Assembly (NCBI GenBank): GCA_003169695.1
Contig: PNAS01000026.1
Coordinates: 1-64,000 of the forward strand
Direction: 5' to 3'
DNA from: Spartobacteria bacterium
GTDB taxonomy: Bacteria > Verrucomicrobiota > Verrucomicrobiia > Chthoniobacterales > UBA10450
Length of the DNA: 64,000 bases
The translations under genes and the position numbers were made by a program. Shown here piece by piece: positions 1 through 64,000 of this stretch (positions are counted from its first letter, which is position 1; each line of letters opens with the position of its first letter). Below the pieces are notes generated by a model. That model was not told the DNA's origin. It worked only from the letters and a program-made list of their open reading frames with translations, and searched no databases.

Positions 1-194
1 TTTGAATTAATCACCATCGCAAATGAGTCCGGGTTTTGTGAAGCGCCCGCGCCCGACACAATCTTCGTCGGGATTTCCACGCAATCTTGACCTTCGCTCA
101 GCATGCGCTTGATCGCGCCAGTCTGGCCGGCGATCTTCGCGTCCGGACAACCGAGGTGCGTCTTTCTTCCTCGGGATATTGTGCTGATGTTTGC
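1..194 (-). CDS. possible 3' portion of an unidentified gene, runs off the left edge
   Basis: An open minus-strand frame runs from a stop at 195-197 to the window edge without interruption. It reads as plausible protein, with segments such as GCPDAKIAGQTGAIKR followed by DCVEIPTKIVSGAG. The first ATG in the frame is at 104. I do not recognise the family. The other frames here read as arginine- and serine-rich shadow sequence, which is why this one is preferred. It could be a decayed fragment. Confidence 0.3.
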
Positions 195-738
195 TCACGA
201 TTACTGAGATTGAAGCGCAGTGGTGAACCAGCGATCGCTATTGTGGCAAACAGTGCTTGCATTCCGATTGTGGCCGCGGTTTCTGGTTGGCTGGGGGTCG
301 CAGTGACTGAGTTGATCATGCGGCGGTTCGATCCCAGCAGAAAGACCAAGAATGAAGCCGGCCGACAAAATTGTCGGCATATCCAGCGCATTAGTCGACA
401 AAAGCCGCAGGTCTTCCAATTCATATACCCAAATGAAGGCGCACTGTGGCTTTCCGCGGCCGGAGAAACGGGCAAGATTCCGGCGATGAACCCAAAACTG
501 CTTGCATTTCTGCTTGGGTTTTCTGCAGGAAAGAAAAAGCCGCATGCACATCTTTCAAACGACACGCATCCGGCACAACGAAAACAGTGAAACCGGCACG
601 AAATTTCAAGATAACGCGCAAAACGTCTCTATCAGCGCAGCCGAGGCTTGTCGCACCGCGAAACACAAGTAAAGATGTTGCCGCCAGATCGAGTGATGTG
701 GCGGCAAAAAACAACGAACAACACGAAAGGGTACTATT
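195..738. other. stretch without a convincing gene
   Basis: Several 100-160 codon frames overlap here on both strands, but none has a convincing ribosome binding site, a recognisable motif, or protein-like composition. The region may hold a decayed gene. The promoter for the small gene at 739 probably lies in its last 100 bases. Confidence 0.4.
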
Positions 739-939
739 ATGGCGGACGAAAAAAAAGGCAAAAAGCCGGATGATAAACAAGGCGGAAAAGGCGGCGAAAA
801 GGGCGGCGACTCGAGCGAGGCCGGCGGTCGTGGGAGTCAACTTCTTTACACTTGCTTCAATGACGGAGCGGGCAACTACGTCTCGGTGGGCTGGACTTAT
901 TTCACGTGCTGGAAGTGCGGCGCGTTGAACTACATGTAA
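739..939 (+). CDS. small Gly/Lys-rich protein with C-terminal cysteine pair
   Basis: This 66-residue protein starts at an ATG preceded by the purine-rich GAAAGGG. The first 35 residues are almost entirely Lys, Gly, Asp, Glu and Ser and should be disordered. The last 30 residues contain an ordered-looking patch with three cysteines (YTCFND, then TCWKCG) and aromatic residues. The composition suggests a soluble peptide with a small metal- or disulfide-stabilised tail, or possibly a ribosomally made precursor peptide, but no modification enzyme lies next to it. The family is not recognised. An intrinsic terminator begins 20 bases after the stop, so it is a stand-alone transcription unit. Confidence 0.65.
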   Translation: MADEKKGKKPDDKQGGKGGEKGGDSSEAGGRGSQLLYTCFNDGAGNYVSVGWTYFTCWKCGALNYM

Positions 940-959
940 TCTGCCCCTCTGGGCCCGGC

Positions 960-998
960 GGAAGCGCAGGATTTTCATATCCTGCGCTTCCATTTTCT
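960..998 (+). terminator. intrinsic terminator after the small Gly/Lys-rich gene
   Basis: A perfect 13-bp stem (960-972 pairing with 979-991, GGAAGCGCAGGAT) closes a 6-base loop and is followed by the T-rich ATTTTCT. It lies directly after the gene ending at 939. Confidence 0.75.
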
Positions 999-1304
999 GA
1001 TTCCAGGCTGCCACCGAGTATGGGCGCGGCGGCCAAAAGAAACCGATCCCAAGGCATAGACCACCCAATCCCCGCTGCGGTTGCCAGGTGAATCCCACGC
1101 CCTTTTAACCCGAACAAGGTTTTCGGCAAGAATCACAAAATGGGCCTGGAGGGGGGTTCAACGTTCGAGGAGTCAGGATTTCTTATGCACATTTCTTGTT
1201 CATTTTAGCGAATTTGAAAAAAGGGGAATGAACCCCCTAGGCTCCACGGCGCAGCCGACCTCAGATCGAACCTATCCAGTCTCAGACTGTGAAACGTTTC
1301 GACG
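999..1304. other. intergenic region upstream of the CheB/CheR gene
   Basis: No gene is seen. A short G4/C4 inverted repeat (AGGGG, AATGAA, CCCCCT) lies near 1224-1240, about 70 bases before the downstream start. No convincing promoter could be assigned by eye. Confidence 0.4.
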
Positions 1305-4001
1305 ATGAGCGCCGGTTACTCTTCGGCTGTTGAAAAAACCGCCAGGATGGAACACAATGGAGGCGAGGTGCTGCTGATGCGGCGTGTCCCCCTGAGAGGA
1401 AAAACAAAATCCCTTGCGGTTCAGAAGAGAGCGAAAACGGGGGCGCAGAAGCCGACTGTAGTCGCTCCCGCGGGAAAACGCCGCCTGGTCTCCAGCTTCT
1501 ATATCGTGGGGCTCGGGGCTTCAGCGGGTGGACTGGAGGCGCTGCGCAGCTTTTTCGAAGCGGTGCCTGCGAAGAGTGGCGTGGCTTTCGTGGTCATTCA
1601 GCACCTCGCGCCGAATCATCGCAGTCAGATGGTGGAGTTACTCGCGACACATACGCCGGCGCCGGTCCACCAGATCGAGGACGGCGTGACGCTCCAGCCA
1701 GACCACGTCTATGTAATCCCGCCGGGCAAGTGCGTGAAGATTTTTCGCGGCAAGCTCTTTCTCATCGATCCCGAAAAGAGAGCGCCGCATTTGCCCATCG
1801 ATCAATTCTTCCGCTCGCTGGCCGAGGATTGCGGGGAGCTGGCGATCGGCGTTGCGCTTTCCGGAACGGGTAGCGACGGCACGCTCGGCGTCCGCGCGAT
1901 CAAGGAAGCTGGTGGCACGGTGATGGTACAGGACGAAGCGTCCGCGAAGTTTAGCGGGATGCCGGACAGTGCCAGCGCCACCGGACTGGCGGATTACATT
2001 CTGCCGCCGGCTGAGATGGCGCGCGAATTGTTAAAGTTTATCCGGCATCCGTTCGTCGCGCGCGCGACGAACGTGGCGCTCAAAGTCGGCGAGACCAACC
2101 TGCGCAAAATCCTCAGCATCATTCACGGGCAAACCGGCATCGACTTCACCGGCTACAAGCAGAGCACGGTGGTCCGCCGCATCGAGCGGCGTATCGGCAT
2201 CGCACAGCTCTCCGGTCCCAGTGACTATTTGGAATTTCTCCAGCAATCGGAACAGGAAGTCGTGGCGCTTGGGCACGACCTGCTGATCAACGTCACGAGG
2301 TTCTTTCGGGATGGCGAAGTCTTTGGCGTTTTGCGTAGCGAGATATTGCCGGTAATCCTGAAGCGGGCGGCCCAGCAGAAAACGCTCCGCATCTGGGTGC
2401 CGGGCTGCGCTACAGGGGAAGAGGCTTACTCGATCGCCATGCTCCTGCAGGAACTCGTGACGGCTCGCGGCGAGAAGTGGGACGTGAAAATTTTCGCGAC
2501 CGATGTGGATAGGAACTCCATCGAATGCGCTAGCCGCGGGCTTTATCCTAAGAGCATTGTTGCGGACGTCGCTCCCGAGTTGCTGGCACGTTTTTTCGTG
2601 GAGGAAAGCGGCGACTTGCGAATCTCCAGGGAGATCCGCGAGCAAATCGTCTTTGCGCAGCAAAATATTCTGTGCGATCCACCGTTCACGCACGTCGATC
2701 TGATCTCGTGCCGCAACCTGCTCATTTACTTGCGGGCGGACTCGCAGGACAAGGTAATGGGGCTGCTCCATTTTGCGCTGCAGGGCGGTGGCTATCTGCT
2801 GCTTGGGACGAGCGAGACCATCGGTGATCGAGAGGATGCTTTCGATACCGTGAACGCCAAGATGCGCATCTTCAAAAAGCGCACCGACTCGACCCCCACG
2901 ATCGCTGAGGCGTTGCGCAGCGCCCCGACCGCCAACGGCCCTCACAAACCCGCGCAGCTCGGACGCGTTCTTCCGGACAAGACGCGCCAGGAAAAGATTT
3001 GGGAGACGATCAGCGCGCAGCTGATGATGGAATTTGGGACGACGTGCCTCGTGCTCAACGCGAAGGACGAAATCCTGCGCAGCTTCGGCGAGCCGCAGCG
3101 GTTTCTCTCGGTGCATCCGGGTCGGGCGAGCCTCAGCGTTCTGAAGTTGCTGCCGCGCGGGTTGTCGCTGGCGTTGTCCAGAGCGCTCCGCCGGGCGGCA
3201 AAGGAACAGCAAACCGTCCGGTATTCCGGTGTGCGATTATCGGACGACGGCGGGGCTGGGGTCATCGATCTCAAAGTCGAGCCGCTGGCTGCGGAGTCAG
3301 ATCACGCCGGCACGATGCTCGTCTTTTTTCAGGAAGCCAAAGCTGCCCCCGCTGCGTCGGAGCGTAACGAGTTCAATCTCTCCAGCGAATCCATTGGCCG
3401 CATCGCCGATTTGGAGGATGACTTGGAGAGCACGAAAGAGAGCCTTCAGGTGGCCACCGAGGACAAAGAGACCGCCCAGGAGGAACTTCAAGCCACCAAC
3501 GAGGAATTGCTTGCCGGGAACGAAGAACTGCAAAGCAGCAACGAAGAACTCGAATCGGTAAATGAAGAGCTGACTACGCTTAACGCCGAATATCAGGAGA
3601 AGATTGCCGAGCTGATCGAGTCAAACAACGACCTCGAGAACTTTCTGCGCACTTCGGACGTCGCCACGATTTTCCTCGACGGCGCCCTGCGCCTGCGCCG
3701 GTTCACTCCCGCGGTGGCCCGCGAAATTCCACTCCAGCAGCACGACCTTGGCCGGCTGCTTACGGAGTTCGCGCATCCGCTCATTGCGGCGATCGCCGAG
3801 GATTCACCGGGCGTTGCCGCAAGTGGCGAGGCGATCATGAAGACCGTCGAGACACGCCCCGGTGTCTTGCATCTCCTGCGCATTACGCCTTATCGCCGCG
3901 AAGGCGCAACTGATCGCGGCCTCGTCGTCACCATCCTCGATGTCAGCGCGCTCCACAGGGCAAAGAGCCCTTCTGGCAAACGCGAGCTTTCCGCGGAATA
4001 A
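1305..4001 (+). CDS. CheB-CheR-PAS fusion chemotaxis-type signalling protein
   Basis: This 898-residue cytoplasmic protein joins a methylesterase and a methyltransferase. A basic leader of about 60 residues precedes a CheB domain with the family's Ser-His-Asp triad visible as S73 (GASAGG), H100 (VIQHLAP) and D191 (GTGSDG). A CheR domain follows at about 255-520, with the SAM-binding VPGCATGEEAYS at 365-376 and CRNLLIYL later. Next comes a Glu/Asn-rich coiled coil of repeated NEEL units at about 715-780, and a PAS-like region at the C-terminus. Relatives often continue into a histidine kinase; here the chain stops after PAS and a kinase gene follows about 220 bases downstream. No receptor or flagellar genes are near, so it may serve a stress or biofilm pathway instead of chemotaxis. 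Upstream in-frame ATGs make the exact start uncertain. Confidence 0.93.
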   Translation: MSAGYSSAVEKTARMEHNGGEVLLMRRVPLRGKTKSLAVQKRAKTGAQKPTVVAPAGKRRLVSSFYIVGLGASAGGLEALRSFFEAVPAKSGVAFVVIQHLAPNHRSQMVELLATHTPAPVHQIEDGVTLQPDHVYVIPPGKCVKIFRGKLFLIDPEKRAPHLPIDQFFRSLAEDCGELAIGVALSGTGSDGTLGVRAIKEAGGTVMVQDEASAKFSGMPDSASATGLADYILPPAEMARELLKFIRHPFVARATNVALKVGETNLRKILSIIHGQTGIDFTGYKQSTVVRRIERRIGIAQLSGPSDYLEFLQQSEQEVVALGHDLLINVTRFFRDGEVFGVLRSEILPVILKRAAQQKTLRIWVPGCATGEEAYSIAMLLQELVTARGEKWDVKIFATDVDRNSIECASRGLYPKSIVADVAPELLARFFVEESGDLRISREIREQIVFAQQNILCDPPFTHVDLISCRNLLIYLRADSQDKVMGLLHFALQGGGYLLLGTSETIGDREDAFDTVNAKMRIFKKRTDSTPTIAEALRSAPTANGPHKPAQLGRVLPDKTRQEKIWETISAQLMMEFGTTCLVLNAKDEILRSFGEPQRFLSVHPGRASLSVLKLLPRGLSLALSRALRRAAKEQQTVRYSGVRLSDDGGAGVIDLKVEPLAAESDHAGTMLVFFQEAKAAPAASERNEFNLSSESIGRIADLEDDLESTKESLQVATEDKETAQEELQATNEELLAGNEELQSSNEELESVNEELTTLNAEYQEKIAELIESNNDLENFLRTSDVATIFLDGALRLRRFTPAVAREIPLQQHDLGRLLTEFAHPLIAAIAEDSPGVAASGEAIMKTVETRPGVLHLLRITPYRREGATDRGLVVTILDVSALHRAKSPSGKRELSAE

Positions 4002-4224
4002 AACCGACTCGGCGACGCCACCAGCATCGAAAGAGTCTCAATCGGTCCCGTCGCTTGCGGTAATCAGATCGACAATGTTGGCACGGTCGTCCTTTTTTTG
4101 AGGCTTAGGCTCGTTCATAGCATGGTTTTTGCTCTGAATTGAGACCTTCGCCTATTTTCTGAAGCTCACGCTGGGTTTGGATGGACTTCACGGAAACAGG
4201 CGCAGACTGAAAAAGCGAGCGCAC

Positions 4225-5961
4225 ATGAAAGCCACCGCGTTGAAGCTCACTCCAGCTTACAGAACGCTGCGTTGCCGCGCGGAGCAGCGTCTGCGCGTCG
4301 TGCGGCCCGCACCCAACGAGTCGCAAAGCGTACAAGATCTACGCTCGGCGGTGGAAGAGCTGCATATTTTCGACGCCGAGCTGCAGATTCAAAACGAAGA
4401 GCTGCTCGATAGCCGCGCGCAGATCGAAGAATCGCAGAAGAAATATTTCCGCCACTTCGATCTGGCACCCGTCGGCCTGATCCGGCTGGACCACAAGGGC
4501 CTGATCCTCGCCGCCAACATCCTCGGAGCGCAGATGCTCGACGTGAATCGTCTACAGCTTCACGCACTGCCTCGGCTATTCCTGGCCCACGTCGCCCCGG
4601 ATTCGCTCGCCACCTTCCACCAGCACCTCGAATCCGCGCTCGCCTCGGGCAAAATGGAAACGTGTGAACTCTCGCTCCGGAACGTCGCCGGCCACGAGAC
4701 TTTCGTGCGCATGCAGAGCGTGATCAGCCACGGCGAGCGGGCTCAGTTGGATTACTATATTACGCTTACCGACCTCACAGAGCGCCGCGAGATCGAGCAA
4801 AAGCTCGAGCTCCAAAAGGTTCTGGCTGAAGCCGCCGTGGCCTCCAAAGAACTTTTGTTCGGGATGCTTTCGCACGAGTTGCGCACCCCGCTCACGCCAC
4901 TGATTGCGCTCCTTCAACACCTCGCTGCCGACGAACGGCGCTCGGTGGAGGATCTAGAGACGTTCGCAATTATGCGCCGCAATCTTGATTTGGAGATCCA
5001 TCTCATCGATGACCTTCTCGACGTCACACGCATAACCGGCGGCAAGCTCCAGCTGCGTCGCGAAATCATCGATGTGCGCCTGTGTCTCCAGCAGGCGATT
5101 GGAATCTGCCAGGCCGAGATCCACGGCAAAGGACTCCAGCTCGCGATCAACCTCGATGCCCCGCGCCACTTTATAAACGCCGATGCCAGCCGGCTTCAGC
5201 AGGTCTTCTGGAACCTGATCAAGAATGCGGTCAAGTTCACCCCCACGGGTGGTCAGATCACCATTGAGACTCGTTGCGACCACGCTTCCAATCTGACCGT
5301 TGAGTTTCGCGATACAGGCATCGGAATTGAGTCGTGGCCATTGGGGCGCGTCTTCGATCCGTTCTTCCAAGTGGGGCACTCGCTCAGGCAGCGGACCGGG
5401 GGCCTTGGGCTCGGCCTGGCGATTTGCAAAGCGATCACCGAAGCGCACGGCGGCACGCTCACCGCCGCCAGCGCTGGACTGGGCAAGGGCGCGACTTTTC
5501 GCCTTGAACTCGCAACGGTCGGCGAGCCCGATGTGAAAATGGGCGCGCTTGCCACCGGCGCTGCAATTCCGGCACGACGCGAAGGCCTGCGGCTGCTCCT
5601 TGTGGAGGATCATGACGACACCCGCGAAGTTCTCGCGCGGTTGCTGAGTCGGCGAGGATACGAAGTCGACGCAGCCCGGAACGCCCAGGAGGCGCGCTCG
5701 CTTTCCAGCGGAAAAACCTTCGACCTGCTCGTAAGTGACATCTCGCTGCCGGATGCCACGGGTTACCAGTTGCTCGATGAGTTGGGCGCCCGACATGGGC
5801 TACGCGGCATTGCGATGAGCGGGTTCGGCTCGGACGCCGACTTGGCTCAGAGCAAGGCAGCCGGTTTTCTGGAACACTTGATCAAGCCGATTGACGCGAA
5901 AGTGCTGGATGCCGCCATCCAGCGTGTTGTCGAGAATCAGTGCTCAAGTAGCGTTTCGTGA
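4225..5961 (+). CDS. PAS-histidine kinase-receiver hybrid sensor
   Basis: This 578-residue hybrid kinase has no membrane segment. Domains in order are a short coiled coil, a PAS domain (about 75-195), the H-box MLSHELRTPL with phospho-acceptor H217, an ATPase domain with the N-box NLIKNAVKF, DTGIGI and a GLGLGLAI lid, and a C-terminal receiver (LLVEDHDD start, acceptor D505 in VSDISLPD). Autophosphorylation and relay to its own receiver are expected. The ATG at 4225 is chosen over one 48 bases upstream because that leader (RRRLKKRAH) looks unconserved. It lies behind the CheB-CheR-PAS gene on the same strand, and the two together equal the single-chain CheBR-kinase architecture seen elsewhere. 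Confidence 0.92.
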   Translation: MKATALKLTPAYRTLRCRAEQRLRVVRPAPNESQSVQDLRSAVEELHIFDAELQIQNEELLDSRAQIEESQKKYFRHFDLAPVGLIRLDHKGLILAANILGAQMLDVNRLQLHALPRLFLAHVAPDSLATFHQHLESALASGKMETCELSLRNVAGHETFVRMQSVISHGERAQLDYYITLTDLTERREIEQKLELQKVLAEAAVASKELLFGMLSHELRTPLTPLIALLQHLAADERRSVEDLETFAIMRRNLDLEIHLIDDLLDVTRITGGKLQLRREIIDVRLCLQQAIGICQAEIHGKGLQLAINLDAPRHFINADASRLQQVFWNLIKNAVKFTPTGGQITIETRCDHASNLTVEFRDTGIGIESWPLGRVFDPFFQVGHSLRQRTGGLGLGLAICKAITEAHGGTLTAASAGLGKGATFRLELATVGEPDVKMGALATGAAIPARREGLRLLLVEDHDDTREVLARLLSRRGYEVDAARNAQEARSLSSGKTFDLLVSDISLPDATGYQLLDELGARHGLRGIAMSGFGSDADLAQSKAAGFLEHLIKPIDAKVLDAAIQRVVENQCSSSVS

Positions 5962-6007
5962 TTTAGCGGTTCAATCACCGGTTCACTTAGTTAAGTCGCT
6001 AAGTGAT

Positions 6008-8137
6008 CTAAAACGGAGTCTGCATCTGCAAGTTCTTCACTAGAAACGCCCACTGGTCGGTCACTTCCTCGATGACCTTGGAGGTAGGCTTACCCGCACC
6101 GTGGCCGGCGCGCGTCTCGATCCTAATCAAGATCGGTGCTGGTCCTGCTTGGGCGGCCTGTAAAGCGGCGGCAAACTTGAAGCTATGTCCTGGGAACACG
6201 CGATCGTCGTGATCGGCTGTCGTGATTAACGTCGGTGGATACCTTGTCCCTGATTTGATATTGTGCAGCGGCGAATACTTGTAAAGCGCGGCGAATTCGT
6301 CGGCCACTTCAGATGAGCCATAATCCGAGGTCCACGCCCAACCGATCGTAAATTTCTGAAATCGCAGCATGTCTAGCACACCCACCGCTGGGAGGGTGGC
6401 GCCCCACAGATCGGGCCGTTGCGTCAAGGCCGCGCCGACGAGTAACCCGCCGTTGCTGCGTCCACTGATGGCAAGTTTCGGCGTGGAAGTGTATTTATTC
6501 GCGATGAGCCATTCGCCCGCGGCAATGAAGTCGTCGAAAACGTTTTGTTTACGCAGTTTAGTCCCGGCGAGGTGCCATTCCTCACCGTACTCGCCGCCGC
6601 CGCGAAGGTTTGCCACCGCATAAACGCCACCCATTTGCAGCCAGGCGGCAATCGCGGGAGAGAAGGAGGGCGTGATGGAAATATCGAAGCCGCCATACCC
6701 ATAAAGCAGAGTCGGATTGTTGCCATTTTTCTCGAGGCCCTTCCGATACGTCAGGAACATCGGCACGTTTGTCCCATCCTTACTCTGATAAAAAACCTGC
6801 TCGGAAGTGAACTCATCCGATTTGAAATCGACTTTGGAGCGGAAGAGGACAGCACTTTGGCTGGTCTTCACATCGTAGCGATAGACCGTCGGCGGCTCGG
6901 TGAAGCTGACATACGAGTAAAACGTCTCCGTGTCCTTGCGTTTGCCGGTGAAGCCGCTCGCGGTCCCCAGCCCGGGTAATGGAATTTCTCCCGCCTGTTT
7001 GCCCGAAAGCTCAAACAGCCGGACGACCGAATGTGCGTCCTTCAGGTAACTCGCTATGAAGCGATCGCCAACTAAATCCACGCTTTCGAGTTTATCGGCT
7101 GCTTCCGGCACCACAGTCGTGATGCGGTCCGGCTTAACGGCGTCGATCGCGACGATGCGGCCTCTCGGCGCGTTCAGGTCAGTCGAAAACCAGAACGCGT
7201 TTCCTTCGTAACCGATGAACTTGTAGGAGGCGTCTTGTTTGTTTAACAGCTCGACGACCTTTGAGTTCGGGCTTTGCAGGTCCTCGTAGAAGATTTGATT
7301 CTTCGGGTCCGTTCCCTGGGAAACAGTGATAACGAGAATGCGTCCGTCCTCGGTAACTTCGGCGCTGAAATTCCAATCTTTGTGATCTCTCCGTTCATAG
7401 ATCAACTCGTCCTTCGACTGCGGCGTTCCGAGTTTGTGGAAGTAGAGCTTGTGAAAGTAGTTCGCCAGTTTCAGCTGATCTCCAGAGGCGGGCGCGTCGT
7501 AGCGGCTGTAAAAAAATCCGCTCCCGTCGTGCTTCCACGAGGCAGCTGAAAATTTCACCCACTTCACGTCATCGGTGAGATCTTTGCCCGTTTCGATGTC
7601 GCGAACTTTCCATTCCTGCCAATCCGAGCCGGCGTCCGCCAATCCGTAAGCCAGCAACCGGCCGTCGGCCGTCACGTCGACCCCGCTGAGGGCGACGGTG
7701 CCATCTTTTGAGAGCGTATTCGGATCGAGCAACGGCTTCACTTCGCCCGGTAAACTCGGCCCGGTGTAGAGCACACCCTGGTTTTGCAAACCCGTGTTCT
7801 TGGAAAAGAAATAGCGACCGCCGTCTCGAAACGGCACAGTGTGCTTCTCGTAATTCCAGAGCGCCGTCAGTTTGTCATTGATTCGTTTCCGCTCCGGAGT
7901 GCCTGCCAGATAGTCGAACGTAAGCTTATTCTCCGCCTCGATCCATTTCTTGGTCGGTCCGGAGTCGGCGTTTTCGAGATCGCGATAGGGATCGAAGACT
8001 TTCGTGCCGAAATAACCATCGACCTGACCGCTTTTCGTCGGCTGCGGATAAGCGAAGTGGTCGCCCTCCGCAGCCGCGAGCGCTTGTAGGCCAGCGAAAG
8101 ATGCGGCGAGAAAAAAGGACGGCGAGAAGCGTTTCAT
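6008..8137 (-). CDS. exported prolyl oligopeptidase family serine peptidase (S9)
   Basis: This 709-residue protein starts with a signal peptide (KRF, a hydrophobic core, ALAAAEG), so it should act in the periplasm. Residues of about 30-430 form the N-terminal propeller, and the rest is the alpha/beta-hydrolase domain. The nucleophile S561 sits in GRSNGG, the Asp in DHDDRVFPG and the His in RAGHGAGKP, all matching the S9A prolyl oligopeptidase pattern. The length is normal for the family. These enzymes cut short peptides after proline. It converges with the sensor kinase gene and the two stops are 46 bases apart. No operon partner is evident. Confidence 0.95.
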   Translation of the reverse strand: MKRFSPSFFLAASFAGLQALAAAEGDHFAYPQPTKSGQVDGYFGTKVFDPYRDLENADSGPTKKWIEAENKLTFDYLAGTPERKRINDKLTALWNYEKHTVPFRDGGRYFFSKNTGLQNQGVLYTGPSLPGEVKPLLDPNTLSKDGTVALSGVDVTADGRLLAYGLADAGSDWQEWKVRDIETGKDLTDDVKWVKFSAASWKHDGSGFFYSRYDAPASGDQLKLANYFHKLYFHKLGTPQSKDELIYERRDHKDWNFSAEVTEDGRILVITVSQGTDPKNQIFYEDLQSPNSKVVELLNKQDASYKFIGYEGNAFWFSTDLNAPRGRIVAIDAVKPDRITTVVPEAADKLESVDLVGDRFIASYLKDAHSVVRLFELSGKQAGEIPLPGLGTASGFTGKRKDTETFYSYVSFTEPPTVYRYDVKTSQSAVLFRSKVDFKSDEFTSEQVFYQSKDGTNVPMFLTYRKGLEKNGNNPTLLYGYGGFDISITPSFSPAIAAWLQMGGVYAVANLRGGGEYGEEWHLAGTKLRKQNVFDDFIAAGEWLIANKYTSTPKLAISGRSNGGLLVGAALTQRPDLWGATLPAVGVLDMLRFQKFTIGWAWTSDYGSSEVADEFAALYKYSPLHNIKSGTRYPPTLITTADHDDRVFPGHSFKFAAALQAAQAGPAPILIRIETRAGHGAGKPTSKVIEEVTDQWAFLVKNLQMQTPF

Positions 8138-8257
8138 AGAGACGACGGATAAGACGCTTCGCCGCTGTGCGCAACGTTCTTCAGAACGCGATCGTGATCA
8201 GGCGCGGTGGCGTTCTTCTGTAGAGGCGGTGTCGCCGTCGCTAAGGAAATTGGAAAT

Positions 8258-9577
8258 CTAGCGATCTCCTTCGGTACCGCCGGCGGGCAAATGCGCCGCC
8301 TTCCAATCCATCGCCATCCGGATGCGCGCGCGACCGCTCGGGTGATCGAAGAAGATGAATTCTTCCAGCGGGGTTGGATCTAACTTGCGGTAAGCGCCCA
8401 GCTTCAGAGCGACCTTCGCCATACCGTCCGGTTCCCGTGATGTATTAATGCTGAATGCATCCGCCTCGCGTTCGGTCACCCGCACCGCAGTGTTCGAGAC
8501 GGGCGTCAGCAGAAAAAACACCGTCGCGAAGATCAGGGAGAGGACGGGAAGGCCGGCTGGGTCGGCAACCCCACGAACCCCCCAGCGATCGCCCCAACAT
8601 CGCACCGCGATATCGAAACATGCTTTGGCGACCGCGAACCCAATCAAAAAGAAAAGGCCGGAATACATGACGAGTTTTACGCTGTGATTCAGGATGTAGT
8701 GTCCCATCTCGTGGGCCATGACTTCGCGAATTTCAGGAAGCGTGCATTGCTTGAGCAAATTATCGTTCAACGCGATTCGAGTTGTCCCGAGAAAACCGGC
8801 GACATTCGCGCTTACGCGATTCGATTGGCGCGAGGCATCGACCTCGAAAACTTGCGTGACCGGAATTTCATTCGCACGGGCCAGCGCGAGAATCGGTTCG
8901 CTGATCGCCGGATCGTTGAGTGGTTTGTAGGTGTTGAAGATTGGCTCGATGTAAACCGGGGCGAGCATAGTGCCGAGCATGTCAAAGATTATCGAGACGA
9001 TCGTGCCCCAGATCCACCAAGTTCGAGTTGCGCGACGGAACACCGCGTAGAGGCCGATGAGCAACAGGCAGGTGACGATCAGCTGCACCGCCAGCGCGAT
9101 CAGCTGCTCCCGAAACCACTGAGAAAAATTCTGCGTCGCCAGCCCGTAAGCGTGTTCACGAAAAAAATGCTCGTACACGTTTAAGGGGAATTCCAAGAGC
9201 GCAGTTACCAACACGAAAGCAATCGCGTAGAGTGCGACCTGCATTGCTTTGAAGCGCGTCTTTCGCTCCGCAAAATCACGCATTCGCGCCGAGATACGCG
9301 AGCCCAGCAGAAAAAGGGAAATCGCCACCGTTAAGAGAAAATTCCAGAGGATCAGCCAGTAGCCGCCCTCGAAATAGGCGTCGGATTTCGCCCGTTTCTC
9401 CGCGGGCACGGTGTCGAGCCAGGCCCGGGTCGCCGTGGCCGGATCGGCGTTTGGCGCAATGGAAGGGGCGGGCGCGGAGATTGTTGGCGCCGCGGAAATT
9501 TCCTGCGCGGAAGCCTCCGCGCAAATTCCCAGAAAAAACGCCACAGCAATCGAAAAGACAGCGACGGAAGATTTCAT
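8258..9577 (-). CDS. M48 family (Ste24-like) membrane metalloprotease
   Basis: The protein is about 439 residues when started at the ATG at 9577; an upstream extension to 9685 reads unlike a signal sequence and is dropped. A signal peptide or first helix (KSSVAVFSIAVAFFLG) is followed by several membrane helices, as in the CAAX-protease N-terminal domain. The zinc motif AHEMGHYILNH (HExxH) comes next, with a downstream EREADAF that supplies the third ligand. In bacteria this fold takes part in membrane protein quality control. It runs divergently from the HEAT-like gene, with about 150 bases between the starts. Confidence 0.9.
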   Translation of the reverse strand: MKSSVAVFSIAVAFFLGICAEASAQEISAAPTISAPAPSIAPNADPATATRAWLDTVPAEKRAKSDAYFEGGYWLILWNFLLTVAISLFLLGSRISARMRDFAERKTRFKAMQVALYAIAFVLVTALLEFPLNVYEHFFREHAYGLATQNFSQWFREQLIALAVQLIVTCLLLIGLYAVFRRATRTWWIWGTIVSIIFDMLGTMLAPVYIEPIFNTYKPLNDPAISEPILALARANEIPVTQVFEVDASRQSNRVSANVAGFLGTTRIALNDNLLKQCTLPEIREVMAHEMGHYILNHSVKLVMYSGLFFLIGFAVAKACFDIAVRCWGDRWGVRGVADPAGLPVLSLIFATVFFLLTPVSNTAVRVTEREADAFSINTSREPDGMAKVALKLGAYRKLDPTPLEEFIFFDHPSGRARIRMAMDWKAAHLPAGGTEGDR

Positions 9578-9728
9578 GATCGGGCGAGCGTAGAGGATTC
9601 CATCCAGAAGGAAAGGCGCTTGATTCGGCCCGCCTTCCTCCGAAACGGCTGCGTCGTCTGCGAAGCTCGCTCTCGCCTGCCGCAACTGACCTTGTGCTCG
9701 TTAGGTGTCGCTGCGTATCGTGAGCACC

Positions 9729-10283
9729 ATGGCGTCAACCTTTCAACTGGAAGCGCAGCTCCAGCACTTCGATGGCAAAGATACGGATTCCCTTCTGCGT
9801 GTCGCTGCAACGCTGTTGCCGGACGGCTCTACAATCGACCATCTCATCTCTCTCGCCGAGCGGTCGGACGCACCGATGCAGACGGCTGCCACCTGGCTGT
9901 TGAAGCACTTTCAGTCCAGAGACGTCAGCTTCACTCTGGCCCAGGTGACAAGGCTGGTCGAGCAGCTTCGCTGTGATAGTCCGTGGGAAATCCGGCTTCA
10001 CCTTGTGCAGATCCTACCGAACCTCGCCCTTCCGGCCGCGTGCACCGAGCAGCTTTTTCAGTCGCTTGTCGCTACTCTGTCCGAACGCAACAAGTTTGTC
10101 CGCGCCTGGGTGTACACGGCGCTTCACTCACTCGCATCGCAACACCGACATTATGCGCCGGAAGTCGTTCTTCTTCTTGACCAAGCTTCGCGCGACGAAG
10201 CGGCCTCAGTGCGCGCGCGGCTTCGGCAGCTCGAGCCGTTAGACATAGATTCAACCTCAAGTGACAGACTCGGCGATGCCTAA
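9729..10283 (+). CDS. HEAT/armadillo-like helical repeat protein, function unknown
   Basis: This protein of about 184 residues consists of consecutive amphipathic helices of about 35 residues each (for example around LLRVAATLLPDG, LISLAERSDAPMQTAA and VRAWVYTALHSLA). That is the look of HEAT or armadillo repeats that serve as binding surfaces. There is no signal peptide and there are no catalytic motifs. The ATG at 9729 is preferred over one at 9705. Its 3' end overlaps the acetyltransferase start by 23 bases in another frame, which suggests translational coupling in a three-gene unit (HEAT-like, GNAT, MmcQ-like). Confidence 0.65.
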   Translation: MASTFQLEAQLQHFDGKDTDSLLRVAATLLPDGSTIDHLISLAERSDAPMQTAATWLLKHFQSRDVSFTLAQVTRLVEQLRCDSPWEIRLHLVQILPNLALPAACTEQLFQSLVATLSERNKFVRAWVYTALHSLASQHRHYAPEVVLLLDQASRDEAASVRARLRQLEPLDIDSTSSDRLGDA

Positions 10284-10764
10284 CCAGGAGATGCACATCG
10301 AGTATCTGGCGGGTCGACCGGAATTTATCCCGACTCTCGCCCGATGGCACTATCAAGAGTGGGCGTATCTCAGACCGGACGATTCCGTGGAGGCTCGGAT
10401 CGCAAGCCTTCAAGGGTCGTGTGGCCGAGGAGAGATCCCTCTCACGTTCGTTGCGGTTTCCGATGGAGAGTTACTGGGATCAGCTAGTCTCGTGATGCAC
10501 GACATGGACAACCGCCCTGAATTATCTCCATGGCTTTCCGGCGTGTTTGTCAGGCCCGAACGCCGCCGGCAAGGCACTGGAGCTGCCTTGGTGCGTCGCA
10601 TCATGGGTGAAGCAACGTCACTGCATGTTTCCAAGCTTTACCTTTACACCGTGGACAGCACAGCATTCTACGCCAACCTTGGATGGTCTTTGCTGGAGCA
10701 TACCGCCCACCGCGGCAAAGAGATTTCGATCATGTCCTATTCGACCATCGCAACCACGCCATGA
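10261..10764 (+). CDS. GNAT family N-acetyltransferase
   Basis: This 167-residue protein has the GNAT fold. Motif A is visible in LSGVFVRPERRRQGTGAAL, where the R/Q-x-x-G-x-G/A stretch binds acetyl-CoA pyrophosphate, and a C-terminal LYLYTVDS...FYANLGW segment is typical of small-molecule acetyltransferases. The substrate cannot be told from sequence. The start is a GTG at 10261, or ATGs at 10276 and 10291. Its stop overlaps the next gene's ATG by 4 bases. Confidence 0.88.
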   Translation: MTDSAMPNQEMHIEYLAGRPEFIPTLARWHYQEWAYLRPDDSVEARIASLQGSCGRGEIPLTFVAVSDGELLGSASLVMHDMDNRPELSPWLSGVFVRPERRRQGTGAALVRRIMGEATSLHVSKLYLYTVDSTAFYANLGWSLLEHTAHRGKEISIMSYSTIATTP

Positions 10765-11102
10765 AAGCTGCGGATTTCCGACGCATCGCTCTTAGCATGC
10801 CAGGGGCATCTGAAAGCGCGCACATGGACCATCCTGACTTTCGGGTGGGCGGGAAGATTTTCGCAACGCTTGGATACCCAAATAAACACTATGGAATGGT
10901 TGTGCTATCGCCGGAAGAGCAAGAGAGATTTGTTAAATCCGATTCCGCGGCCTTTACGTCGGCGAAGGGAGGGTGGGGACTTCGAGGCAGCACATGCGTT
11001 CGCCTTGAGGACATTGATGCGCCGACATTGCAGCGCGCCGTGGAGATCGAATGGCGCAAGAGAGCACCGAAGCGCCTGATCAAACAACAAACAGAGCAGT
11101 AG
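10761..11102 (+). CDS. MmcQ/YjbR family DNA-binding protein
   Basis: This 113-residue protein has features of the MmcQ/YjbR family: an N-terminal FRRIALSMPGASESAHMDHPDFRVGGKIFATLGY region and the later LRGSTCVRLEDI. Family members bind DNA through a CyaY-like fold, but their roles are mostly unknown. The ATG overlaps the upstream acetyltransferase stop (ATGA), so the two should be translated together. It converges with the arsS gene, with only 5 bases between the stops. Confidence 0.85.
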   Translation: MKAADFRRIALSMPGASESAHMDHPDFRVGGKIFATLGYPNKHYGMVVLSPEEQERFVKSDSAAFTSAKGGWGLRGSTCVRLEDIDAPTLQRAVEIEWRKRAPKRLIKQQTEQ

Positions 11103-11107
11103 TCATC

Positions 11108-12082
11108 TCAGATCAGCGCGCCGCCGCAGCTCGAACCGGCTCCCGCCGTGCAGCCGAAGCAATGATTGCCGGTGAGGATCTTGCGATTCTCAACTAGAGC
11201 TGGATCGATGTCCCACAGATGCATCCCTTGGTCACTGTCGCGCCATTGCATCTTGAGCATCTGGTTGAAGTCGCAGTCGAAGACTTCACCCCTCCAACTG
11301 ACGTTGATTGTGTTGCGGCACATCAATCCGTTAACCGTGCCTGGATTGAAAGCGTCATTTAGCAGCGCCATGTAATCGGCGAGCTTGTTGTTGTTTTTCA
11401 AGTAGGAGGCGAAGCGCGCGATCGGAAGGTTCGTGATCGTATAGAGCCTGTTAAAGACGATGCCGAAATGTTCTCCTAGTTCGCGTTTGTAATCGGCCTC
11501 CAGCTCCGCTTCCGGGCCCGGCAGGAAAGCGCCGTTCGGATTGTAGACGAGATGAAGCGGAAGTGCCGGTTCGATGCCATAGCCTAACGAATTCAAGAGC
11601 TGCAATGCCCTGATGCTTCCGTCAAAGACTCCGTTGCCCCGTTGCGCGTTCACGTTTTCCGGCGAATAGCATGGCATCGACGCGATAATCTCAATCTGAT
11701 GGCGGGCGAGAAAATTCGCGTAATCCTCGTAGCCGGGCTCGAGCAGGATGGTCAGATTGCAGCGGTCGATGATGTGACGCGGCGGTGTGAGTGCCTTGAG
11801 CCTCTCCACCAGGTAGCGAAAATCTGGAATCATCTCCGGCGCGCCGCCCGTCAGATCGACAGTCGGGATGTCGGTCTTCGCCAGCCAATCGACGAGTCGA
11901 TCGGCGGTGGCGCGCGTCATGATTTCCTTACGTTTCGGACCGGCATTCACGTGACAATGCACGCAGGTAAGATTGCAAAGCTTGCCAACATTGATCTGAA
12001 GGACTTCGGTTTTCGTGTGACGAAGCGGCAGCGCATGTTCGAGCAACTTCCGCGCGAAAGTATTGTCGGCAATCAGGTTCAT
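11108..12082 (-). CDS. arsS: radical SAM protein of arsenosugar biosynthesis (ArsS)
   Basis: This 324-residue protein has a radical SAM CxxxCxxC cluster motif (C36, C40, C43 in GKLCNLTCVHC) near the N-terminus and a cysteine-rich C-terminal tail (GNHCFGCTAG...SSCGG) that fits the DUF3641 half of ArsS. Family knowledge: ArsS is proposed to transfer the adenosyl moiety to methylated arsenic, giving 5'-deoxy-5'-dimethylarsinoyl-adenosine, an arsenosugar precursor. It is the last gene of a minus-strand group. Its start overlaps the PiT transporter stop by 4 bases, which argues for one transcript with arsM upstream. Confidence 0.9.
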   Translation of the reverse strand: MNLIADNTFARKLLEHALPLRHTKTEVLQINVGKLCNLTCVHCHVNAGPKRKEIMTRATADRLVDWLAKTDIPTVDLTGGAPEMIPDFRYLVERLKALTPPRHIIDRCNLTILLEPGYEDYANFLARHQIEIIASMPCYSPENVNAQRGNGVFDGSIRALQLLNSLGYGIEPALPLHLVYNPNGAFLPGPEAELEADYKRELGEHFGIVFNRLYTITNLPIARFASYLKNNNKLADYMALLNDAFNPGTVNGLMCRNTINVSWRGEVFDCDFNQMLKMQWRDSDQGMHLWDIDPALVENRKILTGNHCFGCTAGAGSSCGGALI

Positions 12083-13200
12083 AGATGTCGAAGAGCAGCG
12101 TAGGCCGCGCCGGCGATGAGCGCGGCACAGGGCAGAGTAACGATCCAGGAGAGGAGAATGTTGAACATGACTCGTGGATTCGCTTGTCCGGTTGTGAGGC
12201 CCATCCCGAAGAGCGCACCGACGGAGACATGGGTGGTTGATACTGGCAAGCCGAAGAAGCTGGCAAGAATAACGAGTATGCCGGTGGTGAGGTTGGCCGA
12301 GAAACCCTGTCCATGATTCATCGCGGTGATTTTATGGCTCATCGTTTCTGCCACTTTACGGGCATTGAGCAGCCCACCAAGAGCCATTGTCGCCGCAACG
12401 GCGAAAAAGCCCCATCGAATATCGAGCCATTTCAGAAGGAGCAGCATCGCGACGATCTTGGGTGTGTCGTTCAATCCGCGGGCGAAGCTGACCACTCCGG
12501 CGCTGAGGAAATGCGCGCCATCCATCACTTGCTGCGTACTTAGCCCAAGCATCGAGCCGGCATAGCGTTCCCGGCAATTCTCCTGCTCGTCGATCGAAAG
12601 CGTGACGGGTCCTGCGACACTTCTCAGGGAGAGGATGGAAGCGGGCTGCGGAAGCGCTATGACGCGATCTTCTGAGCCCACACAGACGCACCATTCCTTA
12701 CGCACTCCGCAGAGGATTCGCAGACTTCGAAAGATGAAGTAAAGCAGACTTCCCAGCACGATCGCCAGAATCGGGCTGAGCAAAAGCGGGAGGACAAATC
12801 CTTTGCCGAGCGCCGCGAAATTTACTCCTTTACCCACGGCGACCAAACCGCAGCCGACGATTGCGCCAGTGATGCCGTGCGTCGTCGAAATGGGAAAGCC
12901 GAGAGCCGTCGCGAGAATTACCGTGACGGCCGCGCCGAGGGCCACCGCGAGAAGAAATTGTTCCGAACCAACAAGCGTGTCGGGCACGAGACCTTTGCCG
13001 GAGAATTTTTTCAGCAAAGCCTGCGCGAGGAAAATAGAAGTGATGGAGCCGGCAAAGGTCGTGATGGTAGCCCAAGTAATCGCCGTTCGGTAACTCGCCG
13101 CGCGACAGCTGTAGAGAGAGGCGACGCCTTTGAAGTTGTCGTTGGCGCCATTTGAATAGGCGAGGAAGCAAGCCGCGAGGAAGAGAAAGATGAGAAGCAT
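12079..13200 (-). CDS. pit: PiT family inorganic phosphate (or arsenate) transporter
   Basis: This 373-residue inner membrane protein carries the two inverted signature repeats of the PiT family, AYSNGANDNFKG near the N-terminus and ARGLNDTPK in the second half, and about ten hydrophobic helices. The ATG at 13200 is chosen because the longer frame upstream is read out of the arsM gene and has no membrane character. The gene is embedded between arsM (17 bases away) and arsS (4-base overlap). The location suggests a role in arsenate or phosphate handling during arsenic metabolism, since PiT proteins accept arsenate poorly discriminated from phosphate. Confidence 0.9.
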   Translation of the reverse strand: MLLIFLFLAACFLAYSNGANDNFKGVASLYSCRAASYRTAITWATITTFAGSITSIFLAQALLKKFSGKGLVPDTLVGSEQFLLAVALGAAVTVILATALGFPISTTHGITGAIVGCGLVAVGKGVNFAALGKGFVLPLLLSPILAIVLGSLLYFIFRSLRILCGVRKEWCVCVGSEDRVIALPQPASILSLRSVAGPVTLSIDEQENCRERYAGSMLGLSTQQVMDGAHFLSAGVVSFARGLNDTPKIVAMLLLLKWLDIRWGFFAVAATMALGGLLNARKVAETMSHKITAMNHGQGFSANLTTGILVILASFFGLPVSTTHVSVGALFGMGLTTGQANPRVMFNILLSWIVTLPCAALIAGAAYAALRHL

Positions 13201-13217
13201 AAGATCGTTCCTTTTAT

Positions 13218-14372
13218 TTAGCAGCAAGTTCCGCCATCGCAGCATTGGGAGGCATCGGTCGTGACATTGTAGTCCTGTCCTTTGGTCTCCCTGGGATGGC
13301 GCAACGACGTGCGCGAGCAATCGAACGGCTTGGCTTCTTCCTCCGGAATGGGCGTCAGAGGTTCGATGAATTCGAAAGAGGCGGAGTAGGGGACCTTGCG
13401 ATAGATGTTGTAGGTCTTGTCGCAAACGGCGTAGCGCTTACCACGCTCCATTCGATGGTTGTCGTCATCCAGGACTTCCTTGAACGGTCCCTTGTAGATC
13501 ACAGCCTGGTTGCGCTCGACGCATGGCCCTTGTTTTCCCTTGAAGGCTTCGATAGTGACCGAACGGAACTCGATCCCTTCCACCGTCTGCCATGGCTGAT
13601 CATCGCGATTCAGGATCTGCACGCCATAGAAACCGGCCGCGGCGAAAGCCCCGAGAAATCCTTCTTCTGTCAGCGCGCCGGAAATGCAACCGCTCCAGAG
13701 CTCCGGGTCGTCTTGCAAATGCCCGGGAACCTCTTCGTCACTCACGATATCCGAGATGACTGCGCGTCCCCCAAGCCTGAGGACCCGCAAAATTTCCTCG
13801 AAGAGCTGCCGCTTCGCGTGCGCTTCCACGAGGTTCAGGACGCAGTTCGAGACGACGACGTCGATCGAGTCGTTCGCAATCAGCGGACTTTTCACGCGCA
13901 GCTCCTGTGCAAGCTCGTCCGCGGCGAGAAAGGAGGCCGCGTCGCTAATCGGACGCTTTTTTAGTTCCGCGTCGAGCAGATCGACATCGAGGCCAAGATC
14001 TTGGATCCGGCCCTTCCGGAATTCGACATTCGAATACCCAATCCGTTCCGCCACGATCGGGGCGTTTGTCCGCGCGACCGCCAGCATTTCGTCGGTCATG
14101 TCGACGCCGATAACTTTACCTGCGGGTCCAACGACCTGCGCGGCGATGAAACAGATCTTTCCGGTTCCGCTGCCCAGGTCGAGGACTATTTCGCCTTTGC
14201 GCAGATATTTGCTCGGATCGCCGCAGCCGTAGTCGCGCTCGATCACTTCCTGCGGGATGACTTTCAGATACTCGGTGTTGTACTCGACGGGACAACAAAG
14301 CCTGGCTTCGGCTGCTTTCGCGCCGGCGGCGTAGCGTTTACGAACTTCGGATTCGGCGTTGATAGTGCTCAT
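13218..14372 (-). CDS. arsM: arsenite S-adenosylmethionine methyltransferase
   Basis: This 384-residue methyltransferase shows the SAM site LDLGSGTGKICF and IGVDMTDEML, followed by the SNCVLNLV stretch seen in ArsM proteins. Cysteines that could bind As(III) include the pair in ARLCCPVEY, C in SNCVLN, and C in WSGCISGALT. The tail ends in CCDGGTCC, a Cys-rich motif common in ArsM. It methylates trivalent arsenic to mono- and dimethyl forms. It lies 17 bases upstream of the PiT gene and 126 bases downstream of the glycosyltransferase on the same strand. Confidence 0.93.
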   Translation of the reverse strand: MSTINAESEVRKRYAAGAKAAEARLCCPVEYNTEYLKVIPQEVIERDYGCGDPSKYLRKGEIVLDLGSGTGKICFIAAQVVGPAGKVIGVDMTDEMLAVARTNAPIVAERIGYSNVEFRKGRIQDLGLDVDLLDAELKKRPISDAASFLAADELAQELRVKSPLIANDSIDVVVSNCVLNLVEAHAKRQLFEEILRVLRLGGRAVISDIVSDEEVPGHLQDDPELWSGCISGALTEEGFLGAFAAAGFYGVQILNRDDQPWQTVEGIEFRSVTIEAFKGKQGPCVERNQAVIYKGPFKEVLDDDNHRMERGKRYAVCDKTYNIYRKVPYSASFEFIEPLTPIPEEEAKPFDCSRTSLRHPRETKGQDYNVTTDASQCCDGGTCC

Positions 14373-14498
14373 AGTTTAAGGCGTCTAGATTTTAACATGT
14401 GGATAGGAAGCGTGTGGGGTCGCAACGAGCCTCCAAAAGCGAGACCACGGGCAAGGTGCGACAACGCGAGCGTTCGGGGGCTCGCGGAGGGGCCAGAC

Positions 14499-15194
14499 TT
14501 AAGCGGCGAATGCCGGGGGCGGCATCTGCTGACGAACGCGAACTCGCTGCCACGCGAGATCGACGAAATGAGTGACGGCGACGTCTAGCCCGCAGACCAC
14601 TCTGAGTAGAAATGAAGCAAGCCGGGCGAGGGGATCACCGCAGCGAGCAAAGAGTCGGATGTCGGCCCAGGAATCGAGTTCGTGTTTGAGGGGCAGCAAG
14701 CAAACTTGCGAGGGCATGCAGCGGTCGCGAAGCTGCGCACAATCGGTGTGTCGCTGCCAACGCACGCCGCAGAGCAGATCCCGATCACGCAAACGAAACG
14801 CGATAAGATAGCAGCCACCACGATGATCTGGTCCGAGAACAAGTTTTCTTGACCTTAATTTTCCAAAGGCATGTTCGATGTCGATCGGGCGAAGACTGGG
14901 GCAGTCGCGGCCGATGACAACAATTTCGTCGTACCTGAGCTCATTAATTTTCTCGATCGCGTTTTCCAATCGGGCCGCGAAGTCGTGCCCAGCCTGCCGG
15001 TGGATTCGAGGTCCGTATGGGATTGAACCACGGCTGGAAGTAAAAAGATGAACATCTATCCCAAGCGCAAGCTCCGAGCCCAAGGTGGGGAGATTCAGAA
15101 GCGGACGTGCCGCATTTGGCAAAGCGCGGCGTGCCAGCTCGACATGCGTTTCCTCGGCAAACACTAAAACGGCGCGGCGCGATGGCCGTGTCAT
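14499..15194 (-). CDS. TIGR04282-like (DUF2064) glycosyltransferase of the arsenosugar cluster
   Basis: The protein is about 231 residues from the ATG at 15194. It has a DUF2064 nucleotide-diphospho-sugar transferase fold: AVLVFAEET at the start, GFDFAARLENA-like GHDFAARLENA in the middle, VVIGRDCPSL carrying the D-x-D-equivalent acidic residues, and LGPDHRGGCYLIAF. This family is annotated in databases as an arsenosugar biosynthesis glycosyltransferase because it co-occurs with arsS. The C-terminal 60 residues are more divergent. It is the first gene of the minus-strand arsenic group and is divergent from pdxJ, with 171 bases between the starts. Confidence 0.8.
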   Translation of the reverse strand: MTRPSRRAVLVFAEETHVELARRALPNAARPLLNLPTLGSELALGIDVHLFTSSRGSIPYGPRIHRQAGHDFAARLENAIEKINELRYDEIVVIGRDCPSLRPIDIEHAFGKLRSRKLVLGPDHRGGCYLIAFRLRDRDLLCGVRWQRHTDCAQLRDRCMPSQVCLLPLKHELDSWADIRLFARCGDPLARLASFLLRVVCGLDVAVTHFVDLAWQRVRVRQQMPPPAFAA

Positions 15195-15365
15195 AATTCG
15201 CGATCCATTTGCTGTTGGCGTTTTTTGCACCTTCTTGATCAACCTTGGATACGAAGCCGACCGGCAGCGCACAAGTATTTTTCACCGGAAAGTTGCCCGG
15301 TGAGAAGATGGCCGTGCTGTTTCCCCCTTGCTCCTTCGCGTCGTCTGGAACCTATTGAGCATCCG

Positions 15366-16118
15366 GTGAAAACTCTTCGACTCGGTGTAAATATTGATCA
15401 CGTCGCAACGTTGCGGCAGGCGCGTTATGCTGCGATGCCCGATTCAAAAAACGCGGAGCCCGATCCGATCGCAATTGCGGGGATCTGCGAGCGCGCCGGT
15501 GCACACAGCATCACGGCACATTTGCGCGCCGACCGCCGTCATATTCAGGACCGCGATCTCGAACGCTTGCGAGAGAATATCGTTACGAAGCTGAACCTTG
15601 AGATGGGGAACACGCCGGAGATCGTCGACTTCGCGTTACGGCTTGTGCCGGATGAAGTCTGTCTGGTCCCTGAGAACCGCCAGGAGATCACGACCGAAGG
15701 CGGCCTCGATCTCATCGTGTCCAAAAAGGAACTGACCGGGACAGTCAAACGATTGCACGCCGCGGGCGTTCGCGTGAGCATGTTCATCGATCCTACTCGG
15801 GCGCAAATTGACGCCGCAGTAGCGCTCGAAGCCGATATTGTCGAACTGCATACTGGGAAGCTGGCCAACGCCTACACGGAAAAAATCGAGCAACAGGAAC
15901 TGGAGCGGCTGCGGGACGCGGCGACGCGGGCCACGAATTTTAATCTTCAGGTGAACGCCGGCCACGGCATTAATTATCGGAACATCGCTCTCATTCACAA
16001 GATCCCGCACCTGGTGGAATTGAATATCGGCCATTCGATCGTGGCGCGCGCAATTCTGGTCGGTTTCGAAACGGCCGTGCGTGAAATGCTCGCGCAAATG
16101 AAGAATTATCGCGGATGA
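15366..16118 (+). CDS. pdxJ: pyridoxine 5'-phosphate synthase
   Basis: This 250-residue TIM-barrel enzyme condenses 3-amino-2-oxopropyl phosphate with deoxyxylulose 5-phosphate to pyridoxine phosphate. Family motifs include LGVNIDHVATLRQAR at the N-terminus, ITAHLRADRRHIQD, EVCLVPE with the catalytic Glu, and the C-terminal VNAGHGINYRN and ELNIGHSIVARA. A GTG start at 15366 gives the normal family length; the longer upstream frame reads as non-coding. The ATG of acpS overlaps its stop by 4 bases, a pdxJ-acpS pairing seen in many bacteria. Confidence 0.95.
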   Translation: MKTLRLGVNIDHVATLRQARYAAMPDSKNAEPDPIAIAGICERAGAHSITAHLRADRRHIQDRDLERLRENIVTKLNLEMGNTPEIVDFALRLVPDEVCLVPENRQEITTEGGLDLIVSKKELTGTVKRLHAAGVRVSMFIDPTRAQIDAAVALEADIVELHTGKLANAYTEKIEQQELERLRDAATRATNFNLQVNAGHGINYRNIALIHKIPHLVELNIGHSIVARAILVGFETAVREMLAQMKNYRG

Positions 16119-16504
16119 GCGTGCTCGGAGTCGGTGTCGACTTGGTCGAGAACGTCCGCATCCAGCATTCGCTCGATCGCTTTGGCCAGCGGTTTCTCCG
16201 CCGCATTTTCACGGCGGGGGAGATTGAATATTGCCAATCGATGAAATTTCCGACGCGTCATTTCGCTGCGCGTTTTGCGGCGAAGGAAGCCGTCTCGAAG
16301 GCGTTCGGCACCGGCATCGGCAGCGCCATGGGATGGAAAGACATCGACGTTCGCCGCAAACCCAGCGGAGAGCCATTTGTCGTCCTCGAAGGCGGTGCGA
16401 AAGATCTAAGCGAAGAGCGCGGCGTAACTGCCGTCTGGATTACGCTTAGTCACACCGAGCATCACGCGATGGCGATGATTGTGGTGGAATCGGATTCGGC
16501 CTAG
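16115..16504 (+). CDS. acpS: holo-[acyl-carrier-protein] synthase
   Basis: This 129-residue phosphopantetheinyl transferase moves 4'-phosphopantetheine from CoA to apo-ACP. The GVGVDLVE motif near the start carries the Mg-binding Asp, and RFAAKEAVSKAFGTGI carries the conserved Glu and Lys. LSHTEHHAMAMIVV ends the fold. It has the usual length for the AcpS type. The start overlaps the pdxJ stop (ATGA), so the two genes form an operon. Confidence 0.95.
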   Translation: MSVLGVGVDLVENVRIQHSLDRFGQRFLRRIFTAGEIEYCQSMKFPTRHFAARFAAKEAVSKAFGTGIGSAMGWKDIDVRRKPSGEPFVVLEGGAKDLSEERGVTAVWITLSHTEHHAMAMIVVESDSA

Positions 16505-16619
16505 CTGCGGAACTGCCATCACTAGCTAGTCATGCCCGCGGAAGTCGATTTGAATTAGCAGGCGGTCGCTTGCACGAAGGCAGCGACGAGGGAAGGGGGT
16601 TTCCCCGTCAGAGCCGCGC

Positions 16620-16680
16620 GCTCCGGGAGCTGTCATTCCGCCCGCGGTAAAACTTCTCTCGGAATGAAGAACGCGGGCGG
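16620..16680. other. inverted repeat between convergent acpS and folC
   Basis: The 181-base gap between the convergent acpS and folC stops contains CCGCGCGCTCC/GGAGC and a TCATTCCG...CGGAATGA pair with GCCCGCG/CGCGGGC complementarity across roughly 16637-16680. It may serve as a bidirectional transcription stop. No long T-run is present. Confidence 0.4.
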
Positions 16681-16685
16681 CTCAA

Positions 16686-17966
16686 CTATTGGGCGCACTC
16701 TTCAAAGGCGGCTATGTCTCCGCCGAGCGTCGCGAGCGCTTCGCCGGCGAAATGCAGAGAGCCGGTAATGAGAATGCGCCCGCTCTCGGCTTGTGCCTGG
16801 TCGAACGCGTCACTGAACGACGCTGCAATGGAGATTGAGAGTTGTGGCGAAACCTCGCGTCCAATCCTCGCGAGAGGACTCGGTGCGAGCGCGCGCTCGC
16901 TCCGAACATGCGGAAGAATGGCTCGGCGCGCGATCGGCGCGAGCGCGCGCCAAATGCCGGCAACGTCTTTGTCATTTAGGACCGCGAGGATAATCGTCGC
17001 GCGCTCCGCACCGAATTGTTCCCGCCAAGTTTCGGCAAGCACATACGCACCACTCGGGTTGTGCGCACCGTCGATGATGGTTCGTTCCTCCCAGCGTTGA
17101 AACCGCGCGGGCCAGTGCACGGTCGCCAAACCGCGGGCGATCGCCTGCTCGTCGACCGCGATCCCGCCGAATTGCAAAGCGGCGATCGCGAGCGATGCAT
17201 TCTGTTTTTGGTGCGCACCGGCCAGGGCGAGGGGGGTTGTCGTGTAGGGCCCGCTTACGATTTGGAGGGGCGCTTCGCACCCGGCCGCGCGCGCACGCAG
17301 CACTTTCTCCGCGGTGGGTTCTTGCGCAGCCGAGACAACGGGAACGTGCGGTTTGACAATGCCGGCTTTTTCGCCGGCGATTTCTTCCAGACTGCTTCCT
17401 AACCAGGATTGGTGGTCGTAACCGATAGGCGTGATTACCGAGACGACTGGCTCGACGGCATTGGTGGCATCAAGCCGGCCGCCGAGACCGGTCTCGAGCG
17501 CGATCAGTTCGCTACCGCATTCCTTGAAGTGCATCAGCGCTAGCGCCGTCGTGATCTCAAAAAATGTCGGATGCGGCTCCCAGTCACTGATCAACTGGCG
17601 GATCGTCGTGAGACCTTCCGCTACTTTTTCTTCGGTGATCATTTCGCCATCGACCTGAATGCGCTCGCGATAAGTGACAAGGTGAGGGGAGGTGAAGAGG
17701 CCGGTGCGATAACCTTGCGCGTGGCAAACGGCGTCGATCATCGCGCAAACGGAACCTTTGCCGTTCGTGCCGGCGACGTGGACGACGCGTTGTCCTTTCG
17801 CGGGAACATCCAGCTCGCGGAGGAGGCGTTGAATGTTTTCCAGGCCCAGCTTGATCCCGAAACGCTGCGTGCCGTAAAGCCAGGCGAGCGCATCCTTGTA
17901 TGGGGAAGAGAGTCGCGGCACCCGTTCGACAGGCTCAGGGCAAGCTCCGGCCTCTCCCACGTTCAC
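16686..17966 (-). CDS. folC: bifunctional folylpolyglutamate/dihydrofolate synthase
   Basis: This 426-residue ATP-dependent ligase adds glutamates to folates. The P-loop GTNGKGSVCAMI and the family segments TSPHLVTYRERI, ETGLGGRLDATN and IDGAHNPSGA are all visible. The GTG at 17966 overlaps the accD stop by 4 bases. The first 16 residues (ACPEPVERV) come from a widespread palindromic-type DNA repeat at about 17921-17950, so the real start may be the GTG directly before PRLSSPYKD. It is the last gene in a CPBP-comF-accD-folC run. accD-folC neighbours are common. Confidence 0.92.
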   Translation of the reverse strand: MNVGEAGACPEPVERVPRLSSPYKDALAWLYGTQRFGIKLGLENIQRLLRELDVPAKGQRVVHVAGTNGKGSVCAMIDAVCHAQGYRTGLFTSPHLVTYRERIQVDGEMITEEKVAEGLTTIRQLISDWEPHPTFFEITTALALMHFKECGSELIALETGLGGRLDATNAVEPVVSVITPIGYDHQSWLGSSLEEIAGEKAGIVKPHVPVVSAAQEPTAEKVLRARAAGCEAPLQIVSGPYTTTPLALAGAHQKQNASLAIAALQFGGIAVDEQAIARGLATVHWPARFQRWEERTIIDGAHNPSGAYVLAETWREQFGAERATIILAVLNDKDVAGIWRALAPIARRAILPHVRSERALAPSPLARIGREVSPQLSISIAASFSDAFDQAQAESGRILITGSLHFAGEALATLGGDIAAFEECAQ

Positions 17967-18808
17967 TGCGTGGCGGAAAAGTAAGTAAGAAACTGGCTGA
18001 TTTGCGCGCGCATTTTCTTGCGATGCACGATGAGATCAATCAGTCCGTGTTCTTCCAAAAACTCCGCGGTCTGGAAACCTTCCGGCAAATCCTGGTGCGT
18101 CGTTTCCTTGATGACCCGCGGTCCCGCGAAGCCAATCATGCTTTTGGGCTCGGCCAGAATGACGTCGCCTAACGAGGCGAAGCTGGCCATGACGCCGGCG
18201 GTCGTGGGATTGGTCAGGACGGAAATATAAGGCAACCGTTCGACAGCATGCCGCGCGAGGGCGCCACTCGTTTTCGCCATCTGCATCAAGCTCAGCATCC
18301 CTTCGTACATCCGCGCGCCGCCCGAGGCGGAAACAATAACGACCGCGCAGCGGTTCGCCGTCCCATACTCGATCGTGCGGGTAATGCGTTCGCCGACGAC
18401 TGAGCCCATCGTGGCAGCGAGAAAGCTGAAGTCCATGACGGCAATGGCTACCTTGTAACCTTCGATCATTCCGTAGCCGCTCAAGACCGCATCCGTCAGG
18501 CCCGTGAGGTCCTGATACTTCTTGAGCCGATCTTTGTACGTGGCCATCCCCTGAAATTGAAGTGTGTCCACGGAGCGCAGGTCGCCATCGCGCTCGACGA
18601 AACTTTCCGGATCCAAAAGGTTTTCGATTCGCTCTTTGGCCGATTGGGCGAAATGGTAATCGCAGCGCGGACAGACTCGCTGATTCTGCGCGAGCTCGAT
18701 TTCGTGCACGACCTCAGAGCAGCCCGGACATTTTTGCCAAAGACCTTGCGGCATCTCGCGTTTTTTCCGGCTTTGCGCCTTGAGCGCGGGTCTTTTGAAG
18801 ATGGCCAT
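17963..18808 (-). CDS. accD: acetyl-CoA carboxylase carboxyltransferase subunit beta
   Basis: This 281-residue subunit transfers carboxyl from biotin to acetyl-CoA at the first step of fatty acid synthesis, paired with AccA, which is not in this window. The N-terminal four-cysteine zinc ribbon (CPGCSEVV then CPRCDYHF) marks the bacterial beta subunit. The crotonase-type core has GGARMYEGMLSLMQMAK and GFAGPRVI. The length is normal. It sits 3 bases downstream of comF and overlaps folC. Confidence 0.96.
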   Translation of the reverse strand: MAIFKRPALKAQSRKKREMPQGLWQKCPGCSEVVHEIELAQNQRVCPRCDYHFAQSAKERIENLLDPESFVERDGDLRSVDTLQFQGMATYKDRLKKYQDLTGLTDAVLSGYGMIEGYKVAIAVMDFSFLAATMGSVVGERITRTIEYGTANRCAVVIVSASGGARMYEGMLSLMQMAKTSGALARHAVERLPYISVLTNPTTAGVMASFASLGDVILAEPKSMIGFAGPRVIKETTHQDLPEGFQTAEFLEEHGLIDLIVHRKKMRAQISQFLTYFSATQ

Positions 18809-18811
18809 GTT

Positions 18812-19540
18812 TTATGCGCGGGCCGCGGTCGCCGCGTAAACTGATGTTGCGCCAGCCTCTTTAAGGATACGGGCGCATTCGCTCAGCGTCGAACCAGTGG
18901 TTAATACATCGTCGATCAAAAGCACGTGCAACTCTCGCACGTTCGCCTTTTTTCGTAAACGAAAGGCGTCGTGCAAATTTTCCATCCGTTCGGCGCGATC
19001 ATAGGCGGTTTGCGTAGTCGTGTAACGAATCCGCTCGAGGACCGCGCAAAGGGGCACGGTGAATTGGCGCGCGAGTAGCTCGGCCAGGAGCGTGGCCTGA
19101 TTGAAGCCGCGCTCGCGCTCCCGCGCGGGATGTAACGGGACCGGGACGATCAAGTCGAAGCGCTGGGCGCGCAGCCGCGGATCGCTCATGGACTCGCAGA
19201 GCCATTCCGCGAGTGGGTGCCGCAGGTGACGTTGATGCCCGTACTTGAATTCGTGCACAAGCTTGCGGACGAGTCCTCGGCTCCGATACGCAGCGACGGC
19301 CGCATCGAAATGCAGAATTCGATGCGCGCAATTCGCGCAGCTGAACGTTTGCGTGATCGCGCCAGAAAACGGCTCGGAACATTTCGCGCAAAAAGGCGAA
19401 GTGATCCGCGGTGCTCGGCTTCGACAACTCTCGCAGAGATATTCGCGCCCATCGACGTTGCTCGAACAGACGACGCACAGCGGCGGGTAGAAGAGCGAAC
19501 TCAGTGCGCGCAGAGGATTAAGTTTCGCGACGGCCCACAT
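18812..19540 (-). CDS. ComF family phosphoribosyltransferase-like protein
   Basis: This 242-residue protein joins an N-terminal zinc-binding region with paired cysteines (CVVC, CESC, CAKC, CANC) to a type I phosphoribosyltransferase domain whose PRPP loop is VLLIDDVLTTGSTL. In naturally competent bacteria ComF helps handle incoming single-stranded DNA, but many non-competent species carry the gene. It overlaps the upstream CPBP gene by 23 bases and precedes accD by 3 bases. Confidence 0.9.
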   Translation of the reverse strand: MWAVAKLNPLRALSSLFYPPLCVVCSSNVDGREYLCESCRSRAPRITSPFCAKCSEPFSGAITQTFSCANCAHRILHFDAAVAAYRSRGLVRKLVHEFKYGHQRHLRHPLAEWLCESMSDPRLRAQRFDLIVPVPLHPARERERGFNQATLLAELLARQFTVPLCAVLERIRYTTTQTAYDRAERMENLHDAFRLRKKANVRELHVLLIDDVLTTGSTLSECARILKEAGATSVYAATAARA

Positions 19541-20399
19541 ATTTTAACCATTCTCGCAGCAAGACCCAGCTTATGAGACACACACAAAGGGGGACGATCC
19601 CAATGAGCAAACTTTTCCCCAGCCACGGCAACGCCACGATTTCTCGATGCGCGATCTTGTTGAATGCGCCGCTCGCAAAGATCCAGCCGGCATGAAGGCC
19701 AATCGGCAGCCAGAGCGACCGGGTGTGCAGCCGCGCGTGAGCCAGGATCACGCCGATGAGAAATAATGTGGTGAAGCCCGCCAGGACAAGCATCGGCTCG
19801 GTGAACTGGTCAAAGGAATGCGCGAGAGAGATGAATCCTGACGTCCAGCCGACCGAAGTGGTCGTTTGGTCCGGTGCCTTCAGAAAGTGTACGATCGAGA
19901 AAATGCCCGAGCTCAGCAGCACCGCCGTCAATGGCCGATTGCTGCGAAGCAAAACGCCCAGGAACAATCCACGGAAAAGTGTCTCTTCGATGAACGGCAC
20001 GACTGCGGCGGTCAGCGCCACAGCCGCGACGGCATGCCCTGCGACGTGGGTGCGCATCGTGTAGTTGCCCAACGCCACAAGAAAAACTCCACAGCCGAGG
20101 ACCGGTATTGCCGAGATGAGAAATCCGATTGCCACGTCGCGTCCCCACCGCCGATTGCGTGCGAGTCCAAGATCGCGCGGACCTTTGATTCGAAGCGCCC
20201 GCAGAAACGGCCAGAGAAAGAGAAGCGCTCCCAGCATAAGCGCTCGGTGGAAGAACGCCTCAAAACCAAATTGCGCGAGCCCGGTGAAAATCCCATGCGC
20301 CGCAAGCCACCGCGCTGACCAGAAAAGAATTGGGGCGGCAACGGTCCCGAAAAGAATCGTGGCGGCGAAATAGCCGAGCAATCTGGCTGCGTCCTTCAA
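19518..20399 (-). CDS. CPBP family intramembrane glutamic-type protease
   Basis: This 293-residue polytopic membrane protein has eight or so hydrophobic segments. The CPBP/Rce1 signature FIEETLFRGLFLG (EExxxR) is near the middle. The second motif, FxxxH, is matched by FSIVHFL, and a third helix carries GLHAGWIFASG. Such proteases or scaffolds act in the membrane, and substrates in bacteria are mostly unknown. Its 3' end overlaps comF, so the two are probably cotranscribed. Its start is only 25 bases from the start of a divergent small gene. Confidence 0.9.
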   Translation of the reverse strand: MKDAARLLGYFAATILFGTVAAPILFWSARWLAAHGIFTGLAQFGFEAFFHRALMLGALLFLWPFLRALRIKGPRDLGLARNRRWGRDVAIGFLISAIPVLGCGVFLVALGNYTMRTHVAGHAVAAVALTAAVVPFIEETLFRGLFLGVLLRSNRPLTAVLLSSGIFSIVHFLKAPDQTTTSVGWTSGFISLAHSFDQFTEPMLVLAGFTTLFLIGVILAHARLHTRSLWLPIGLHAGWIFASGAFNKIAHREIVALPWLGKSLLIGIVPLCVCLISWVLLREWLKYVGRRET

Positions 20400-20424
20400 G
20401 AGGCTAATGTAAGATTCCCGCCGG

Positions 20425-20685
20425 ATGCGGAGTCAACACATATGGACGGAGCGGGACGCGGAAGGACGAAAGCGCGAAGTCCGTGTAACCAAGTTCGGAG
20501 GCGTGTGGCGGTTCCAGGCGAAATACGCCGACGAATCGGAGTGGACATATTATGAGCGTCCGCTCCTGGACGATCTTCAAACGCTGAAAGACGTCGTCTT
20601 TAGGAAGTATCAGCGGCGCAGAGCGTCGGCGGAAGACGTCGATTCGATCGAAAAACTGCTTCGCCAGTACGCCGCGCATGAATGA
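20425..20685 (+). CDS. small conserved-looking protein upstream of bioA
   Basis: This 86-residue charged protein (HIWTERDAEGRKREVRV at the start, LQTLKDVVFRKYQRRRAS near the end) has alternating strand-like and helical segments and no membrane segment. The family is not recognised. It overlaps the bioA start by 8 bases and shares its direction, so it is probably translated with bioA. A role in biotin metabolism is only guilt by association. Confidence 0.65.
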   Translation: MRSQHIWTERDAEGRKREVRVTKFGGVWRFQAKYADESEWTYYERPLLDDLQTLKDVVFRKYQRRRASAEDVDSIEKLLRQYAAHE

Positions 20686-21989
20686 TTGGAATACGGATGA
20701 CCTTGTCGCGGCGGACAAGAGGTATCTGTGGCATCCGTTCACATCGATGCACGATTGGTGCGCGCCTGACCACGAGCCGCTCGTCCTCGTCGAAGGCCAC
20801 GGTGCTGTGTTGCGGGACAGCCGTGGACGCGAATACATCGACGGCAACTCATCGATCTGGACCAATATTCATGGGCACAATCATCCGCACATAAATGCTG
20901 CGATCCGCCGCCAGCTCGAGCGCGTGGCGCACACTTCGTTTCTCGGTTTCACGAATCCTCCGGCGATAGAGCTCGCGCGCGCCATCGTAAAATTATTTCC
21001 GGCGAATACCCTCAACCGTGTGTTCTACTCCGATGACGGATCGACCGGTATGGAGGTCGCGCTCCGGATTGCTGACCAGTATTGGCGATTGCGGGGCTCG
21101 GGACGCGATCGATTCATCGCTTTCAAAAACGCCTATCACGGCGATACCGCGGGTGCAGCCAGTCTCGGAGCAGCTGCCATGTTTCGGGAGGGCGTCTCAA
21201 ACTGGAATTTCCCGGCGCTCCAAATTTCAAGCATGACCGAACTGGAGGCCTTACCGGCCGAGGAGGCCAGCCAGATCGCGGCGGTTGTGATCGAGCCCAT
21301 GGTGCAAGGAGCGGCAGGCATCCAGCTTTGGCCCGCCGGCACTCTCACTGGTGTCCGAAATTGGTGTGATCGATCTGGAGCTCTGCTGATGGCTGATGAA
21401 GTCCTGACCGGATTCGGGAGGACCGGCAAAATGTTCGCTTGCCAGCACGAGAACGTATTTCCGGATATTATGATCTTGGCTAAAGCGCTGACTGGAGGGT
21501 ATCTTCCGCTGGCAATTACTTTGTTAACAGAACAAATTTTCTCAGCGTTTGCAGCCTCTTCTGAAGCAGAGAGCACGCTTTATTACGGTCATAGTTATAC
21601 GGGCAATGCCTTGGCCTGCGCCACAGCGAACGCCAGTCTGGAGATTTTTGAGAAAGAGAATGTCTTGGAAGCGCTCGTAGGAAAGATCGATGCGCTGCGC
21701 TCCGAGCTGGCCTCAGTGCGGGAGCTGCGTTGGGTCGAGAGTGTTGCGGCAGTGCGGATTGATTGCGGGAGTGGAATTGCGAACGGATCACGACGCAAAA
21801 CTTGGAGCCGCCGTGTGCCTGGCCGCGCGCAGCCACGGACTCCTAACGAGACCGATCCGCAACGTGATCGTCTTGATGCCACCTTTCTGCATCACGCTCT
21901 CGCAGTTGCACCAGGCCGTTCAAGCCATCGCGTCCGCGATCGCAGAGGTTTGTGGAGGAAGAGAGCCTGCCAAAAATGGTAAAGTCTAA
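20678..21989 (+). pseudogene. bioA: adenosylmethionine-8-amino-7-oxononanoate aminotransferase, frameshifted
   Basis: BioA makes 7,8-diaminopelargonic acid in biotin synthesis using a PLP aminotransferase fold. Visible hallmarks are LWHPFTSM, VFYSDDGSTGMEVALR, AYHGDT, the cofactor region VIEPMVQGAAG and MADEVLTGFGRTG, and the Schiff-base lysine in LAKALTGGY. The first frame is normal to about VRELRWVES, near 21740. From there the expected C-terminus (RQCGLIAGVELR, then RPIRNVIVLMPP) continues in the +1 frame to a stop at 21989. One extra base near 21735-21750 explains this. It is either a real inactivating indel or a consensus error, since the remainder is undamaged. No other bio gene is in the window. 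tlyA starts inside its 3' end. Confidence 0.85.
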
Positions 21990-22722
21990 AAAATGCCGTC
22001 TGGATCTCTTCCTCGTGGAGCAGGGGCTTTGCGCTAGCCGCGAGCAGGCGCAACGCGCTGTCATGGCCGGCGAAGTGAAAATCGGCGATCAAATCATCAG
22101 CAAATCCTCCGTTATGGTGGAACCAGGAACGGCCGTATCGCTTCAGGCACGTTCGACCTACGTCGGTCGGGGCGGCACGAAACTCGAAGGCGCGCTTGAT
22201 CACTTCGAAATCTTGGCGCAAGGACTGACCGCGCTCGACCTCGGCGCTTCCACCGGCGGATTCACGGATTGCCTGCTGCAACGAGGCGCGGCCAAAGTTT
22301 ACGCGATTGACGTGGGACATGGGCAATTAGCCTGGAAAATTCGGAATGATCCGCGCGTAGTCGTTCGCGAGAAATTGAACGCACGATACCTCACGCGCGA
22401 GGACATTCCTGAAAAAATCGACCTATGCGTGATCGACGTTTCCTTCATTTCGCTGACTTTAGTCTTGTCGAACGCTTTCGACTTGGTAACTCCCAACGGT
22501 GTGATCCTTGCGCTGATCAAGCCGCAGTTTGAACTCCAGGCGGCGGACGTTGCGCACGGCGGGATCGTTCGTGATCCAGCGCTCCACGAGAAAGCGCAGA
22601 ATAAGATTCGCGACTTCGTCGTTAACGCCGGTCACAATGTAACTGGCATGGTTCGCTCCGGGATTACCGGCGCTGACGGCAACCAGGAATTTTTTATATG
22701 CGTCCGGCGAAAATCGGTCTAA
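21976..22722 (+). CDS. tlyA: TlyA family rRNA 2'-O-methyltransferase / S4-domain RNA methylase
   Basis: This 248-residue protein starts with an S4 RNA-binding domain (LDLFLVEQGLCASREQAQ, then GEVKIGDQ) and continues with a Rossmann methyltransferase domain carrying LDLGASTGGFTDCLL, VIDVSFISL and LIKPQFEL. TlyA methylates ribose 2'-OH groups in 16S and 23S rRNA. The ATG at 21976 is chosen over one 24 bases upstream because family members begin just before the RLDLFLV stretch. It overlaps the frameshifted bioA 3' end and its own stop overlaps nadK. Confidence 0.92.
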   Translation: MVKSKKCRLDLFLVEQGLCASREQAQRAVMAGEVKIGDQIISKSSVMVEPGTAVSLQARSTYVGRGGTKLEGALDHFEILAQGLTALDLGASTGGFTDCLLQRGAAKVYAIDVGHGQLAWKIRNDPRVVVREKLNARYLTREDIPEKIDLCVIDVSFISLTLVLSNAFDLVTPNGVILALIKPQFELQAADVAHGGIVRDPALHEKAQNKIRDFVVNAGHNVTGMVRSGITGADGNQEFFICVRRKSV

Positions 22723-23564
22723 TCGCACATACGGGGAAACCCGGCGTGGCCGAATTGATCCGGGTGCTAGGCGCGGAGTTCGAGCGTTTCAAGCTGCCGG
22801 TCTTGCTCGAAACGAAAACGGCCGCGCTTGCGGGTCTCGCTTCAGATTGCACGATCGATGATCTTGGCCGTCAGGCGGACCTGCTGGTCGTGCTCGGGGG
22901 CGACGGAACGATTCTTGATGTCGTCGGACAGCTTGGCGATCTCATCAAGCCGGTCTTCGGGATTAATGTCGGTTCGCTTGGATTCCTGACCTGTGCAAAC
23001 TCTTCGGCCTGCGCGGAGGCGGTTGAGTGCATCGCGGCCGGGAAAATGGTTTTCAGCGATCGGACGTTGCTCGAAGTAACCGCGCAAGTCCCTGGGAAAG
23101 CGCCCACCACGATGACCGGCCTGAACGATGCGGTCCTCAGCCGCGGCGAAGTGTCGCGCCTGGTCCGGCTGAAGACGCGTGTAAACGGCGAACCACTTAC
23201 CGAATTCAACGCGGACGGTTTGATTGTGGCGACACCTACGGGATCGACGGCCTATTCGCTTTCCGCCGGGGGGCCGATTCTGGCGCCGGAGTCAGGCGCG
23301 CTTGTGATCACGCCCATTTGCCCGCACGTCCTTACGAACCGCTCAATTATCGTGGGCGAAAACGCCGTCATTGAGATCGAAGTGAGCGAGCGAGAATATC
23401 CCGTTTTTCTCACTGTCGATGGACGAGAGCCGTTGCATATCGAAGCTGGCAGCAGCGTCGTAATCAGGAAGTCACACCGTGTCTTGCCGCTGGCGTCTCT
23501 CCCAGGGGTTTCGTTCTTCGGCGTGGTTCGCCAGAAGCTGAAGTGGAGCGGCAGTAATATTTGA
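22698..23564 (+). CDS. nadK: NAD kinase
   Basis: This 288-residue enzyme phosphorylates NAD to NADP. The catalytic GGDGT motif is at residues 67-71, followed by FGINVGSLGFLT, the NAD-binding FNADGLIVATPTGSTAYSLS, and a C-terminal beta region. The length is normal. Its start overlaps the tlyA stop by 25 bases in a different frame, and tlyA-nadK pairing is common across bacteria. Confidence 0.95.
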   Translation: MRPAKIGLIAHTGKPGVAELIRVLGAEFERFKLPVLLETKTAALAGLASDCTIDDLGRQADLLVVLGGDGTILDVVGQLGDLIKPVFGINVGSLGFLTCANSSACAEAVECIAAGKMVFSDRTLLEVTAQVPGKAPTTMTGLNDAVLSRGEVSRLVRLKTRVNGEPLTEFNADGLIVATPTGSTAYSLSAGGPILAPESGALVITPICPHVLTNRSIIVGENAVIEIEVSEREYPVFLTVDGREPLHIEAGSSVVIRKSHRVLPLASLPGVSFFGVVRQKLKWSGSNI

Positions 23565-23714
23565 GAATGTCTGGCGTGATGGCATCCGCATTGCCGACGC
23601 GTCGAAATTTGTAGTCATGAGCAGGCGCACTCTGTTTCTCGGTTTGAGCAAACTCTCGCCCGAACTTAATCGTCCGCCTGGAATCACGGCACTCACCCTG
23701 CCCATGGAGAGGAA

Positions 23715-25020
23715 GTGAAGTTCTACGATCTCTCCGCAATCCGCCTCAAGACTGGAACCAGATCGATCATCCGGACGCTTCGTGACAATCCGATCCTCGC
23801 TGCTTTCCTGGCCCTGGCTCTCGTCGCGAGACTTACATTCTGGCTCTACACGGGTCGCGTTTGGGAAGACGCGCTTATCACGATAACCGCCGCGCGGAAC
23901 GTGTGGGAAGGGGTCGGGCTTACCCACCACGCGAGCGAGCCCTAATGTCCAGAGCTTTACGTCTCCGATTAGCGTTCTGATCCCGATCCTGGGAGAAAGG
24001 TGTCACGCCGGGTTGCTTGTCCTGCGTCTTTCCAGTCTGGCTGCGTCCGTTGCGACGATTTACTTTGCCTATCGCATCGGTGTCCTGCTCGGGTTTCGAT
24101 GGATCGCGCAGATCCTCGTGCTTACCTACCTTGCTTGCGATCAGCTTCAAATTTTCTTCGGCATGGGTGGTATGGAAACGCAAATCGTTACCGCGATCGC
24201 GGTAGCAACCCTATATTTCTACCTCAACGGCAGTTGGTGGTCGCTGGAACTAGCCTGTGGCTTCGCTACCATCTCGCGGCCGGAGTTTATTATGTTCCTG
24301 CTGCCTTCGGTCGGAATTGCGCTGCCGCTCTTTCACCGGCGTGCCCTTCTGAAGGTGGCCGTTCCTAACTCTGGCACTAGCTTTGCCTTGGTATGGGTTT
24401 GCCACTCTTTACTACGGCTCACCCGTACCGAATACAATCGTGGCGAAGTCGTGGTCGTATCAAATTGGAATGTTCTCCGCCTCATGGAAAGAGATGTGGA
24501 ACTTCACGCTTATGTCGTGGCGCGATTACGCCCCCTTCAAGGAGTTCTGGCTTTCCGATGAGGCTCCTCTGCCGGACATTGTCGTACAGGCGATCGTTGC
24601 TCTCGTTCTGCTGCTTTTCATTGGCGGACTCGTAATCTCTGTTAGGCGCAACCCCGGGCTGCTCATCGCGGGCGTGGCCTTCATTGGTTTCGTGGTTTAT
24701 CTAAATTCGACCATTCTGCACAGCTACTTCATGCGGTACCTGCCGCCCTTCACGGCATTGTTTTTCATTGTTGCCGGTTACGGCCTGTCCGAACTAGCTG
24801 GAAAGGCACCGCGGCCGGCGATCGCGCTGGGGATGATCCTGGCGCTTTCCTATGGGTTTCATATTCCGTTCTCGATGCCGCTCGACAAAAAAGTGCAGGA
24901 AACGCGGCCGCGAGCGGCGCCGAGCCTGGCCTTGCGCAACGCATTGTCTGATCGACAATGACTTCCGCATCCTGCGGCGGACTCGCGACTTCGACCAGGT
25001 GGTGCATCCCTGACCCGAGC
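23715..25020 (+). pseudogene. decayed multi-pass membrane glycosyltransferase (PMT/ArnT-like)
   Basis: Three collinear pieces in different frames reconstruct one membrane protein. Frame 1 (23715-23945) starts with a short cytoplasmic leader and a helix, then WLYTGRVWEDALIT, which resembles the first loop of dolichyl-phosphate-mannose-type transferases, and hits a stop. From 23944 the +1 frame reads NVQSFTSPISVLIPILGE and continues to about 24370. A third frame from 24383 reads LPWYGFATLYYGSPVPNTI and several membrane helices to 24961. A fourth carries DFRILRRTRDFDQVV. At least three indels are needed, so it is not functional unless the assembly is poor. It follows nadK on the same strand after about 150 non-coding bases. 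Confidence 0.8.
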
Positions 25021-25185
25021 CTGCTAACGCAAGGCGATGTCCCGGGGGCCGGAGTTGGCTCCGGTCAATCTTCGCCGTTTTCTTTCCACCTAACGAGTGA
25101 TCGGATCGTGGCTTCAAGCCTCACCATCACTCATCCGAGATATACCGGGCGACCGGAACCGAACCAGCCAAACAGGACTTGATTG

Positions 25186-26391
25186 CTATTGCAGGTTATA
25201 AACCTCGACCAGTGCGGTACCGGGCATGCCATTGGCGCTGGTGACGATGGCGGTATAGGCACCACCCTGCAGCACCAATTGGAGCGCCGATTCACGGGGG
25301 TCAGTGGGCGCAAGGGTGCCCCCTGCGCGTTGCGCGATCGGGGCGTCTTGCCAGTTGTCGTTGAAAGCAATGAGAGTGCCGTTCGAGTCGCGTATCCCGA
25401 GCAGTGGATCCGCCAACGGATCAACAACTCCTGCTGCAGCAAGCGAGGGGCCGAGGGCTCGCACGACAATGGTTGTGCCGATCGGCCCGCTTCCGCCAAT
25501 GATGAATCCGGCGATGAGAATGTGATCACCACCCTCAATGAAACCGCGGGTGCTCATATTCAGAAGCTGATGAGTCGCGGGCTCGATGGCGACGAATTGT
25601 GGGGTGTTGAAGTCGCTGTTGAAAACGGTGGTTCTAACTCCGGCGGGAGTGAAACTGAAGGTCGAGCCGTTGCCATTATCCGACACTACGAGATTCCCTG
25701 AGGCTTCAAAGGCCAGCCCAAAAGGTCGACTCAGCGCCGTGGCGAAAGTGGTCTTGGTCCCATTGGGAGCGAATTTGAAGATGGAACCGGTGCTGGAATC
25801 TGCCTCAAAGAGATTGCCTGTGCTATCAAAGGCCAGACCCGCCGGGGCGCCAAGTCCGGTGGCAAACGTAGTCTTTGTTCCCGCAGGAGTAATTTGGTAG
25901 ATTATCCCGCCCGCAAAGTCCGCTACAAAGAGATTCCTGCTCGTATCGAAGGCCAGGCCAGCGGGTTGACCCACTCCGGTGGCGAAAGTGGTTTTGGTTC
26001 CATTTTGAGCGAACTGAGTGATGTTGCCGGTACCGGACTCTCCCACGTACAAAATGCCCAGCGCATCAAACGCTAGGCCCACAGGGGAGCTGAGGCCTGT
26101 GGTGAATGTGCCGGCCGTCCCATCGGGCAGGGTGAAAAGCATGATCGTGCCGGCGCTGGCATCTGCTACATAAAGCCGTCCTATGCCATCAAAAACGAGG
26201 CCCTTTGGATTGGATAGTCCTTGGGCGAAGGTGACCGGGGTGATTCCGCCCACGGGAAGCATCCGGAGGACCATACCCAGGTTCGTTTCGTAAATATCGC
26301 CCGGGTCGGCGCGCGCGCTGACGGCGATCAGAGATAGTGCCGCGAGGGTGGCAGCGGTGAGCAGTTGGTGAAGGCAGGTCGTTTTTCTCAT
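25186..26391 (-). CDS. exported NHL-type beta-propeller protein
   Basis: This 401-residue protein has a signal peptide (MRKTTCLHQLLTAATLAALSL region, cleavage near ARA). Residues of about 45-285 hold six repeats of the form PxGLAFD...LxVAD...I...FTxxGT, a beta-propeller of the NHL/SMP-30 or Vgb lyase type. The last 120 residues are a separate beta-rich domain with IAGFIIGG, IVVRALGPSL and NDNWQD, a module I associate with Verrucomicrobiota secreted proteins. The propeller likely binds a ligand; no catalytic residues can be assigned. The ATG at 26391 is chosen for the signal peptide. Confidence 0.85.
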   Translation of the reverse strand: MRKTTCLHQLLTAATLAALSLIAVSARADPGDIYETNLGMVLRMLPVGGITPVTFAQGLSNPKGLVFDGIGRLYVADASAGTIMLFTLPDGTAGTFTTGLSSPVGLAFDALGILYVGESGTGNITQFAQNGTKTTFATGVGQPAGLAFDTSRNLFVADFAGGIIYQITPAGTKTTFATGLGAPAGLAFDSTGNLFEADSSTGSIFKFAPNGTKTTFATALSRPFGLAFEASGNLVVSDNGNGSTFSFTPAGVRTTVFNSDFNTPQFVAIEPATHQLLNMSTRGFIEGGDHILIAGFIIGGSGPIGTTIVVRALGPSLAAAGVVDPLADPLLGIRDSNGTLIAFNDNWQDAPIAQRAGGTLAPTDPRESALQLVLQGGAYTAIVTSANGMPGTALVEVYNLQ

Positions 26392-26638
26392 AAATGTGGA
26401 TCTTTCGGTGTGGGGCTCCAATCTCCTCGGCAATCGGTTTTCGTCAACCGTTGCAAATAAAACACACGTCGGCGCTAGTCGTTGCGGTCTGAAACAATCT
26501 CATCTGTGATTCCAGTCGACGGTCGAAAGGCCATATTTTCCCGTCCTCGTTAACGTGGACCTACGTTTTTTGTAAAAATACCGTTAGGGAGTGCTCAGGA
26601 CCGTGGCATATTGCGGGTGACGATCCTTCCTTTGGTTT

Positions 26639-26920
26639 ATGTATTCACGCATTCCGTCCGATGAACAGGCGGTGAAAGCGTGGTTCCGTGACTATTCGAG
26701 CGGCCTTGCGTCTGTCGGCATACGCCTTGGCCTGACCCCGACGCAGCGATCCGAGCTGGAACACCGGCTTCTCGAGGTTTGCCAACGTTCTAGCACGGTC
26801 ACTCCGACCAAAGGAAGCTTCAGATCCGACGCCGGCATCGATCGGCCAATGGATCCGATTAGAAGCCGATGGCTTGACGATCACGTATCTGTCCAGGGCG
26901 ATCCTTGGACGAGCGTGTGA
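26639..26920 (+). CDS. hypothetical small protein
   Basis: This 93-residue frame starts at an ATG after TTTGGTTT with no clear ribosome binding site. The N-terminal 55 residues (SDEQAVKAWFRDYSS, then LTPTQRSELEHRLLEVC) look helical and plausible as protein; the last 35 are less convincing. The family is unrecognised. It lies alone in an otherwise non-coding stretch from 26392 to 27122. Confidence 0.4.
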   Translation: MYSRIPSDEQAVKAWFRDYSSGLASVGIRLGLTPTQRSELEHRLLEVCQRSSTVTPTKGSFRSDAGIDRPMDPIRSRWLDDHVSVQGDPWTSV

Positions 26921-27122
26921 CTAGGACCGCCCAAAAAAATCCCAGAGGGCGTTGAGCAGGCCAAACGCTGCTACTTTGATATGGCATTATCGTTCATGTT
27001 TCTGCCGGAGCAGATGCCGGTTGCGGCTTTGGTGACTAACACGCTGAATAACCGTCGAAATTGCCGGCATGATCACATGTTCGGCGGCTAATCATTTCTC
27101 TCGAGAGAGAGCAGGGTCTGTT

Positions 27123-27869
27123 ATGCGGATCGCTGCAATCTATGATATTCACGGCAACCTCCCCGCACTTGAGGCTGTCCTGCATGATATTGGTCAAGCA
27201 GGGGTAGAACATGTAGTGGTCGGAGGCGATGTGTTTCCGGGCCCGATGCCACGTGAGACACTTACATGCTTGCTGGAGTTCAGTATTCCAGTCCAGTTTA
27301 TCCAAGGCAATGGCGACCGTGAGGTGCTTGAACGGATGAGAGGCACGGAGACAGGCGCCGTCCCAGAACAGTTTCGAGAGGTCATGCGCTGGAATGCAGA
27401 GCAGCTTCATCCTCAAGATGAACAATTGTTAGCCGGCTGGCCTAAAACACTCAGGGTCGAGATTCGCGGGTTGGGGGAGGTGCTGTTTTGCCATGCTACG
27501 CCGCGAAGTGACACTGAGGTATTTACCCGTCTTACGCCTGAAGACCGCCTCGTACCAATCTTTGAAGGACTCAACGTACCTGTGGTCGTCTGCGGTCATA
27601 CCCACATGCAGTTTGACCGAACGATCGGAAAGGTTCGAGTTGTGAATGCTGGCAGTGTGGGAATGCCGTTTGGGGAGCCAGGTGCCTATTGGCTCTTACT
27701 TGGACGCAATGTTCAGTTGCGGCATACGCCCTACGATCTCACGGAAGCTGCTCAGTGCATTCGAAACACGAATTATCCACAAGCTCAAGATTTTGCGGCA
27801 CATAACATCCTGCAACCCCCCTCGGAGGGAGAGATGCTTGAAGTATTTACCAGGGTTGAATTGAGGTGA
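27123..27869 (+). CDS. YfcE/MJ0936-type metallophosphoesterase
   Basis: This 248-residue phosphodiesterase shows the calcineurin-like metal ligands in order: YDIHGN at the N-terminus, VVGGDVFPGP, FIQGNGDRE, and VCGHTHMQFDR. The residue set matches small phosphodiesterases that use two divalent metals. VVNAGSVGMPFG near the end is a typical closing motif. The ATG at 27123 follows a GAGAGAGAGCAGGG purine stretch. No operon partner is seen, and the substrate is unknown. Confidence 0.9.
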   Translation: MRIAAIYDIHGNLPALEAVLHDIGQAGVEHVVVGGDVFPGPMPRETLTCLLEFSIPVQFIQGNGDREVLERMRGTETGAVPEQFREVMRWNAEQLHPQDEQLLAGWPKTLRVEIRGLGEVLFCHATPRSDTEVFTRLTPEDRLVPIFEGLNVPVVVCGHTHMQFDRTIGKVRVVNAGSVGMPFGEPGAYWLLLGRNVQLRHTPYDLTEAAQCIRNTNYPQAQDFAAHNILQPPSEGEMLEVFTRVELR

Positions 27870-27985
27870 AAGTAATTACAGCGAGATCGCTCACTAGTCG
27901 GCGCTCGGGCAACCCTAAGTCCGCGACGACAAATACGTGATGATCGCGTCGCAGGACATCGGAACAGCGCTGACCGGGGTTGCGC

Positions 27986-29098
27986 CTACGCTTGGGCCTG
28001 CTGGGTGGTGCGCAGCAAGCGCAGCCGCTCCAACCCTTTCTGCAACTCGATGCGCACGAGCATCAGCATTTGGAGAAGCTGCCGCACGCGCGCTAAAGCT
28101 TCGTAGCCGTCTGGCGGATTATATTCATGTCTGGCGAGGACAGCCGCCGCAGAGTCCGCTAGATGTTCCATTTCGCCGATCGAATCCCGCAGTGACTCTC
28201 GTGCGTCTGTAGTGTTGCTCTGCTGGCCCGCGTCCGCGGAAGTGGCCCTCCGTACATCGAGAATCGTGCGAAACGAGCCGACGACCGCAGCCACCCGCAC
28301 CGCAACTTCGTTCGCAACCGTAGCGCCTGCGACCAGTTCGCTGGGTGCGACAAGAAGCGCGATCGCCTGTCGAGCATCTTGTGCAAGCCGAGCGAAGCGA
28401 TCCAGGTAATCGCTCGAATATCGTCGCACCAACACAGGGATCAACGCGCTCGTGTCCGCCCGTAAGTCAGCATCTGAGATCACACCATCCGGTCTGTCGA
28501 TTGCCCGATATGCGTTCGGGCCATCGCCGATGAACTCGGTCGCCGCGTCTTTCACAGCGCGCGTGGGATCAATCTGCAGGAATCGGCAGATCAGCTCGAC
28601 AGAGTCCGCCGGGTGCATTTTTAGTTCAGCGAACGGAACGATTAGCGCTGGGCATGGCCACAACCGAAGCCGATCAGTGATGACGTTGTACACGGCCGCG
28701 GCCTCATACAGCACTAAATCGGGAGGGATACCCATATAGCTTTCGCCTGAGAGAGCGACCTCCGTGATGTCGCGCGTCACCATCACAAATCCCGGCCTGC
28801 GAAGCAGTGCTAGAATCTGGTCGAGTACAAAAATGTCGCGGGGCGATTTCCATCCCCAAATGGCGTGCTTCTCGTCCATGTGACCGATGTTGCCGGCGGT
28901 GACATCGGCCAGCAGCCCTTCTTTGTCTGAATAGGCGACTGGCGACCACTCGTGCTTTAGCGGGTGCGGATCTTCACCCATGCAGATGCCAAGCGCACGC
29001 AGCGTCCCCGCCACACAAGACGTTCCGCCGCGACCGACTCCCAACACAACCACGGTTTGCACAGGCCCGAATTCTCGATTCAGGAGCGCGTGCTTCAT
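27986..29098 (-). CDS. sulfotransferase-like P-loop protein
   Basis: The protein is about 370 residues from the ATG at 29098, which is preceded by a good GAGAG site; a GTG start at 29251 would add 51 residues. The N-terminus has VVVLGVGRGGTSCVAGTL, matching the 5'-phosphosulfate-binding loop of sulfotransferases (GxxRxGTT/S), and VMVTRDITEVALS fits the 3'-phosphate-binding region. The C-terminal 150 residues are helical (LADSAAAVLARHEY onward) and probably form a coiled-coil or scaffold extension. Donor would be PAPS; the acceptor is unknown. No sugar-synthesis neighbours are intact, although a decayed glycosyltransferase lies 3 kb upstream. Confidence 0.75.
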   Translation of the reverse strand: MKHALLNREFGPVQTVVVLGVGRGGTSCVAGTLRALGICMGEDPHPLKHEWSPVAYSDKEGLLADVTAGNIGHMDEKHAIWGWKSPRDIFVLDQILALLRRPGFVMVTRDITEVALSGESYMGIPPDLVLYEAAAVYNVITDRLRLWPCPALIVPFAELKMHPADSVELICRFLQIDPTRAVKDAATEFIGDGPNAYRAIDRPDGVISDADLRADTSALIPVLVRRYSSDYLDRFARLAQDARQAIALLVAPSELVAGATVANEVAVRVAAVVGSFRTILDVRRATSADAGQQSNTTDARESLRDSIGEMEHLADSAAAVLARHEYNPPDGYEALARVRQLLQMLMLVRIELQKGLERLRLLRTTQQAQA

Positions 29099-29333
29099 GT
29101 TGCTCTCAAAGGAGCATCGATCGTCGAGACCGTCTAGCGCAACGGAAGATAATTCGGCGCCAGAACCCGGCTCCGCCTCGGACTGCCTTAGCCGGGGGAA
29201 GCTTTCACATATCAAAGAACGCGAGTTTCTCGACGCGGCGCGCAACTCCACCTACTTCTGCACAGCAAGCGTGTGAGCCGTCCGCCAAACCAGCAGGGTC
29301 TGCCCGTGCGGATCTAATCCGCTGGAAAAGAGC

Positions 29334-29373
29334 CGGGCACCGCGCCCGAGAGCAACGGTGCCCGACCTTTTTG
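29334..29373 (+). terminator. terminator-like hairpin with no gene before it
   Basis: A perfect 9-bp stem, CGGGCACCG at 29334-29342 with CGGTGCCCG at 29356-29364, is followed by ACCTTTTTG. The orientation fits plus-strand transcription, but there is no intact plus-strand gene upstream within 1.4 kb. It may mark a lost gene or a small RNA. The rest of 29099-29480 shows nothing recognisable. Confidence 0.5.
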
Positions 29374-29480
29374 TTCCCCCCAGAACAAGCCAAAACGATT
29401 AGCATTTAACATATCGCGAGGGCAAGCCCAAATCGCCAGAGCAAATCATAGCGCTTTTAGCCAGAAGAACGGCCGTCGAA

Positions 29481-29591
29481 ATGACCGTCGAATACGTGAG
29501 GCGAAAAGAGGATGCAAAGTTTGAATGGGCGTTTGCTGAATTAGGCCAGGGGGCTCAAGACGTGCTTTCTTTTGCGGTGAGAACGAGATGA
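29481..29591 (+). pseudogene. C-terminal scrap of an IS1-family transposase (copy 1)
   Basis: The 36 codons read MTVEYVRRKEDAKFEWAFAEL followed by a short tail. The RRKEDA+FE+AFAEL core matches the C-terminus of the degraded transposase copy at 33.1 kb (SRRKEDARFEEAFAELD) and aligns with the end of the intact transposase near 41.1 kb. No inverted repeat is found next to it. The stop overlaps the ATG of the next gene (ATGA). Confidence 0.7.
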
Positions 29592-30079
29592 AAAAGCACC
29601 AAAAACTCACGTGCGAGCGCCATCTCACGGTCGAGCAGCGAGAAGATATCTCAGCTGGCTTGCAAGATTCGATGGCAGGACCGGTCTCGATGACGGCGGC
29701 TGCATCCGATAAAGAAGCAGTTTGTTATCAAGGCGAAATCGCGAGCGTGCTCGAGGACATGGGATGTGAGGTGGAAATTGATAACGCAAAGAAGAAGCCG
29801 CCTGCGCAGGAGACACCGACGGGCGTTGAGATGACAATTAAGGAGGAAACAGTTCGGCCAATCCATGCCTCTCGGATTGTCCGCGCATTTCGATGCGCCG
29901 GAGTAGTAATCGCAACCAAGATAAATGCGAGGCGACGGCAAAATGACACTCTTTACATCACGGTCGGCCCAAATGATGCGCCAGTTCCGCCGAAAATTCG
30001 GACGGCAGCTGCATGGCAATGGAAGTCCCTGGCAACTGTGCTCTCGAGGTGGAAAATGAAGTTCACGTTGGGCCTGTAG
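29588..30079 (+). CDS. hypothetical soluble-domain protein, possibly 5'-truncated
   Basis: This 163-residue protein has two parts: a helix-rich RHLTVEQREDISAGLQ region, then an alpha/beta domain (EIASVLEDMGCEVEI, EMTIKEETVRPIHASRIV, NARRRQNDTLYITVGPNDAP). I associate this sequence pattern with the cytoplasmic tail of membrane-anchored hypothetical proteins in which one or two membrane helices precede it. Those helices are missing, and an IS1 scrap abuts the start, so the 5' end may have been lost to the insertion. The function is unknown. Confidence 0.6.
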   Translation: MKKHQKLTCERHLTVEQREDISAGLQDSMAGPVSMTAAASDKEAVCYQGEIASVLEDMGCEVEIDNAKKKPPAQETPTGVEMTIKEETVRPIHASRIVRAFRCAGVVIATKINARRRQNDTLYITVGPNDAPVPPKIRTAAAWQWKSLATVLSRWKMKFTLGL

Positions 30080-30171
30080 TGGCCTAAAGCGTGGTGGTTC
30101 TGCTAATTTCCAAACCGAACCGGCATCAATCCAGGAAAGAGAATGCCGCGTTTGAAGCGGCCCTTGTCGAA

Positions 30172-30402
30172 CTAGACCGCTAGTTTTCTAAATGTGACGC
30201 GAATCCCAGGGTCGAGAATCGTTGCTGACCAGCCGTTTTTTTCCGCGAAAGCCTGAATCGACTTTGCGCGTTCTTCGTGGTGCATCTTCTCGTTAGGCAA
30301 GATTGGTTCCAGTTCGAGGTCAAAAGCGGTGTACGATTTGGCTATTTCCAAATATTTACGGACGCGCTGTGTAAGAGTTTCCAGACACCGAGTATTGCCC
30401 AT
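30172..30402 (-). CDS. hypothetical small protein
   Basis: This 76-residue frame reads as an alpha/beta protein (RVRKYLEIAKSYTAFDLEL, then EERAKSIQAFAEKNGW). There is no membrane segment. No ribosome binding site is obvious before the ATG at 30402, where the upstream sequence is AT-rich. The family is unrecognised. It is convergent with the gene at 29588-30079. Confidence 0.5.
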   Translation of the reverse strand: MGNTRCLETLTQRVRKYLEIAKSYTAFDLELEPILPNEKMHHEERAKSIQAFAEKNGWSATILDPGIRVTFRKLAV

Positions 30403-30714
30403 ATTACGGCATAATGGGGATTTATTTTAAATTACCATAATAAATCGGCACCAATCCCAGTGACTTTGTAGTCATGTATGGTCGAATATTTTTAAAACTT
30501 AGATCCCCTTTAAGATGCTCGACTCGTTGACTTAGCGACTGTGTGCTTGGGCCGAACCCGGTTCCGAGTTTCACCTGAAACATATGACAAACTGTCTTTT
30601 CAGATCATCGCGATTTCCCTTGATCGGGCCGCAATTGCCGTCGCTAAATTGCGTTGGATGAGCCGACAATTATTGCTATAATTAACCTCTCTCTCGACGA
30701 TCACAGGTAAAAAA
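30403..30714. other. intergenic region before the cytoplasmic sensor kinase
   Basis: This AT-rich region has no gene. A possible -35/-10 pair on the plus strand lies in GACAATTATTGCTATAATTAAC near 30668-30690 (TATAAT at about 30677), about 30 bases before the kinase ATG. The TATAAT hexamer is a perfect consensus. Confidence 0.45.
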
Positions 30715-31836
30715 ATGGCATCCGAGAAGGATTCTCCGAGGCAAAGCGAGCGCGAAAAAACGGACGTAGCGGGGCGCGTTAAGGCTGACGCGCCGCTACG
30801 CGACTCGGATTTAGCCTCTGAGCAGCAAGCGGACCTAAACCGGGATGCTGAACGAGTCGAAGCAGACAAGGCTAAGGTGCAAAGTCGAAGCGATTCAGAC
30901 GCTTCTCGTGATCTGGGGAGAGCGGACATGGGAAGAAGCGGCGCAGAACGCCAGGCTGAAGGAGATGAAAGACTGCGCGTAGAAAGAGAAACAACGGACG
31001 AAGCGATCGACGCCGAACGACTCCGAGCTGACGTTGCTACAGAAATGGGACGGACCCATCATCAGGCATCCGCCAAGTCTTCCGCTGAATTGTTATCCCA
31101 GGAACAAGAGAGTCACCAAAAAACCAAGGCGACTCTTACTACAAGAGAAGAATTCCTCGCTATCGTAAGCCATGATTTAAGGAACCCCCTCAATAACATA
31201 TCAATGGCAGCCCAGAATCTGTTAGAAGAGCCGAACGATGTAAAAGAGCTCGCCTCGTCAATAAATAGAAGCACTGGCGAAATGCTCGGGCTAATTCAAG
31301 ATTTGTTAGACGTTGAAAGAATAGCCGTAGGCAAATTGACACTGCACATCGAGCAGCATGACGTTAACGAAATAATAAAACAAGCCGTAGAGCAACTACA
31401 AGGCGCCGCCGCTTCCAAAGGAGTAACCTTGGAGGCAGAACCTCAAGACGTGTGTGGCTACGTTGTCTGCGACCGAAGCCGCGTCAGGCAGGTGTTGTCA
31501 AACCTGATCGGAAACGCGATTAAATTCACACCGGCTAAAGGCCAAATTTGCGTAAGCTGCCGGAGAACCGGTCCTGAAGGCGAAAAAGTGCAAATTTCAG
31601 TCAGCGATACTGGGGAGGGAATCGCCCCGGAGAAGATTGAAACCATCTTCGAGCGTTTCTCACAGATACATAACCAGGATCGTCGCGGTATAGGACTTGG
31701 ACTCTACATTGCAAAAATGATGGTTGAAGAACATCCGGGAAGAATATGGGTCGAGTCGAAGCTAGGAGAGGGCAGCACGTTTCACTTCACTCTTCCTCTT
31801 CGTTCTGGTGCGATCCATGAAGCCAAGCCACAGTAA
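30715..31836 (+). CDS. soluble sensor histidine kinase with a charged coiled-coil N-terminus
   Basis: This 373-residue kinase has no membrane helix and no recognisable PAS or GAF domain. Residues 1-135 are almost entirely Glu, Arg, Asp, Lys, Ala and Ser with heptad character (DAERVEADKAKVQSRSD and onward), likely a long coiled coil that senses by interaction. The H-box FLAIVSHDLRNPLNNI gives acceptor H153. The ATPase domain has NLIGNAIKFTP, DTGEGI and GIGLGLYIAK. No response regulator is adjacent, so the partner is unknown. It lies inside the accessory island but has intact motifs. Confidence 0.9.
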   Translation: MASEKDSPRQSEREKTDVAGRVKADAPLRDSDLASEQQADLNRDAERVEADKAKVQSRSDSDASRDLGRADMGRSGAERQAEGDERLRVERETTDEAIDAERLRADVATEMGRTHHQASAKSSAELLSQEQESHQKTKATLTTREEFLAIVSHDLRNPLNNISMAAQNLLEEPNDVKELASSINRSTGEMLGLIQDLLDVERIAVGKLTLHIEQHDVNEIIKQAVEQLQGAAASKGVTLEAEPQDVCGYVVCDRSRVRQVLSNLIGNAIKFTPAKGQICVSCRRTGPEGEKVQISVSDTGEGIAPEKIETIFERFSQIHNQDRRGIGLGLYIAKMMVEEHPGRIWVESKLGEGSTFHFTLPLRSGAIHEAKPQ

Positions 31837-32043
31837 TGGCCTCGTGTCCGTCGCCTAACGAGGCGATCCGGTTGAAACGGTTTTTATATCAATCGTGATT
31901 TTTACGCTGCAGATGCGGCTTGCCATTCTTGTCGGTTAATGCGCTGGATCACCTTGGATTTATGACATACATCCTCGGCGTTGCGAAAGCTCACGATGGG
32001 TAACCGCGAGGTTCGGGCTGAAAAGCATTGTTATTTGTGCGGC
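31837..32043. other. intergenic region with a dispersed AT-rich motif
   Basis: No gene is found. A partial copy of the repeat TATATCAATCGTGATTTT is at 31881-31903; other copies occur near 33360, 34280, 34988 and 41206. Confidence 0.4.
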
Positions 32044-32297
32044 TCAACGAAAGGGTAGCTCTTTCGGAACGAAGATGCGGTTTTCGAGGCCGCGTTCGGG
32101 GAGTGGAATTACTAGGTTAGGACCGGTTTCGGCCGCCGCAGATCTAAGGCGAAGTTGGTGTTCCACTTTTTGAGTACGGCAGCGTGAGAAATGGCTAGCC
32201 TTTCAATCAGTGATGGCGGAATCGACGGTTGTGCGGGAATTAGATGATCGTCGGAAGTGCGCACGGTCGAAGGAATCCCCAGTTTCTGGGTGTTCAT
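32044..32297 (-). pseudogene. small hypothetical gene with a frameshift
   Basis: One frame (32112-32297) reads MNTQKLGIPSTVRTSDDHL and on to LRRPKPVLT. At its end the next frame continues as PNLVIPLPERGLENRIFV, then PKELPFR, to a stop at 32044. Both pieces look like protein, so a single-base indel near 32115 probably split a protein of about 85 residues. The family is unrecognised. It lies beside IS debris in the accessory island. Confidence 0.45.
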
Positions 32298-32383
32298 GCT
32301 TATCTGTTGGAGCATTAAGCGTGCGGCAATATCAGGTATTATTACGTAATGTTTGATGTGGCGGTGCTCAAATTACCATGCCG

Positions 32384-32423
32384 AATCAGACCCAACACCA
32401 GTTGCCAGGTGTAGGGTCTGATT
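32384..32423. repeat. head-to-head IS1-family ends separated by 8 bp
   Basis: A right-end sequence AATCAGACCCAACACC (32384-32399) is followed by 8 bases and a left-end sequence GGTGTAGGGTCTGATT (32408-32423). The two are inverted copies differing at one base, and each matches the ends of the 3.6 kb element at 37591/41201 with one or two changes. IS1-family circles join their ends across about 6-9 bp, so this resembles such a junction. Confidence 0.7.
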
Positions 32424-33355
32424 GGGTTATGGACCCGGTAAGGTTTGTGGTGGTGGCAATTCGAAACGCAGTCCGGCCAGCGACTTGCGTCATAACCGTG
32501 TTAGCGGCGATCAGTCAGTTAGGTTCCACGAATCGAAACGAGCGCATCAAATCGCGTCCAAAATTATGTCGCGGCCATTCTCTTTGGGGCCGATTCGATA
32601 TATTTCACTGTCCTCCAAGCCGTAGAGCGGTCCGGTTCAGATCGCGACTGACAGTCCCCGCCCTTATCCGTTCCACATCCGTTCGCATTTCGGATACGGG
32701 GTTAACAGCTAAGGAACCGAAACACAGGTATTCGGCGAGCCGCAATCTGCCCGATGGCATGCTGGCACGTCTTGGACGCAACGAAGGCGTCCGAAAGATG
32801 GTGACAGCGGAGCGCGAAGCGGTGGTCGGCTCGCCAGATTTAGAAAGCCTTACCACGAGCCACATCGAGCGGGGGATTCTTGACCGTTCGGCCGGAATTG
32901 AAGCGGTATCAGCGCAAGGGCTGGGCTACGGCAAAGACCTCAAGACGCACAAGCTGGCCGTCGCGCAGCATTTCGGTGTTACAATTTCGTTCGCAAACAC
33001 GCCACGCTCGGAACGACGCCAGCCGTAGCCGTGGGCCTTGAAGAAAAACCATGGAATTTAGAACGCGTTGTGGACTCGACATCCGAATACTCACGGAGAA
33101 AAGAGGACGCGAGGTTCGAAGAAGCCTTTGCGGAACTGGATGCGAAAGCCCGAGCATATAATCAGATCGACGAAGAAGGCGACTAAGAACGCTCTCAAGC
33201 GAGCCGCCGAAATGAGGGCCAACACCAAGCGCAAGGTTGACGAGACGCAGCAAGTAATCGCCGATAGCAAAGCGTTGCTAAAGCGGATTAACCGCACGCG
33301 CAAGGGCCGTTCTGTGAGGTAGATATGAAAACCGTAATCAATCAGAGGCAACACC
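32408..33355 (+). mobile_element. degraded IS1-family element (copy 2)
   Basis: The left end is GGTGTAGGGTCTGATT at 32408 and the right end AATCAGAGGCAACACC at 33340-33355. Inside, 32620-33189 aligns with the C-terminal two-thirds of the intact transposase at 40279-41181: LPDGMLARLGRNEGVRKM, AEREAVVGSPDLESLTTSHIE, and GLGYGKDLKTHKLAV. Frameshifts follow, then SRRKEDARFEEAFAELD. The N-terminal transposase half, including the first catalytic Asp, is replaced by unrelated or degenerate sequence. It cannot move by itself. Confidence 0.8.
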
Positions 33356-33465
33356 TAGCAACTTTATATGACATGCGGGTTCCACCACCTCAGCGTTTGA
33401 CCTTTAACGTGACCGCACGAAGTCAGTCGTAACCGACGGTCGAAACAAAGCCCTCAATGCGCAGG

Positions 33466-33618
33466 CTAGTAGGGATATTGATTTTGGGCTGCTGCATCGT
33501 AGGTGGAGTGATGCATCGCCTGCTGTAGCGGGGTTTGGCCGGAGTATTCACTGCTCGCACAACCCGGCAGAAACGCCAGAACTGCGGCGGCAATTAGACT
33601 GATTGACAATAGCTTCAT
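33466..33618 (-). CDS. small lipoprotein
   Basis: This 50-residue protein starts at an ATG preceded by a strong GAGGAGA site. It has a signal peptide with lipobox LPGC (MKLLSISLIAAAVLAFLPGC), and the Cys at residue 20 would be lipidated. The mature part is about 30 residues, Gln-, Ser- and Tyr-rich (SSEYSGQTPLQQAMHHSTYD). It resembles entericidin-like or other tiny lipoproteins only in general form. It lies between IS debris and a second exported protein gene. Confidence 0.75.
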   Translation of the reverse strand: MKLLSISLIAAAVLAFLPGCASSEYSGQTPLQQAMHHSTYDAAAQNQYPY

Positions 33619-33645
33619 GGAAAATTCTCCTCGGCTTAATTTCTT

Positions 33646-33821
33646 TCACTCTAAGCGGGTGTCAACCGAAGATCGCAAACTGCCTGAACCGCTTCCCACC
33701 CAGGATGAGTGGTTAGGCCATTCCACGATCAAGCGGTAGGGGACCGCCGGCGTCGATCTGATCTCCGGCGCGCCGGGCCGGTAGCTGACATCCCAGCACT
33801 GATCTCCCTCGACGAGGGTGA
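33646..33821 (-). other. possible coding remnant between two exported-protein genes
   Basis: A minus-strand frame reads LLITLVEGDQCWDVSYRPG, then PAVPYRLIVEWPNHSSWVG, to a stop at 33646. It has no start of its own before the overlapping gene upstream. It may be the decayed 3' end of another small exported protein. Confidence 0.3.
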
Positions 33822-34172
33822 TTAGAAGTCTATTACTAGATCCTCTTCGCAAAAGTCGAACCTTACAGCCTCGCCCACCGACTTGTCGGCGTACACCGCC
33901 TTGAGGTACCACTTGCAACCCGATTTGTTGGTCGATTTATCCCAGTTGACCTTCACGGTCTCCCCGACATCGATGCCGTCTTTGCCGATATCGAACTTGA
34001 CGTAATCCTTGCCGTCTTCCGACGCGAGCAGCTTGGTGATCCTTTGGACATTACCGTTGTGGACCTTGAATGTATACTGCTCGTCATCGGCTGCGTTCAC
34101 ATGCCGGGCGGCCATGGTGAAAGAGGTCAGGGCGAGAGCGACAACTGCGGCGATTTTGAGGTAGTTTTTCAT
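33822..34172 (-). CDS. exported small protein, function unknown
   Basis: This 116-residue protein begins MKNYLKIAAVVALALTSF with a clear signal peptide ending near VNA. The mature 90 residues look like a single beta-rich domain (EQYTFKVHNGNVQRITKLL, VKVNWDKS, CKWYLKAVYADKS), with two Cys that could form a disulfide. The ATG at 34172 is preferred to one 12 bases upstream because it gives the standard MK-start signal. The family is not recognised. Confidence 0.75.
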   Translation of the reverse strand: MKNYLKIAAVVALALTSFTMAARHVNAADDEQYTFKVHNGNVQRITKLLASEDGKDYVKFDIGKDGIDVGETVKVNWDKSTNKSGCKWYLKAVYADKSVGEAVRFDFCEEDLVIDF

Positions 34173-34279
34173 TGGGTAGCGCAAGAAAACAGGAGAAGCT
34201 GCCTTTGTGCAAGCTTTGATATTGCCCGACAGCTAGCAACGTCGACGGCTAATGACGACCTGATCGATCACGGTTGACG

Positions 34280-34308
34280 ACTTTGCATGACATATATCAA
34301 CCGTCATT
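34280..34308. repeat. dispersed AT-rich motif, copy upstream of the 34.4 kb gene
   Basis: The copy reads ACTTTGCATGACATATATC followed by AACCGTCATT. A flanking ACGGTTGA (about 34270) is the inverse of TCAACCGT in the motif, so the region can fold. Related copies are at 34988-35018, 41206-41225, 33360-33374 and 31881-31903. Two of them precede plus-strand genes, so they may be operators or promoters. Confidence 0.45.
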
Positions 34309-34443
34309 CATGAATACCTGATTGCCGCACTTTTGCAGTTACTTGTTGCTGGATATTCGGGGAATGGTCAGCATGATCGCGTGTAGGGCCTCATGCACGA
34401 ATTGGTTCGCCAAAGCCTTGTGAATATCTGACAATATTTTTCA

Positions 34444-34950
34444 ATGACAGAGGCGTCGTTACCTTGGTACCTGCACGCGAATTTTCTTCCTGCCGCTTTT
34501 GGTTTAATGGGCGTGATTGTGGGAGGCTTAATTACCGCAATATCCAATTATTTTTTGGAGCGAAGCAAGGAGAAGCGCGTTGAGCTACGGGATTTGCGCC
34601 GAGCAGCCCGCCTCATGGGCGCAAATCTCTCAATTTTTCATGGTGAGGTTGATAGCGCCCGGAACACAAAAGCTTGGCCGCCTGACCCTGCTTTGGTCGA
34701 GTATCCATCTGCAATTTGGGTTCAATGCCAATCCTCTTTAGCGGGGCGGCTCTCGCCTGCAGAGTGGCGAACGCTAGTGCATGCCCTGATGGTCGTAGAA
34801 TCGTTCCATCGGCTAGTAAAAGAGGCCATGCCACTTCCCCGGGACAACCAGGCAATCCCCGAGGCAACCCTGGAATATTTCAAGCACATTTCCGACAGCA
34901 TCGCAGCTGCCATGGTTTGCTTGGATGAGTTTATTCTTACTCTGCGCTAG
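34444..34950 (+). CDS. membrane-anchored hypothetical protein
   Basis: This 168-residue protein has one N-terminal hydrophobic segment (FGLMGVIVGGLITAISNYF) followed by a basic stretch (LERSKEKRVELRDLRRAARL) and a helical cytoplasmic domain of about 110 residues. The architecture matches small membrane-tethered proteins often found in accessory islands. The neighbouring gene at 35046 has the same design (membrane helix, basic coil, helical domain) without clear sequence identity. The function is unknown; a role as a phage- or defence-related accessory protein is only a guess. Confidence 0.7.
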   Translation: MTEASLPWYLHANFLPAAFGLMGVIVGGLITAISNYFLERSKEKRVELRDLRRAARLMGANLSIFHGEVDSARNTKAWPPDPALVEYPSAIWVQCQSSLAGRLSPAEWRTLVHALMVVESFHRLVKEAMPLPRDNQAIPEATLEYFKHISDSIAAAMVCLDEFILTLR

Positions 34951-34987
34951 AATTCGTCGAGATTTCGTTACGGCTTGTGTGTAGGTC

Positions 34988-35018
34988 ATTTTATATGGCA
35001 TATATCAATCGTGATTTT
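34988..35018. repeat. dispersed AT-rich motif, copy 28 bases before the 35.0 kb gene
   Basis: The copy reads TTATATGGCATATATCAATC then GTGATTTT. It ends about 28 bases before the ATG at 35046 and is followed by the purine-rich GCGGAGGGG. The distance fits an operator or core promoter. Confidence 0.45.
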
Positions 35019-35045
35019 GCGGAGGGGTGATAAGTTGCAGCTCGA

Positions 35046-35555
35046 ATGACGTGGCCAGAAGTTACCGACACCGCCGTTAAAATTGGACTCCCGACAACGC
35101 TAACGGCCCTCACAGCAATTTTTCTCGCCAAGTTCAGCCATTCGCACGATCTGGAAAAGGAACGTCGGAAACGCAAGCAGGATTTCCTTGAGAAGTTGGG
35201 TAGCGACTTCGATGCGTATGATTCTGCACTTGACGCAATGCGTTCAGACGATCAGGTGGCGCGGCGATTGCCAGACTCGCTCGAAGCCCAACGATCATTA
35301 CTGAACACATACAGGGCCGTAGACCAGGCTGAGCGGGGTCTTTCGCATCTTCAATCCCGGCTTTTGATGTCCGGCTTTCCTGCATGCTACGCGAGGCTTC
35401 AGGAATACGAGATGGCAACTACACTCCTGAAGGCCGCCGTCTCAAAACAGGTTGGTGAAGACATCGAGCAATCGATAATCAGGGAAGTGGTTGCGGTAAG
35501 CGATAGTGCGGATGCCTTTCGGGAATCCCTGCGGGACGCGTATCAGGGCTTGTGA
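35046..35555 (+). CDS. membrane-anchored coiled-coil hypothetical protein
   Basis: This 169-residue protein starts with a hydrophobic helix (VKIGLPTTLTALTAIFLAKF), then a strongly basic coil (SHDLEKERRKRKQDFLEKL), then a helical domain with LNTYRAVDQAERGLSHLQ. There is no signal peptidase site. It pairs in design and direction with the 34444-34950 gene. No conserved enzyme motif is visible. Confidence 0.7.
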   Translation: MTWPEVTDTAVKIGLPTTLTALTAIFLAKFSHSHDLEKERRKRKQDFLEKLGSDFDAYDSALDAMRSDDQVARRLPDSLEAQRSLLNTYRAVDQAERGLSHLQSRLLMSGFPACYARLQEYEMATTLLKAAVSKQVGEDIEQSIIREVVAVSDSADAFRESLRDAYQGL

Positions 35556-35648
35556 AGCCATGCTTCCTCGCGGGTGTCTTGCGCAGATGACGACGCCTCT
35601 GTATTTGCATAACATGAAACAAATTTCTGTTTGGGTGTAGCGTAATCA

Positions 35649-35879
35649 ATGTTAGAAAAAGATAAGCGTTATAAGGCAGTTCTTCGCACCCTAACGGGAA
35701 TTAGCACCGTAGGTTTCTTTGAGGACGAAGACAAAGCCCATCGATGGATTATGGCTCGGATGGAAGAGTCCGCTTCTGCAGAGCGCGGGGTGAGAATCTA
35801 TGATCAGCGGGAGAACAATAGGCATGCATTCGAGATGGACCCTCATTTCTTATTTGTGGGTCATAATGATCCCGAATAG
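35649..35879 (+). CDS. hypothetical small protein
   Basis: This 76-residue acidic protein looks like a beta-alpha-beta-beta fold (YKAVLRTLTGISTVGFFED, KAHRWIMARMEES, VRIYDQRE, HFLFVGHN). There is no membrane segment. The family is unrecognised. Two hairpins 70-120 bases downstream could end its transcript before the HUH gene promoter. Confidence 0.6.
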   Translation: MLEKDKRYKAVLRTLTGISTVGFFEDEDKAHRWIMARMEESASAERGVRIYDQRENNRHAFEMDPHFLFVGHNDPE

Positions 35880-35947
35880 GTGGTTTTGTTTTGTAGCCGC
35901 TTCTTGGTAGAAGTTTTTCCCCTTGTTCCGCCCTAGAGAGGGGGTTT

Positions 35948-36002
35948 GGGGGCGGGGCAATGCCGCCCCCACCACGTTCCCGAGCATCGCTTTGCGATGC
36001 TC
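35948..36002. other. paired hairpins upstream of the HUH (Rep-like) gene
   Basis: Hairpin 1 (35948-35970) has a perfect 8-bp GGGGGCGG/CCGCCCCC stem with a 7-base loop. Hairpin 2 (35982-36002) has a perfect 9-bp GAGCATCGC/GCGATGCTC stem with a TTT loop. They may be terminators for the preceding gene. Their position before a HUH endonuclease gene also fits a single-strand or nicking origin. Confidence 0.5.
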
Positions 36003-36115
36003 TCATCTTGTAACTAATCCCTCTTTTTCCCCTGTCCAGAAACTCCGTGGGAACCGTCGAATTTTGCGGGATTAAGTGTACGACAGAGTAAAGCGTAAAA
36101 AGATATATAAAAGAC

Positions 36116-36144
36116 TTGACAAGATATAGATACAGTGATATGCT
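36116..36144 (+). promoter_or_regulatory. sigma70-type promoter upstream of the HUH gene
   Basis: A consensus TTGACA (36116-36121) is separated by exactly 17 bases from TATGCT (36139-36144), with a TG extension directly before the -10. The surroundings are very AT-rich compared with the window. Transcription would start near 36151, leaving about 200 bases before the HUH gene ATG. Confidence 0.65.
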
Positions 36145-36348
36145 GTAAAAATATTGGGCTTCTCCTTTTGTGAAGCTATGAACGGTGAATGGGAAGGGGG
36201 GAATTCGGTGCGGGCGGCTGGTTCCCCCCAGTCGAGGACGCCACTGGTTGCTACTAGTTACTGCCGCGCGGTTTCCGTGCTTTGGGTTGCAGGACTTCCA
36301 GCCGGTGGCGCCCCCTTTCGCTTCTCAATGGGGGATGGCTAATCAGTT

Positions 36349-36870
36349 ATGGAATCCGCAACCGAATATCAACTCAAGCTTCTCCACTGGCAGTTCTTTG
36401 GAACTGTCACGTGGTCTGCTTCAACGCTTGGCGGCGTTCACAGTCGGGAAACCGATTTGTGGGAGTTTTTCCGCAATTGGGCTATTCGCGAGAATAGCAA
36501 GCTGGCACAGTTGCCAATTGCGATTCGGTGGGAACGGGGCGAAGTCGGCGGACGGCCGCACGCTCACTTCCTGATGGCGGGACTTCCGACACGGTCCGTG
36601 TCCGAAAACAGCAAATGGCGGCAGCAACGCCTTTGGGAAGTCAATGGGATAGCTCGCATTCGTTTATACGACCCGTTCGAGGAACAGGGAGATGCAATGA
36701 ACTACCTATGCAAGAAGTCTGAACATGCCCGACGGCATGTCAGCAACGCGAACAAATACGAGTTAATGAAATACTCGCACGCCGACCGGCTCGTGATTAA
36801 TCGGGCCGCGTGTGATAGGATGCTTCGCGCTTCAGGGGCGGAAAATGTTCCGCAACTTCCGACCGCCTAG
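36349..36870 (+). CDS. HUH endonuclease (Rep-like, rolling-circle initiator fold)
   Basis: This 173-residue protein has the three Rep motifs in order. Motif I is a strand WQFFGTVTW (residues 14-22). Motif II is GGRPHAHFLMAGL with H71-x-H73, which coordinates the metal. Motif III is AMNYLCKK with candidate nucleophile Y119 and K122. Family knowledge: such proteins nick one strand and stay covalently attached through the Tyr, starting rolling-circle replication or single-strand transposition. It is short, lacking a helicase domain, like small plasmid or microvirus-type initiators. It lies beside a strong promoter and two hairpins, and 0.7 kb from an IS1-family element. A ribosome site before ATG 36349 is weak. 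Confidence 0.72.
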   Translation: MESATEYQLKLLHWQFFGTVTWSASTLGGVHSRETDLWEFFRNWAIRENSKLAQLPIAIRWERGEVGGRPHAHFLMAGLPTRSVSENSKWRQQRLWEVNGIARIRLYDPFEEQGDAMNYLCKKSEHARRHVSNANKYELMKYSHADRLVINRAACDRMLRASGAENVPQLPTA

Positions 36871-36907
36871 ATCCAGAGGCCACGCCGGAACGAGACTCAA
36901 GGGGGCA

Positions 36908-36926
36908 CCCAAGCCGAAGGCTTGGG
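36908..36926. terminator. hairpin between convergent genes
   Basis: A perfect 8-bp stem, CCCAAGCC/GGCTTGGG with a GAA loop, lies between the convergent stops of the HUH gene (36870) and the 36943-37374 gene. No T-run follows, so it is only a probable terminator. Confidence 0.5.
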
Positions 36927-36942
36927 GCTGCTTGAGGAACAG

Positions 36943-37374
36943 TTATGCCGAAATTCGAACGATATTCGACTGTTTCTTCGAGGCATGCTTAGCCTTGGGT
37001 TTCTGATCGACGGTGGACTGCTTGGCAAAGGAACGTTGCCCCTCACGGTGAAGATGCAGGAGGACGCGCAGATCTTGCTCAATGCGCCAGACACGATCAA
37101 TGGCGCTTTGCAGCGGTGAACGGGTGTCGGGAGTCGCGGGGATCCGCAGTATCATTTCCCGCATGCCGGCTAATTCTTTCAGGAGATGCTCCGAATCGTA
37201 TAGCCATACATCAGGCAGATTGGCGTCGATCGGGAGTTGGGCCTCGCGTCGCGTTTGGGCGAGCTCAGCGCGAATCTGCGACCAGAGCGCTTTCTCTTCG
37301 GGCGTTTGCCCTTCAAGCTTAGCTTTCTCCTTCTCTCGGTGCCACAGCCGGGCACCCACGGATTTTTGGTTCAT
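36943..37374 (-). CDS. hypothetical protein with palindromic operators upstream
   Basis: This 143-residue basic, mostly helical protein starts MNQKSVGARLWHREKEKAKL and ends in a Lys-rich tail (KPKAKHASKKQSN). A middle region (LLKELAGMREMILRIP) is coiled-coil-like. There are no catalytic motifs and no recognised family. Three stacked palindromes lie 120-180 bases upstream of its start and one overlaps a minus-strand TTGACA, so it is probably tightly regulated. It lies just left of the 3.6 kb element. Confidence 0.65.
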   Translation of the reverse strand: MNQKSVGARLWHREKEKAKLEGQTPEEKALWSQIRAELAQTRREAQLPIDANLPDVWLYDSEHLLKELAGMREMILRIPATPDTRSPLQSAIDRVWRIEQDLRVLLHLHREGQRSFAKQSTVDQKPKAKHASKKQSNIVRISA

Positions 37375-37493
37375 GTCGTCGTTCCTTTCGGGTTGAAACG
37401 GCGACCCGTGCGTTCATCCGCGCACCGTCGCGAATGGATGAACTGGAAAGGGACTTTAACCCCGACCTGCCAACACTTTAAGCACAAGTTTGC

Positions 37494-37554
37494 GATGTTG
37501 TCAACATCTATTGGCGATGAACATATGTTCAGACTTGTGATGTTGACATCACAA
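37494..37554. promoter_or_regulatory. three stacked palindromic operator-like sites
   Basis: Site 1 (37494-37508) is GATGTTG-T-CAACATC. Site 2 (37519-37530) is the perfect 12-bp palindrome GAACATATGTTC. Site 3 (37535-37554) has TTGTGATGT/ACATCACAA arms around two bases. Site 1 contains a minus-strand TTGACA that fits a -35 for the gene at 36943-37374. Sites 1 and 3 share GATGTTG and could bind the same repressor. Confidence 0.6.
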
Positions 37555-37787
37555 ACGCCGAAGTTTGCACCCATCTCCCAGTATTACATTGGTGTTGGGT
37601 CCGATTGGGCGGCCCTCAGTTCCAATGACTTGCGTAAGGAGGCCCGATGAGGCCCTTTACACATCTCGCTGCCAGAAAACGCGCTAGCCGGTCAACTGCT
37701 AAACCGCCATGCTATTTCGGCACCCGCTGGGCACATGTGGATTCACCCCCGCGCAGCCTGTCTGGAGTTAAACTAGAAGGAACGAAA

Positions 37788-38600
37788 TTGTCGCGGCACA
37801 TCTATTTAGACGAAAGCGGCATCTCCCAAGACAGGAAAATTCTAGTCGTCGGCGGGGTAATCATCGACCCCGACCGCGAATTTACAGCTCTGGAGCAATA
37901 CTTGGATGCTCTCGCCAAGGTTTACGTGCCGTCAGAGCGTTACTTCCCCGGCTTTCCGCTCCACACGAAGGATTTGTTTCACGGAACTGATGTTTGGGAC
38001 AAGCGGACGTATCCCCGAGAAAAATCAATCGAACTCCTCAGGGAGCTGGTTGGACTTCCAGCGAAGATCGGATTGCCGGTGGTCTGGGGATACATCAAGA
38101 CCCCTGAATTTAAATCTACCAATCCTGACCGGAAACAGCACATGCACACGGCCCTTAATCACGGCTTGGCATTTTCGCTTTGTTTGGTGGCGGCGGAACA
38201 GTTCATGCGCAATTACGTCGATCCAAAAGAATACGCTTGGCTGTTCGTCGAGAAAAATCACTCGGAGAAGGTATTGGAAATAGCGTTTCGGTCGCTCCGA
38301 GGGCAATACGGCTCCGATGAATTGTTGACGGTGCCTGGGGCTGTCGAATACCTGCCGCTCAAGCGAATAAGAGAATCGGCGGGTATGATCGCGAAGCGAG
38401 ATTCCATTGTGCTGCAACTGGCTGATATGTGCGTGTTCATCCTCCGATCTTTCTTGGAGAGTCGAAAAGGTTGCGAAGAACTCTTTGAAATCTTTTCCAG
38501 AAACACCGCAGCTAGACTGCCGAAGACCGGGCCGGATGATATTGCTGGCTTCCACTCGATGTGTTTTACGGACCCGTTACCGAAGGGAGTGCAGTCTTAG
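37788..38600 (+). CDS. DUF3800 domain protein, element passenger
   Basis: This 270-residue protein starts at a TTG at 37788 preceded by a good AGAAGGA site; longer upstream starts would put non-conserved sequence first. The N-terminal HIYLDESG (Asp-Glu pair), the central EKNHSEKVLEIAF and a C-terminal LQLADMCVFI are DUF3800 hallmarks. The family is thought to have an RNase H-like fold and is often carried by phages and defence islands; its biochemical role is unsettled. It is followed after 12 bases by a small gene with a strong ribosome site, so the two may form an operon. Confidence 0.82.
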   Translation: MSRHIYLDESGISQDRKILVVGGVIIDPDREFTALEQYLDALAKVYVPSERYFPGFPLHTKDLFHGTDVWDKRTYPREKSIELLRELVGLPAKIGLPVVWGYIKTPEFKSTNPDRKQHMHTALNHGLAFSLCLVAAEQFMRNYVDPKEYAWLFVEKNHSEKVLEIAFRSLRGQYGSDELLTVPGAVEYLPLKRIRESAGMIAKRDSIVLQLADMCVFILRSFLESRKGCEELFEIFSRNTAARLPKTGPDDIAGFHSMCFTDPLPKGVQS

Positions 38601-38612
38601 GAGGACGAGTCC

Positions 38613-38822
38613 GTGAAGCTTGATTTCAAAGCTCTTGAGCAACTTTACGGCGAGGCCCTAATTGCTGGACATGGCAAGCATGAGCGCATCAAAAAACTCA
38701 GTCCGGCTCAGTTGCGCGATCTGATTGATTTTAACGCTCGCGGGAAATTTCACAGGAAGACTAGACAGCTCCAAAACGTTGGGGTGCGAAAGCGAAAACC
38801 GAAGCGCGAAAGTGCGCATTAG
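38613..38822 (+). CDS. small basic protein downstream of DUF3800
   Basis: This 69-residue protein starts at a GTG behind an AGGAGG site that overlaps the DUF3800 stop. The N-terminal half is helical (LDFKALEQLYGEALIAGHG), and the end is very basic (HRKTRQLQ...RKRKPKRES). It overlaps the 3' end of a minus-strand gene by 165 bases. Its ribosome site and spacing favour it being real, but one of the two may be a shadow. The family is unknown. Confidence 0.55.
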   Translation: MKLDFKALEQLYGEALIAGHGKHERIKKLSPAQLRDLIDFNARGKFHRKTRQLQNVGVRKRKPKRESAH

Positions 38823-39206
38823 CGGAGTCATGACGTGATACAAATCTTCAAACATGTAAATGGCGTCGATTATGTATATCTCCGCGATCATGGGGGCATA
38901 GATCAGCACGCGGTCCGGGTCCCTATTGGCGTGCTTGAAAAAATTTTGCGCGCCCAACGCTCGTTTTTGGAAGGATGCCGGTTGCGACTTCAACCAGGTA
39001 ACGGTTTTCGACGGCTTACCTGCCTTTGCTCCTATGTGATGAAGGAGCGTCTGTGCGGCGACTATCAGCGTGTGAACCGAAGCAAAATCTTCTTGAAGAA
39101 ACCAAAGCAAAATAGCGCCTTCAAGTTGACCTCTGGCGGCGGCCTCGCGTGTAATTCTTACGAGCCCCCCTTTTGGCAACGGCTTCTCTGGATTAGACGC
39201 GCTCAA
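38658..39206 (-). CDS. hypothetical protein, element passenger
   Basis: This 182-residue protein starts at a TTG (39206) with AGGAATT upstream. It is helical and looks folded: LVRITREAAARGQLEGAILLWF, EDFASVHTLIVAAQTLLHHIG, and FFKHANRDPDRVLIYAP. I associate the AAARxQLExAI...WF...SVHTL pattern with a conserved family of unknown function that occurs in soil bacteria. No motif tells its activity. Its 3' end overlaps the small basic gene on the other strand by 165 bases. Confidence 0.7.
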   Translation of the reverse strand: MSASNPEKPLPKGGLVRITREAAARGQLEGAILLWFLQEDFASVHTLIVAAQTLLHHIGAKAGKPSKTVTWLKSQPASFQKRALGAQNFFKHANRDPDRVLIYAPMIAEIYIIDAIYMFEDLYHVMTPLMRTFALRFSLSHPNVLELSSLPVKFPASVKINQIAQLSRTEFFDALMLAMSSN

Positions 39207-39233
39207 GGGAGGGAATTCCTATCTTCAGTAACG

Positions 39234-39428
39234 CTAATGGGAGAAGTGTCCGTATATGATCAGTGCAGCGCAGCCAAGCGACGTGACTACGAATGCCGTA
39301 ATGGTCTCCACTCTGTCCAGCCGTCTTCCGATGATCCTACAAAATAGCATTACGATTCCTGTGAGCGCCGCACCCACTAAGCAGGGAGCTAAGATGGTCC
39401 CTATTGCGTGTCCTATCACGTTTTCCAT
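39234..39428 (-). CDS. small two-helix membrane protein
   Basis: This 64-residue protein has two hydrophobic helices (AIGTILAPCLVGAALTGIVML and ITAFVVTSLGCAALIIY) joined by a basic loop CRIIGRRLDRVE. It resembles small holin-like or accessory membrane proteins in form only. It lies between the 182-residue gene and the coiled-coil gene on the same strand, suggesting a minus-strand operon in the element. Confidence 0.55.
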   Translation of the reverse strand: MENVIGHAIGTILAPCLVGAALTGIVMLFCRIIGRRLDRVETITAFVVTSLGCAALIIYGHFSH

Positions 39429-39461
39429 ATAACTTTATCTATGCTAGCAATGTTCCACTTG

Positions 39462-39839
39462 TTAGAATCCCGGTGGCCTACCAACGCGGTTTCCTTGCTC
39501 CGCACTGGAGGAAAAACCTTCTCCTTTTGCGTAGTCCGTAGCCTTCTGGAAACGCGCTATCTCTGCCGCATGTTCGTTCTTCAACTGCGTTATCGCATCC
39601 GCCTGCTCTTGCTTGAGTCGCGCAGTTTGGGATTCAAGCTTCGCATTGGCTTGCTCAAGCGCGAAACACTTGCGACCAGATTCCGTCGATTCTTTTTCGG
39701 CTGCGAAGTATGCCGCCTGCAACGTTTGAAAGAGAGTCTGAATCTCCAAAACGATTGCCGCAGTCTTGGCGTCTTTAACCCTCGCAATGAGCTTGGTTAT
39801 GAGAGCAGCGATTTGCGGAATAACTTCGAGGCCGGTCAT
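39462..39839 (-). CDS. coiled-coil hypothetical protein
   Basis: This 125-residue protein starts with a helical TGLEVIPQIAALITKLIARVKDAK segment and continues as a long Gln/Glu/Ala coiled coil (LEQANAKLESQTARLKQEQADAI). There is no membrane helix. The family is unknown. Phage tail and mobile-element proteins often look like this. It is probably the first or second gene of the minus-strand set. Confidence 0.55.
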   Translation of the reverse strand: MTGLEVIPQIAALITKLIARVKDAKTAAIVLEIQTLFQTLQAAYFAAEKESTESGRKCFALEQANAKLESQTARLKQEQADAITQLKNEHAAEIARFQKATDYAKGEGFSSSAEQGNRVGRPPGF

Positions 39840-39905
39840 GGGGATAACGATGCTCTGTAATATGCGGCACTTGCGCAGACTCGATATATCAGCATCTTTA
39901 GGGCC

Positions 39906-40058
39906 GTGGAAGAGCTTGACGAGAGCCAGGAAGCGGTGCGCAACGTTGAACGGATTACGGATTCCGAGCCGGTTAACGGCGAGGACCTTGTTGAATCCGA
40001 GGACCTCAAGCGCCAGTTCCGCGAGGCCAAAGAGCGCCTTAAATCCGAGTTACCCTAG
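39906..40058 (+). CDS. possible small acidic protein or gene remnant
   Basis: A plus-strand frame from a GTG at 39906 encodes 50 residues (VEELDESQEAVRNVERITD, then GEDLVESEDLKRQFREAKERL). It is acidic, helical and looks like protein in contrast to the antisense frame. Upstream it stays open to about 39866 (ALAQTRYISIFRAVEE), so it may be a truncated 3' end. It overlaps the 40050-40235 stop by a few bases. Confidence 0.4.
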   Translation: MEELDESQEAVRNVERITDSEPVNGEDLVESEDLKRQFREAKERLKSELP

Positions 40059-40235
40059 CGACTCCGCTAGCAGCCGGTCGAGCAGTCTGGAAAGATTCGG
40101 GTCCCGTTTCTTCGACCGCTTCACGTTCTTTTCCGTGAGCGTGACGGAATACCCCTTTTTCCCTTCCGGCTTCCGGCCAGCGCCTTTCCGTTTCCCGCCT
40201 CGCTTTGAAATAATATCACGTTTTCGTATTGACAT
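40050..40235 (-). CDS. small basic DNA-binding-like protein divergent from the transposase
   Basis: This 61-residue protein has a very basic N-terminal arm (SIRKRDIISKRGGKRKGAG) with the GAGRKPEGKK motif seen before ribbon-helix-helix domains, then YSVTLTEKNVKRSKK and NLSRLLDRLLAESL that would supply the strand and helices. It begins 44 bases from the transposase start, on the other strand. Between them lies an AT-rich gap with two ATATCATT direct repeats, possible operators. A role as a repressor of the transposase is inferred. Confidence 0.6.
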   Translation of the reverse strand: MSIRKRDIISKRGGKRKGAGRKPEGKKGYSVTLTEKNVKRSKKRDPNLSRLLDRLLAESLG

Positions 40236-40278
40236 ATCATTGATAATATATCATTCTTTCAATCAAGCAAGAAAGAAT

Positions 40279-41181
40279 ATGGCAAACAAAAGACTCTCGA
40301 AAGAAAAGCAGACTTTAGTCCTGATGGCGCTCTGTGAAGGGATGCCAATACGGGCTTGCGCCCGCATGTATAAAGTCGGCAAGAACGCGATTCATCGCCT
40401 GATTTGCGAAACAGGGGAAGCGTTCGCCGATTACATGGACAAGGAACTGCGCGATCTTCCTTGCCTGCGAATCGAGCTTGATGAGCAATGGCAGTATGTA
40501 GGCTGTCACGCTGGCCGGATGGTAAAGAAAGAAGCAGGGCGCGGCGATTTCTGGCTATGGGCTTGCATCGACGCGGACACGAAACTGATTTTGTCGCATC
40601 GGGTCGGCAAGCGCGACTGGTCAACGGGGTATGCGTTTGTCGGCGACGTTCGCAAGCGCGTGAGCGGTCCCGTCCAGATCGCGACAGACCAGTTGCCCGC
40701 ATACGCTGGACATATCCGAATGCATTTCGGGTATGAGGGCTACAGCTACGGCACAGAGACAAAGACATTCGGCGAGCCGCACCTACCGGACGGCACACTG
40801 GCGCGTCTTGGACACAATGAGGGTGTCCGCAAGATGCAGACAGCGGAGCGTGAAGCGGTAGTAGGCTCGCCGGACTTAGAAACCCTCACGACTTCGCACA
40901 TTGAACGGGCATTCTTGACTGTGCGGCAGGAATTGAAGCGTTTCCAGCGCAAGGGACTCGGCTACAGCAAAGACCTCGAAACGCACAAGCGAGCGGTCGC
41001 GCTGTTTCTTGGCGTTTACAATTTCGTTCGTAAACATCACAGCCTCGGCACAACGCCAGCGGTCGCGGCGGGATTGGAAGAAAAGGCGTGGGGCTTAGAA
41101 CACGTTGTGGACATGACAGCGGCCTATTTTGAGCGCAAAAAGGCTAACGCTGAGACAGTTGCAACCGCAGGGAACCTCTAA
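40279..41181 (+). CDS. IS1-family transposase (single-ORF InsAB-like)
   Basis: This 300-residue DDE recombinase reads without frameshift. The N-terminal 60 residues form an HTH region (IRACARMYKVGKNAIHRL). The catalytic set is D68 in ELDEQWQYVG, D137 in IATDQLPAY and E209 in TSHIERAF, the arrangement seen in IS1 InsB. KHHSLGTTPAVAAG is a typical C-terminal motif. The ATG follows GAAAGAAT. It is the intact version of which copies 1 and 2 at 29.5 and 32.4 kb are remnants, and it is probably the only active transposase in the window. Confidence 0.9.
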   Translation: MANKRLSKEKQTLVLMALCEGMPIRACARMYKVGKNAIHRLICETGEAFADYMDKELRDLPCLRIELDEQWQYVGCHAGRMVKKEAGRGDFWLWACIDADTKLILSHRVGKRDWSTGYAFVGDVRKRVSGPVQIATDQLPAYAGHIRMHFGYEGYSYGTETKTFGEPHLPDGTLARLGHNEGVRKMQTAEREAVVGSPDLETLTTSHIERAFLTVRQELKRFQRKGLGYSKDLETHKRAVALFLGVYNFVRKHHSLGTTPAVAAGLEEKAWGLEHVVDMTAAYFERKKANAETVATAGNL

Positions 41182-41205
41182 AATGAATCGGACCCAACAC
41201 CTATA

Positions 41206-41225
41206 AACTTTATATGACATATATT
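41206..41225. repeat. sequence shared by the right flanks of two IS1 copies
   Basis: After the right end at 41201 the flank reads TATA then AACTTTATATGACATATATT. After the copy 2 right end at 33355 it reads TAGC then AACTTTATATGACAT. This may be extra terminal sequence of the element or a preferred target repeat. Confidence 0.5.
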
Positions 41226-41407
41226 GTATGATGTTATTGAGGCCCACGGGCGAGCGCCCTGGCGAAGAGATAAGCCAGTCATCACTCGTTTTTGCGATGG
41301 CATTGTCCAAACTTCATTCACAGCCTTGGACCGCCGCTTCCCGCCCGCGGCGCCTTTACCTCTCTCCGGTCTGGCACCAAGGCTGCTAAGCTGATTGACA
41401 TCTACGA

Positions 41408-41800
41408 ATGGAAGAGTCCCGTGGCCAAACTCTCGAACTACAAGCCATTCTTGTGGTCGATGACGATGTGCAGCTTGCGACCGCCTTGCAGTGGATCCTG
41501 GCGGACGAGAAGTTTCTCGTCGATGTCGCTCGGAATGGTGAGGAAGCGCTTCTCAAGGTCAAGGCGCACGAGTACAACGTCGTCATCTGCGACATGAAAA
41601 TGCCGCGGATGCGCGGAGACGAGTTTTACCTCAAGGCCAGGGCGATGCGCCCAAACGTCGCAGACCGGTTCATCTTTATCACCGGCTTCGCGACCGATCC
41701 GCACATCACCTCGTTTTTCAACCGGCACGAAGTGAAGTATCTGGTCAAGCCTTTCCCCATCGAGGGCTTGATCAGCTGCGTCAAAGGCTTGCTCAGTTGA
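41408..41800 (+). CDS. single-domain response regulator
   Basis: This 130-residue protein is only a receiver domain. AILVVDDDVQL at residues 13-23 gives the acidic pocket, VVICDMKMPRM carries acceptor D62, FIFITGF the Thr switch, and YLVKPFP the conserved Lys. There is no output domain, so it acts by protein-protein contact, like CheY or Spo0F. It is an orphan; the nearest kinases in the window are at 4.2 and 30.7 kb. It starts just right of the element. Confidence 0.9.
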   Translation: MEESRGQTLELQAILVVDDDVQLATALQWILADEKFLVDVARNGEEALLKVKAHEYNVVICDMKMPRMRGDEFYLKARAMRPNVADRFIFITGFATDPHITSFFNRHEVKYLVKPFPIEGLISCVKGLLS

Positions 41801-41900
41801 TCTGCCCTCGGCAGCAAAGCCGCGCAACGGTTGGCTAAAGAGTCAAGAAGGCATCTCCGGCGAAGATTTGCATTGCCGGGCGGCTCGTCGCTTGAAAAGA

Positions 41901-42140
41901 ATGACGCCGCGAATGGCGACCCTGATTATTGAGATCAAGCCCTACGGTGGCGGCGGTTGGCAGGTGTTTGCGGAGCCCGGAGTTGCTCCGTTCTGGACCG
42001 GAGACAAAGCTAAGGAGTCGGTGGTCGAATACGCGATGGAGAAATGCAAGAGGCACCGCGGTGAAATTCGCCTGGTCAACGCGGATGGTGAAATCGAGGC
42101 AACGATTCCGTTCGATGATAGCCGGGCAAAGGCGGGATGA
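41901..42140 (+). CDS. DUF2188-like small protein
   Basis: The protein is about 79 residues from the ATG at 41901; the ATG at 41913 or a longer start at 41868 is possible. It has the strand-helix-strand plan of DUF2188-type proteins: IIEIKPYGGGGWQVFAE, VVEYAMEKCKRHRGEI and LVNADGEIEATIPF. The function is unknown. It follows the response regulator on the same strand after about 100 bases. Confidence 0.6.
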   Translation: MTPRMATLIIEIKPYGGGGWQVFAEPGVAPFWTGDKAKESVVEYAMEKCKRHRGEIRLVNADGEIEATIPFDDSRAKAG

Positions 42141-42430
42141 CCTCCCAGTTCTCAAGAAGACCTGGATTTGCGAGAGCGCGGTGACGCCCCGAGGGCTATA
42201 GCACTCTTTTGGCTCACAAAGACTCCGCGTCCGAGGTATTGATCCCGGGCAGAGCTCGGATCGATTTGCTCGAACAACGTCTCCTCGCGTCCGTCCATGT
42301 CTGCTTAATGGCGATCACCATTCCTATTCTGTTCACCGCCAGACACCTTAGACAGTTCTTACGTTGTTCTGCTTGTAATTATCCTGACGCAATCGTGACC
42401 AGATGTCCGTCCGAAGCTCAGTGGCCGGGA

Positions 42431-43681
42431 TCATTCCTCTTCGGTCAACGGCGACTTTTGGGTCACAAATTTAGCCAAGCCGAATTCTTGGTGGGTAAGT
42501 CGGGCTGCACGATCGGCGTCCTGCCCATCAATCACAACGGCGATTTTGATTTCGGAGGTTGAAATCAATTGAATGTTTATTCCGCCCTTGCCCAGGCAAT
42601 CGAACAGCCGCGCGGCCACCCCCGAGTGCGACCGCATCCCGATCCCAACCACGCTCAGTTTGGCCACTCCGCTTTTTGTGATCAATCCCGCGGCCTGAAC
42701 TTCCTTTACCACCGGGGTAAGTAACTGTGTCGCCGAGTCCAGGTCGTTTTCATGAATCGTAAAGGAGATGTCGGTCGTCCCATGCTTGGAGACGCTTTGC
42801 ACAATCATGTCGACACTGATGTTGCCGCTCGCGATCACGGAGAAAATCCGCCCGGCGATCCCCGCTTCGTCGCGCACGTCATCGACCGTGACCTTGGCCT
42901 GGTTGCGATCAACACTGATGCCGCGAATGACCACGTCTTCCATGCTCGCGGTTTCCTCTTTCGCGGTCGTCCCCACGTCGCTTTTGAAACTGGAACGAAC
43001 TTCGAATTCGACGCCGAATTTTTTGGCGAACTCGACCGCGCGCGATTGCATCACCTTCGAGCCCGCGCCAGCCATTTCGAGGAGCTCGTCGTAGGCAACT
43101 TCTTCGAGTTTCTGCGCGTCCGTCACGACCCGCGGATCGCAAGTGAAGACACCGTCAACGTCGGTAAAAATCTGGCAGGCGTCGGCGTTCAGCGCGCCGG
43201 CCAGCGCGATCGCAGTCAGATCCGAGCCACCCCGGCCGAGGGTCGTGGTTTCGCCGTCGGGATTTTGGCCCTGAAAACCCGCAACGACGACGATGTAATC
43301 ATCAGCGAGCAGCTCGTGGATTTGTTTTGGGGAGATATTTGCGATCTTGGCCCGGGTGTGGGCGCGGTCTGTGAGGATGCCCGCTTCCGCACCGGTCAAT
43401 GAAACGGCTTTCCCGCCGAGGGCATTAACCGCCATCGCGATCAGCGCGATTGCGGCCTGTTCGCCGGTGGCGAGCAACGCATCGAATTCCCGCTCCTCCG
43501 GCTGCGGCGAAGTCTCACGCGCGAGCTTGATCAGGTTATCGGTGACGCCCGCCATTGCGGAGATAACCGCGACGACTCTGCACCCGCTCTGCTGCGTTTC
43601 GATCAAGCGACGCGCTACATGGCGAATTCGCTCGGGAGTTCCGACGGAAGTGCCGCCGTACTTTTGGACGATCAGGCGCAT
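42431..43681 (-). CDS. lysC: aspartate kinase
   Basis: This 416-residue enzyme phosphorylates aspartate, entering lysine, threonine and methionine synthesis. It begins LIVQKYGGTSVG, the family signature, with TGEQAAIALI and TTLGRGGSDLTAIALAGAL in the catalytic domain. Two C-terminal ACT domains (around RDEAGIAGRIFSVIASG and VGIGMRSHSGVAARLFD) imply feedback inhibition. The length is normal. It points the same way as the upstream threonine synthase, separated by a 67-bp dispersed repeat. Confidence 0.95.
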   Translation of the reverse strand: MRLIVQKYGGTSVGTPERIRHVARRLIETQQSGCRVVAVISAMAGVTDNLIKLARETSPQPEEREFDALLATGEQAAIALIAMAVNALGGKAVSLTGAEAGILTDRAHTRAKIANISPKQIHELLADDYIVVVAGFQGQNPDGETTTLGRGGSDLTAIALAGALNADACQIFTDVDGVFTCDPRVVTDAQKLEEVAYDELLEMAGAGSKVMQSRAVEFAKKFGVEFEVRSSFKSDVGTTAKEETASMEDVVIRGISVDRNQAKVTVDDVRDEAGIAGRIFSVIASGNISVDMIVQSVSKHGTTDISFTIHENDLDSATQLLTPVVKEVQAAGLITKSGVAKLSVVGIGMRSHSGVAARLFDCLGKGGINIQLISTSEIKIAVVIDGQDADRAARLTHQEFGLAKFVTQKSPLTEEE

Positions 43682-43816
43682 GGCAGGGCCGGGCCAGGAT
43701 GAAAGCGAAGGATCACGGAACGGGATGGTTTTCGCTTATGTTCCGTCAGTGTCAACTTGCGAAAGCGTTCGGAATAAACTGCGGGTTGCATGAGAGGCGG
43801 TTTCCAAAAATAAATT

Positions 43817-43883
43817 TGTAGGGCGTTTCTGTGAAACGCCAATCGACCGGGATTAGGAAGGCGTCTGACACAGACGCCCTACA
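43817..43883. repeat. 67-bp dispersed inverted repeat (family A, copy 1)
   Basis: The ends TGTAGGGCGT and ACGCCCTACA are inverse, and an inner GTTTCTGTGAAAC / GTCTGACACAGAC pair makes further palindromes. It is nearly identical to the copy at 55730-55796. It lies between threonine synthase and aspartate kinase. Confidence 0.85.
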
Positions 43884-43909
43884 ATGGCGGAAAGGAATTC
43901 AAGACGCTC

Positions 43910-44974
43910 TTAGAAGCCGATCGCGCGCAGGACCTCCTGTTCGTTTGGCGCCACGGCCGTCAGCTTCGTTGCGCGATCCACCATCACCTCCGGATCTTTC
44001 AATCCGTGACCGGTGACCGTGCAAACGATTCTGCTCCCTTCGCGAATCTGCGTGAACGGATAAACGGGACCGCGCACCGGTTCGCAGCAGTTGAAAAGGC
44101 CGGCAATTGGGGCGGCACTTGCGGGCTCCACAAAAATCCCCTCGTGAGTGGCGAGCCATCGTTGCGCTTCAAGAATTTCGTTGTCGGTCACAATATCGAC
44201 CGCTCCGCGGGAATCCTGCACGGCGCGTTGCGCTGCTTCCCAACTGGCCGGGTTCCCGATCCGAATCGCAGAGGCGATTGTTTCCGGATTTTCCACGACT
44301 CGGCCATGGAACATCGGCGCGGCTCCCGCAGCCTGAAAGCCAAGCATGGCGGGCAAGCTGGTGCAGTTTCCCGCATCGCGATACTCGCGATAACCAGCCC
44401 AGTAAGCGGTGATGTTCCCGGCATTCCCGAGCGGGAGAAGATGGAAATCTGGGGCATCTCCCAGATCGTCCACGATTTCAAAGGCAGCAGTTTTTTGACC
44501 GGAAATCCGATCGGGATTGATCGAGTTCACGATCGCGAAATCGTCGCGCCGTCCAAGCGCGCGAACAACGAGCAGCGCGTCATCAAAGTTGCCGTCGATC
44601 GCGACGACTTTGGCGCCGTAGGCGAAAGCCTGGAGCAATTTCCCGCTCGCGATTTTACCGGCGGGCAAGACGACGGCACATCGAATCCCGGCGCGAGCGG
44701 CATATGCGGCCGCTGACGCTGACGTGTTTCCGGTCGAAGCACAGATCACGGCGACGGTTCCGCATTCGACGGCCTTGGACACAGCCAATGTCATCCCGCG
44801 GTCCTTGAACGAGCACGTGGGATTCAGTCCTTCGTATTTCAGGTAAACTTCGCAACCGCGGCCGACGATGGCGCTGAGACGCGAAGAAAAAATCAACGGC
44901 GTGCCGCCTTCGCCTAACGAGATAATAGGTGTCGATTCCGAGACCGGAAGATACTCCCGATAGCGCGCGATCAC
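43910..44974 (-). CDS. thrC: threonine synthase
   Basis: This PLP enzyme of about 354 residues turns O-phosphohomoserine into threonine. Motifs are EYLPVSESTPIISLGEGGTPL, the PLP lysine in TCSFKDRGM, the phosphate cup in ASTGNTSASAAAYAA, and LLPLGNAGNITAYW. A GTG at 44974 gives the N-terminus typical of the family; a TTG at 45034 would add 20 residues. Aspartate kinase lies downstream on the same strand, linking two steps of threonine synthesis. Confidence 0.93.
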   Translation of the reverse strand: MIARYREYLPVSESTPIISLGEGGTPLIFSSRLSAIVGRGCEVYLKYEGLNPTCSFKDRGMTLAVSKAVECGTVAVICASTGNTSASAAAYAARAGIRCAVVLPAGKIASGKLLQAFAYGAKVVAIDGNFDDALLVVRALGRRDDFAIVNSINPDRISGQKTAAFEIVDDLGDAPDFHLLPLGNAGNITAYWAGYREYRDAGNCTSLPAMLGFQAAGAAPMFHGRVVENPETIASAIRIGNPASWEAAQRAVQDSRGAVDIVTDNEILEAQRWLATHEGIFVEPASAAPIAGLFNCCEPVRGPVYPFTQIREGSRIVCTVTGHGLKDPEVMVDRATKLTAVAPNEQEVLRAIGF

Positions 44975-45093
44975 TCCCCTGCCCCTGTCTGGAGTTCTTA
45001 GAACTTCATTCGATTTGGTCACTCGAAGAAACAAGTGTCGTAAACGAACCGTTTTTCCAATCTCGAAATGGAAGATGCGCTAACGAGAAGGCA

Positions 45094-45187
45094 GGTGGAT
45101 CGCGCGCTCCGTCGCGCGATGTCGATATCTTGCCCCGAAAGCTTTCGGGGTCACTTTGTCATCGCGCGACGGAGCGCCCGATCCACC
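45094..45187. repeat. dispersed inverted repeat (family B, copy 1)
   Basis: The ends GGTGGATCG and CGATCCACC are inverse, with inner CGCGCGATG / CATCGCGCG pairing. This copy also has a GCCCCGAAAGC/GCTTTCGGGG hairpin in its centre. Copies 2 and 3 are at 50297 and 52446. It lies between divergent thrC and the 2-oxoacid dehydrogenase gene. Confidence 0.8.
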
Positions 45188-45300
45188 GGACACTGTCGTC
45201 GCGCCTTTGCCGTAGAGAAGAGGTTGATGGTTCAACGAGGAGAGTTGAGTGTTGGCCCGTTTCCAGCAACCATCCACGATCGACCATCAACGCTTCCCAA

Positions 45301-48300
45301 ATGCCCGAGCTGAGTAAAAAAGACAAACTCCGACTGCTGACAACGATTCTCGAGAGCCGGCACGGAGATCTGCGCGAGCAGAATCTGAACCGGCAGGGCA
45401 AGGGGCATTTTCACGTTTCCGGCATGGGGCATGAGGCGCTCGCCGCGATTTCATTTTTGATGGAGCCGGACGATTACATTTGTCCGTACTACCGGGATCG
45501 GGCGCTGGTGCTCGGTCGCGGCGTCGCTTCGAGCGAGCTCGCGCTGGATTATATGGCCAAGCGCAAAGGCCAGAGTGGCGGGCGCCAGATGCCGTCGCAT
45601 TATAGTTACGCCGATCGCCACATCTGGAGCGTGCCGACACCCACCGGCGCCCAACTCCTGCCGGCCTGCGGCATTGCCTGGGGCATCAAGCTCGATGGAA
45701 AACCAAATTTCGTCGTGACGACGGTCGGCGATGCGGCGACGCGCCAGGGTGATTTCTTCGAGGCGGTCTGCTTTGCGAAAGAGAAGCAGCTGCCGGTGAT
45801 GTTCGTGGTGGAGGACAACGCATACGGCATCAGCAGTCCGACGCGGAAGATCAATCCGCTCGCGCTTGGCGTTCTTCAGCCTAACGACTGGGTCGAAGTC
45901 GATGGGACAAACGTCCAGACTGTGTATGACGTCGCGAGCAAAGAGATCGAAAGGCTGCGCGCCGGAAAAGGGCCCTCGTTCTTGTGGGTAAAGATGGAAC
46001 GGCTTTCCAGCCACACGAGCACCGACGACCAGAAACTTTATCGCAGCGCCGACGAGCTTCAGAACCTCGAGGAAGGCGATCCGCTCAAGCGATGGAAAGA
46101 TCAGTTGATCGCTGAAAGCGTGATGACGGCGGAGGACTACGACAAGCTCGACAACGAAATCAAAGAGCGTGTCCGGCAGGAATTCACCGATGCAGATCGC
46201 GAGAAAGATCCTTCGGCGGACGAGCTGGAACTTCAGGTTATGGCAGAGGCGCCGGAGTTGACTGACGACGTGCTCCCTGCGGGCAAATACCGCATTGGCG
46301 ACACGATTAACAAAGCCTTGCGGGCAGGCCTCGAGAAAGACTCGCGCCGGATCATTTTCGGCGAAGACATCGAAGATCCGAAGGGCGGCGTCTTCCGCTT
46401 GACGCAAAAGCTTTCCACCGATTTCCCGAAGCAGGTTTTCAATTCTCCGCTCGCGGAATCGACGATTCTGGGCGTCGCCTGCGGTCTCGCCTCGTACGGG
46501 AAGCGACCGGTTTTTGAGCTGCAGTTTATCGATTTCATCAACCCGGGCTGGAACCAACTCGTCACCAATCTCTCGACGTTGCGCTGGCGTTCATTTGGCA
46601 CGTGGAAATGTCCGGCTGTGATCTACGCTCCGTATGGCGCGTACCTTCCCGGCGGCAGCCTGTGGCACAGCCAGGCCAACGAGGGGGCGCTCGCGCATTA
46701 TCCCGGAATCAACATCGTCATCCCGAGCACGCCCGAGGATGCGGCCGGACTTCTCTGGACGGCAATGCATTGTGAGGACCCGACGGTGGTGCTGATTCCA
46801 AAACATCTGCTCTGGGCCGAACATGAATCCACGGAACCGATCCGTGCCGTCCCGTTGGGCAAAGCGCGCAAACGCCGCCGCGGCTCGGATGTGACATTGG
46901 TCGCGTGGGGAAATACGATCGAAAAATCACTCGAAGCGCTCGAGAAGATTGGGGGCGAAGCAAGCGTCGAGTTGATCGATCTTCGCTCGATCGTGCCGTG
47001 GGATCGGGCCGCGATTGAGGAATCTGTCCGCCGCACTGGGCGACTGATCGTGGTGCAAGAGGACACGGAGAACTGCAGCGTCGGCCAGATGATCATCACG
47101 CATATCACGGGTCAGCCGGACATTTGGAACGAGATGGTTAGCCCGCCGATTTTGGTGAGCAAAGGTAACGTAATGATTGGTTACAACCCGATCTATGAAT
47201 ATGCTGCGTTGCCGAATGTGGAGCGAATCGTCGCGGCGGTCCGCCGCTCGATGTCGACCCGGGGCGAACGCGTGGCCGTCGCGCCCATGCAGCAACGCGT
47301 GGAGGCCGTCGCAGCCAAACCGGAAGTGGCGCAAACAAACGTGAAATCGACCAAAAAACAAAGTTCACAGAGGATTACGATCCCGATCATGGGCGAAGGA
47401 ATTCGCAACGCCAAAGTCGTTTCGCTCTTGAAGAAGCCTGGCGACACGGTCGCGCTCGACGATCCGCTTTGCGAAGTCGAAACCGACAAGGCGGTCTATC
47501 CGATCGAGTCTTCCTTTGCTGGCACGATGGGCGGATGGAAAACGGAAGTCGGCGCGACGGTCGAGATCGGACAGGAGATCGGAACCATTCTGGCCGAGGG
47601 AGATTCGTTCGCGGATCAATTCGAGACGGCGGCTGAGGTTTCTCCGCACAACCCAAACGGTGAGGTGGCAACGGTTTCAAGCGCGGGATCAATACGCGAG
47701 ACTGCCCCAGCCACGGCGCGTGAAAGGACCGCGATCGAGCCGGCTCTCTCGCCCACGATCATTCGCCGGCTCGGCCGCGTTGTGCCCGCGAACCTCCAGA
47801 TCGATGCGCGCTGGGACGCGATTCGCAAGGCGCGCGAAATCGCGAAGAAAAAGGATGGCAAGAATGCCGCGTCGCCCTCGGTCATGATCGCTTGGGCAGT
47901 CGTTAGGGCGATGGAGAAACACGCGCCCTTCCGCCGCGTTATTCTGGACGACGATTGCATCATCGAGAACGAAGAGTTCGATCTCGGCGTCGCAGTGTCA
48001 CTCGACGACGACCGATTGGCGACAGCTGTCGTGACGCATGCGAACAAGCGAGACTGGCCGGATTTTGTGCAGCGTTACAATCAGACGGTCGAGGAAACTC
48101 GCGGCGGCCGAGTGGATGCGGTGAATGCGCCGATCGTGATCAGCAGCCTCGGCGCGTTCGGTGTGCGGGCAGCGGCGCCGATTGTTGTGCCACCATCGGT
48201 CGGAACTCTGTTTGTGGGATCAGCACACTACGAAACTTTCGGTGACGGAAAGAAGAGTCAGGCGGCCGAAGTCATCACCCTGTCGCTGACTTTCGATCAT

Positions 48301-48402
48301 CGCGTAGTGAACGGCGCGGGCGCCGCGAGCTTCGTCCACGACATTAAAGAATTAATCGAAAGCTTTGCGATCCCGGCTGGGGCGACCGCGCGAACGAAAT
48401 AA
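45301..48402 (+). CDS. 2-oxoacid dehydrogenase E1alpha-E1beta-E2 triple fusion
   Basis: This 1033-residue polypeptide joins three subunits of a pyruvate or branched-chain-type dehydrogenase complex. Residues 1-320 are E1alpha, with the thiamine diphosphate motif region TVGDAATRQGDFFEAV to VVEDNAYG. Residues of about 322-660 are E1beta (AGKYRIGDTINKALRAGL, FGEDIEDPKGG, YGAYLPGGSLWHSQ). Residues 692-765 are a lipoyl domain with K730 in ETDKAVYP. Residues of about 800-1033 are the E2 acyltransferase domain ending in a DHRVVNG motif: H1000 is kept, but the usual Asp of HRxxDG is Asn (N1004). A peripheral E3-binding domain is not evident in the 765-800 linker. ATG 45301 is chosen; the longer frame upstream includes repeat B. 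No E3 gene is near. Confidence 0.9.
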   Translation: MPELSKKDKLRLLTTILESRHGDLREQNLNRQGKGHFHVSGMGHEALAAISFLMEPDDYICPYYRDRALVLGRGVASSELALDYMAKRKGQSGGRQMPSHYSYADRHIWSVPTPTGAQLLPACGIAWGIKLDGKPNFVVTTVGDAATRQGDFFEAVCFAKEKQLPVMFVVEDNAYGISSPTRKINPLALGVLQPNDWVEVDGTNVQTVYDVASKEIERLRAGKGPSFLWVKMERLSSHTSTDDQKLYRSADELQNLEEGDPLKRWKDQLIAESVMTAEDYDKLDNEIKERVRQEFTDADREKDPSADELELQVMAEAPELTDDVLPAGKYRIGDTINKALRAGLEKDSRRIIFGEDIEDPKGGVFRLTQKLSTDFPKQVFNSPLAESTILGVACGLASYGKRPVFELQFIDFINPGWNQLVTNLSTLRWRSFGTWKCPAVIYAPYGAYLPGGSLWHSQANEGALAHYPGINIVIPSTPEDAAGLLWTAMHCEDPTVVLIPKHLLWAEHESTEPIRAVPLGKARKRRRGSDVTLVAWGNTIEKSLEALEKIGGEASVELIDLRSIVPWDRAAIEESVRRTGRLIVVQEDTENCSVGQMIITHITGQPDIWNEMVSPPILVSKGNVMIGYNPIYEYAALPNVERIVAAVRRSMSTRGERVAVAPMQQRVEAVAAKPEVAQTNVKSTKKQSSQRITIPIMGEGIRNAKVVSLLKKPGDTVALDDPLCEVETDKAVYPIESSFAGTMGGWKTEVGATVEIGQEIGTILAEGDSFADQFETAAEVSPHNPNGEVATVSSAGSIRETAPATARERTAIEPALSPTIIRRLGRVVPANLQIDARWDAIRKAREIAKKKDGKNAASPSVMIAWAVVRAMEKHAPFRRVILDDDCIIENEEFDLGVAVSLDDDRLATAVVTHANKRDWPDFVQRYNQTVEETRGGRVDAVNAPIVISSLGAFGVRAAAPIVVPPSVGTLFVGSAHYETFGDGKKSQAAEVITLSLTFDHRVVNGAGAASFVHDIKELIESFAIPAGATARTK

Positions 48403-48430
48403 TCGCTCGTTGAAATCCAGATTTCGAAAA

Positions 48431-50251
48431 CTACCGTTTCGTGTGCTGAATGTACGCGGTCACCTGCTCCTCAAGAATCTCGAGAGGCAGTGCACCATTC
48501 TTGAGCACGACGTCGTGGAATTCGCGCTGGTCGAACTTCGGCCCCAGTTCCGTTTGCGCTCGCGTTCGTAATTCCTGCAGCTTCAGCATTCCGACCTTGT
48601 AAGCGCACGCTTGCCCGGGATTCACGATATAGCGCTCGATCTCCGCTGTTACTTCCTTCTCGCCCATGCCGGTCTTGCCGCGCATGTAGGTAATCGCCTG
48701 TTCGCGGGGCCACCGTTTCGCATGGATCCCGGTGTCCACGACGAGTCGCACCGCGCGAAAAAGCTCAGCCTGCAAACGTCCGAGATCGCCGAACGGATCG
48801 CCCTCGTACCAACCCGCCTCTTTCGCCAGCCATTCAGTGTAGAGCGCCCAGCCCTCTTGATACGCGGTAAAAGGAATCAGCTTTCGGAATTGCGGCAGGC
48901 CCTTTAACTCCTGCGCAGTGGAAATCTGCCAGTGATGCCCCGGAACTCCCTCGTGGTAGGCCAGCGTTGGCATCGACCACTTCGCGACTTCGTTCATGTC
49001 GCGGAGGTTTGCGTAAAAGACACCGGGCCGGGTCCCGTCCAGCGCCGCCCCCTGGTAATACGCTCCAGGCGCCGTCGCCTCTTTGAATTCCGGCACGCGC
49101 CGCACTTCGATCTTTGCCTTGGGCACGGTCAGGAATAACTGCTTCGAGCGCTCGGTCGCTTGCGTAATCAGGCGCGTGTATTCCGCGAGCGCTTCCGTCC
49201 GGCCCTTGTCATCATTTGAGAAAAGGAAACGCGGATCCTTTCCCAGCGCGTCCATTGCTTCGCCAATCGGCCGGCCGGCGAACTTATTCGCGTCGAGAAT
49301 CGCGCGCATTTCCGTCTCGATTCTCGTGACCTCGCGCAACCCCAGGTCATGCACCTCCTCCGGCTTGAGTGTCGTCGTTGTGCTTTTGCGCAGGGCATAC
49401 GCGTAAAAGGCGTCGCCGTCCGGCAGCTTCCAGACGCCATCGTCAGTCGTCGTCTTGGGCAAGAGACTGTTGAAATAATCGATCAATTTCTGGTAGGCGG
49501 GATAGACTTGGTTCGTCACCGCCGCCTCCACTCGCGTCTGAAAATCGGCGCGTTGGGCGTCGGTTAATTCCTTGATCGTCGCCACACGAGTCTTGAACGA
49601 GCTCGCGAGAATATTTTCCGCGGCCGGTTGCGCTACAAAGTCATTCATCTCCTTCAACACTTTCTCGACAACAAAGCGCGGTGGCACGATCTGCTTTTGT
49701 TGGCGCACGCGCAGGCTTTCGAGCAATTGATCGAACTTCGTGGAAACGGCGTTGAGCCGCTGCAGGTAATATTCGCAATCGCGCGGGGCCAGGAGCCGAT
49801 GCGTGTTAGCCATGAACGAGGGGAATTCGTTTTGCACTCCGAAAAGCTGGTTCACCGGATAGTTGTGCCATTGATATTTCTCACCCTCGATTTCGCGGTC
49901 GAGGAACCAATCCAGGATGTGAGTGGAAAGCCGCTGCGACGGCGTCTGCCGATCGAGCGAGTAGGCGCGCAAGTCGGCCAGGTTTTGTTTCCAGCGGTCG
50001 AATTCGTGTTGCTGATGCGCGGGCGACTCGTCGCCGAGTTTCCCGTTGTGGCTGGTTATCCCAAACTGTTCGACCAGTCCGAGCGATGAGAGCAGCTCCG
50101 GCTCCTCGAAGAGCACCTGCGCGAAAACTTTCTCGTAGAAAAGATTGAGGCTCCAGGGACGGAACCAGATGAGATTGACGAGGAATATTGCCGCCGCGAT
50201 GAGCAGCACGGCTACGATCCGGAGAAGCCACTTCAACGCTTTTCTGAACAT
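48431..50251 (-). CDS. DUF885 family membrane-anchored metallopeptidase-like protein
   Basis: The protein is about 606 residues from the ATG at 50251. An N-terminal helix (LLRIVAVLLIAAAIFLVNLIW) anchors or exports it. The C-terminal half has YHEGVPGHHWQIS, a zinc-type HExxxH-like motif, then AYQEGWALYTEWLAKEAG, in the pattern of DUF885 proteins thought to be peptidases. The ATG 82 codons into the longer frame is chosen because the preceding part is arginine-rich shadow including repeat B. It converges with the triple fusion gene and is divergent from 50519. Confidence 0.88.
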   Translation of the reverse strand: MFRKALKWLLRIVAVLLIAAAIFLVNLIWFRPWSLNLFYEKVFAQVLFEEPELLSSLGLVEQFGITSHNGKLGDESPAHQQHEFDRWKQNLADLRAYSLDRQTPSQRLSTHILDWFLDREIEGEKYQWHNYPVNQLFGVQNEFPSFMANTHRLLAPRDCEYYLQRLNAVSTKFDQLLESLRVRQQKQIVPPRFVVEKVLKEMNDFVAQPAAENILASSFKTRVATIKELTDAQRADFQTRVEAAVTNQVYPAYQKLIDYFNSLLPKTTTDDGVWKLPDGDAFYAYALRKSTTTTLKPEEVHDLGLREVTRIETEMRAILDANKFAGRPIGEAMDALGKDPRFLFSNDDKGRTEALAEYTRLITQATERSKQLFLTVPKAKIEVRRVPEFKEATAPGAYYQGAALDGTRPGVFYANLRDMNEVAKWSMPTLAYHEGVPGHHWQISTAQELKGLPQFRKLIPFTAYQEGWALYTEWLAKEAGWYEGDPFGDLGRLQAELFRAVRLVVDTGIHAKRWPREQAITYMRGKTGMGEKEVTAEIERYIVNPGQACAYKVGMLKLQELRTRAQTELGPKFDQREFHDVVLKNGALPLEILEEQVTAYIQHTKR

Positions 50252-50296
50252 GCGGAAGTCTTGCCTGGTCGCCCCCCTGGTGGTCAATCCAAACTT

Positions 50297-50385
50297 GGTG
50301 GATCGTGCGCGCCACCGCGCGATGTTTCTATTTGCCGGCTCCGCCGGCATTCTTTGACATCGAGCGCGGAGCTGCTCGATCCACC
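50297..50385. repeat. dispersed inverted repeat (family B, copy 2)
   Basis: This copy has the same ends as copy 1 (GGTGGATCG, CGATCCACC) with inner CGCGCGATGT / ACATCGAGCGCG and a GCCGGCTCCGCCGGC hairpin in the centre. It lies between the divergent DUF885 gene and the COG4705 gene. Confidence 0.8.
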
Positions 50386-50518
50386 AGCTCGATAAAGTCC
50401 TAGCGCGCAGCTTACCTGCAGGATGGCCACGTGTGGCGCTGGCTTCCTTTGACCTCTGCCGTCGTTTCGCCTCCTTTGATGCGCCTCCTCGACGCATCGG
50501 CTACGATAAGAGAAGACG

Positions 50519-51307
50519 ATGAACAATAATGTGCGCTCCGCTCAGTCGACTATCCTGAACAAAGTTCCCCAGGTCACCTTCGCGTTTTGGGTCATAAAAA
50601 TTTGTGCGACGACTCTGGGCGAAACGGGCGGAGACGCTCTGTCGATGACGCTAAATCTTGGATATGCTATCAGCACCGCGATCTTTTTTGGCCTTTTCGT
50701 CGTGACCGTGGCGGGTCAGGTCAGCGCACGATCGTATCACCCGTTCTTATATTGGGCCGTTATAATTGCCACCACCACCGTTGGCACCACGATGTCGGAT
50801 TACCTGACGCGCACGGCCGGGCTCGGTTACTTAAGAACCTCTTTGCTGCTGTTCGCCATCGTGATTGGTGTTCTCGCCGCCTGGTATTTCACTCTGGGTT
50901 CCGTTTCCGTGAACCGAATCACAGACCGCAAAGCCGAAACGTTCTATTGGACTGCAATCCTTTTTTCCAACACGCTTGGCACCGCTCTGGGCGATTGTCT
51001 AGCTGACACGTCGGGTCTCGGCTACGTAGGCGGCGCGGCGGTGTTTGCGGGGGCCCTGGCCCTGATCGCGGCCGCCTATCTTTTCACGCAAATCTCCCAC
51101 ACCGCACTCTTCTGGATGGCGTTTATCCTCACTCGGCCACTTGGCGCGACCGTTGGCGATCTCCTCACCAAACCTCATGCCGATGGCGGCCTTAATCTGG
51201 GCAGAATCACTTCTTCGCTGATCATTGCCGCCTTGGTCATCGGTGCCATTCTGTTTACATCCCAGAAAGCTGGGAGCCATCCCGGCGGCCGTGAGAAAAT
51301 CTCATGA
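50519..51307 (+). CDS. COG4705-like multi-pass membrane protein
   Basis: This 262-residue protein has about eight hydrophobic helices in two similar halves. The repeated motif TTLGETGGDALS, TTVGTTMSDYLTRT, NTLGTALGDCLAD and RPLGATVGDLLT (T/R-x-x-G-x-x-x-x-D) occurs four times, which matches the COG4705 predicted membrane family. The conserved acidic residues in membrane helices suggest metal or ion handling, but this is not established. The start ATG at 50519 lacks a clear ribosome site. It converges with the propeller gene. Confidence 0.8.
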   Translation: MNNNVRSAQSTILNKVPQVTFAFWVIKICATTLGETGGDALSMTLNLGYAISTAIFFGLFVVTVAGQVSARSYHPFLYWAVIIATTTVGTTMSDYLTRTAGLGYLRTSLLLFAIVIGVLAAWYFTLGSVSVNRITDRKAETFYWTAILFSNTLGTALGDCLADTSGLGYVGGAAVFAGALALIAAAYLFTQISHTALFWMAFILTRPLGATVGDLLTKPHADGGLNLGRITSSLIIAALVIGAILFTSQKAGSHPGGREKIS

Positions 51308-51327
51308 CGCGATAGAACGCGTCCCGC

Positions 51328-52368
51328 TTACGGCTTCGCCGATTCGCCGGGGCCGTAAACGAGCAGCTTCAGAGTGTTCGGCACAATCGTCGGCCGCCCC
51401 GGCGAAGCACCTGGCGATGGGGACGGCAGAGGTTGGAATTGGGCGGTGGGCAAATAGATCCGATGGGTCTGAGGATCGAGCGCCATGGTTCTCGCGCGAG
51501 GTTCTGTCTTGAGCGTTTGAACGACTGCCAGCTTCTGCGGTGTTTCCTCTTTCGCGATTGTGGTTGTGCCTTCGCCACAGGACGCGAACGCAAGCTGCGT
51601 CGCATCGTCAAACGCACAGCCATCCACGCCGGCGCCGATCGGCACAGTTCCGACAACCTTGCCCGTTTCGGTGTCGAGCATCGCCAGTAGCTTATTATGA
51701 CAGGCCACAAACACACGATGATGCGTTGCGTCGCAGGCGATGCCGGTGGGTTCTTCGCCAGGCGCGAGCGGCCAGCGCGCGACAACCTCATGCTTTCCGG
51801 TGTCGATGACCACGACCTCGCTCTTATCTTCGAGATTGCAGTAAACGCGTCCTGCTTTGCCGTCCGCGGCAGCGAACTCCGGACTCCCACCGAGCGGGAT
51901 TGTGCTAACGACCTTCGCGGTCTTTGCGTCGATCACTGTCGCCGACTTCCCAGTGTGATTGAACACATAAACTTCGCCGCGACGCGGTTCGTAAACCAAG
52001 GCGTCGGGATTTTCGCCGGTTTCCACTTTTGAGATCGTGCTGAGCGTTTTTAGATCAACGACGCTGACCTTCGCTTCCTTGCCGTTCGTAGAGAAACCGC
52101 GTTGCAACTCCGGCGCTACGGCAAACCCGTGCACGCCCGGTGTATCCGCAATCTCGCCAGCGACACTGTTCTTCTCGAGATCGACCACGACCACTTTCGT
52201 CGCGTGGGAAAGGTAGAGCCGGCGCGCAGCTGAATCGATTGTGAGGATATCCCAGCCACCTTCGCCGCCGATTGGAATCTCCGTGACGAATTTGTATTCC
52301 CCCTCACCGCGCACGGCGCTCGCGAAACAAAGAACCAACGCCGCTACCCAACAGATTATCGATTTCAT
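51328..52368 (-). CDS. exported YVTN-type beta-propeller protein
   Basis: This 346-residue protein starts with a signal peptide (KSIICWVAALVLCFASAVRG). It carries about six repeats of the form VVVIDTxxxKVVxTIPLG...PxxxAxDxxxxRVYV, typical of YVTN-like seven-bladed propellers. The family is used for surface binding or as quinone-dependent dehydrogenase-like scaffolds. No catalytic residue set can be assigned. The ATG at 52368 gives the signal peptide; longer upstream starts read through repeat B copy 3. Confidence 0.85.
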   Translation of the reverse strand: MKSIICWVAALVLCFASAVRGEGEYKFVTEIPIGGEGGWDILTIDSAARRLYLSHATKVVVVDLEKNSVAGEIADTPGVHGFAVAPELQRGFSTNGKEAKVSVVDLKTLSTISKVETGENPDALVYEPRRGEVYVFNHTGKSATVIDAKTAKVVSTIPLGGSPEFAAADGKAGRVYCNLEDKSEVVVIDTGKHEVVARWPLAPGEEPTGIACDATHHRVFVACHNKLLAMLDTETGKVVGTVPIGAGVDGCAFDDATQLAFASCGEGTTTIAKEETPQKLAVVQTLKTEPRARTMALDPQTHRIYLPTAQFQPLPSPSPGASPGRPTIVPNTLKLLVYGPGESAKP

Positions 52369-52445
52369 GGGAACGACCCTACGCTGCACCTGTCGGCCTG
52401 TCACCCCGGTCGCCACCGGGCCTCCGCCTCCCTGGCCAATCGAAA

Positions 52446-52530
52446 GGTGGATCGAGCGTTCCGCCGCGCGATGTTTCTGTTTCCCGGCTTCGCCGCATTT
52501 TGACATCGAGCGCGGAGCGCTCGATCCACC
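52446..52530. repeat. dispersed inverted repeat (family B, copy 3)
   Basis: GGTGGATCGAGCG at the left and GCTCGATCCACC at the right are inverse, with inner CGCGCGATGT / ACATCGAGCGCG. It lies between the divergent propeller and Spy-like genes. Confidence 0.8.
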
Positions 52531-52650
52531 TGCCCGTCGCGAAGGGCGCGGTGCCAAAAATGAAAAAATATCGCAACTTCCCGAATTTCCTCGGGTTACC
52601 CCCTCACAACAGGCGCGCTCGTCGCGCTGACCAAATAAGGAGAACAACAA

Positions 52651-53316
52651 ATGAAACTTAGACTACTCACTCTTACCGCCGCGTGCACAGCCGCGCTGGC
52701 CACAACTTCAATCGCCAGTCCGCAGGATCCGGCCGCGAAGGATTGCAGCGGGAACAGTCCTCGTCATCATCAATGGGGCGACGGGCTCGAACACATGACG
52801 AAAGCCTTCGACCTCACGGCCGACCAACAGGCGAAGATCAGCCCGATCCTCGAACAGGCTAAGCCGCAGATTGCGGCGGCCCGTCAGGAAGCGAGGCAGG
52901 AGATGACGGCGATCCATGATAACACCAGGTCGCAAATTCGTCCGCTCCTGACGGCGGCGCAGCAGACGAAACTCGACGCGATCCAAAAGGCGCACGATCC
53001 CGCTGCGAACGATTCCCGCGGGAACTGGCCTCGCCATCGTCATTGGGGCAACGGGCTCGCACACATGACGAAAACCCTTGACCTTACGGCCGAGCAACAG
53101 GCGAAGATCGCTCCGATCCTCGAACAGGCCAAGCCGCAGATCATGGCGATCCGGCAGGAGTCGGGGCAGAAAATCAAGACGATCCGCGATAGCATCAGTT
53201 CGCAGCTTCGTCCGCTCCTGACGGCGCCCCAGCAGGCGAAACTCGATGCGATCCAGAAGGCGCGCGAGGATATGCGCAAAGCCAGGCAGGAAATGCGCGA
53301 AGTGGCGAAGCAATAA
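52651..53316 (+). CDS. Spy/LTxxQ-like periplasmic protein with internal duplication
   Basis: This 221-residue protein follows a strong AAGGAGAA site. A signal peptide (KLRLLTLTAACTAALATTS) is followed by two near-identical copies of a unit of about 100 residues: HMTKAFDLTADQQAKISPIL...LLTAAQQTKLDAIQKA and HMTKTLDLTAEQQAKIAPIL...LLTAPQQAKLDAIQKA. LTxxQ motifs place it near Spy and CpxP, periplasmic chaperones or stress sensors, and the His-rich HH-W-G repeats could bind metal. The two DNA copies are highly similar, so the duplication is recent. Confidence 0.85.
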   Translation: MKLRLLTLTAACTAALATTSIASPQDPAAKDCSGNSPRHHQWGDGLEHMTKAFDLTADQQAKISPILEQAKPQIAAARQEARQEMTAIHDNTRSQIRPLLTAAQQTKLDAIQKAHDPAANDSRGNWPRHRHWGNGLAHMTKTLDLTAEQQAKIAPILEQAKPQIMAIRQESGQKIKTIRDSISSQLRPLLTAPQQAKLDAIQKAREDMRKARQEMREVAKQ

Positions 53317-53699
53317 ATGTTAGATTGACCTGGAAAGGGCGGCGGTGATTGTCTTGAGGTCGCCGCCGCCTCTGTTGGTAGCGCAGGCTCCCAGAACGCG
53401 TCAGGGCAGGGCTACCGTGCGTCTCGCCCGGTGATTCGAGCGCCAGGCCCGGCAGGATTACGAGCCCCCACAGCTAGGATAGCTATGCTGTGGCAGTTCA
53501 GGATTGCTTGGAGCAGGGACGGTGATTACGCTATGGGGCATGGTCGGCATTTTTTCGATCTTCACCCCGGCAGGCGGGTGGATTAAATCTAATAGCTCCG
53601 CCTTTAATTGCCGAATTATTCGACCGGGATCTCGTTAGGCGACTCAAAGCCTCAACACCCTTCAATAGCTATCCGAACCCTCGAACCAACCCGCCCGAG
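53317..53699. other. intergenic region, mostly non-coding
   Basis: No gene is recognised. A GC-rich GGCGGCG/CGCCGCC hairpin lies near 53340-53374 after the Spy-like gene and could terminate it. From 53492 to 53588 a sequence also found at 55022-55121 is present. Confidence 0.5.
53492..53588. repeat. intergenic repeat (family C, copy 1)
   Basis: Shared words with 55022-55121 in the same order are TGCTTGGAGC, GGTGATTAC, GGCATGGTCGGCATT and GGATTAAAT. It precedes an exported-protein gene by about 110 bases. It could be a leader, small RNA or old element end. Confidence 0.65.
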
Positions 53700-54101
53700 A
53701 TGAAAACCACCATTATCAGTTCCCTATGCCTTTTACTTTTCGCTGGCACCGCTCTCGCCGGTGGCTCCTTCAACCTTTCCGACATTCAAGATCTGCTCAA
53801 GCAGCAATCGAAGCAGTGGACGGAAGTCCGAAGAGCGTATGACGTCGAAGAGATTGGCAATGCTCGCCGTTTCGGACGTCAGTGGGAGCATCTTGGAGGT
53901 GCACGCTGCGGGCCTTATGAGCTCAGAGCTCGGAAGAAGGGTTCGTCTGGCGGCTACACGCACAAAATCACGATTAATACGCAGGCAACTTTCTATGACA
54001 AACAAGGCAGAAAAGTCGCCGAAAGCGTAGATGAAGCTCCTTTCAACTCTTACCGAGTCAAAGAGATCGTAAAGAGCATCCAAGTCTCACCTCTACAGTG
54101 A
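53700..54101 (+). CDS. exported small protein, function unknown
   Basis: This 133-residue protein has a signal peptide (KTTIISSLCLLLFAGTALAG, cleavage after ALA). The mature part starts with a helix (FNLSDIQDLLKQQSKQW), followed by a beta-rich half (GPYELRARKKG, HKITINTQATFYDKQG, SYRVKEIVKSIQV). The family is unrecognised. It lies alone, 120 bases before a membrane protein gene. Confidence 0.65.
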   Translation: MKTTIISSLCLLLFAGTALAGGSFNLSDIQDLLKQQSKQWTEVRRAYDVEEIGNARRFGRQWEHLGGARCGPYELRARKKGSSGGYTHKITINTQATFYDKQGRKVAESVDEAPFNSYRVKEIVKSIQVSPLQ

Positions 54102-54219
54102 ACGAGCGCGAGTCGCCTAATCCCAATGTAGGTTGTGAACGGAGGATGCCATGTTTATGGGTCGGTGTCAGTTTACATGCTAAGAGTCAGTGCGATGAAT
54201 ATGACGCAATTTCTCAAAC

Positions 54220-54648
54220 ATGCCCACTAACAACGAGTTTCCATTACGCCTTTCGGCACTTCTAGCTCTGCTCATCGGTCTCCTTCTAGTTGTGCAGGGG
54301 ATCCTGGGCCTCATAGCTCCGGACGTGTTTCTGAGCACTACCCGTTTCATTCAAACGCCTCCGGTGATGTACGTGGCGGCGATCCTGCGCGTCGTGTTCG
54401 GAGTTGTGCTCGTTCGTGCGGCGCCGGGCTCGCGCGCAACCGAGTTTCTCCGCGTTTTCGGATTCATCATCGTCATCGGGGGTCTGCTCACGCCGTTCGT
54501 CGGCGTTTGGGCCTCTCAACACATACTTGGTTGGTGGTCGGCCAGTGGATCAGCATTGGTGCGTGTGTTCGCGGGAGTTTCCCTGGTGCTCGGCCTCCTT
54601 ATTGTCTATGCTGTTGCTTCCCACCGCCGCGGCACTTTAACGTCGTAA
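54220..54648 (+). CDS. four-helix membrane protein (DUF4345-like)
   Basis: This 142-residue protein has four hydrophobic helices: LRLSALLALLIGLLLVVQGI, VMYVAAILRVVFGVVLV, FLRVFGFIIVIGGLLT and LVRVFAGVSLVLGLLIVY. The loop with LRVVFGVVLVRAAPGSR suggests similarity to small DUF4345-type membrane proteins. The function is unknown. A truncated CPBP protease fragment follows on the same strand. Confidence 0.65.
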   Translation: MPTNNEFPLRLSALLALLIGLLLVVQGILGLIAPDVFLSTTRFIQTPPVMYVAAILRVVFGVVLVRAAPGSRATEFLRVFGFIIVIGGLLTPFVGVWASQHILGWWSASGSALVRVFAGVSLVLGLLIVYAVASHRRGTLTS

Positions 54649-54676
54649 TCATTTTCACGATCGGCCTAAGGCTTAG

Positions 54677-54961
54677 GTAGGTTGCGGCGATCGGAGAATC
54701 AGCGCCGTCTACCTCTGCCAGCTCACCGCCCAATCAGCGGTCATGACTTTGATCTACCTTCGCACCGGCGGGAGTATCCTTATGGCCGTTCTTACCCATC
54801 TCGCGTTCAACACCGCTGGGTCCATCGTGTTCGCAGGCTTGCCGCCGTTCCCGATTGATCAGATTCGGCGGATCTATCTGGTCAAGGTCGCGGTGCTCGG
54901 GCTCGTGGGATTCGCGTGCCTACCATGGGCGAGTCGGAGCACCGCCGACAGACGAGACTAA
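54677..54961 (+). pseudogene. C-terminal fragment of a CPBP intramembrane protease
   Basis: The frame open from a stop at 54674 reads ISAVYLCQLTAQSAVMTLIY, then LRTGGSILMAVLTHLAFNTA, which is the typical CPBP C-terminal region (LRTGGSLxxAxxxHxxFN). The EExxxR catalytic part is absent upstream, so this is a 5'-truncated relic. The intact relative in this window is at 19518-20399. Confidence 0.75.
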
Positions 54962-55462
54962 CCCCTATATAGGTTGTCAAACGTGGTGAGTGAGGGGTGG
55001 GTAAATAGTTTAGCTTATTGGTTGCAGTAGTTTCCGAGTGCTTGGAGCGGGGATGGTGATTACTGCTGGTGGCATGGTCGGCATTTCCCCGGTCCCAATC
55101 CCAGAACGCAAACGGATTAAATGAAGACGGTCTGCGTAGTCGTAGTTCTGACGCTATCCGGCAGTCTGCGGTAGCTCCTCCTGACGCCATTCGTCAGCAC
55201 TATCCTGAAGATGATGTCCGAAATTCGTCTTACCCGGCACGTCTCGCGAAGCCATCATCGAGGGCTTTGGAGATCCATTACACGACATTCTTCGTCAACA
55301 GTGCTAGGCACGCCCAGGACTTTCTTCGGAGCTTCCGCATTCAATCACCCGATGCCTAACCCAGACGAAGCAGCCCCGAAATTCTTCGGAGTGTACTGAA
55401 AGGTCTTCAATGCGGCCTTGCAATGAAGGCTTTCGGGGCTCATTCTCTTTTCGTCAAAGCTC
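54962..55462. other. intergenic region with repeat and possible relic
   Basis: Repeat family C copy 2 (55022-55121) leads into ATGAAGACGGTCTGCGTAG, which reads as a signal-peptide start (MKTVCVVVVLTLSGS) but stops after 17 codons. This may be the 5' scrap of an exported-protein gene. Nothing else is recognised. Confidence 0.45.
55022..55121. repeat. intergenic repeat (family C, copy 2)
   Basis: It matches 53492-53588 in the order GCTTGGAGC, GGTGATTAC, GGCATGGTCGGCATT and GGATTAAAT. Both copies are followed by an ATGAARAC start of a signal-peptide-like frame. Confidence 0.65.
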
Positions 55463-55705
55463 ATGAAACGAACAAGCGAAGAAGTTGCGAACACCATCGA
55501 CGGGTTCATTAACGGCACCGGGCGGCAATGGGACTGGGACGGCTTCACTTCAATCCGGATCGACGATCCGGAACTGGAAGCGATTCGGCAGAAATGCGTC
55601 GCGATCCCTGCCGAGTTCCCGCCTTCCACGAAGACTGCATATTGCGGTGACGCCGGCCTTCAGGTGATGCGCGATCTGGTCAAGGGGTTACGGTCAGGCA
55701 GCTGA
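55463..55705 (+). CDS. hypothetical small protein
   Basis: This 80-residue protein has helix (RTSEEVANTIDGFINGTG), then WDWDGFTSIRIDDPELEAIRQ and ending DAGLQVMRDLVKGLRSG. There is no membrane segment. The family is not recognised, but composition and a purine-rich upstream AGCTCATG context make it plausible. Confidence 0.6.
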   Translation: MKRTSEEVANTIDGFINGTGRQWDWDGFTSIRIDDPELEAIRQKCVAIPAEFPPSTKTAYCGDAGLQVMRDLVKGLRSGS

Positions 55706-55729
55706 CGAAACGTTTGTAGTTCACAGATT

Positions 55730-55796
55730 TGTAGGGCGTTTCTGTGAAACGCCAATCGGCCCGTCCCATGGAGGCGTCTGACACAGACGCCCTACA
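55730..55796. repeat. 67-bp dispersed inverted repeat (family A, copy 2)
   Basis: It is nearly identical in ends and inner palindromes to 43817-43883 and the same length. It lies between the small gene and the convergent threonine dehydratase-like gene. Confidence 0.85.
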
Positions 55797-55812
55797 ACGG
55801 CACGCGGCCATT

Positions 55813-56790
55813 TCAGGCGGCTGAAGCTCCGATAAGCTCGCAAAACTTCCTCAGATCGATGTTGCCGCCGGAAACGATTGCGACGATCGGGCCCGGGCCG
55901 GCCTTCCCGGTCAACGCGGCCGCGAGCGGCAATGCCCCCGCGCCTTCGGAGATAATTCGCGCCTTTTCCGCCATGAGCCGCATCGCGTTCTTTGTCTCCT
56001 CCAGGCTGACCACGATGTAGCCGTCCACCACCGGTTTCATCCGCTCCCACATGCGCGGGAAGACGCTCTGGCCGCCGGCGCCGTCCACGAACGAATGCTT
56101 CCAGTCCTTGAACAGTTGCGGAGATCCCATCGCGAACGAGAGCGCCGCGGGCGCGGCCGTCTCCGGTTCAGCGCCCCAAACCTTGATCTCCGGCTTGAGC
56201 GCTTTGATGGCGCTGCCGACGCCAGAGATGAGTCCCCCGCCCCCTATGCCGGCAATGACCGCGGCCGTGTCCGGCGCGTCTTCAAGAATCTCCAAACCCA
56301 TCGTCGCGTGACCGGCGATGAAATTGCGATCGTCGAACGGATGGATGAACGTCCCTTCGACTCCGGGAAACGAACGATCCTCGAGGGCTTTCCACGCGAC
56401 GTCGTATGGCACCGGAATGAGTTTCGCGCCGAGCGCCTTCATTCGCTCGATCTTCGAGGCCGGCGCGCTCTCGATCACCACGACTGTGCAGGGTACGCCC
56501 GCTTTTCTCGCCGCGTAGGCGACGCCCTGTCCTGCATTTCCCGCGCTGATCGTCCACACGCCGCGCTTGCGCTCGGAGTCGGGCAGCATCGCCACGGCAT
56601 TGGCGGCGCCCCGCAGCTTGTAGGCGTTGATCGGTTGGAGGTTCTCGAGCTTGAGCCGAATATCGGGGTAGCCCAGCCCCAGTTCCAGGCGGACCAGTGG
56701 CGTGCGCACAATGGTCCCCGCGATGCGCTCGCGCGCCTCTCGTATCTCGGCCAGTTCTATGGGGCGGACAGTTTCAAGCGTCGCGGGCAT
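55813..56790 (-). CDS. threonine dehydratase / serine racemase-like PLP enzyme
   Basis: The protein is about 325 residues from the ATG at 56790. The fold II PLP-enzyme lysine is in PINAYKLRGA, the phosphate-binding loop is GIGGGGLISGVG, and SAGNAGQGVAYAA binds the substrate carboxylate. ISEGAGALPLAA and VSGGNIDLRKF close the domain. It lacks a C-terminal ACT domain, so it is a catabolic-type threonine/serine dehydratase or racemase. It follows another gene (56945) after about 150 bases. Confidence 0.88.
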   Translation of the reverse strand: MPATLETVRPIELAEIREARERIAGTIVRTPLVRLELGLGYPDIRLKLENLQPINAYKLRGAANAVAMLPDSERKRGVWTISAGNAGQGVAYAARKAGVPCTVVVIESAPASKIERMKALGAKLIPVPYDVAWKALEDRSFPGVEGTFIHPFDDRNFIAGHATMGLEILEDAPDTAAVIAGIGGGGLISGVGSAIKALKPEIKVWGAEPETAAPAALSFAMGSPQLFKDWKHSFVDGAGGQSVFPRMWERMKPVVDGYIVVSLEETKNAMRLMAEKARIISEGAGALPLAAALTGKAGPGPIVAIVSGGNIDLRKFCELIGASAA

Positions 56791-56944
56791 TGTTGTTTTT
56801 CCTTCTAGCCGCAAATGAATTCACAGACCGACATTAGGCGACGCGATGCCGAGGATCGAGAGCATTTCCACTCCCGCCACGCAACGGACACGGTCAGCGT
56901 TCCGCGCATGCAAGCGCCCCTGCGATTTCCATTCTCAGCAGCGG

Positions 56945-57166
56945 CTATTTTCTGGACGCGAGCAAGAAGGCGTGACCTGAATCGGTCACACGGTTGATCA
57001 CGGCAAACGCGACGGTGCCGGCGTCCCCGAGTGAGGCGTCCACCAGTCCGGCTGCTTCCATCCGTTCTACTTCGCGGACCTGGTCGGCGCCACGGACGTT
57101 GAGGAAACCGGAGGATTGCTCCTCGGCCGCCGCGAGAAGTATGTGGACCAAATTGATATTCACCAT
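56945..57166 (-). CDS. hypothetical small winged-helix-like protein
   Basis: The protein is about 73 residues from the ATG at 57166. Predicted helices (VNINLVHILLAAAEEQSSG, then REVERMEAAGLVDASLG) and a C-terminal VINRVTDSGHAFLLA hairpin resemble a small winged-helix or HTH domain. A longer frame to 57280 lacks support. It lies between the hydrolase and dehydratase genes on the same strand. Confidence 0.55.
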   Translation of the reverse strand: MVNINLVHILLAAAEEQSSGFLNVRGADQVREVERMEAAGLVDASLGDAGTVAFAVINRVTDSGHAFLLASRK

Positions 57167-57280
57167 AGCTGGCGGCTCTTGTGCCGCCACCCCACTGTAT
57201 GAATCGTGCCGGCCAGCCCCGACAGATGTAACTACCTGAAAGTAAAATCCACAGGCCAGCCCACTGCGGACACGCGCCAC

Positions 57281-57961
57281 CTAGACGACGATGGTTTCCC
57301 CGATCGTCGGCAGAAGCAGCTCTTTTCCCGCTGTGCGCGCTGCCGCGAGTGCGGCTCCATGATCGAGCTTGATCGGCGGGAACGTATCGTAATGCACGCC
57401 AACAAATTTCGAGACGCCGAGGAATTCAGCCGCCCGCAAAGCGTCCTGGATTCCCATGGTGAAGAAATCGCCGATCGGGAAGATGGCGAAATTCAGTTTG
57501 GTCCCCTCCCCGATCAACTTCATGTCGTAAGTCAACGCGGTGTCGCCGGAGTAATAGAAGTTGCCGTCGCTCGATTCCACAAGAAAGCCGCAAGGATTGC
57601 CACCGTAAGAGCCATCCGGCATCGAGCTGCTGTGGATCGCGCTCGTCAGTTTGACGCGGCCGAAATCGGTCTGGGCCGCACCGCCGTGATTCATGGACTG
57701 GACATTCTTAACGCCCTTCTCTTCGAACCAGCACCCGACCTCGTATGGAGCGATCACCGTTGCGCCGGTTCGTTTGGCAATGTCGATGAGATCCGCGTTG
57801 TGATCGCCATGCCCGTGTGACACGAGAATAAAATCCGCCGCGATTTTATCGGCATTGATTTCCTTCGCGAGCGGATTGGGCGTAATGAAGGGATCGAAGA
57901 GCAACGTCTTGCCGCCGGCTTCCACCGAGAAGCAGGCATGGCCGTAGTAGGTAAATTTCAT
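57281..57961 (-). CDS. UPF0173 family metal-dependent hydrolase
   Basis: The protein is about 226 residues from the ATG at 57961. It is a metallo-beta-lactamase-fold protein beginning FTYYGHACF, with the metal motif VSHGHGDHNAD (HxHxDH), then HSSSMPDG, YYSGDTALT and GVHYDTFPP, matching the UPF0173 (YtkL/YddR) family of uncertain substrate. The ATG at 57961 gives the family N-terminus. Its start is divergent from dinB, with about 80 bases between. Confidence 0.92.
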   Translation of the reverse strand: MKFTYYGHACFSVEAGGKTLLFDPFITPNPLAKEINADKIAADFILVSHGHGDHNADLIDIAKRTGATVIAPYEVGCWFEEKGVKNVQSMNHGGAAQTDFGRVKLTSAIHSSSMPDGSYGGNPCGFLVESSDGNFYYSGDTALTYDMKLIGEGTKLNFAIFPIGDFFTMGIQDALRAAEFLGVSKFVGVHYDTFPPIKLDHGAALAAARTAGKELLLPTIGETIVV

Positions 57962-58043
57962 GGCGAGATAGATGAGCCACATATTTTACCGATTTGCACA
58001 GTTTTTTTCCTGCTCCTAGCGCCCTCTACAGGCAGTGGAAGTG

Positions 58044-59129
58044 ATGCGTGCTCTGAGGCAACATTCCAGTGTGGCATCAGAAACAGAGCAGCGGGCGATC
58101 ATCCATCTCGACATGGATTGCTTCTATGCCGCGATCGAGGTGCGCGATCAGCCGTCGCTGAAAGGAAAGCCGGTGGGCGTCGGCGGTGCACGTGATCGGC
58201 GAGGTGTGCTGACCACTTGTAACTACGAAGCGCGGGAGTTCGGTGTGCGCTCGGCCATGCCGACCTTCATGGCGCTCCAGCGCTGTCCGAATCTCATTAT
58301 TCTGCCGACGCGCTTCGATGTTTATCGCAAAGAATCCGCGGTGATCCGCGAAATCTTGCATCGCTTCACGCCGCTCGTGGAACCGCTCTCGCTCGACGAA
58401 GCTTATCTCGATGTCACGGCACATCCGGGCGCGCCCGGGCCATTGGCGCAGGTCATCCGGAGGCTGATTTTTCGCAAGACGAAGTTGACCGCGTCGGCTG
58501 GAATCGGCCCGAACAAGTTGGTCGCCAAAATCGCCAGCGATCTGAAGAAGCCGAACGGACAGTTCGAAGTGAAACAGGAAGAGGTGCCGGAGTTCATGGA
58601 GAAGTTACCGGTGCGCAAGCTCTGGGGAATCGGAGATGTGACCGAGCAAAAACTGGAGCGACTCGGAATAGCGACGTGTGGCGAGATGGAGCGATTGTCG
58701 CGGGCGGAGCTGCAGGAGCACTTCGGCAAATTTGGGATCGAGCTTTACGACCTCTGTCGCGGCGTCGATCAACGGCCGGTCGAGCCGGATCGTGAAAGAA
58801 AATCCCTCAGCAACGAAGAAACATTTTCGACGGATCTCGAAACACTGGCCGAATGCGAGGAAAAGCTGCCGGAGTTATTCGAGGAATTGATGGCGGATCT
58901 CGACCAGAAGGAAGCGACTCGAATGGTGACGAAGATTTTCGTGAAACTAAAATTTCATGACTTCACCCGCACCACAGTTGAGCGTGCGGGGCTTCCCCCG
59001 ACCCTCGATCAGTTTCAATCCCTACTGGCTGAAGGCTTCGCACGCACGCATAAAAGTGTGCGCCTCATCGGACTCGGAGTGCGCTTTGCCAGCATGGACA
59101 CACCTGACGCACAGTTGCCCCTGCTCTGA
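58044..59129 (+). CDS. dinB: DNA polymerase IV
   Basis: The protein is about 361 residues from the ATG at 58044 (a GTG at 58035 is possible). This Y-family polymerase copies damaged DNA. Motifs are HLDMDCFYAAIE with the first catalytic Asp, YEAREFGVRSAM, PLSLDEAYLDVT with the Asp-Glu pair, SAGIGPNKLVAKIAS, and the helix-hairpin-helix WGIGDVTEQKLERLGI. The little-finger region and VRLIGLGVRF end the protein. No LexA-type box was identified upstream by eye. The next gene begins 38 bases on. Confidence 0.95.
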   Translation: MRALRQHSSVASETEQRAIIHLDMDCFYAAIEVRDQPSLKGKPVGVGGARDRRGVLTTCNYEAREFGVRSAMPTFMALQRCPNLIILPTRFDVYRKESAVIREILHRFTPLVEPLSLDEAYLDVTAHPGAPGPLAQVIRRLIFRKTKLTASAGIGPNKLVAKIASDLKKPNGQFEVKQEEVPEFMEKLPVRKLWGIGDVTEQKLERLGIATCGEMERLSRAELQEHFGKFGIELYDLCRGVDQRPVEPDRERKSLSNEETFSTDLETLAECEEKLPELFEELMADLDQKEATRMVTKIFVKLKFHDFTRTTVERAGLPPTLDQFQSLLAEGFARTHKSVRLIGLGVRFASMDTPDAQLPLL

Positions 59130-59167
59130 TTTTGGCCGTTCGTAAGACACTCGAGACAAACGGGCTC

Positions 59168-59620
59168 ATGGCCAAGACTGGATCGCGAAAGAAGAGATGG
59201 CTTCATTATCATTCTTTAAGCATCGTCAGTGTGCTGCTTTTGCTAGCCTGGATAATCGGCTATCGCTGGAGCGATCCAACTACTCACCTCGGCGCTTTCT
59301 TTGGAAACGCGATCGCGGATTGGAGCGGTTCGGTCGTCATAATTCTTGGCACGAAATTTCTCTACGAGTCTGGGTCCGTCGAAAGCCGACCGGTCGGCAA
59401 AAGGAAAGGCGGTCGTTGGATCGATCTTTTGCACCAGCATTCCCTTCTTGTGTTTCTCGCGGTCACCGGAATCGGTTGGCTCGTCTTGTATCTCCGAATG
59501 AATCCGCAGGACAAGTGGGGCCAAGTCGTCGGCAACATCGTCTCCGAATGGCTGCAGATGGCAGGGCTAGTCTATCTTACCAAGGGCCTGATTGAACGTG
59601 GATCGAAGGAGAGCCGCTGA
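59168..59620 (+). CDS. small membrane protein with two-fold repeat
   Basis: The protein is about 150 residues from the ATG at 59168. Each half has a W/Y-rich start, a hydrophobic helix, a loop LGAFFGNAIADW or WGQVVGNIVSEW, and a helix ending in IILGTKFLYESGSVESR or VYLTKGLIERGSKESR. This internal duplication suggests a two-helix unit doubled. The function is unknown; it may be a DUF6766-like membrane protein. It lies between dinB and trhO on the same strand. Confidence 0.65.
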   Translation: MAKTGSRKKRWLHYHSLSIVSVLLLLAWIIGYRWSDPTTHLGAFFGNAIADWSGSVVIILGTKFLYESGSVESRPVGKRKGGRWIDLLHQHSLLVFLAVTGIGWLVLYLRMNPQDKWGQVVGNIVSEWLQMAGLVYLTKGLIERGSKESR

Positions 59621-59651
59621 CGCATTCACGCGAAATCCCGGATGGCCGCAT

Positions 59652-60536
59652 ATGAGTGAAGCTTACCCAGTCATTCTTTTTTATAAGTACGTTCCGATAC
59701 GAAACGCTGAAGTCTTTGCCGCCCATCAACGCGCGCTTTGCTCGTCGCTCGAATTGAAAGGCCGGATTCTAATCGCGTCGGAGGGAATCAACGGAACGCT
59801 CGCAGGACCAGTTGAAGGAGTGAGCCGGTATGTTGCGCTCCTCAAAACAGATACACGCTTTAGTGACATCGCGATCAAAATCAGTGCGGGGGACGCTGGG
59901 ACGTTTCCAAAGTTGGTGGTAAAGGTCCGCTCTGAAATCGTGACTCTGAACGCCGGAGCGATCAAGCCCGATAAAGATAATCAGCTGAGTCCAGCCGATT
60001 GGAAGCGGATGATGGAGGAAAATCCGGACGCAGTGCCGCTCGATATTCGAAATCGATTTGAGTCGGCCGCCGGGAAATTTGAGAACGCCGTCGTATGCGA
60101 CATCGAACACTTCCGCGAGCTGCCTCAATACGTAGATCGTTTGCAAAGCTTGAAGGACAAGACGGTGCTGATGTATTGCACCGGAGGAATTCGCTGTGAA
60201 AAAGCGTCAACGCTTTTTCGCAGCAAAGGATTCAAGAACGTCTTCCAACTTCACGGCGGGATCGCAGCCTACCAGGAGCAATTTGGGAACGAACACTGGC
60301 AGGGAGAGTGTTTTGTTTTCGATCAGCGGATGACTGTCCGTGTGGAAGAAGGGCTCGTGCACATAGGCCGCTGCGCGCACACCGGACGGGCGACCAGCCG
60401 GTTCGTCAACTGCCTGCACGATCCGTGTCACACGCTGTTCATCTTATCGGCGGAAGCAGAATCGGAGAACCGCGACCATTTGCTCTGTCCGAAATGTCTC
60501 GCGGCCGGGATTTCCTTCGAAACCGCGGAATACTGA
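59652..60536 (+). CDS. trhO: rhodanese-type tRNA uridine hydroxylase
   Basis: The protein is about 294 residues from the ATG at 59652. TrhO (YceA) adds oxygen to U34 of tRNA in making 5-hydroxyuridine derivatives. Hallmarks are the N-terminal YKYVPIRNAE, GRILIASEGINGTLAG, VVKVRSEIVTL, a rhodanese domain with catalytic Cys in YCTGGIRCEKAS, and C-terminal cysteine clusters (FVNCLHDPCHTL, LLCPKC) that bind a metal. The start 60 bases downstream of a longer frame is chosen because the family starts here. Confidence 0.92.
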   Translation: MSEAYPVILFYKYVPIRNAEVFAAHQRALCSSLELKGRILIASEGINGTLAGPVEGVSRYVALLKTDTRFSDIAIKISAGDAGTFPKLVVKVRSEIVTLNAGAIKPDKDNQLSPADWKRMMEENPDAVPLDIRNRFESAAGKFENAVVCDIEHFRELPQYVDRLQSLKDKTVLMYCTGGIRCEKASTLFRSKGFKNVFQLHGGIAAYQEQFGNEHWQGECFVFDQRMTVRVEEGLVHIGRCAHTGRATSRFVNCLHDPCHTLFILSAEAESENRDHLLCPKCLAAGISFETAEY

Positions 60537-60553
60537 TGGGGATCAAGTCATCC

Positions 60554-60720
60554 GTCATCCCGAGCCGCGGCGACGGCGACGGACCTCTCAATGGTTCTTA
60601 GATCACCCAAGCCGATAGCCGCGATGTTCAACGCCAATGCTCCGTGCTTCGCGAAGCGGTGACTCGAATACGTTCACCTCGATTGAGAGGTCCCTCGCCG
60701 TCGCCGCGGCTCGGGATGAC
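60554..60720. repeat. long inverted repeat with 39-bp arms after trhO
   Basis: Arm 1 (60554-60592) starts GTCATCCCGAGCCGCGG and arm 2 (60682-60720) is its inverse with a single mismatch. A spacer of about 90 bases lies between. The form suggests a MITE-like non-coding element or a very strong bidirectional terminator. It lies between convergent trhO and the enoyl-CoA hydratase gene. Confidence 0.85.
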
Positions 60721-60752
60721 AGCCTTTTCCACCTGCTCTCTGCTGCATCCGC

Positions 60753-61517
60753 CTAGCCCGCCCATTTCGGCGGACGCTTTTCAAGGAACGCGGCGATACC
60801 TTCTTTCGCCTCGTCCGATTCCCGCGCCTCCATGTGATGGCGGAGAGCGAGTGCGACATCGTCCGCGACCGATGACGACCAAAGCTCTTCAATCAGTCGT
60901 TTGGAGTTCTGAATCGCGCCGGGAGCGCCTTGCAATATGGCAGCCGCGATTTCTTGGGCGGCGCTGTCCAACTCGTCAGAAGGGACCACTCGGTTGACAA
61001 GGCCCATTTCCAGCGCGCGCTTCGCATCGATCAGTTCGGACATCAGGAGAAGTTCGCGGAGATCACGCTCCCGAAGCTGCCGCCGGAGGAACGTCATGAC
61101 CAGGCCGGCCACAAGTCCGCGCCTCACTTCGGGGTAACCAATCTTGGTTCGCTCCGCCGCGATGACGAAATCGCAGGCGGACATGATTCCCGCGCCGCCG
61201 GCGACGGCGGCTCCGTGAACGGTCGCGATCGTGACCAGCCGCGTTTCGGCGAGGGCGAGCAACAAGCGCGCGACCATTTCCGCGGTGGCGTGCGCCTTCG
61301 AGCTGTCGGCGGCTGCCTCCAAATCCAAGCCGGTGCAAAATGCTTTGCCGGCGCCCCGAAGAATCAGGATGCGTTGCTTTGGATCGGCGGCGGCGTTTTC
61401 GATCGCGGTGATCAACTCGGTCATCAATTCGATCGTGAGCGCGTTGCGGCGCTCGGGCCGATTGAGCGTGATGACGGTGATCTGCGGCGATTGTTTTTCG
61501 ATCAGGACGACGGGCAT
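60753..61517 (-). CDS. enoyl-CoA hydratase/isomerase family protein
   Basis: This 254-residue crotonase-fold enzyme hydrates or isomerises an acyl-CoA. RPERRNALTIELM and FCTGLDLEAA are N-terminal family motifs, and HGAAVAGGAGIMSACDFVIA is the oxyanion-hole region. A catalytic Glu is in IGYPEVRRGL. The context beside HMG-CoA lyase suggests methylglutaconyl-CoA hydratase of leucine breakdown. Its ATG at 61517 lies only 34 bases from the divergent lyase ATG. Confidence 0.9.
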   Translation of the reverse strand: MPVVLIEKQSPQITVITLNRPERRNALTIELMTELITAIENAAADPKQRILILRGAGKAFCTGLDLEAAADSSKAHATAEMVARLLLALAETRLVTIATVHGAAVAGGAGIMSACDFVIAAERTKIGYPEVRRGLVAGLVMTFLRRQLRERDLRELLLMSELIDAKRALEMGLVNRVVPSDELDSAAQEIAAAILQGAPGAIQNSKRLIEELWSSSVADDVALALRHHMEARESDEAKEGIAAFLEKRPPKWAG

Positions 61518-61551
61518 GACTTACCTTATTCTGTCAGTAACGTCCGTCACG

Positions 61552-62430
61552 ATGGAATCCGTCAAGCTCATCGAATGTCCGCGCGACGCCTGGCAGGGGA
61601 TGCCGCGCCAAATCCCCGCCGGCCGAAAGGTGGAATATTTGCGCGGGTTGGTGGCGGCAGGTTTCCGGCATATCGACGCGGTGAGCTTCGTCTCACCCAA
61701 AGCTGTGCCGCAAATGGCCGACAGCGAGGCAGTGCTTGAGCAGCTGGGCGGACTCGACGGTGTCGAGATTATCGGCATCGTCGTTAACGAGAAGGGCGCC
61801 GCGCGCGCCATCGCGACCGGAACCGTGAAGACGCTCGGCTACCCCTGCTCCGTTTCCGAGACATTCCTGCGCCGAAACCAAAACCAATCGCCGGAGGAAA
61901 ACCAGTCGGTGCTGAAGAGGATTAAGGAGATGGCGGATGGATCGGGGTTGGAGATGGTCGCATACATTTCAATGGCATTCGGTAACCCGTACGGCGATTC
62001 GTGGGACGAAGAGAAGGTCGTGGAAGCGGCGCGAGCGATCTTCAGCATGGGAATTAACGCAATTTCTCTGGCGGATACTGTCGGAGCTGCGGAGCCGAAA
62101 CGGATTCATCGAGTCGTAGCGGCGGCGTTGCGTGGCTGCCCAGAACGCGAGGTAGGAATTCACATGCACAGCGCGCGCGCCGCAGCGGGTGCGAAGGTGC
62201 TGGCTGCGTTCGAGGCTGGGTGCCGCCGCTTCGATTCGGCCATCGGTGGACTGGGCGGATGCCCGTTCGCGCAAGACGTGCTCGTCGGAAACATTCCGAC
62301 GGAGGAAGTCGTTCGCGCTCTGGAGCAGCGTGGCCTGAGGTTGCCGATACGGGATTCACTCACCCACGTCATGGCGATGAATCGTGCGATCGGCGACGAA
62401 TTCTCGGCTGCGGATGCAGCCGATCGTTAG
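61552..62430 (+). CDS. hydroxymethylglutaryl-CoA lyase
   Basis: The protein is about 292 residues from the ATG at 61552. This TIM-barrel enzyme splits HMG-CoA to acetoacetate and acetyl-CoA, the end of leucine degradation. Motifs are ECPRDAWQGM near the start, ISLADTVGAAEP, VGIHMHSARAAAG and the C-terminal GGLGGCPFA that carries the active-site Cys. An ATG at 61516 would overlap the divergent hydratase gene. It converges with a degraded gene at 62440. Confidence 0.9.
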   Translation: MESVKLIECPRDAWQGMPRQIPAGRKVEYLRGLVAAGFRHIDAVSFVSPKAVPQMADSEAVLEQLGGLDGVEIIGIVVNEKGAARAIATGTVKTLGYPCSVSETFLRRNQNQSPEENQSVLKRIKEMADGSGLEMVAYISMAFGNPYGDSWDEEKVVEAARAIFSMGINAISLADTVGAAEPKRIHRVVAAALRGCPEREVGIHMHSARAAAGAKVLAAFEAGCRRFDSAIGGLGGCPFAQDVLVGNIPTEEVVRALEQRGLRLPIRDSLTHVMAMNRAIGDEFSAADAADR

Positions 62431-62439
62431 ACTTGCACG

Positions 62440-62940
62440 ACACTGGTATGGAATCGTGCCTTTGGCATTGGACGGGAACGTATTGCAGCAGCTGGGTGAG
62501 GACTTCACGTGTTTCGTGCGGTTGAATGATCGCGTCCACCAGCCGCGCGCGGCGCCGTAACGGATATCGGTTTGTTCTTCGTAATTCTTCTTAACCGTCG
62601 CGCGTCGTTCTTCGAGTGCTTCCGGCGATGATTTCTTGTCGCCCCGATCGTGCGCCCGAGCCAGCACGCTGAAGATGGTGTCGGAAGCCTGGGCAGCGCC
62701 CATGACGGCGTAACGCGAATTCGGTCAGGCCAGGATGAAGCGCGGATCGTAGGCTTTGCCGCAAAAGGCATAGTTCCCCGCGCTGCGCAGAATCAGCACG
62801 CGCTGGAGTTTATCGGCCGCGGCTTTTTCAATCGCCAGTTCGGCCGTCAATTCAATCGTCAGCGCGTTACGGCGCTCGGGACGATTCAGTGTTACTATGG
62901 AGATCTGCGGACTCTGCTTTTCGACTAAAACGAGAGGCAC
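62440..62940 (-). pseudogene. chimera of enoyl-CoA hydratase N-terminus and acyl-CoA carboxylase beta C-terminus
   Basis: From the ATG at 62940 the frame reads VEKQSPQISIVTLNRPERR and NALTIELTAEL, a crotonase N-terminus like the 61517 gene. After about 58 residues it becomes GKAYDPRFILA, which with PNSRYAVMGAAQASDTIF and YEEQTDIRYGAARGW matches the C-terminus of methylcrotonyl/propionyl-CoA carboxylase beta. An in-frame TGA replaces the Trp of the expected ILAW, and one missing base after ARGW shifts the frame. It is non-functional and likely arose by deletion joining two neighbouring genes. Confidence 0.82.
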
Positions 62941-62957
62941 GATTGGACGTTGAAGCG

Positions 62958-63278
62958 TTAAAGGGTTAATTCAAGGATCGCTTGGCCCAGCGTTTTACCT
63001 TGGGCGTCGATTCGGAGCGAACGACTGCCGCCCTCGCCCAGGATTCCCTCAAGGAGAAAATTCAACGCATCTAGGTTTCGTGCTTCGTAGCGGGTGACTT
63101 TTCGAACTCCGAGCGGGTCGAAGAATTTCTTTACGACATCTTCGGTGAGCTGCTGGCGCAATCGTTCGTAATCCTCGGCTTTGCGCGCAAAGACGGCAAC
63201 GTTCGCGCTCGAGCCCTTGTCGCCGCTGCGGGCATAAGCGATTTCGCCGAGGCGAATTTTAATGCCGCTCTTCTTCAT
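62958..63278 (-). CDS. AtuA-partner small protein
   Basis: This 106-residue protein has features of the small proteins that follow AtuA in acyclic terpene/leucine-type catabolic clusters: IRLGEIAYARSGDKGSSANVAVFAR and VTRYEARNLDALNFLLEGIL, with GGSRSLRIDAQGKTLGQAIL at the end. It overlaps the atuA-like gene stop by 4 bases, so they are cotranscribed. Its biochemical job is unknown. Confidence 0.8.
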   Translation of the reverse strand: MKKSGIKIRLGEIAYARSGDKGSSANVAVFARKAEDYERLRQQLTEDVVKKFFDPLGVRKVTRYEARNLDALNFLLEGILGEGGSRSLRIDAQGKTLGQAILELTL

Positions 63279-64000
63279 GCTGCCTCCGCCGCGATCATCT
63301 CAAACTCTTGCTGGACGAGATTCTTGTCGACCAGCGTAGGCCAATAGCCGAAGACCGCCTGCACCTTCGGCCGGCCGGCGGAGTAATCGGTCACACCCTG
63401 AGGTCCGGCTGTAACGAGTGGAGCAATCTGTCTTGAAAAGCGCTCGACGGCATCCCGACGCGGATCAGCGACGCTTACGCGCAAAACTGTCTCCAAAAGA
63501 TCGGCCGAATGGTCGGGAATTTCCACACCGCAAACCGACGCTCCACTGCCGAGACATTCCACGAGCGAACGCTCGAACTTGATGCCAACCTGCTCGAGTT
63601 GATGAAGAATATTCTCACCGCATTTGCGCGCCTTTAGCACGGCGTGACGTCCGAAAATTGTGATAATGGCGTGCGCTTTATAGCCATCGCGGTAGGTCGC
63701 GCTTACTTTGTATTGTGAAGTGGGCGGGCGCCCCGTGGCTCCCTCAATCAAAACACGATCTTGTGCGAGTTGGTCCAGACGAATTCCGAGCAACGAGACG
63801 GTCGCGTCGGGGGAGATGTAGTTTCCCGGATCTCCGATCTCGTAGAGAAGCTGCTCCTTCACCGTCCGCAGGTTCACGCTGCCGCCCGTAAGGTGAGGCT
63901 TGGTGACGATGCATGAGCCGTCCTCCAGAATCTCGACGACTGGAAAACCGATTTCCGCACTGTGAGGCAGTTCCAGCCAGTCGGTGGAGAATCCACCGCA
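63275..64000 (-). CDS. AtuA-like protein (acyclic terpene utilisation, DUF1446), 5' end beyond the window
   Basis: The frame runs past the right edge, as its codons continue upstream of ATG 63877 (LELPHSAEIGFPVVEIL, then HLTGGSVNLRTVKEQLLYEI). GGSVN, RPPTSQYKVSATYRDGYKA and DSADLLE-like segments match DUF1446/AtuA proteins. AtuA is implicated in citronellol/geraniol or leucine-type catabolism, often alongside methylcrotonyl-CoA carboxylase genes and HMG-CoA lyase. The adjacent carboxylase gene is degraded here, so the pathway may be incomplete or use other copies. Confidence 0.85.
   Translation of the reverse strand, partial: CGGFSTDWLELPHSAEIGFPVVEILEDGSCIVTKPHLTGGSVNLRTVKEQLLYEIGDPGNYISPDATVSLLGIRLDQLAQDRVLIEGATGRPPTSQYKVSATYRDGYKAHAIITIFGRHAVLKARKCGENILHQLEQVGIKFERSLVECLGSGASVCGVEIPDHSADLLETVLRVSVADPRRDAVERFSRQIAPLVTAGPQGVTDYSAGRPKVQAVFGYWPTLVDKNLVQQEFEMIAAEAA

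Follow-up and report, generated by a model that had tools for sequence, protein, structure and literature searches.

A passenger-carrying IS1-family element beside a predicted dif site in a Verrucomicrobiota genome, and the apparent preference of its lineage for dif

Results

Genes and features of the locus

The window is the whole 64,000-nucleotide stretch of a Spartobacteria bacterium contig that was analysed. A dif-like site is found in it between nadK and lysC, and a block of genes bounded by inverted repeats halts 5 bp short of this site (Table 1).

Table 1. Coordinates of the features at the locus (positions in the window)
Feature	Position	Strand	Basis or remark
Decayed 948-bp relative, imperfect ends	32408..33355	+	End matches; transposase search of the same genome
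Relic half dif site	33361..33374	+	Adjoins the decayed copy
Left-hand 8 bp, ATTACATT	37583..37590	+	Unlike the right copy; final three bases are the commonest dif edge
IS1-family cargo-carrying element, predicted	37591..41201	+	3611 bp; perfect 16-bp terminal inverted repeats; relatives have identical or similar ends, with 8-bp duplications
Left terminal inverted repeat, GGTGTTGGGTCCGATT	37591..37606	+	Inverted-repeat list and end-pattern search
DUF3800 passenger gene	37647..38600	+	PF12686, 28.3 bits (cut-off 21); start may be internal
182-aa passenger	38658..39206	-	Homologues in the G026, G022, G008, G039 and G067 loci
Small ORF, 64 aa, possibly membrane	39234..39428	-	Pfam match below cut-off
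125-aa coiled-coil-like ORF	39462..39839	-	ORF list
50-aa ORF	39906..40058	+	Matches in ten related loci
61-aa basic protein, conserved accessory gene, divergent from transposase	40050..40235	-	Alignment, 49-83% identity
IS1-type transposase, 300 aa	40279..41181	+	Open frame; PF03400 match
Right terminal inverted repeat, identical to left	41186..41201	-	Outer edge 5 bp from dif
Right-hand 8 bp, TATAAACT	41202..41209	+	5-bp spacer and three outermost dif bases
Predicted chromosomal dif site, 28 bp	41207..41234	+	Pattern, profiles, position

The exact 16-bp ends starting with GGTG, described in an earlier note on this DNA, were recovered as the top entry of the inverted-repeat list for 36.5 to 42.5 kb (19 nt and 95% complementary when flanking bases are included). 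A search for GGTGTTGGGTCCGATT with up to three mismatches gave five matches in the window, compared to 0.45 expected; the three that are not ends of the block (32384, 32408 and 33340) are parts of older relics. Ends of the IS1 family take the form GGnnnTG, and this form is seen in the window element (GGTGTTG) and in most of a distant IS1 lineage (GGTAGTG), while some relatives, such as L110, depart from it. Target duplications in this family are 8 to 9 bp long. The short duplication for which the earlier note proposed to look was ruled out at the window copy, where the left and right 8-bp segments differ at four of eight bases and the best alignment reaches only 6/9 or 4/8 bases; relatives do have 8-bp duplications. 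Deletion next to the element, or recombination involving two elements, may be the cause.

The intact IS1-type transposase reported next to the right end was confirmed, its frame being open and its match to PF03400 (DDE_Tnp_IS1) reaching 44.7 bits, above the cut-off of 24.1. The match to NCBIfam transpos_IS1 (66.6 bits) missed the equivalog cut-off of 100, so that the protein is, to judge from its sequence, related to the classical IS1 group and not a close member of it. Residues D68, D137, E209 and R216 are invariant in an alignment of six diverse rows; the AlphaFold model was unusable (mean pLDDT 44.2). In the transposase tree, a branch supported at 100/99 sets apart ten members of the window lineage, which comprise the transposases at dif and those of G000:C9, G007 and the second G039 copy.

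Passenger and accessory genes

The DUF3800 gene that the earlier note had placed inside the element was borne out by Pfam (Table 1), and it shows 37% and 35% identity to genes of G072 and G065, respectively. The 182-aa passenger is 29 to 36% identical to its homologues (four of the five were aligned) and had no family match in Pfam or NCBIfam. The 50-aa ORF shows 43 to 77% identity across ten loci, with one short match at 89%. Among the related loci compared, no homologue was found for the 64-aa ORF, nor, besides itself, for the 125-aa ORF. The small basic gene that had been read on the plus strand (38613-38822) is doubtful: this ORF and another at 38835-39347 (+), which itself gave a single weak match, in G008, are probably spurious, since they overlap the minus-strand 182-aa frame that has homologues in the loci of five other genomes. 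Five of the window cargo ORFs were compared with defence systems and gave no match. We propose that the passengers (DUF3800 and the 182-aa protein) travel as exchangeable modules.

The gene described as repressor-like could be identified as the 61-aa gene, with relatives at eight of the related loci as well as in L110. We tentatively regard its product as ribbon-helix-helix-like; its match to CcdA, at 17.7 bits, is below the cut-off of 22.4, and the modest structure model (72.3) predicts two helices and no strand. The gene does not mark dif targeting strictly, because it went undetected in some dif-adjacent loci, for example G020, G026 and G038.

Related elements and decayed copies

Nearly all relatives come from draft assemblies with broken contigs. 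The same 16-bp ends were found in G072, on a 2311-bp element at dif with a DUF3800 gene adjoining its left end and an 8-bp duplication, TAGCGATT. Similar ends surround other cargo in G000:C9 (3190 bp, P63C protein, duplication CTTCTTTA, not at dif) and in two elements of G039 (2488 and 4080 bp), the first of which lies at dif with duplication ACGCTATT. The G021 element, at dif, is 1278 bp long, has duplication AGTCTATT and contains no transposase. More remote members are the L110 element (3169 bp, transposase 43% identical, duplication TCTCCGTT), with its end 5 bp from a dif-like site, and the G103 element (2356 bp, 56% identical), with its end 5 bp from dif. When the L110 transposase was searched across the class (384 genomes, E up to 1e-30), the window lineage, 43 to 46% identical to L110, turned up in no genome beyond those known before, apart from a 72% fragment in G114; the other matches, 29 to 36% identical, were at the level of the distant lineage. 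An end match in contig C61 was taken as chance, as it sits inside a 1009-aa ORF that, read by eye, is presumably an alanyl-tRNA synthetase.

Because these relatives combine like ends, 8-bp duplications and partly different cargo, the earlier proposal of a transporter-type IS moving DUF3800 and its partners stands, and the search for the same ends around different cargo gave what that proposal predicted. The accompanying idea that passengers are unusual for IS1 fails in these genomes, where cargo is common: the distant IS1 lineage also measures 2.6 to 4.2 kb at 9 of 11 loci.

The earlier note named as its counter-case a shorter copy starting on the left near 40.2 kb. Searches of the element's own genome found a single short relative, namely the 948-bp copy of Table 1. 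Its transposase matches start only at residue 109, and it therefore looks like an internally deleted relic and not a minimal IS; 8 bp further left there is another element end (32384-32399). The stretch just upstream of the window element has dif-like relics at 33361 and 34988 as well as what may be a phage-type replication gene, at 36349. In these genomes the region left of the predicted terminus is variable, in keeping with a preference of the elements for dif: the nadK alignment stops 126 bp from dif in G032, compared to 17.6 kb between nadK and dif in the window. Empty sites, for which a comparison had also been suggested, were found at four dif sites without an element end (G022, G055, G036 and G065:C164), in each of which the gene homologous to the left-hand neighbour is 99 to 338 bp from dif.

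If only a short IS1 near 40.2 to 41.2 kb were mobile, the repeat at 37591 would be unrelated and the passengers ordinary chromosomal genes. This would agree with the missing duplication at the window copy and with the 948-bp relative, although the latter is apparently internally deleted. The perfection of the 16-bp repeat, the arrangement in G072 (same ends, DUF3800 at the left end, perfect duplication) and the empty sites, which share the left neighbour gene, make it extremely improbable.

Identity of the dif-like site

The dif pattern is present in 41 of 83 genomes of the family, in single copy in 38 of those, and was not found in the other 42; a reversed-pattern control gave 0. The site shares 21 of 28 positions with the B. 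subtilis dif, a value that none of 20000 shuffles reached. It has the highest dif-profile score in the 164 kb of contig C84, and is top-scoring in C84 and G026:C15 by both single-source profiles. In C84 it scores 16.9 bits against 10.6 for the runner-up with the B. subtilis profile, and 9.2 against 9.1 bits with the Acinetobacter profile; in G024 another place outscores the dif site with two of three profiles. On three contigs, 66 GGGNAGGG octamers point toward the site and 20 do not. In three contigs GC skew reverses at the site, with cumulative maxima 50 to 167 kb off. A location at the replication terminus would agree with the octamer polarity but not with these maxima. XerC- and XerD-like recombinases are encoded in the genome, each just below curated cut-offs.

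By similarity and position, on which the assignment rests, the 28-bp site looks like the chromosomal dif. It might instead be another conserved intergenic element, for example a terminator or a protein-binding site, targeted as such; the cumulative skew maximum lying elsewhere and the Acinetobacter-profile lead, small in C84 and absent in G024, could be read that way. We consider this unlikely in view of the single copy, the identities to the B. subtilis site, the top scores in C84 and G026:C15, the converging polar octamers and the presence of XerC/XerD-like proteins.

Element ends at dif sites

At 43 dif sites with enough flank, an exact ACACC end was found at 5-bp spacing in 17, compared to 8 for all 299 other spacings together, and no ACACC peak was seen on the opposite side of dif. 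A looser end, CCAACACC with up to two mismatches, is present at 21 of 44 dif sites and absent from 23. Of these 21, six showed a left end and a duplication that matches with no more than one mismatch (G021, G027, G039, G060, G062 and G072), three showed a left end without such a duplication (the window, G005 and G038), and no left end was found in 12.

The distribution of transposase loci was counted on the best 49 of 57 matches, the 8 weakest being omitted and neighbouring pieces merged; two matches, at 50% and 54%, were assigned to neither class. Of 17 loci with 60% identity or more, 12 were no further than 10 kb from dif, compared to 0 of 27 for distant IS1 loci (29 to 46% identical). The intact relative G000:C9 is away from dif, and four further loci are on contigs where no dif was found, two of these in genomes without any found. 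Orientation varies, the transposase being directed away from dif in G038 and G060. In G021 the order is older end, AGTCTATT, element, AGTCTATT, dif, that is, two elements stacked.

Could this recurrence reflect a single ancient insertion beside dif, inherited and decayed, rather than targeting? Most cases do fall within one bacterial family, and no left end was found at the 12 sites mentioned above. Shared descent is nevertheless very unlikely given that the duplications differ (TAGCGATT, ACGCTATT, AGTCTATT and TCTCCGTT), as do end subtypes and cargo, that both orientations occur, and that relatives with empty sites and stacked elements exist. Entry into dif through Xer recombination, as in dif-integrating phages, with an incidental transposase, would fit the upstream dif-like relics and possible phage-type gene; the ends, which sit 5 bp clear of dif instead of in its core and come with 8-bp duplications, and an intact relative with an 8-bp duplication away from dif leave it hardly credible.

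Discussion

We conclude that the block is very probably one transposable unit, from a passenger-carrying IS1-family lineage that prefers insertion beside dif. The sequence comparisons show that related elements stop precisely 5 bp short of the 28-bp dif-like site. The duplication, where found, is 8 bp long and consists of the 5-bp spacer and the three outermost dif bases, so that dif is left intact. Such insertions recur across genomes with differing duplications, end variants, cargo and orientation, and one genome has two of them stacked. The DDE transposase may recognise the site alone, or with dif-bound XerC/XerD or the small basic accessory protein, and dif may be a landing pad where insertion does no harm.

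Among insertion sequences IS1 is a textbook case, typically about 0.8 to 1.2 kb long and generally regarded as loose in its choice of target. The window lineage resembles the family in its above-cut-off match to Pfam DDE_Tnp_IS1, its ends starting with GG and the 8-bp duplications of relatives. It differs in size (2.3 to 4.2 kb, with passengers), in missing the NCBIfam IS1 equivalog cut-off, and in that one lineage prefers dif. The ISMhu11 subgroup of IS1 in the ISfinder tables comprises longer single-ORF elements, up to several kb, and would cover the element length seen here. That subgroup is not known to target dif; the open-access literature searched yielded no mention of ISMhu11 and no report of IS1-family targeting of dif.

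In the IS1202 family, a dif-hunting group has a large Tn7-like transposase and 3-5 bp duplications, and IS of the ISAjo2 type land 5 bp from a dif arm; in Acinetobacter the latter are 1.5 kb long, with a Tn7 TnsB-like transposase of 441-457 aa, a 5-bp duplication and a fixed orientation on the XerC side of dif (PMC10132070). Both lineages end 5 bp from dif, whereas the window lineage has a 300-aa IS1-type transposase, 8-bp duplications in relatives, passengers and both orientations. Its ends lie, tentatively, on the XerD side. A transporter IS (tIS) is an IS derivative with passenger genes within one pair of ends (PMC9330008). On this definition there is no difference in principle: relatives carry non-transposition genes between their ends, moved as a unit (the window copy being without a duplication), and the window lineage adds a dif-preferring IS1 case.

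If true, the dif preference would be a new kind of target choice for the IS1 family. A more far-reaching reading, plausible and for us somewhat short of probable, is that a Verrucomicrobiota IS1 lineage independently evolved dif targeting via the Xer recombinase complex or dif itself, possibly aided by the small basic accessory protein. It would land 5 bp outside dif and preserve it, stack repeatedly and swap passenger modules, so that the terminus would become a cargo platform, and it would represent a second, convergent solution beside the IS1202 family. A lineage that favours dif so precisely suggests that unrelated transposons may be drawn to dif at an identical 5-bp distance. Since the sister lineage within these genomes shows no such preference, target selection by IS1-type transposases would become directly testable.

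Genes of the element and its relatives

The earlier note had read this region as an IS1-type element grown with cargo, and its identical 16-bp ends, its intact transposase, which is open and adjoins the right end, and its DUF3800 gene are all present. The small basic gene proposed on the plus strand at 38613 is probably spurious: like the plus-strand ORF at 38835, it is overlapped by a minus-strand ORF, which is the better gene model because of its homologues in other genomes (29 to 36% identity, four of the five aligned). Relatives of the 61-aa ORF adjoin the transposase gene or its remnant, with the exception of G067, where the contig ends.

Features in and around the element
Feature	Window coordinates	Strand	Remark
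Element	37591-41201
Minus-strand ORF of element	38658-39206	-	homologues in loci of five other genomes
61-aa ORF	40050-40235	-	relatives in eight related loci and L110
Predicted dif	41207-41234		28 bp
Left neighbour gene	36943-37374
Possible phage-like ORF	36349-36870
Second dif-like sequence	34988-35021
Decayed relative	32408-33355		948 bp
Palindrome	32384-32423
Possibly displaced segment	32106-32348		left of dif
Dispersed repeat	43816-43886

Transposase matches were found in 27 of the 83 family genomes, the own genome included. The latter holds a second element of 3190 bp, with a transposase 78% identical, a P63C-domain protein as passenger and a perfect 8-bp duplication (CTTCTTTA). The same 16-bp ends as in the window copy, sought around other DNA, bound a 2311-bp element in genome G072 (duplication TAGCGATT), where a DUF3800 gene adjoins the left end and the transposase frame contains one stop. 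Genome G039 carries two elements, of 2488 bp (duplication ACGCTATT) and 4080 bp (duplication AGTCGGAG). For the distant lineage of IS1-type transposases in the same genomes (33 to 39% identity), ends starting with GG, mostly GGTAGTG, were found at 9 of 11 loci, and none at the other two; these nine elements have 8-bp duplications and are 2637 to 4171 bp long. Cargo is therefore common in IS1-type elements of these genomes. One distant-lineage element (L059 of G022, 6648-7760) carries a helix-turn-helix and IrrE-type peptidase gene that matches PADLOC RmrA models (190 bits).

In the decayed relative in the window, transposase matches start only at residue 109, the first third of the protein being absent. 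The palindrome is formed by a pair of element ends that face each other across 8 bp. Those 8 bp come close to being the reverse complement of the 8 bp on the right-hand side of this relative, which looks as though the loop had flipped.

Identity of the target site

The elements of the window, G072, G039, G026 and G065 have one motif in common in their right flanks. A 26-base pattern, searched with up to 3 mismatches in the 83 family genomes, gave 44 sites in 41 genomes (once in 38, twice in 3) and none in the other 42, while the reversed pattern, used as a control, gave 0 matches. Judged by sequence, the 28-bp form of the motif reads as dif. It shares 21 of 28 positions with B. subtilis dif. 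Identities with seven Acinetobacter dif sites, taken from PMC10132070, are 14 to 17 of 28, and dif had earlier been predicted in three Verrucomicrobia (PMC3025954).

In contigs C84 (164 kb) and G026:C15 (379 kb), the site is the top-scoring place with all three dif profiles; its lead over the next place in C84 is 16.9 versus 10.6 bits with the B. subtilis profile, and only 9.2 versus 9.1 with the Acinetobacter profile. In G024 it comes first with the B. subtilis profile and is outscored by another place with the Acinetobacter and mixed profiles. Octamers GGGNAGGG are oriented toward the site (15:2, 19:7 and 32:11 in three contigs), and GC skew is positive to its left and negative to its right in all three, with cumulative maxima 50 to 167 kb away. 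Among the proteins of the own genome are XerD-like (326 bits) and XerC-like (304 bits) recombinases, both narrowly missing the curated cut-offs. The window site lies between nadK and lysC, homologues of which flank the site in many other compared loci.

Precision and recurrence of insertion

Among the 43 sites with enough left flank, an exact ACACC stands 5 bp outside the 28-mer at 17, compared to 8 in the other 299 spacings together; a looser end match lies beside dif at 21 of 44 sites. The 8-bp duplication is made up of the 5-bp spacer and the outermost three bases of dif; the latter read A[CT]T at 41 of 44 sites. Location was tallied for 49 of 57 transposase matches (the 8 weakest omitted, those at 50% and 54% unclassed). 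Of the 17 loci with an identity of 60% or more, 12 lie no further than 10 kb from dif, the other five being on other contigs (three) or in genomes without a found dif (two); at 29 to 46% identity the count is 0 of 27, six of them in genomes without a found dif. An ACACC-N5-dif scan (up to 3 mismatches) matched 36 of 213 genomes of the order, eight outside the family, five of these with exact ACACC. Some of the 36 are probably bare dif sites with a weak end match.

G103, from another family, has a 2356-bp element (transposase 56% identical) whose end lies 5 bp from dif and whose flanking 8-mers agree at 6 of 8 bases. In L110, from a MAG labelled Verrucomicrobiales, a 3169-bp element (43% identical transposase, ends agreeing at 12 of 16 positions, duplication TCTCCGTT) stops 5 bp short of a dif-like site that has 4 mismatches. 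In a tree of 19 transposases, in which the program flagged long branches, a branch with support 100/99 separates the ten of the window element's lineage from the others.

Two insertions are stacked at dif in G021, and end-only remnants lie beside dif in G062 (33 bp) and G027 (107 bp), with duplication bases matching 8/8 and 7/8. In L053 (G039), around 13941, the 4080-bp element and its 8-bp duplication are succeeded by a further element end (GGTGTTGCCTCCG), which again hints at stacking.

The short target duplication anticipated in the earlier note is present in several relatives, at 8 bp, and absent from the window copy, whose flanks do not match (left ATTACATT, right TATAAACT). Because the last three bases of the left flank are ATT, the dif edge seen most often (A[CT]T is expected by chance about once in 32), it weakly suggests that the element formerly had both its ends at dif. 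The missing duplication could be due to an adjacent deletion or to recombination between elements.

Empty sites and surroundings of the terminus

Empty sites, the other comparison suggested, were indeed found: at four sites (G065:C164, G055, G036 and G022) dif has no element end, and the left neighbour gene has a homologue 99 to 338 bp away from it. The homologues in G039 and G072 are located immediately outside the element. The nadK alignment stops 126 bp from dif in G032, while nadK of the window is 17.6 kb off.

Several further observations concern this region. Two G065 contigs with dif (L056 and L183) have the same right flank over the stretch compared; an element end adjoins dif in one and is absent from the other, and they may be population variants. 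The second dif-like sequence in the window, which has 9 mismatches against the family dif and a different outer arm, recurs nearly unchanged in G022 and G020, with a similar one at 38945 of G024:C25; it is possibly the attachment site of a Xer-dependent element. The possible phage-like ORF has a sub-threshold match to the phage replication family REP_ORF2-G2P (22.5 bits, cut-off 27.8), no match in PHROGs, and homologues on the left side of dif in G055, G039 and G049; it may be what is left of a phage that integrated at dif. The possibly displaced segment matches, at 86% identity, DNA immediately to the right of dif in G021, which suggests rearrangement around the terminus. The dispersed repeat also occurs elsewhere in the own genome (L154, L061) and in G024 (L137, L146).

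Relation to known systems and possible mechanism

Cargo-carrying IS are a recognised class (PMC9330008). According to PMC10132070, ISAjo2-type IS of the IS1202 family insert 5 bp from a dif arm, as does the window element; their transposase, however, is unrelated in type to its IS1-type enzyme. In an open-access literature search, the IS1 family, the dif site and XerC were not found together in any paper.

The comparisons show recurrent insertion at a fixed distance, with dif kept, stacking and exchangeable cargo, and with 8-bp duplications in several relatives. The 61-aa protein may play a part in this. The near dif arm tentatively resembles that of XerD, by the better alignment (21/28 versus 18/28 in the other orientation). 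The transposase may directly recognise dif, or XerCD bound there.
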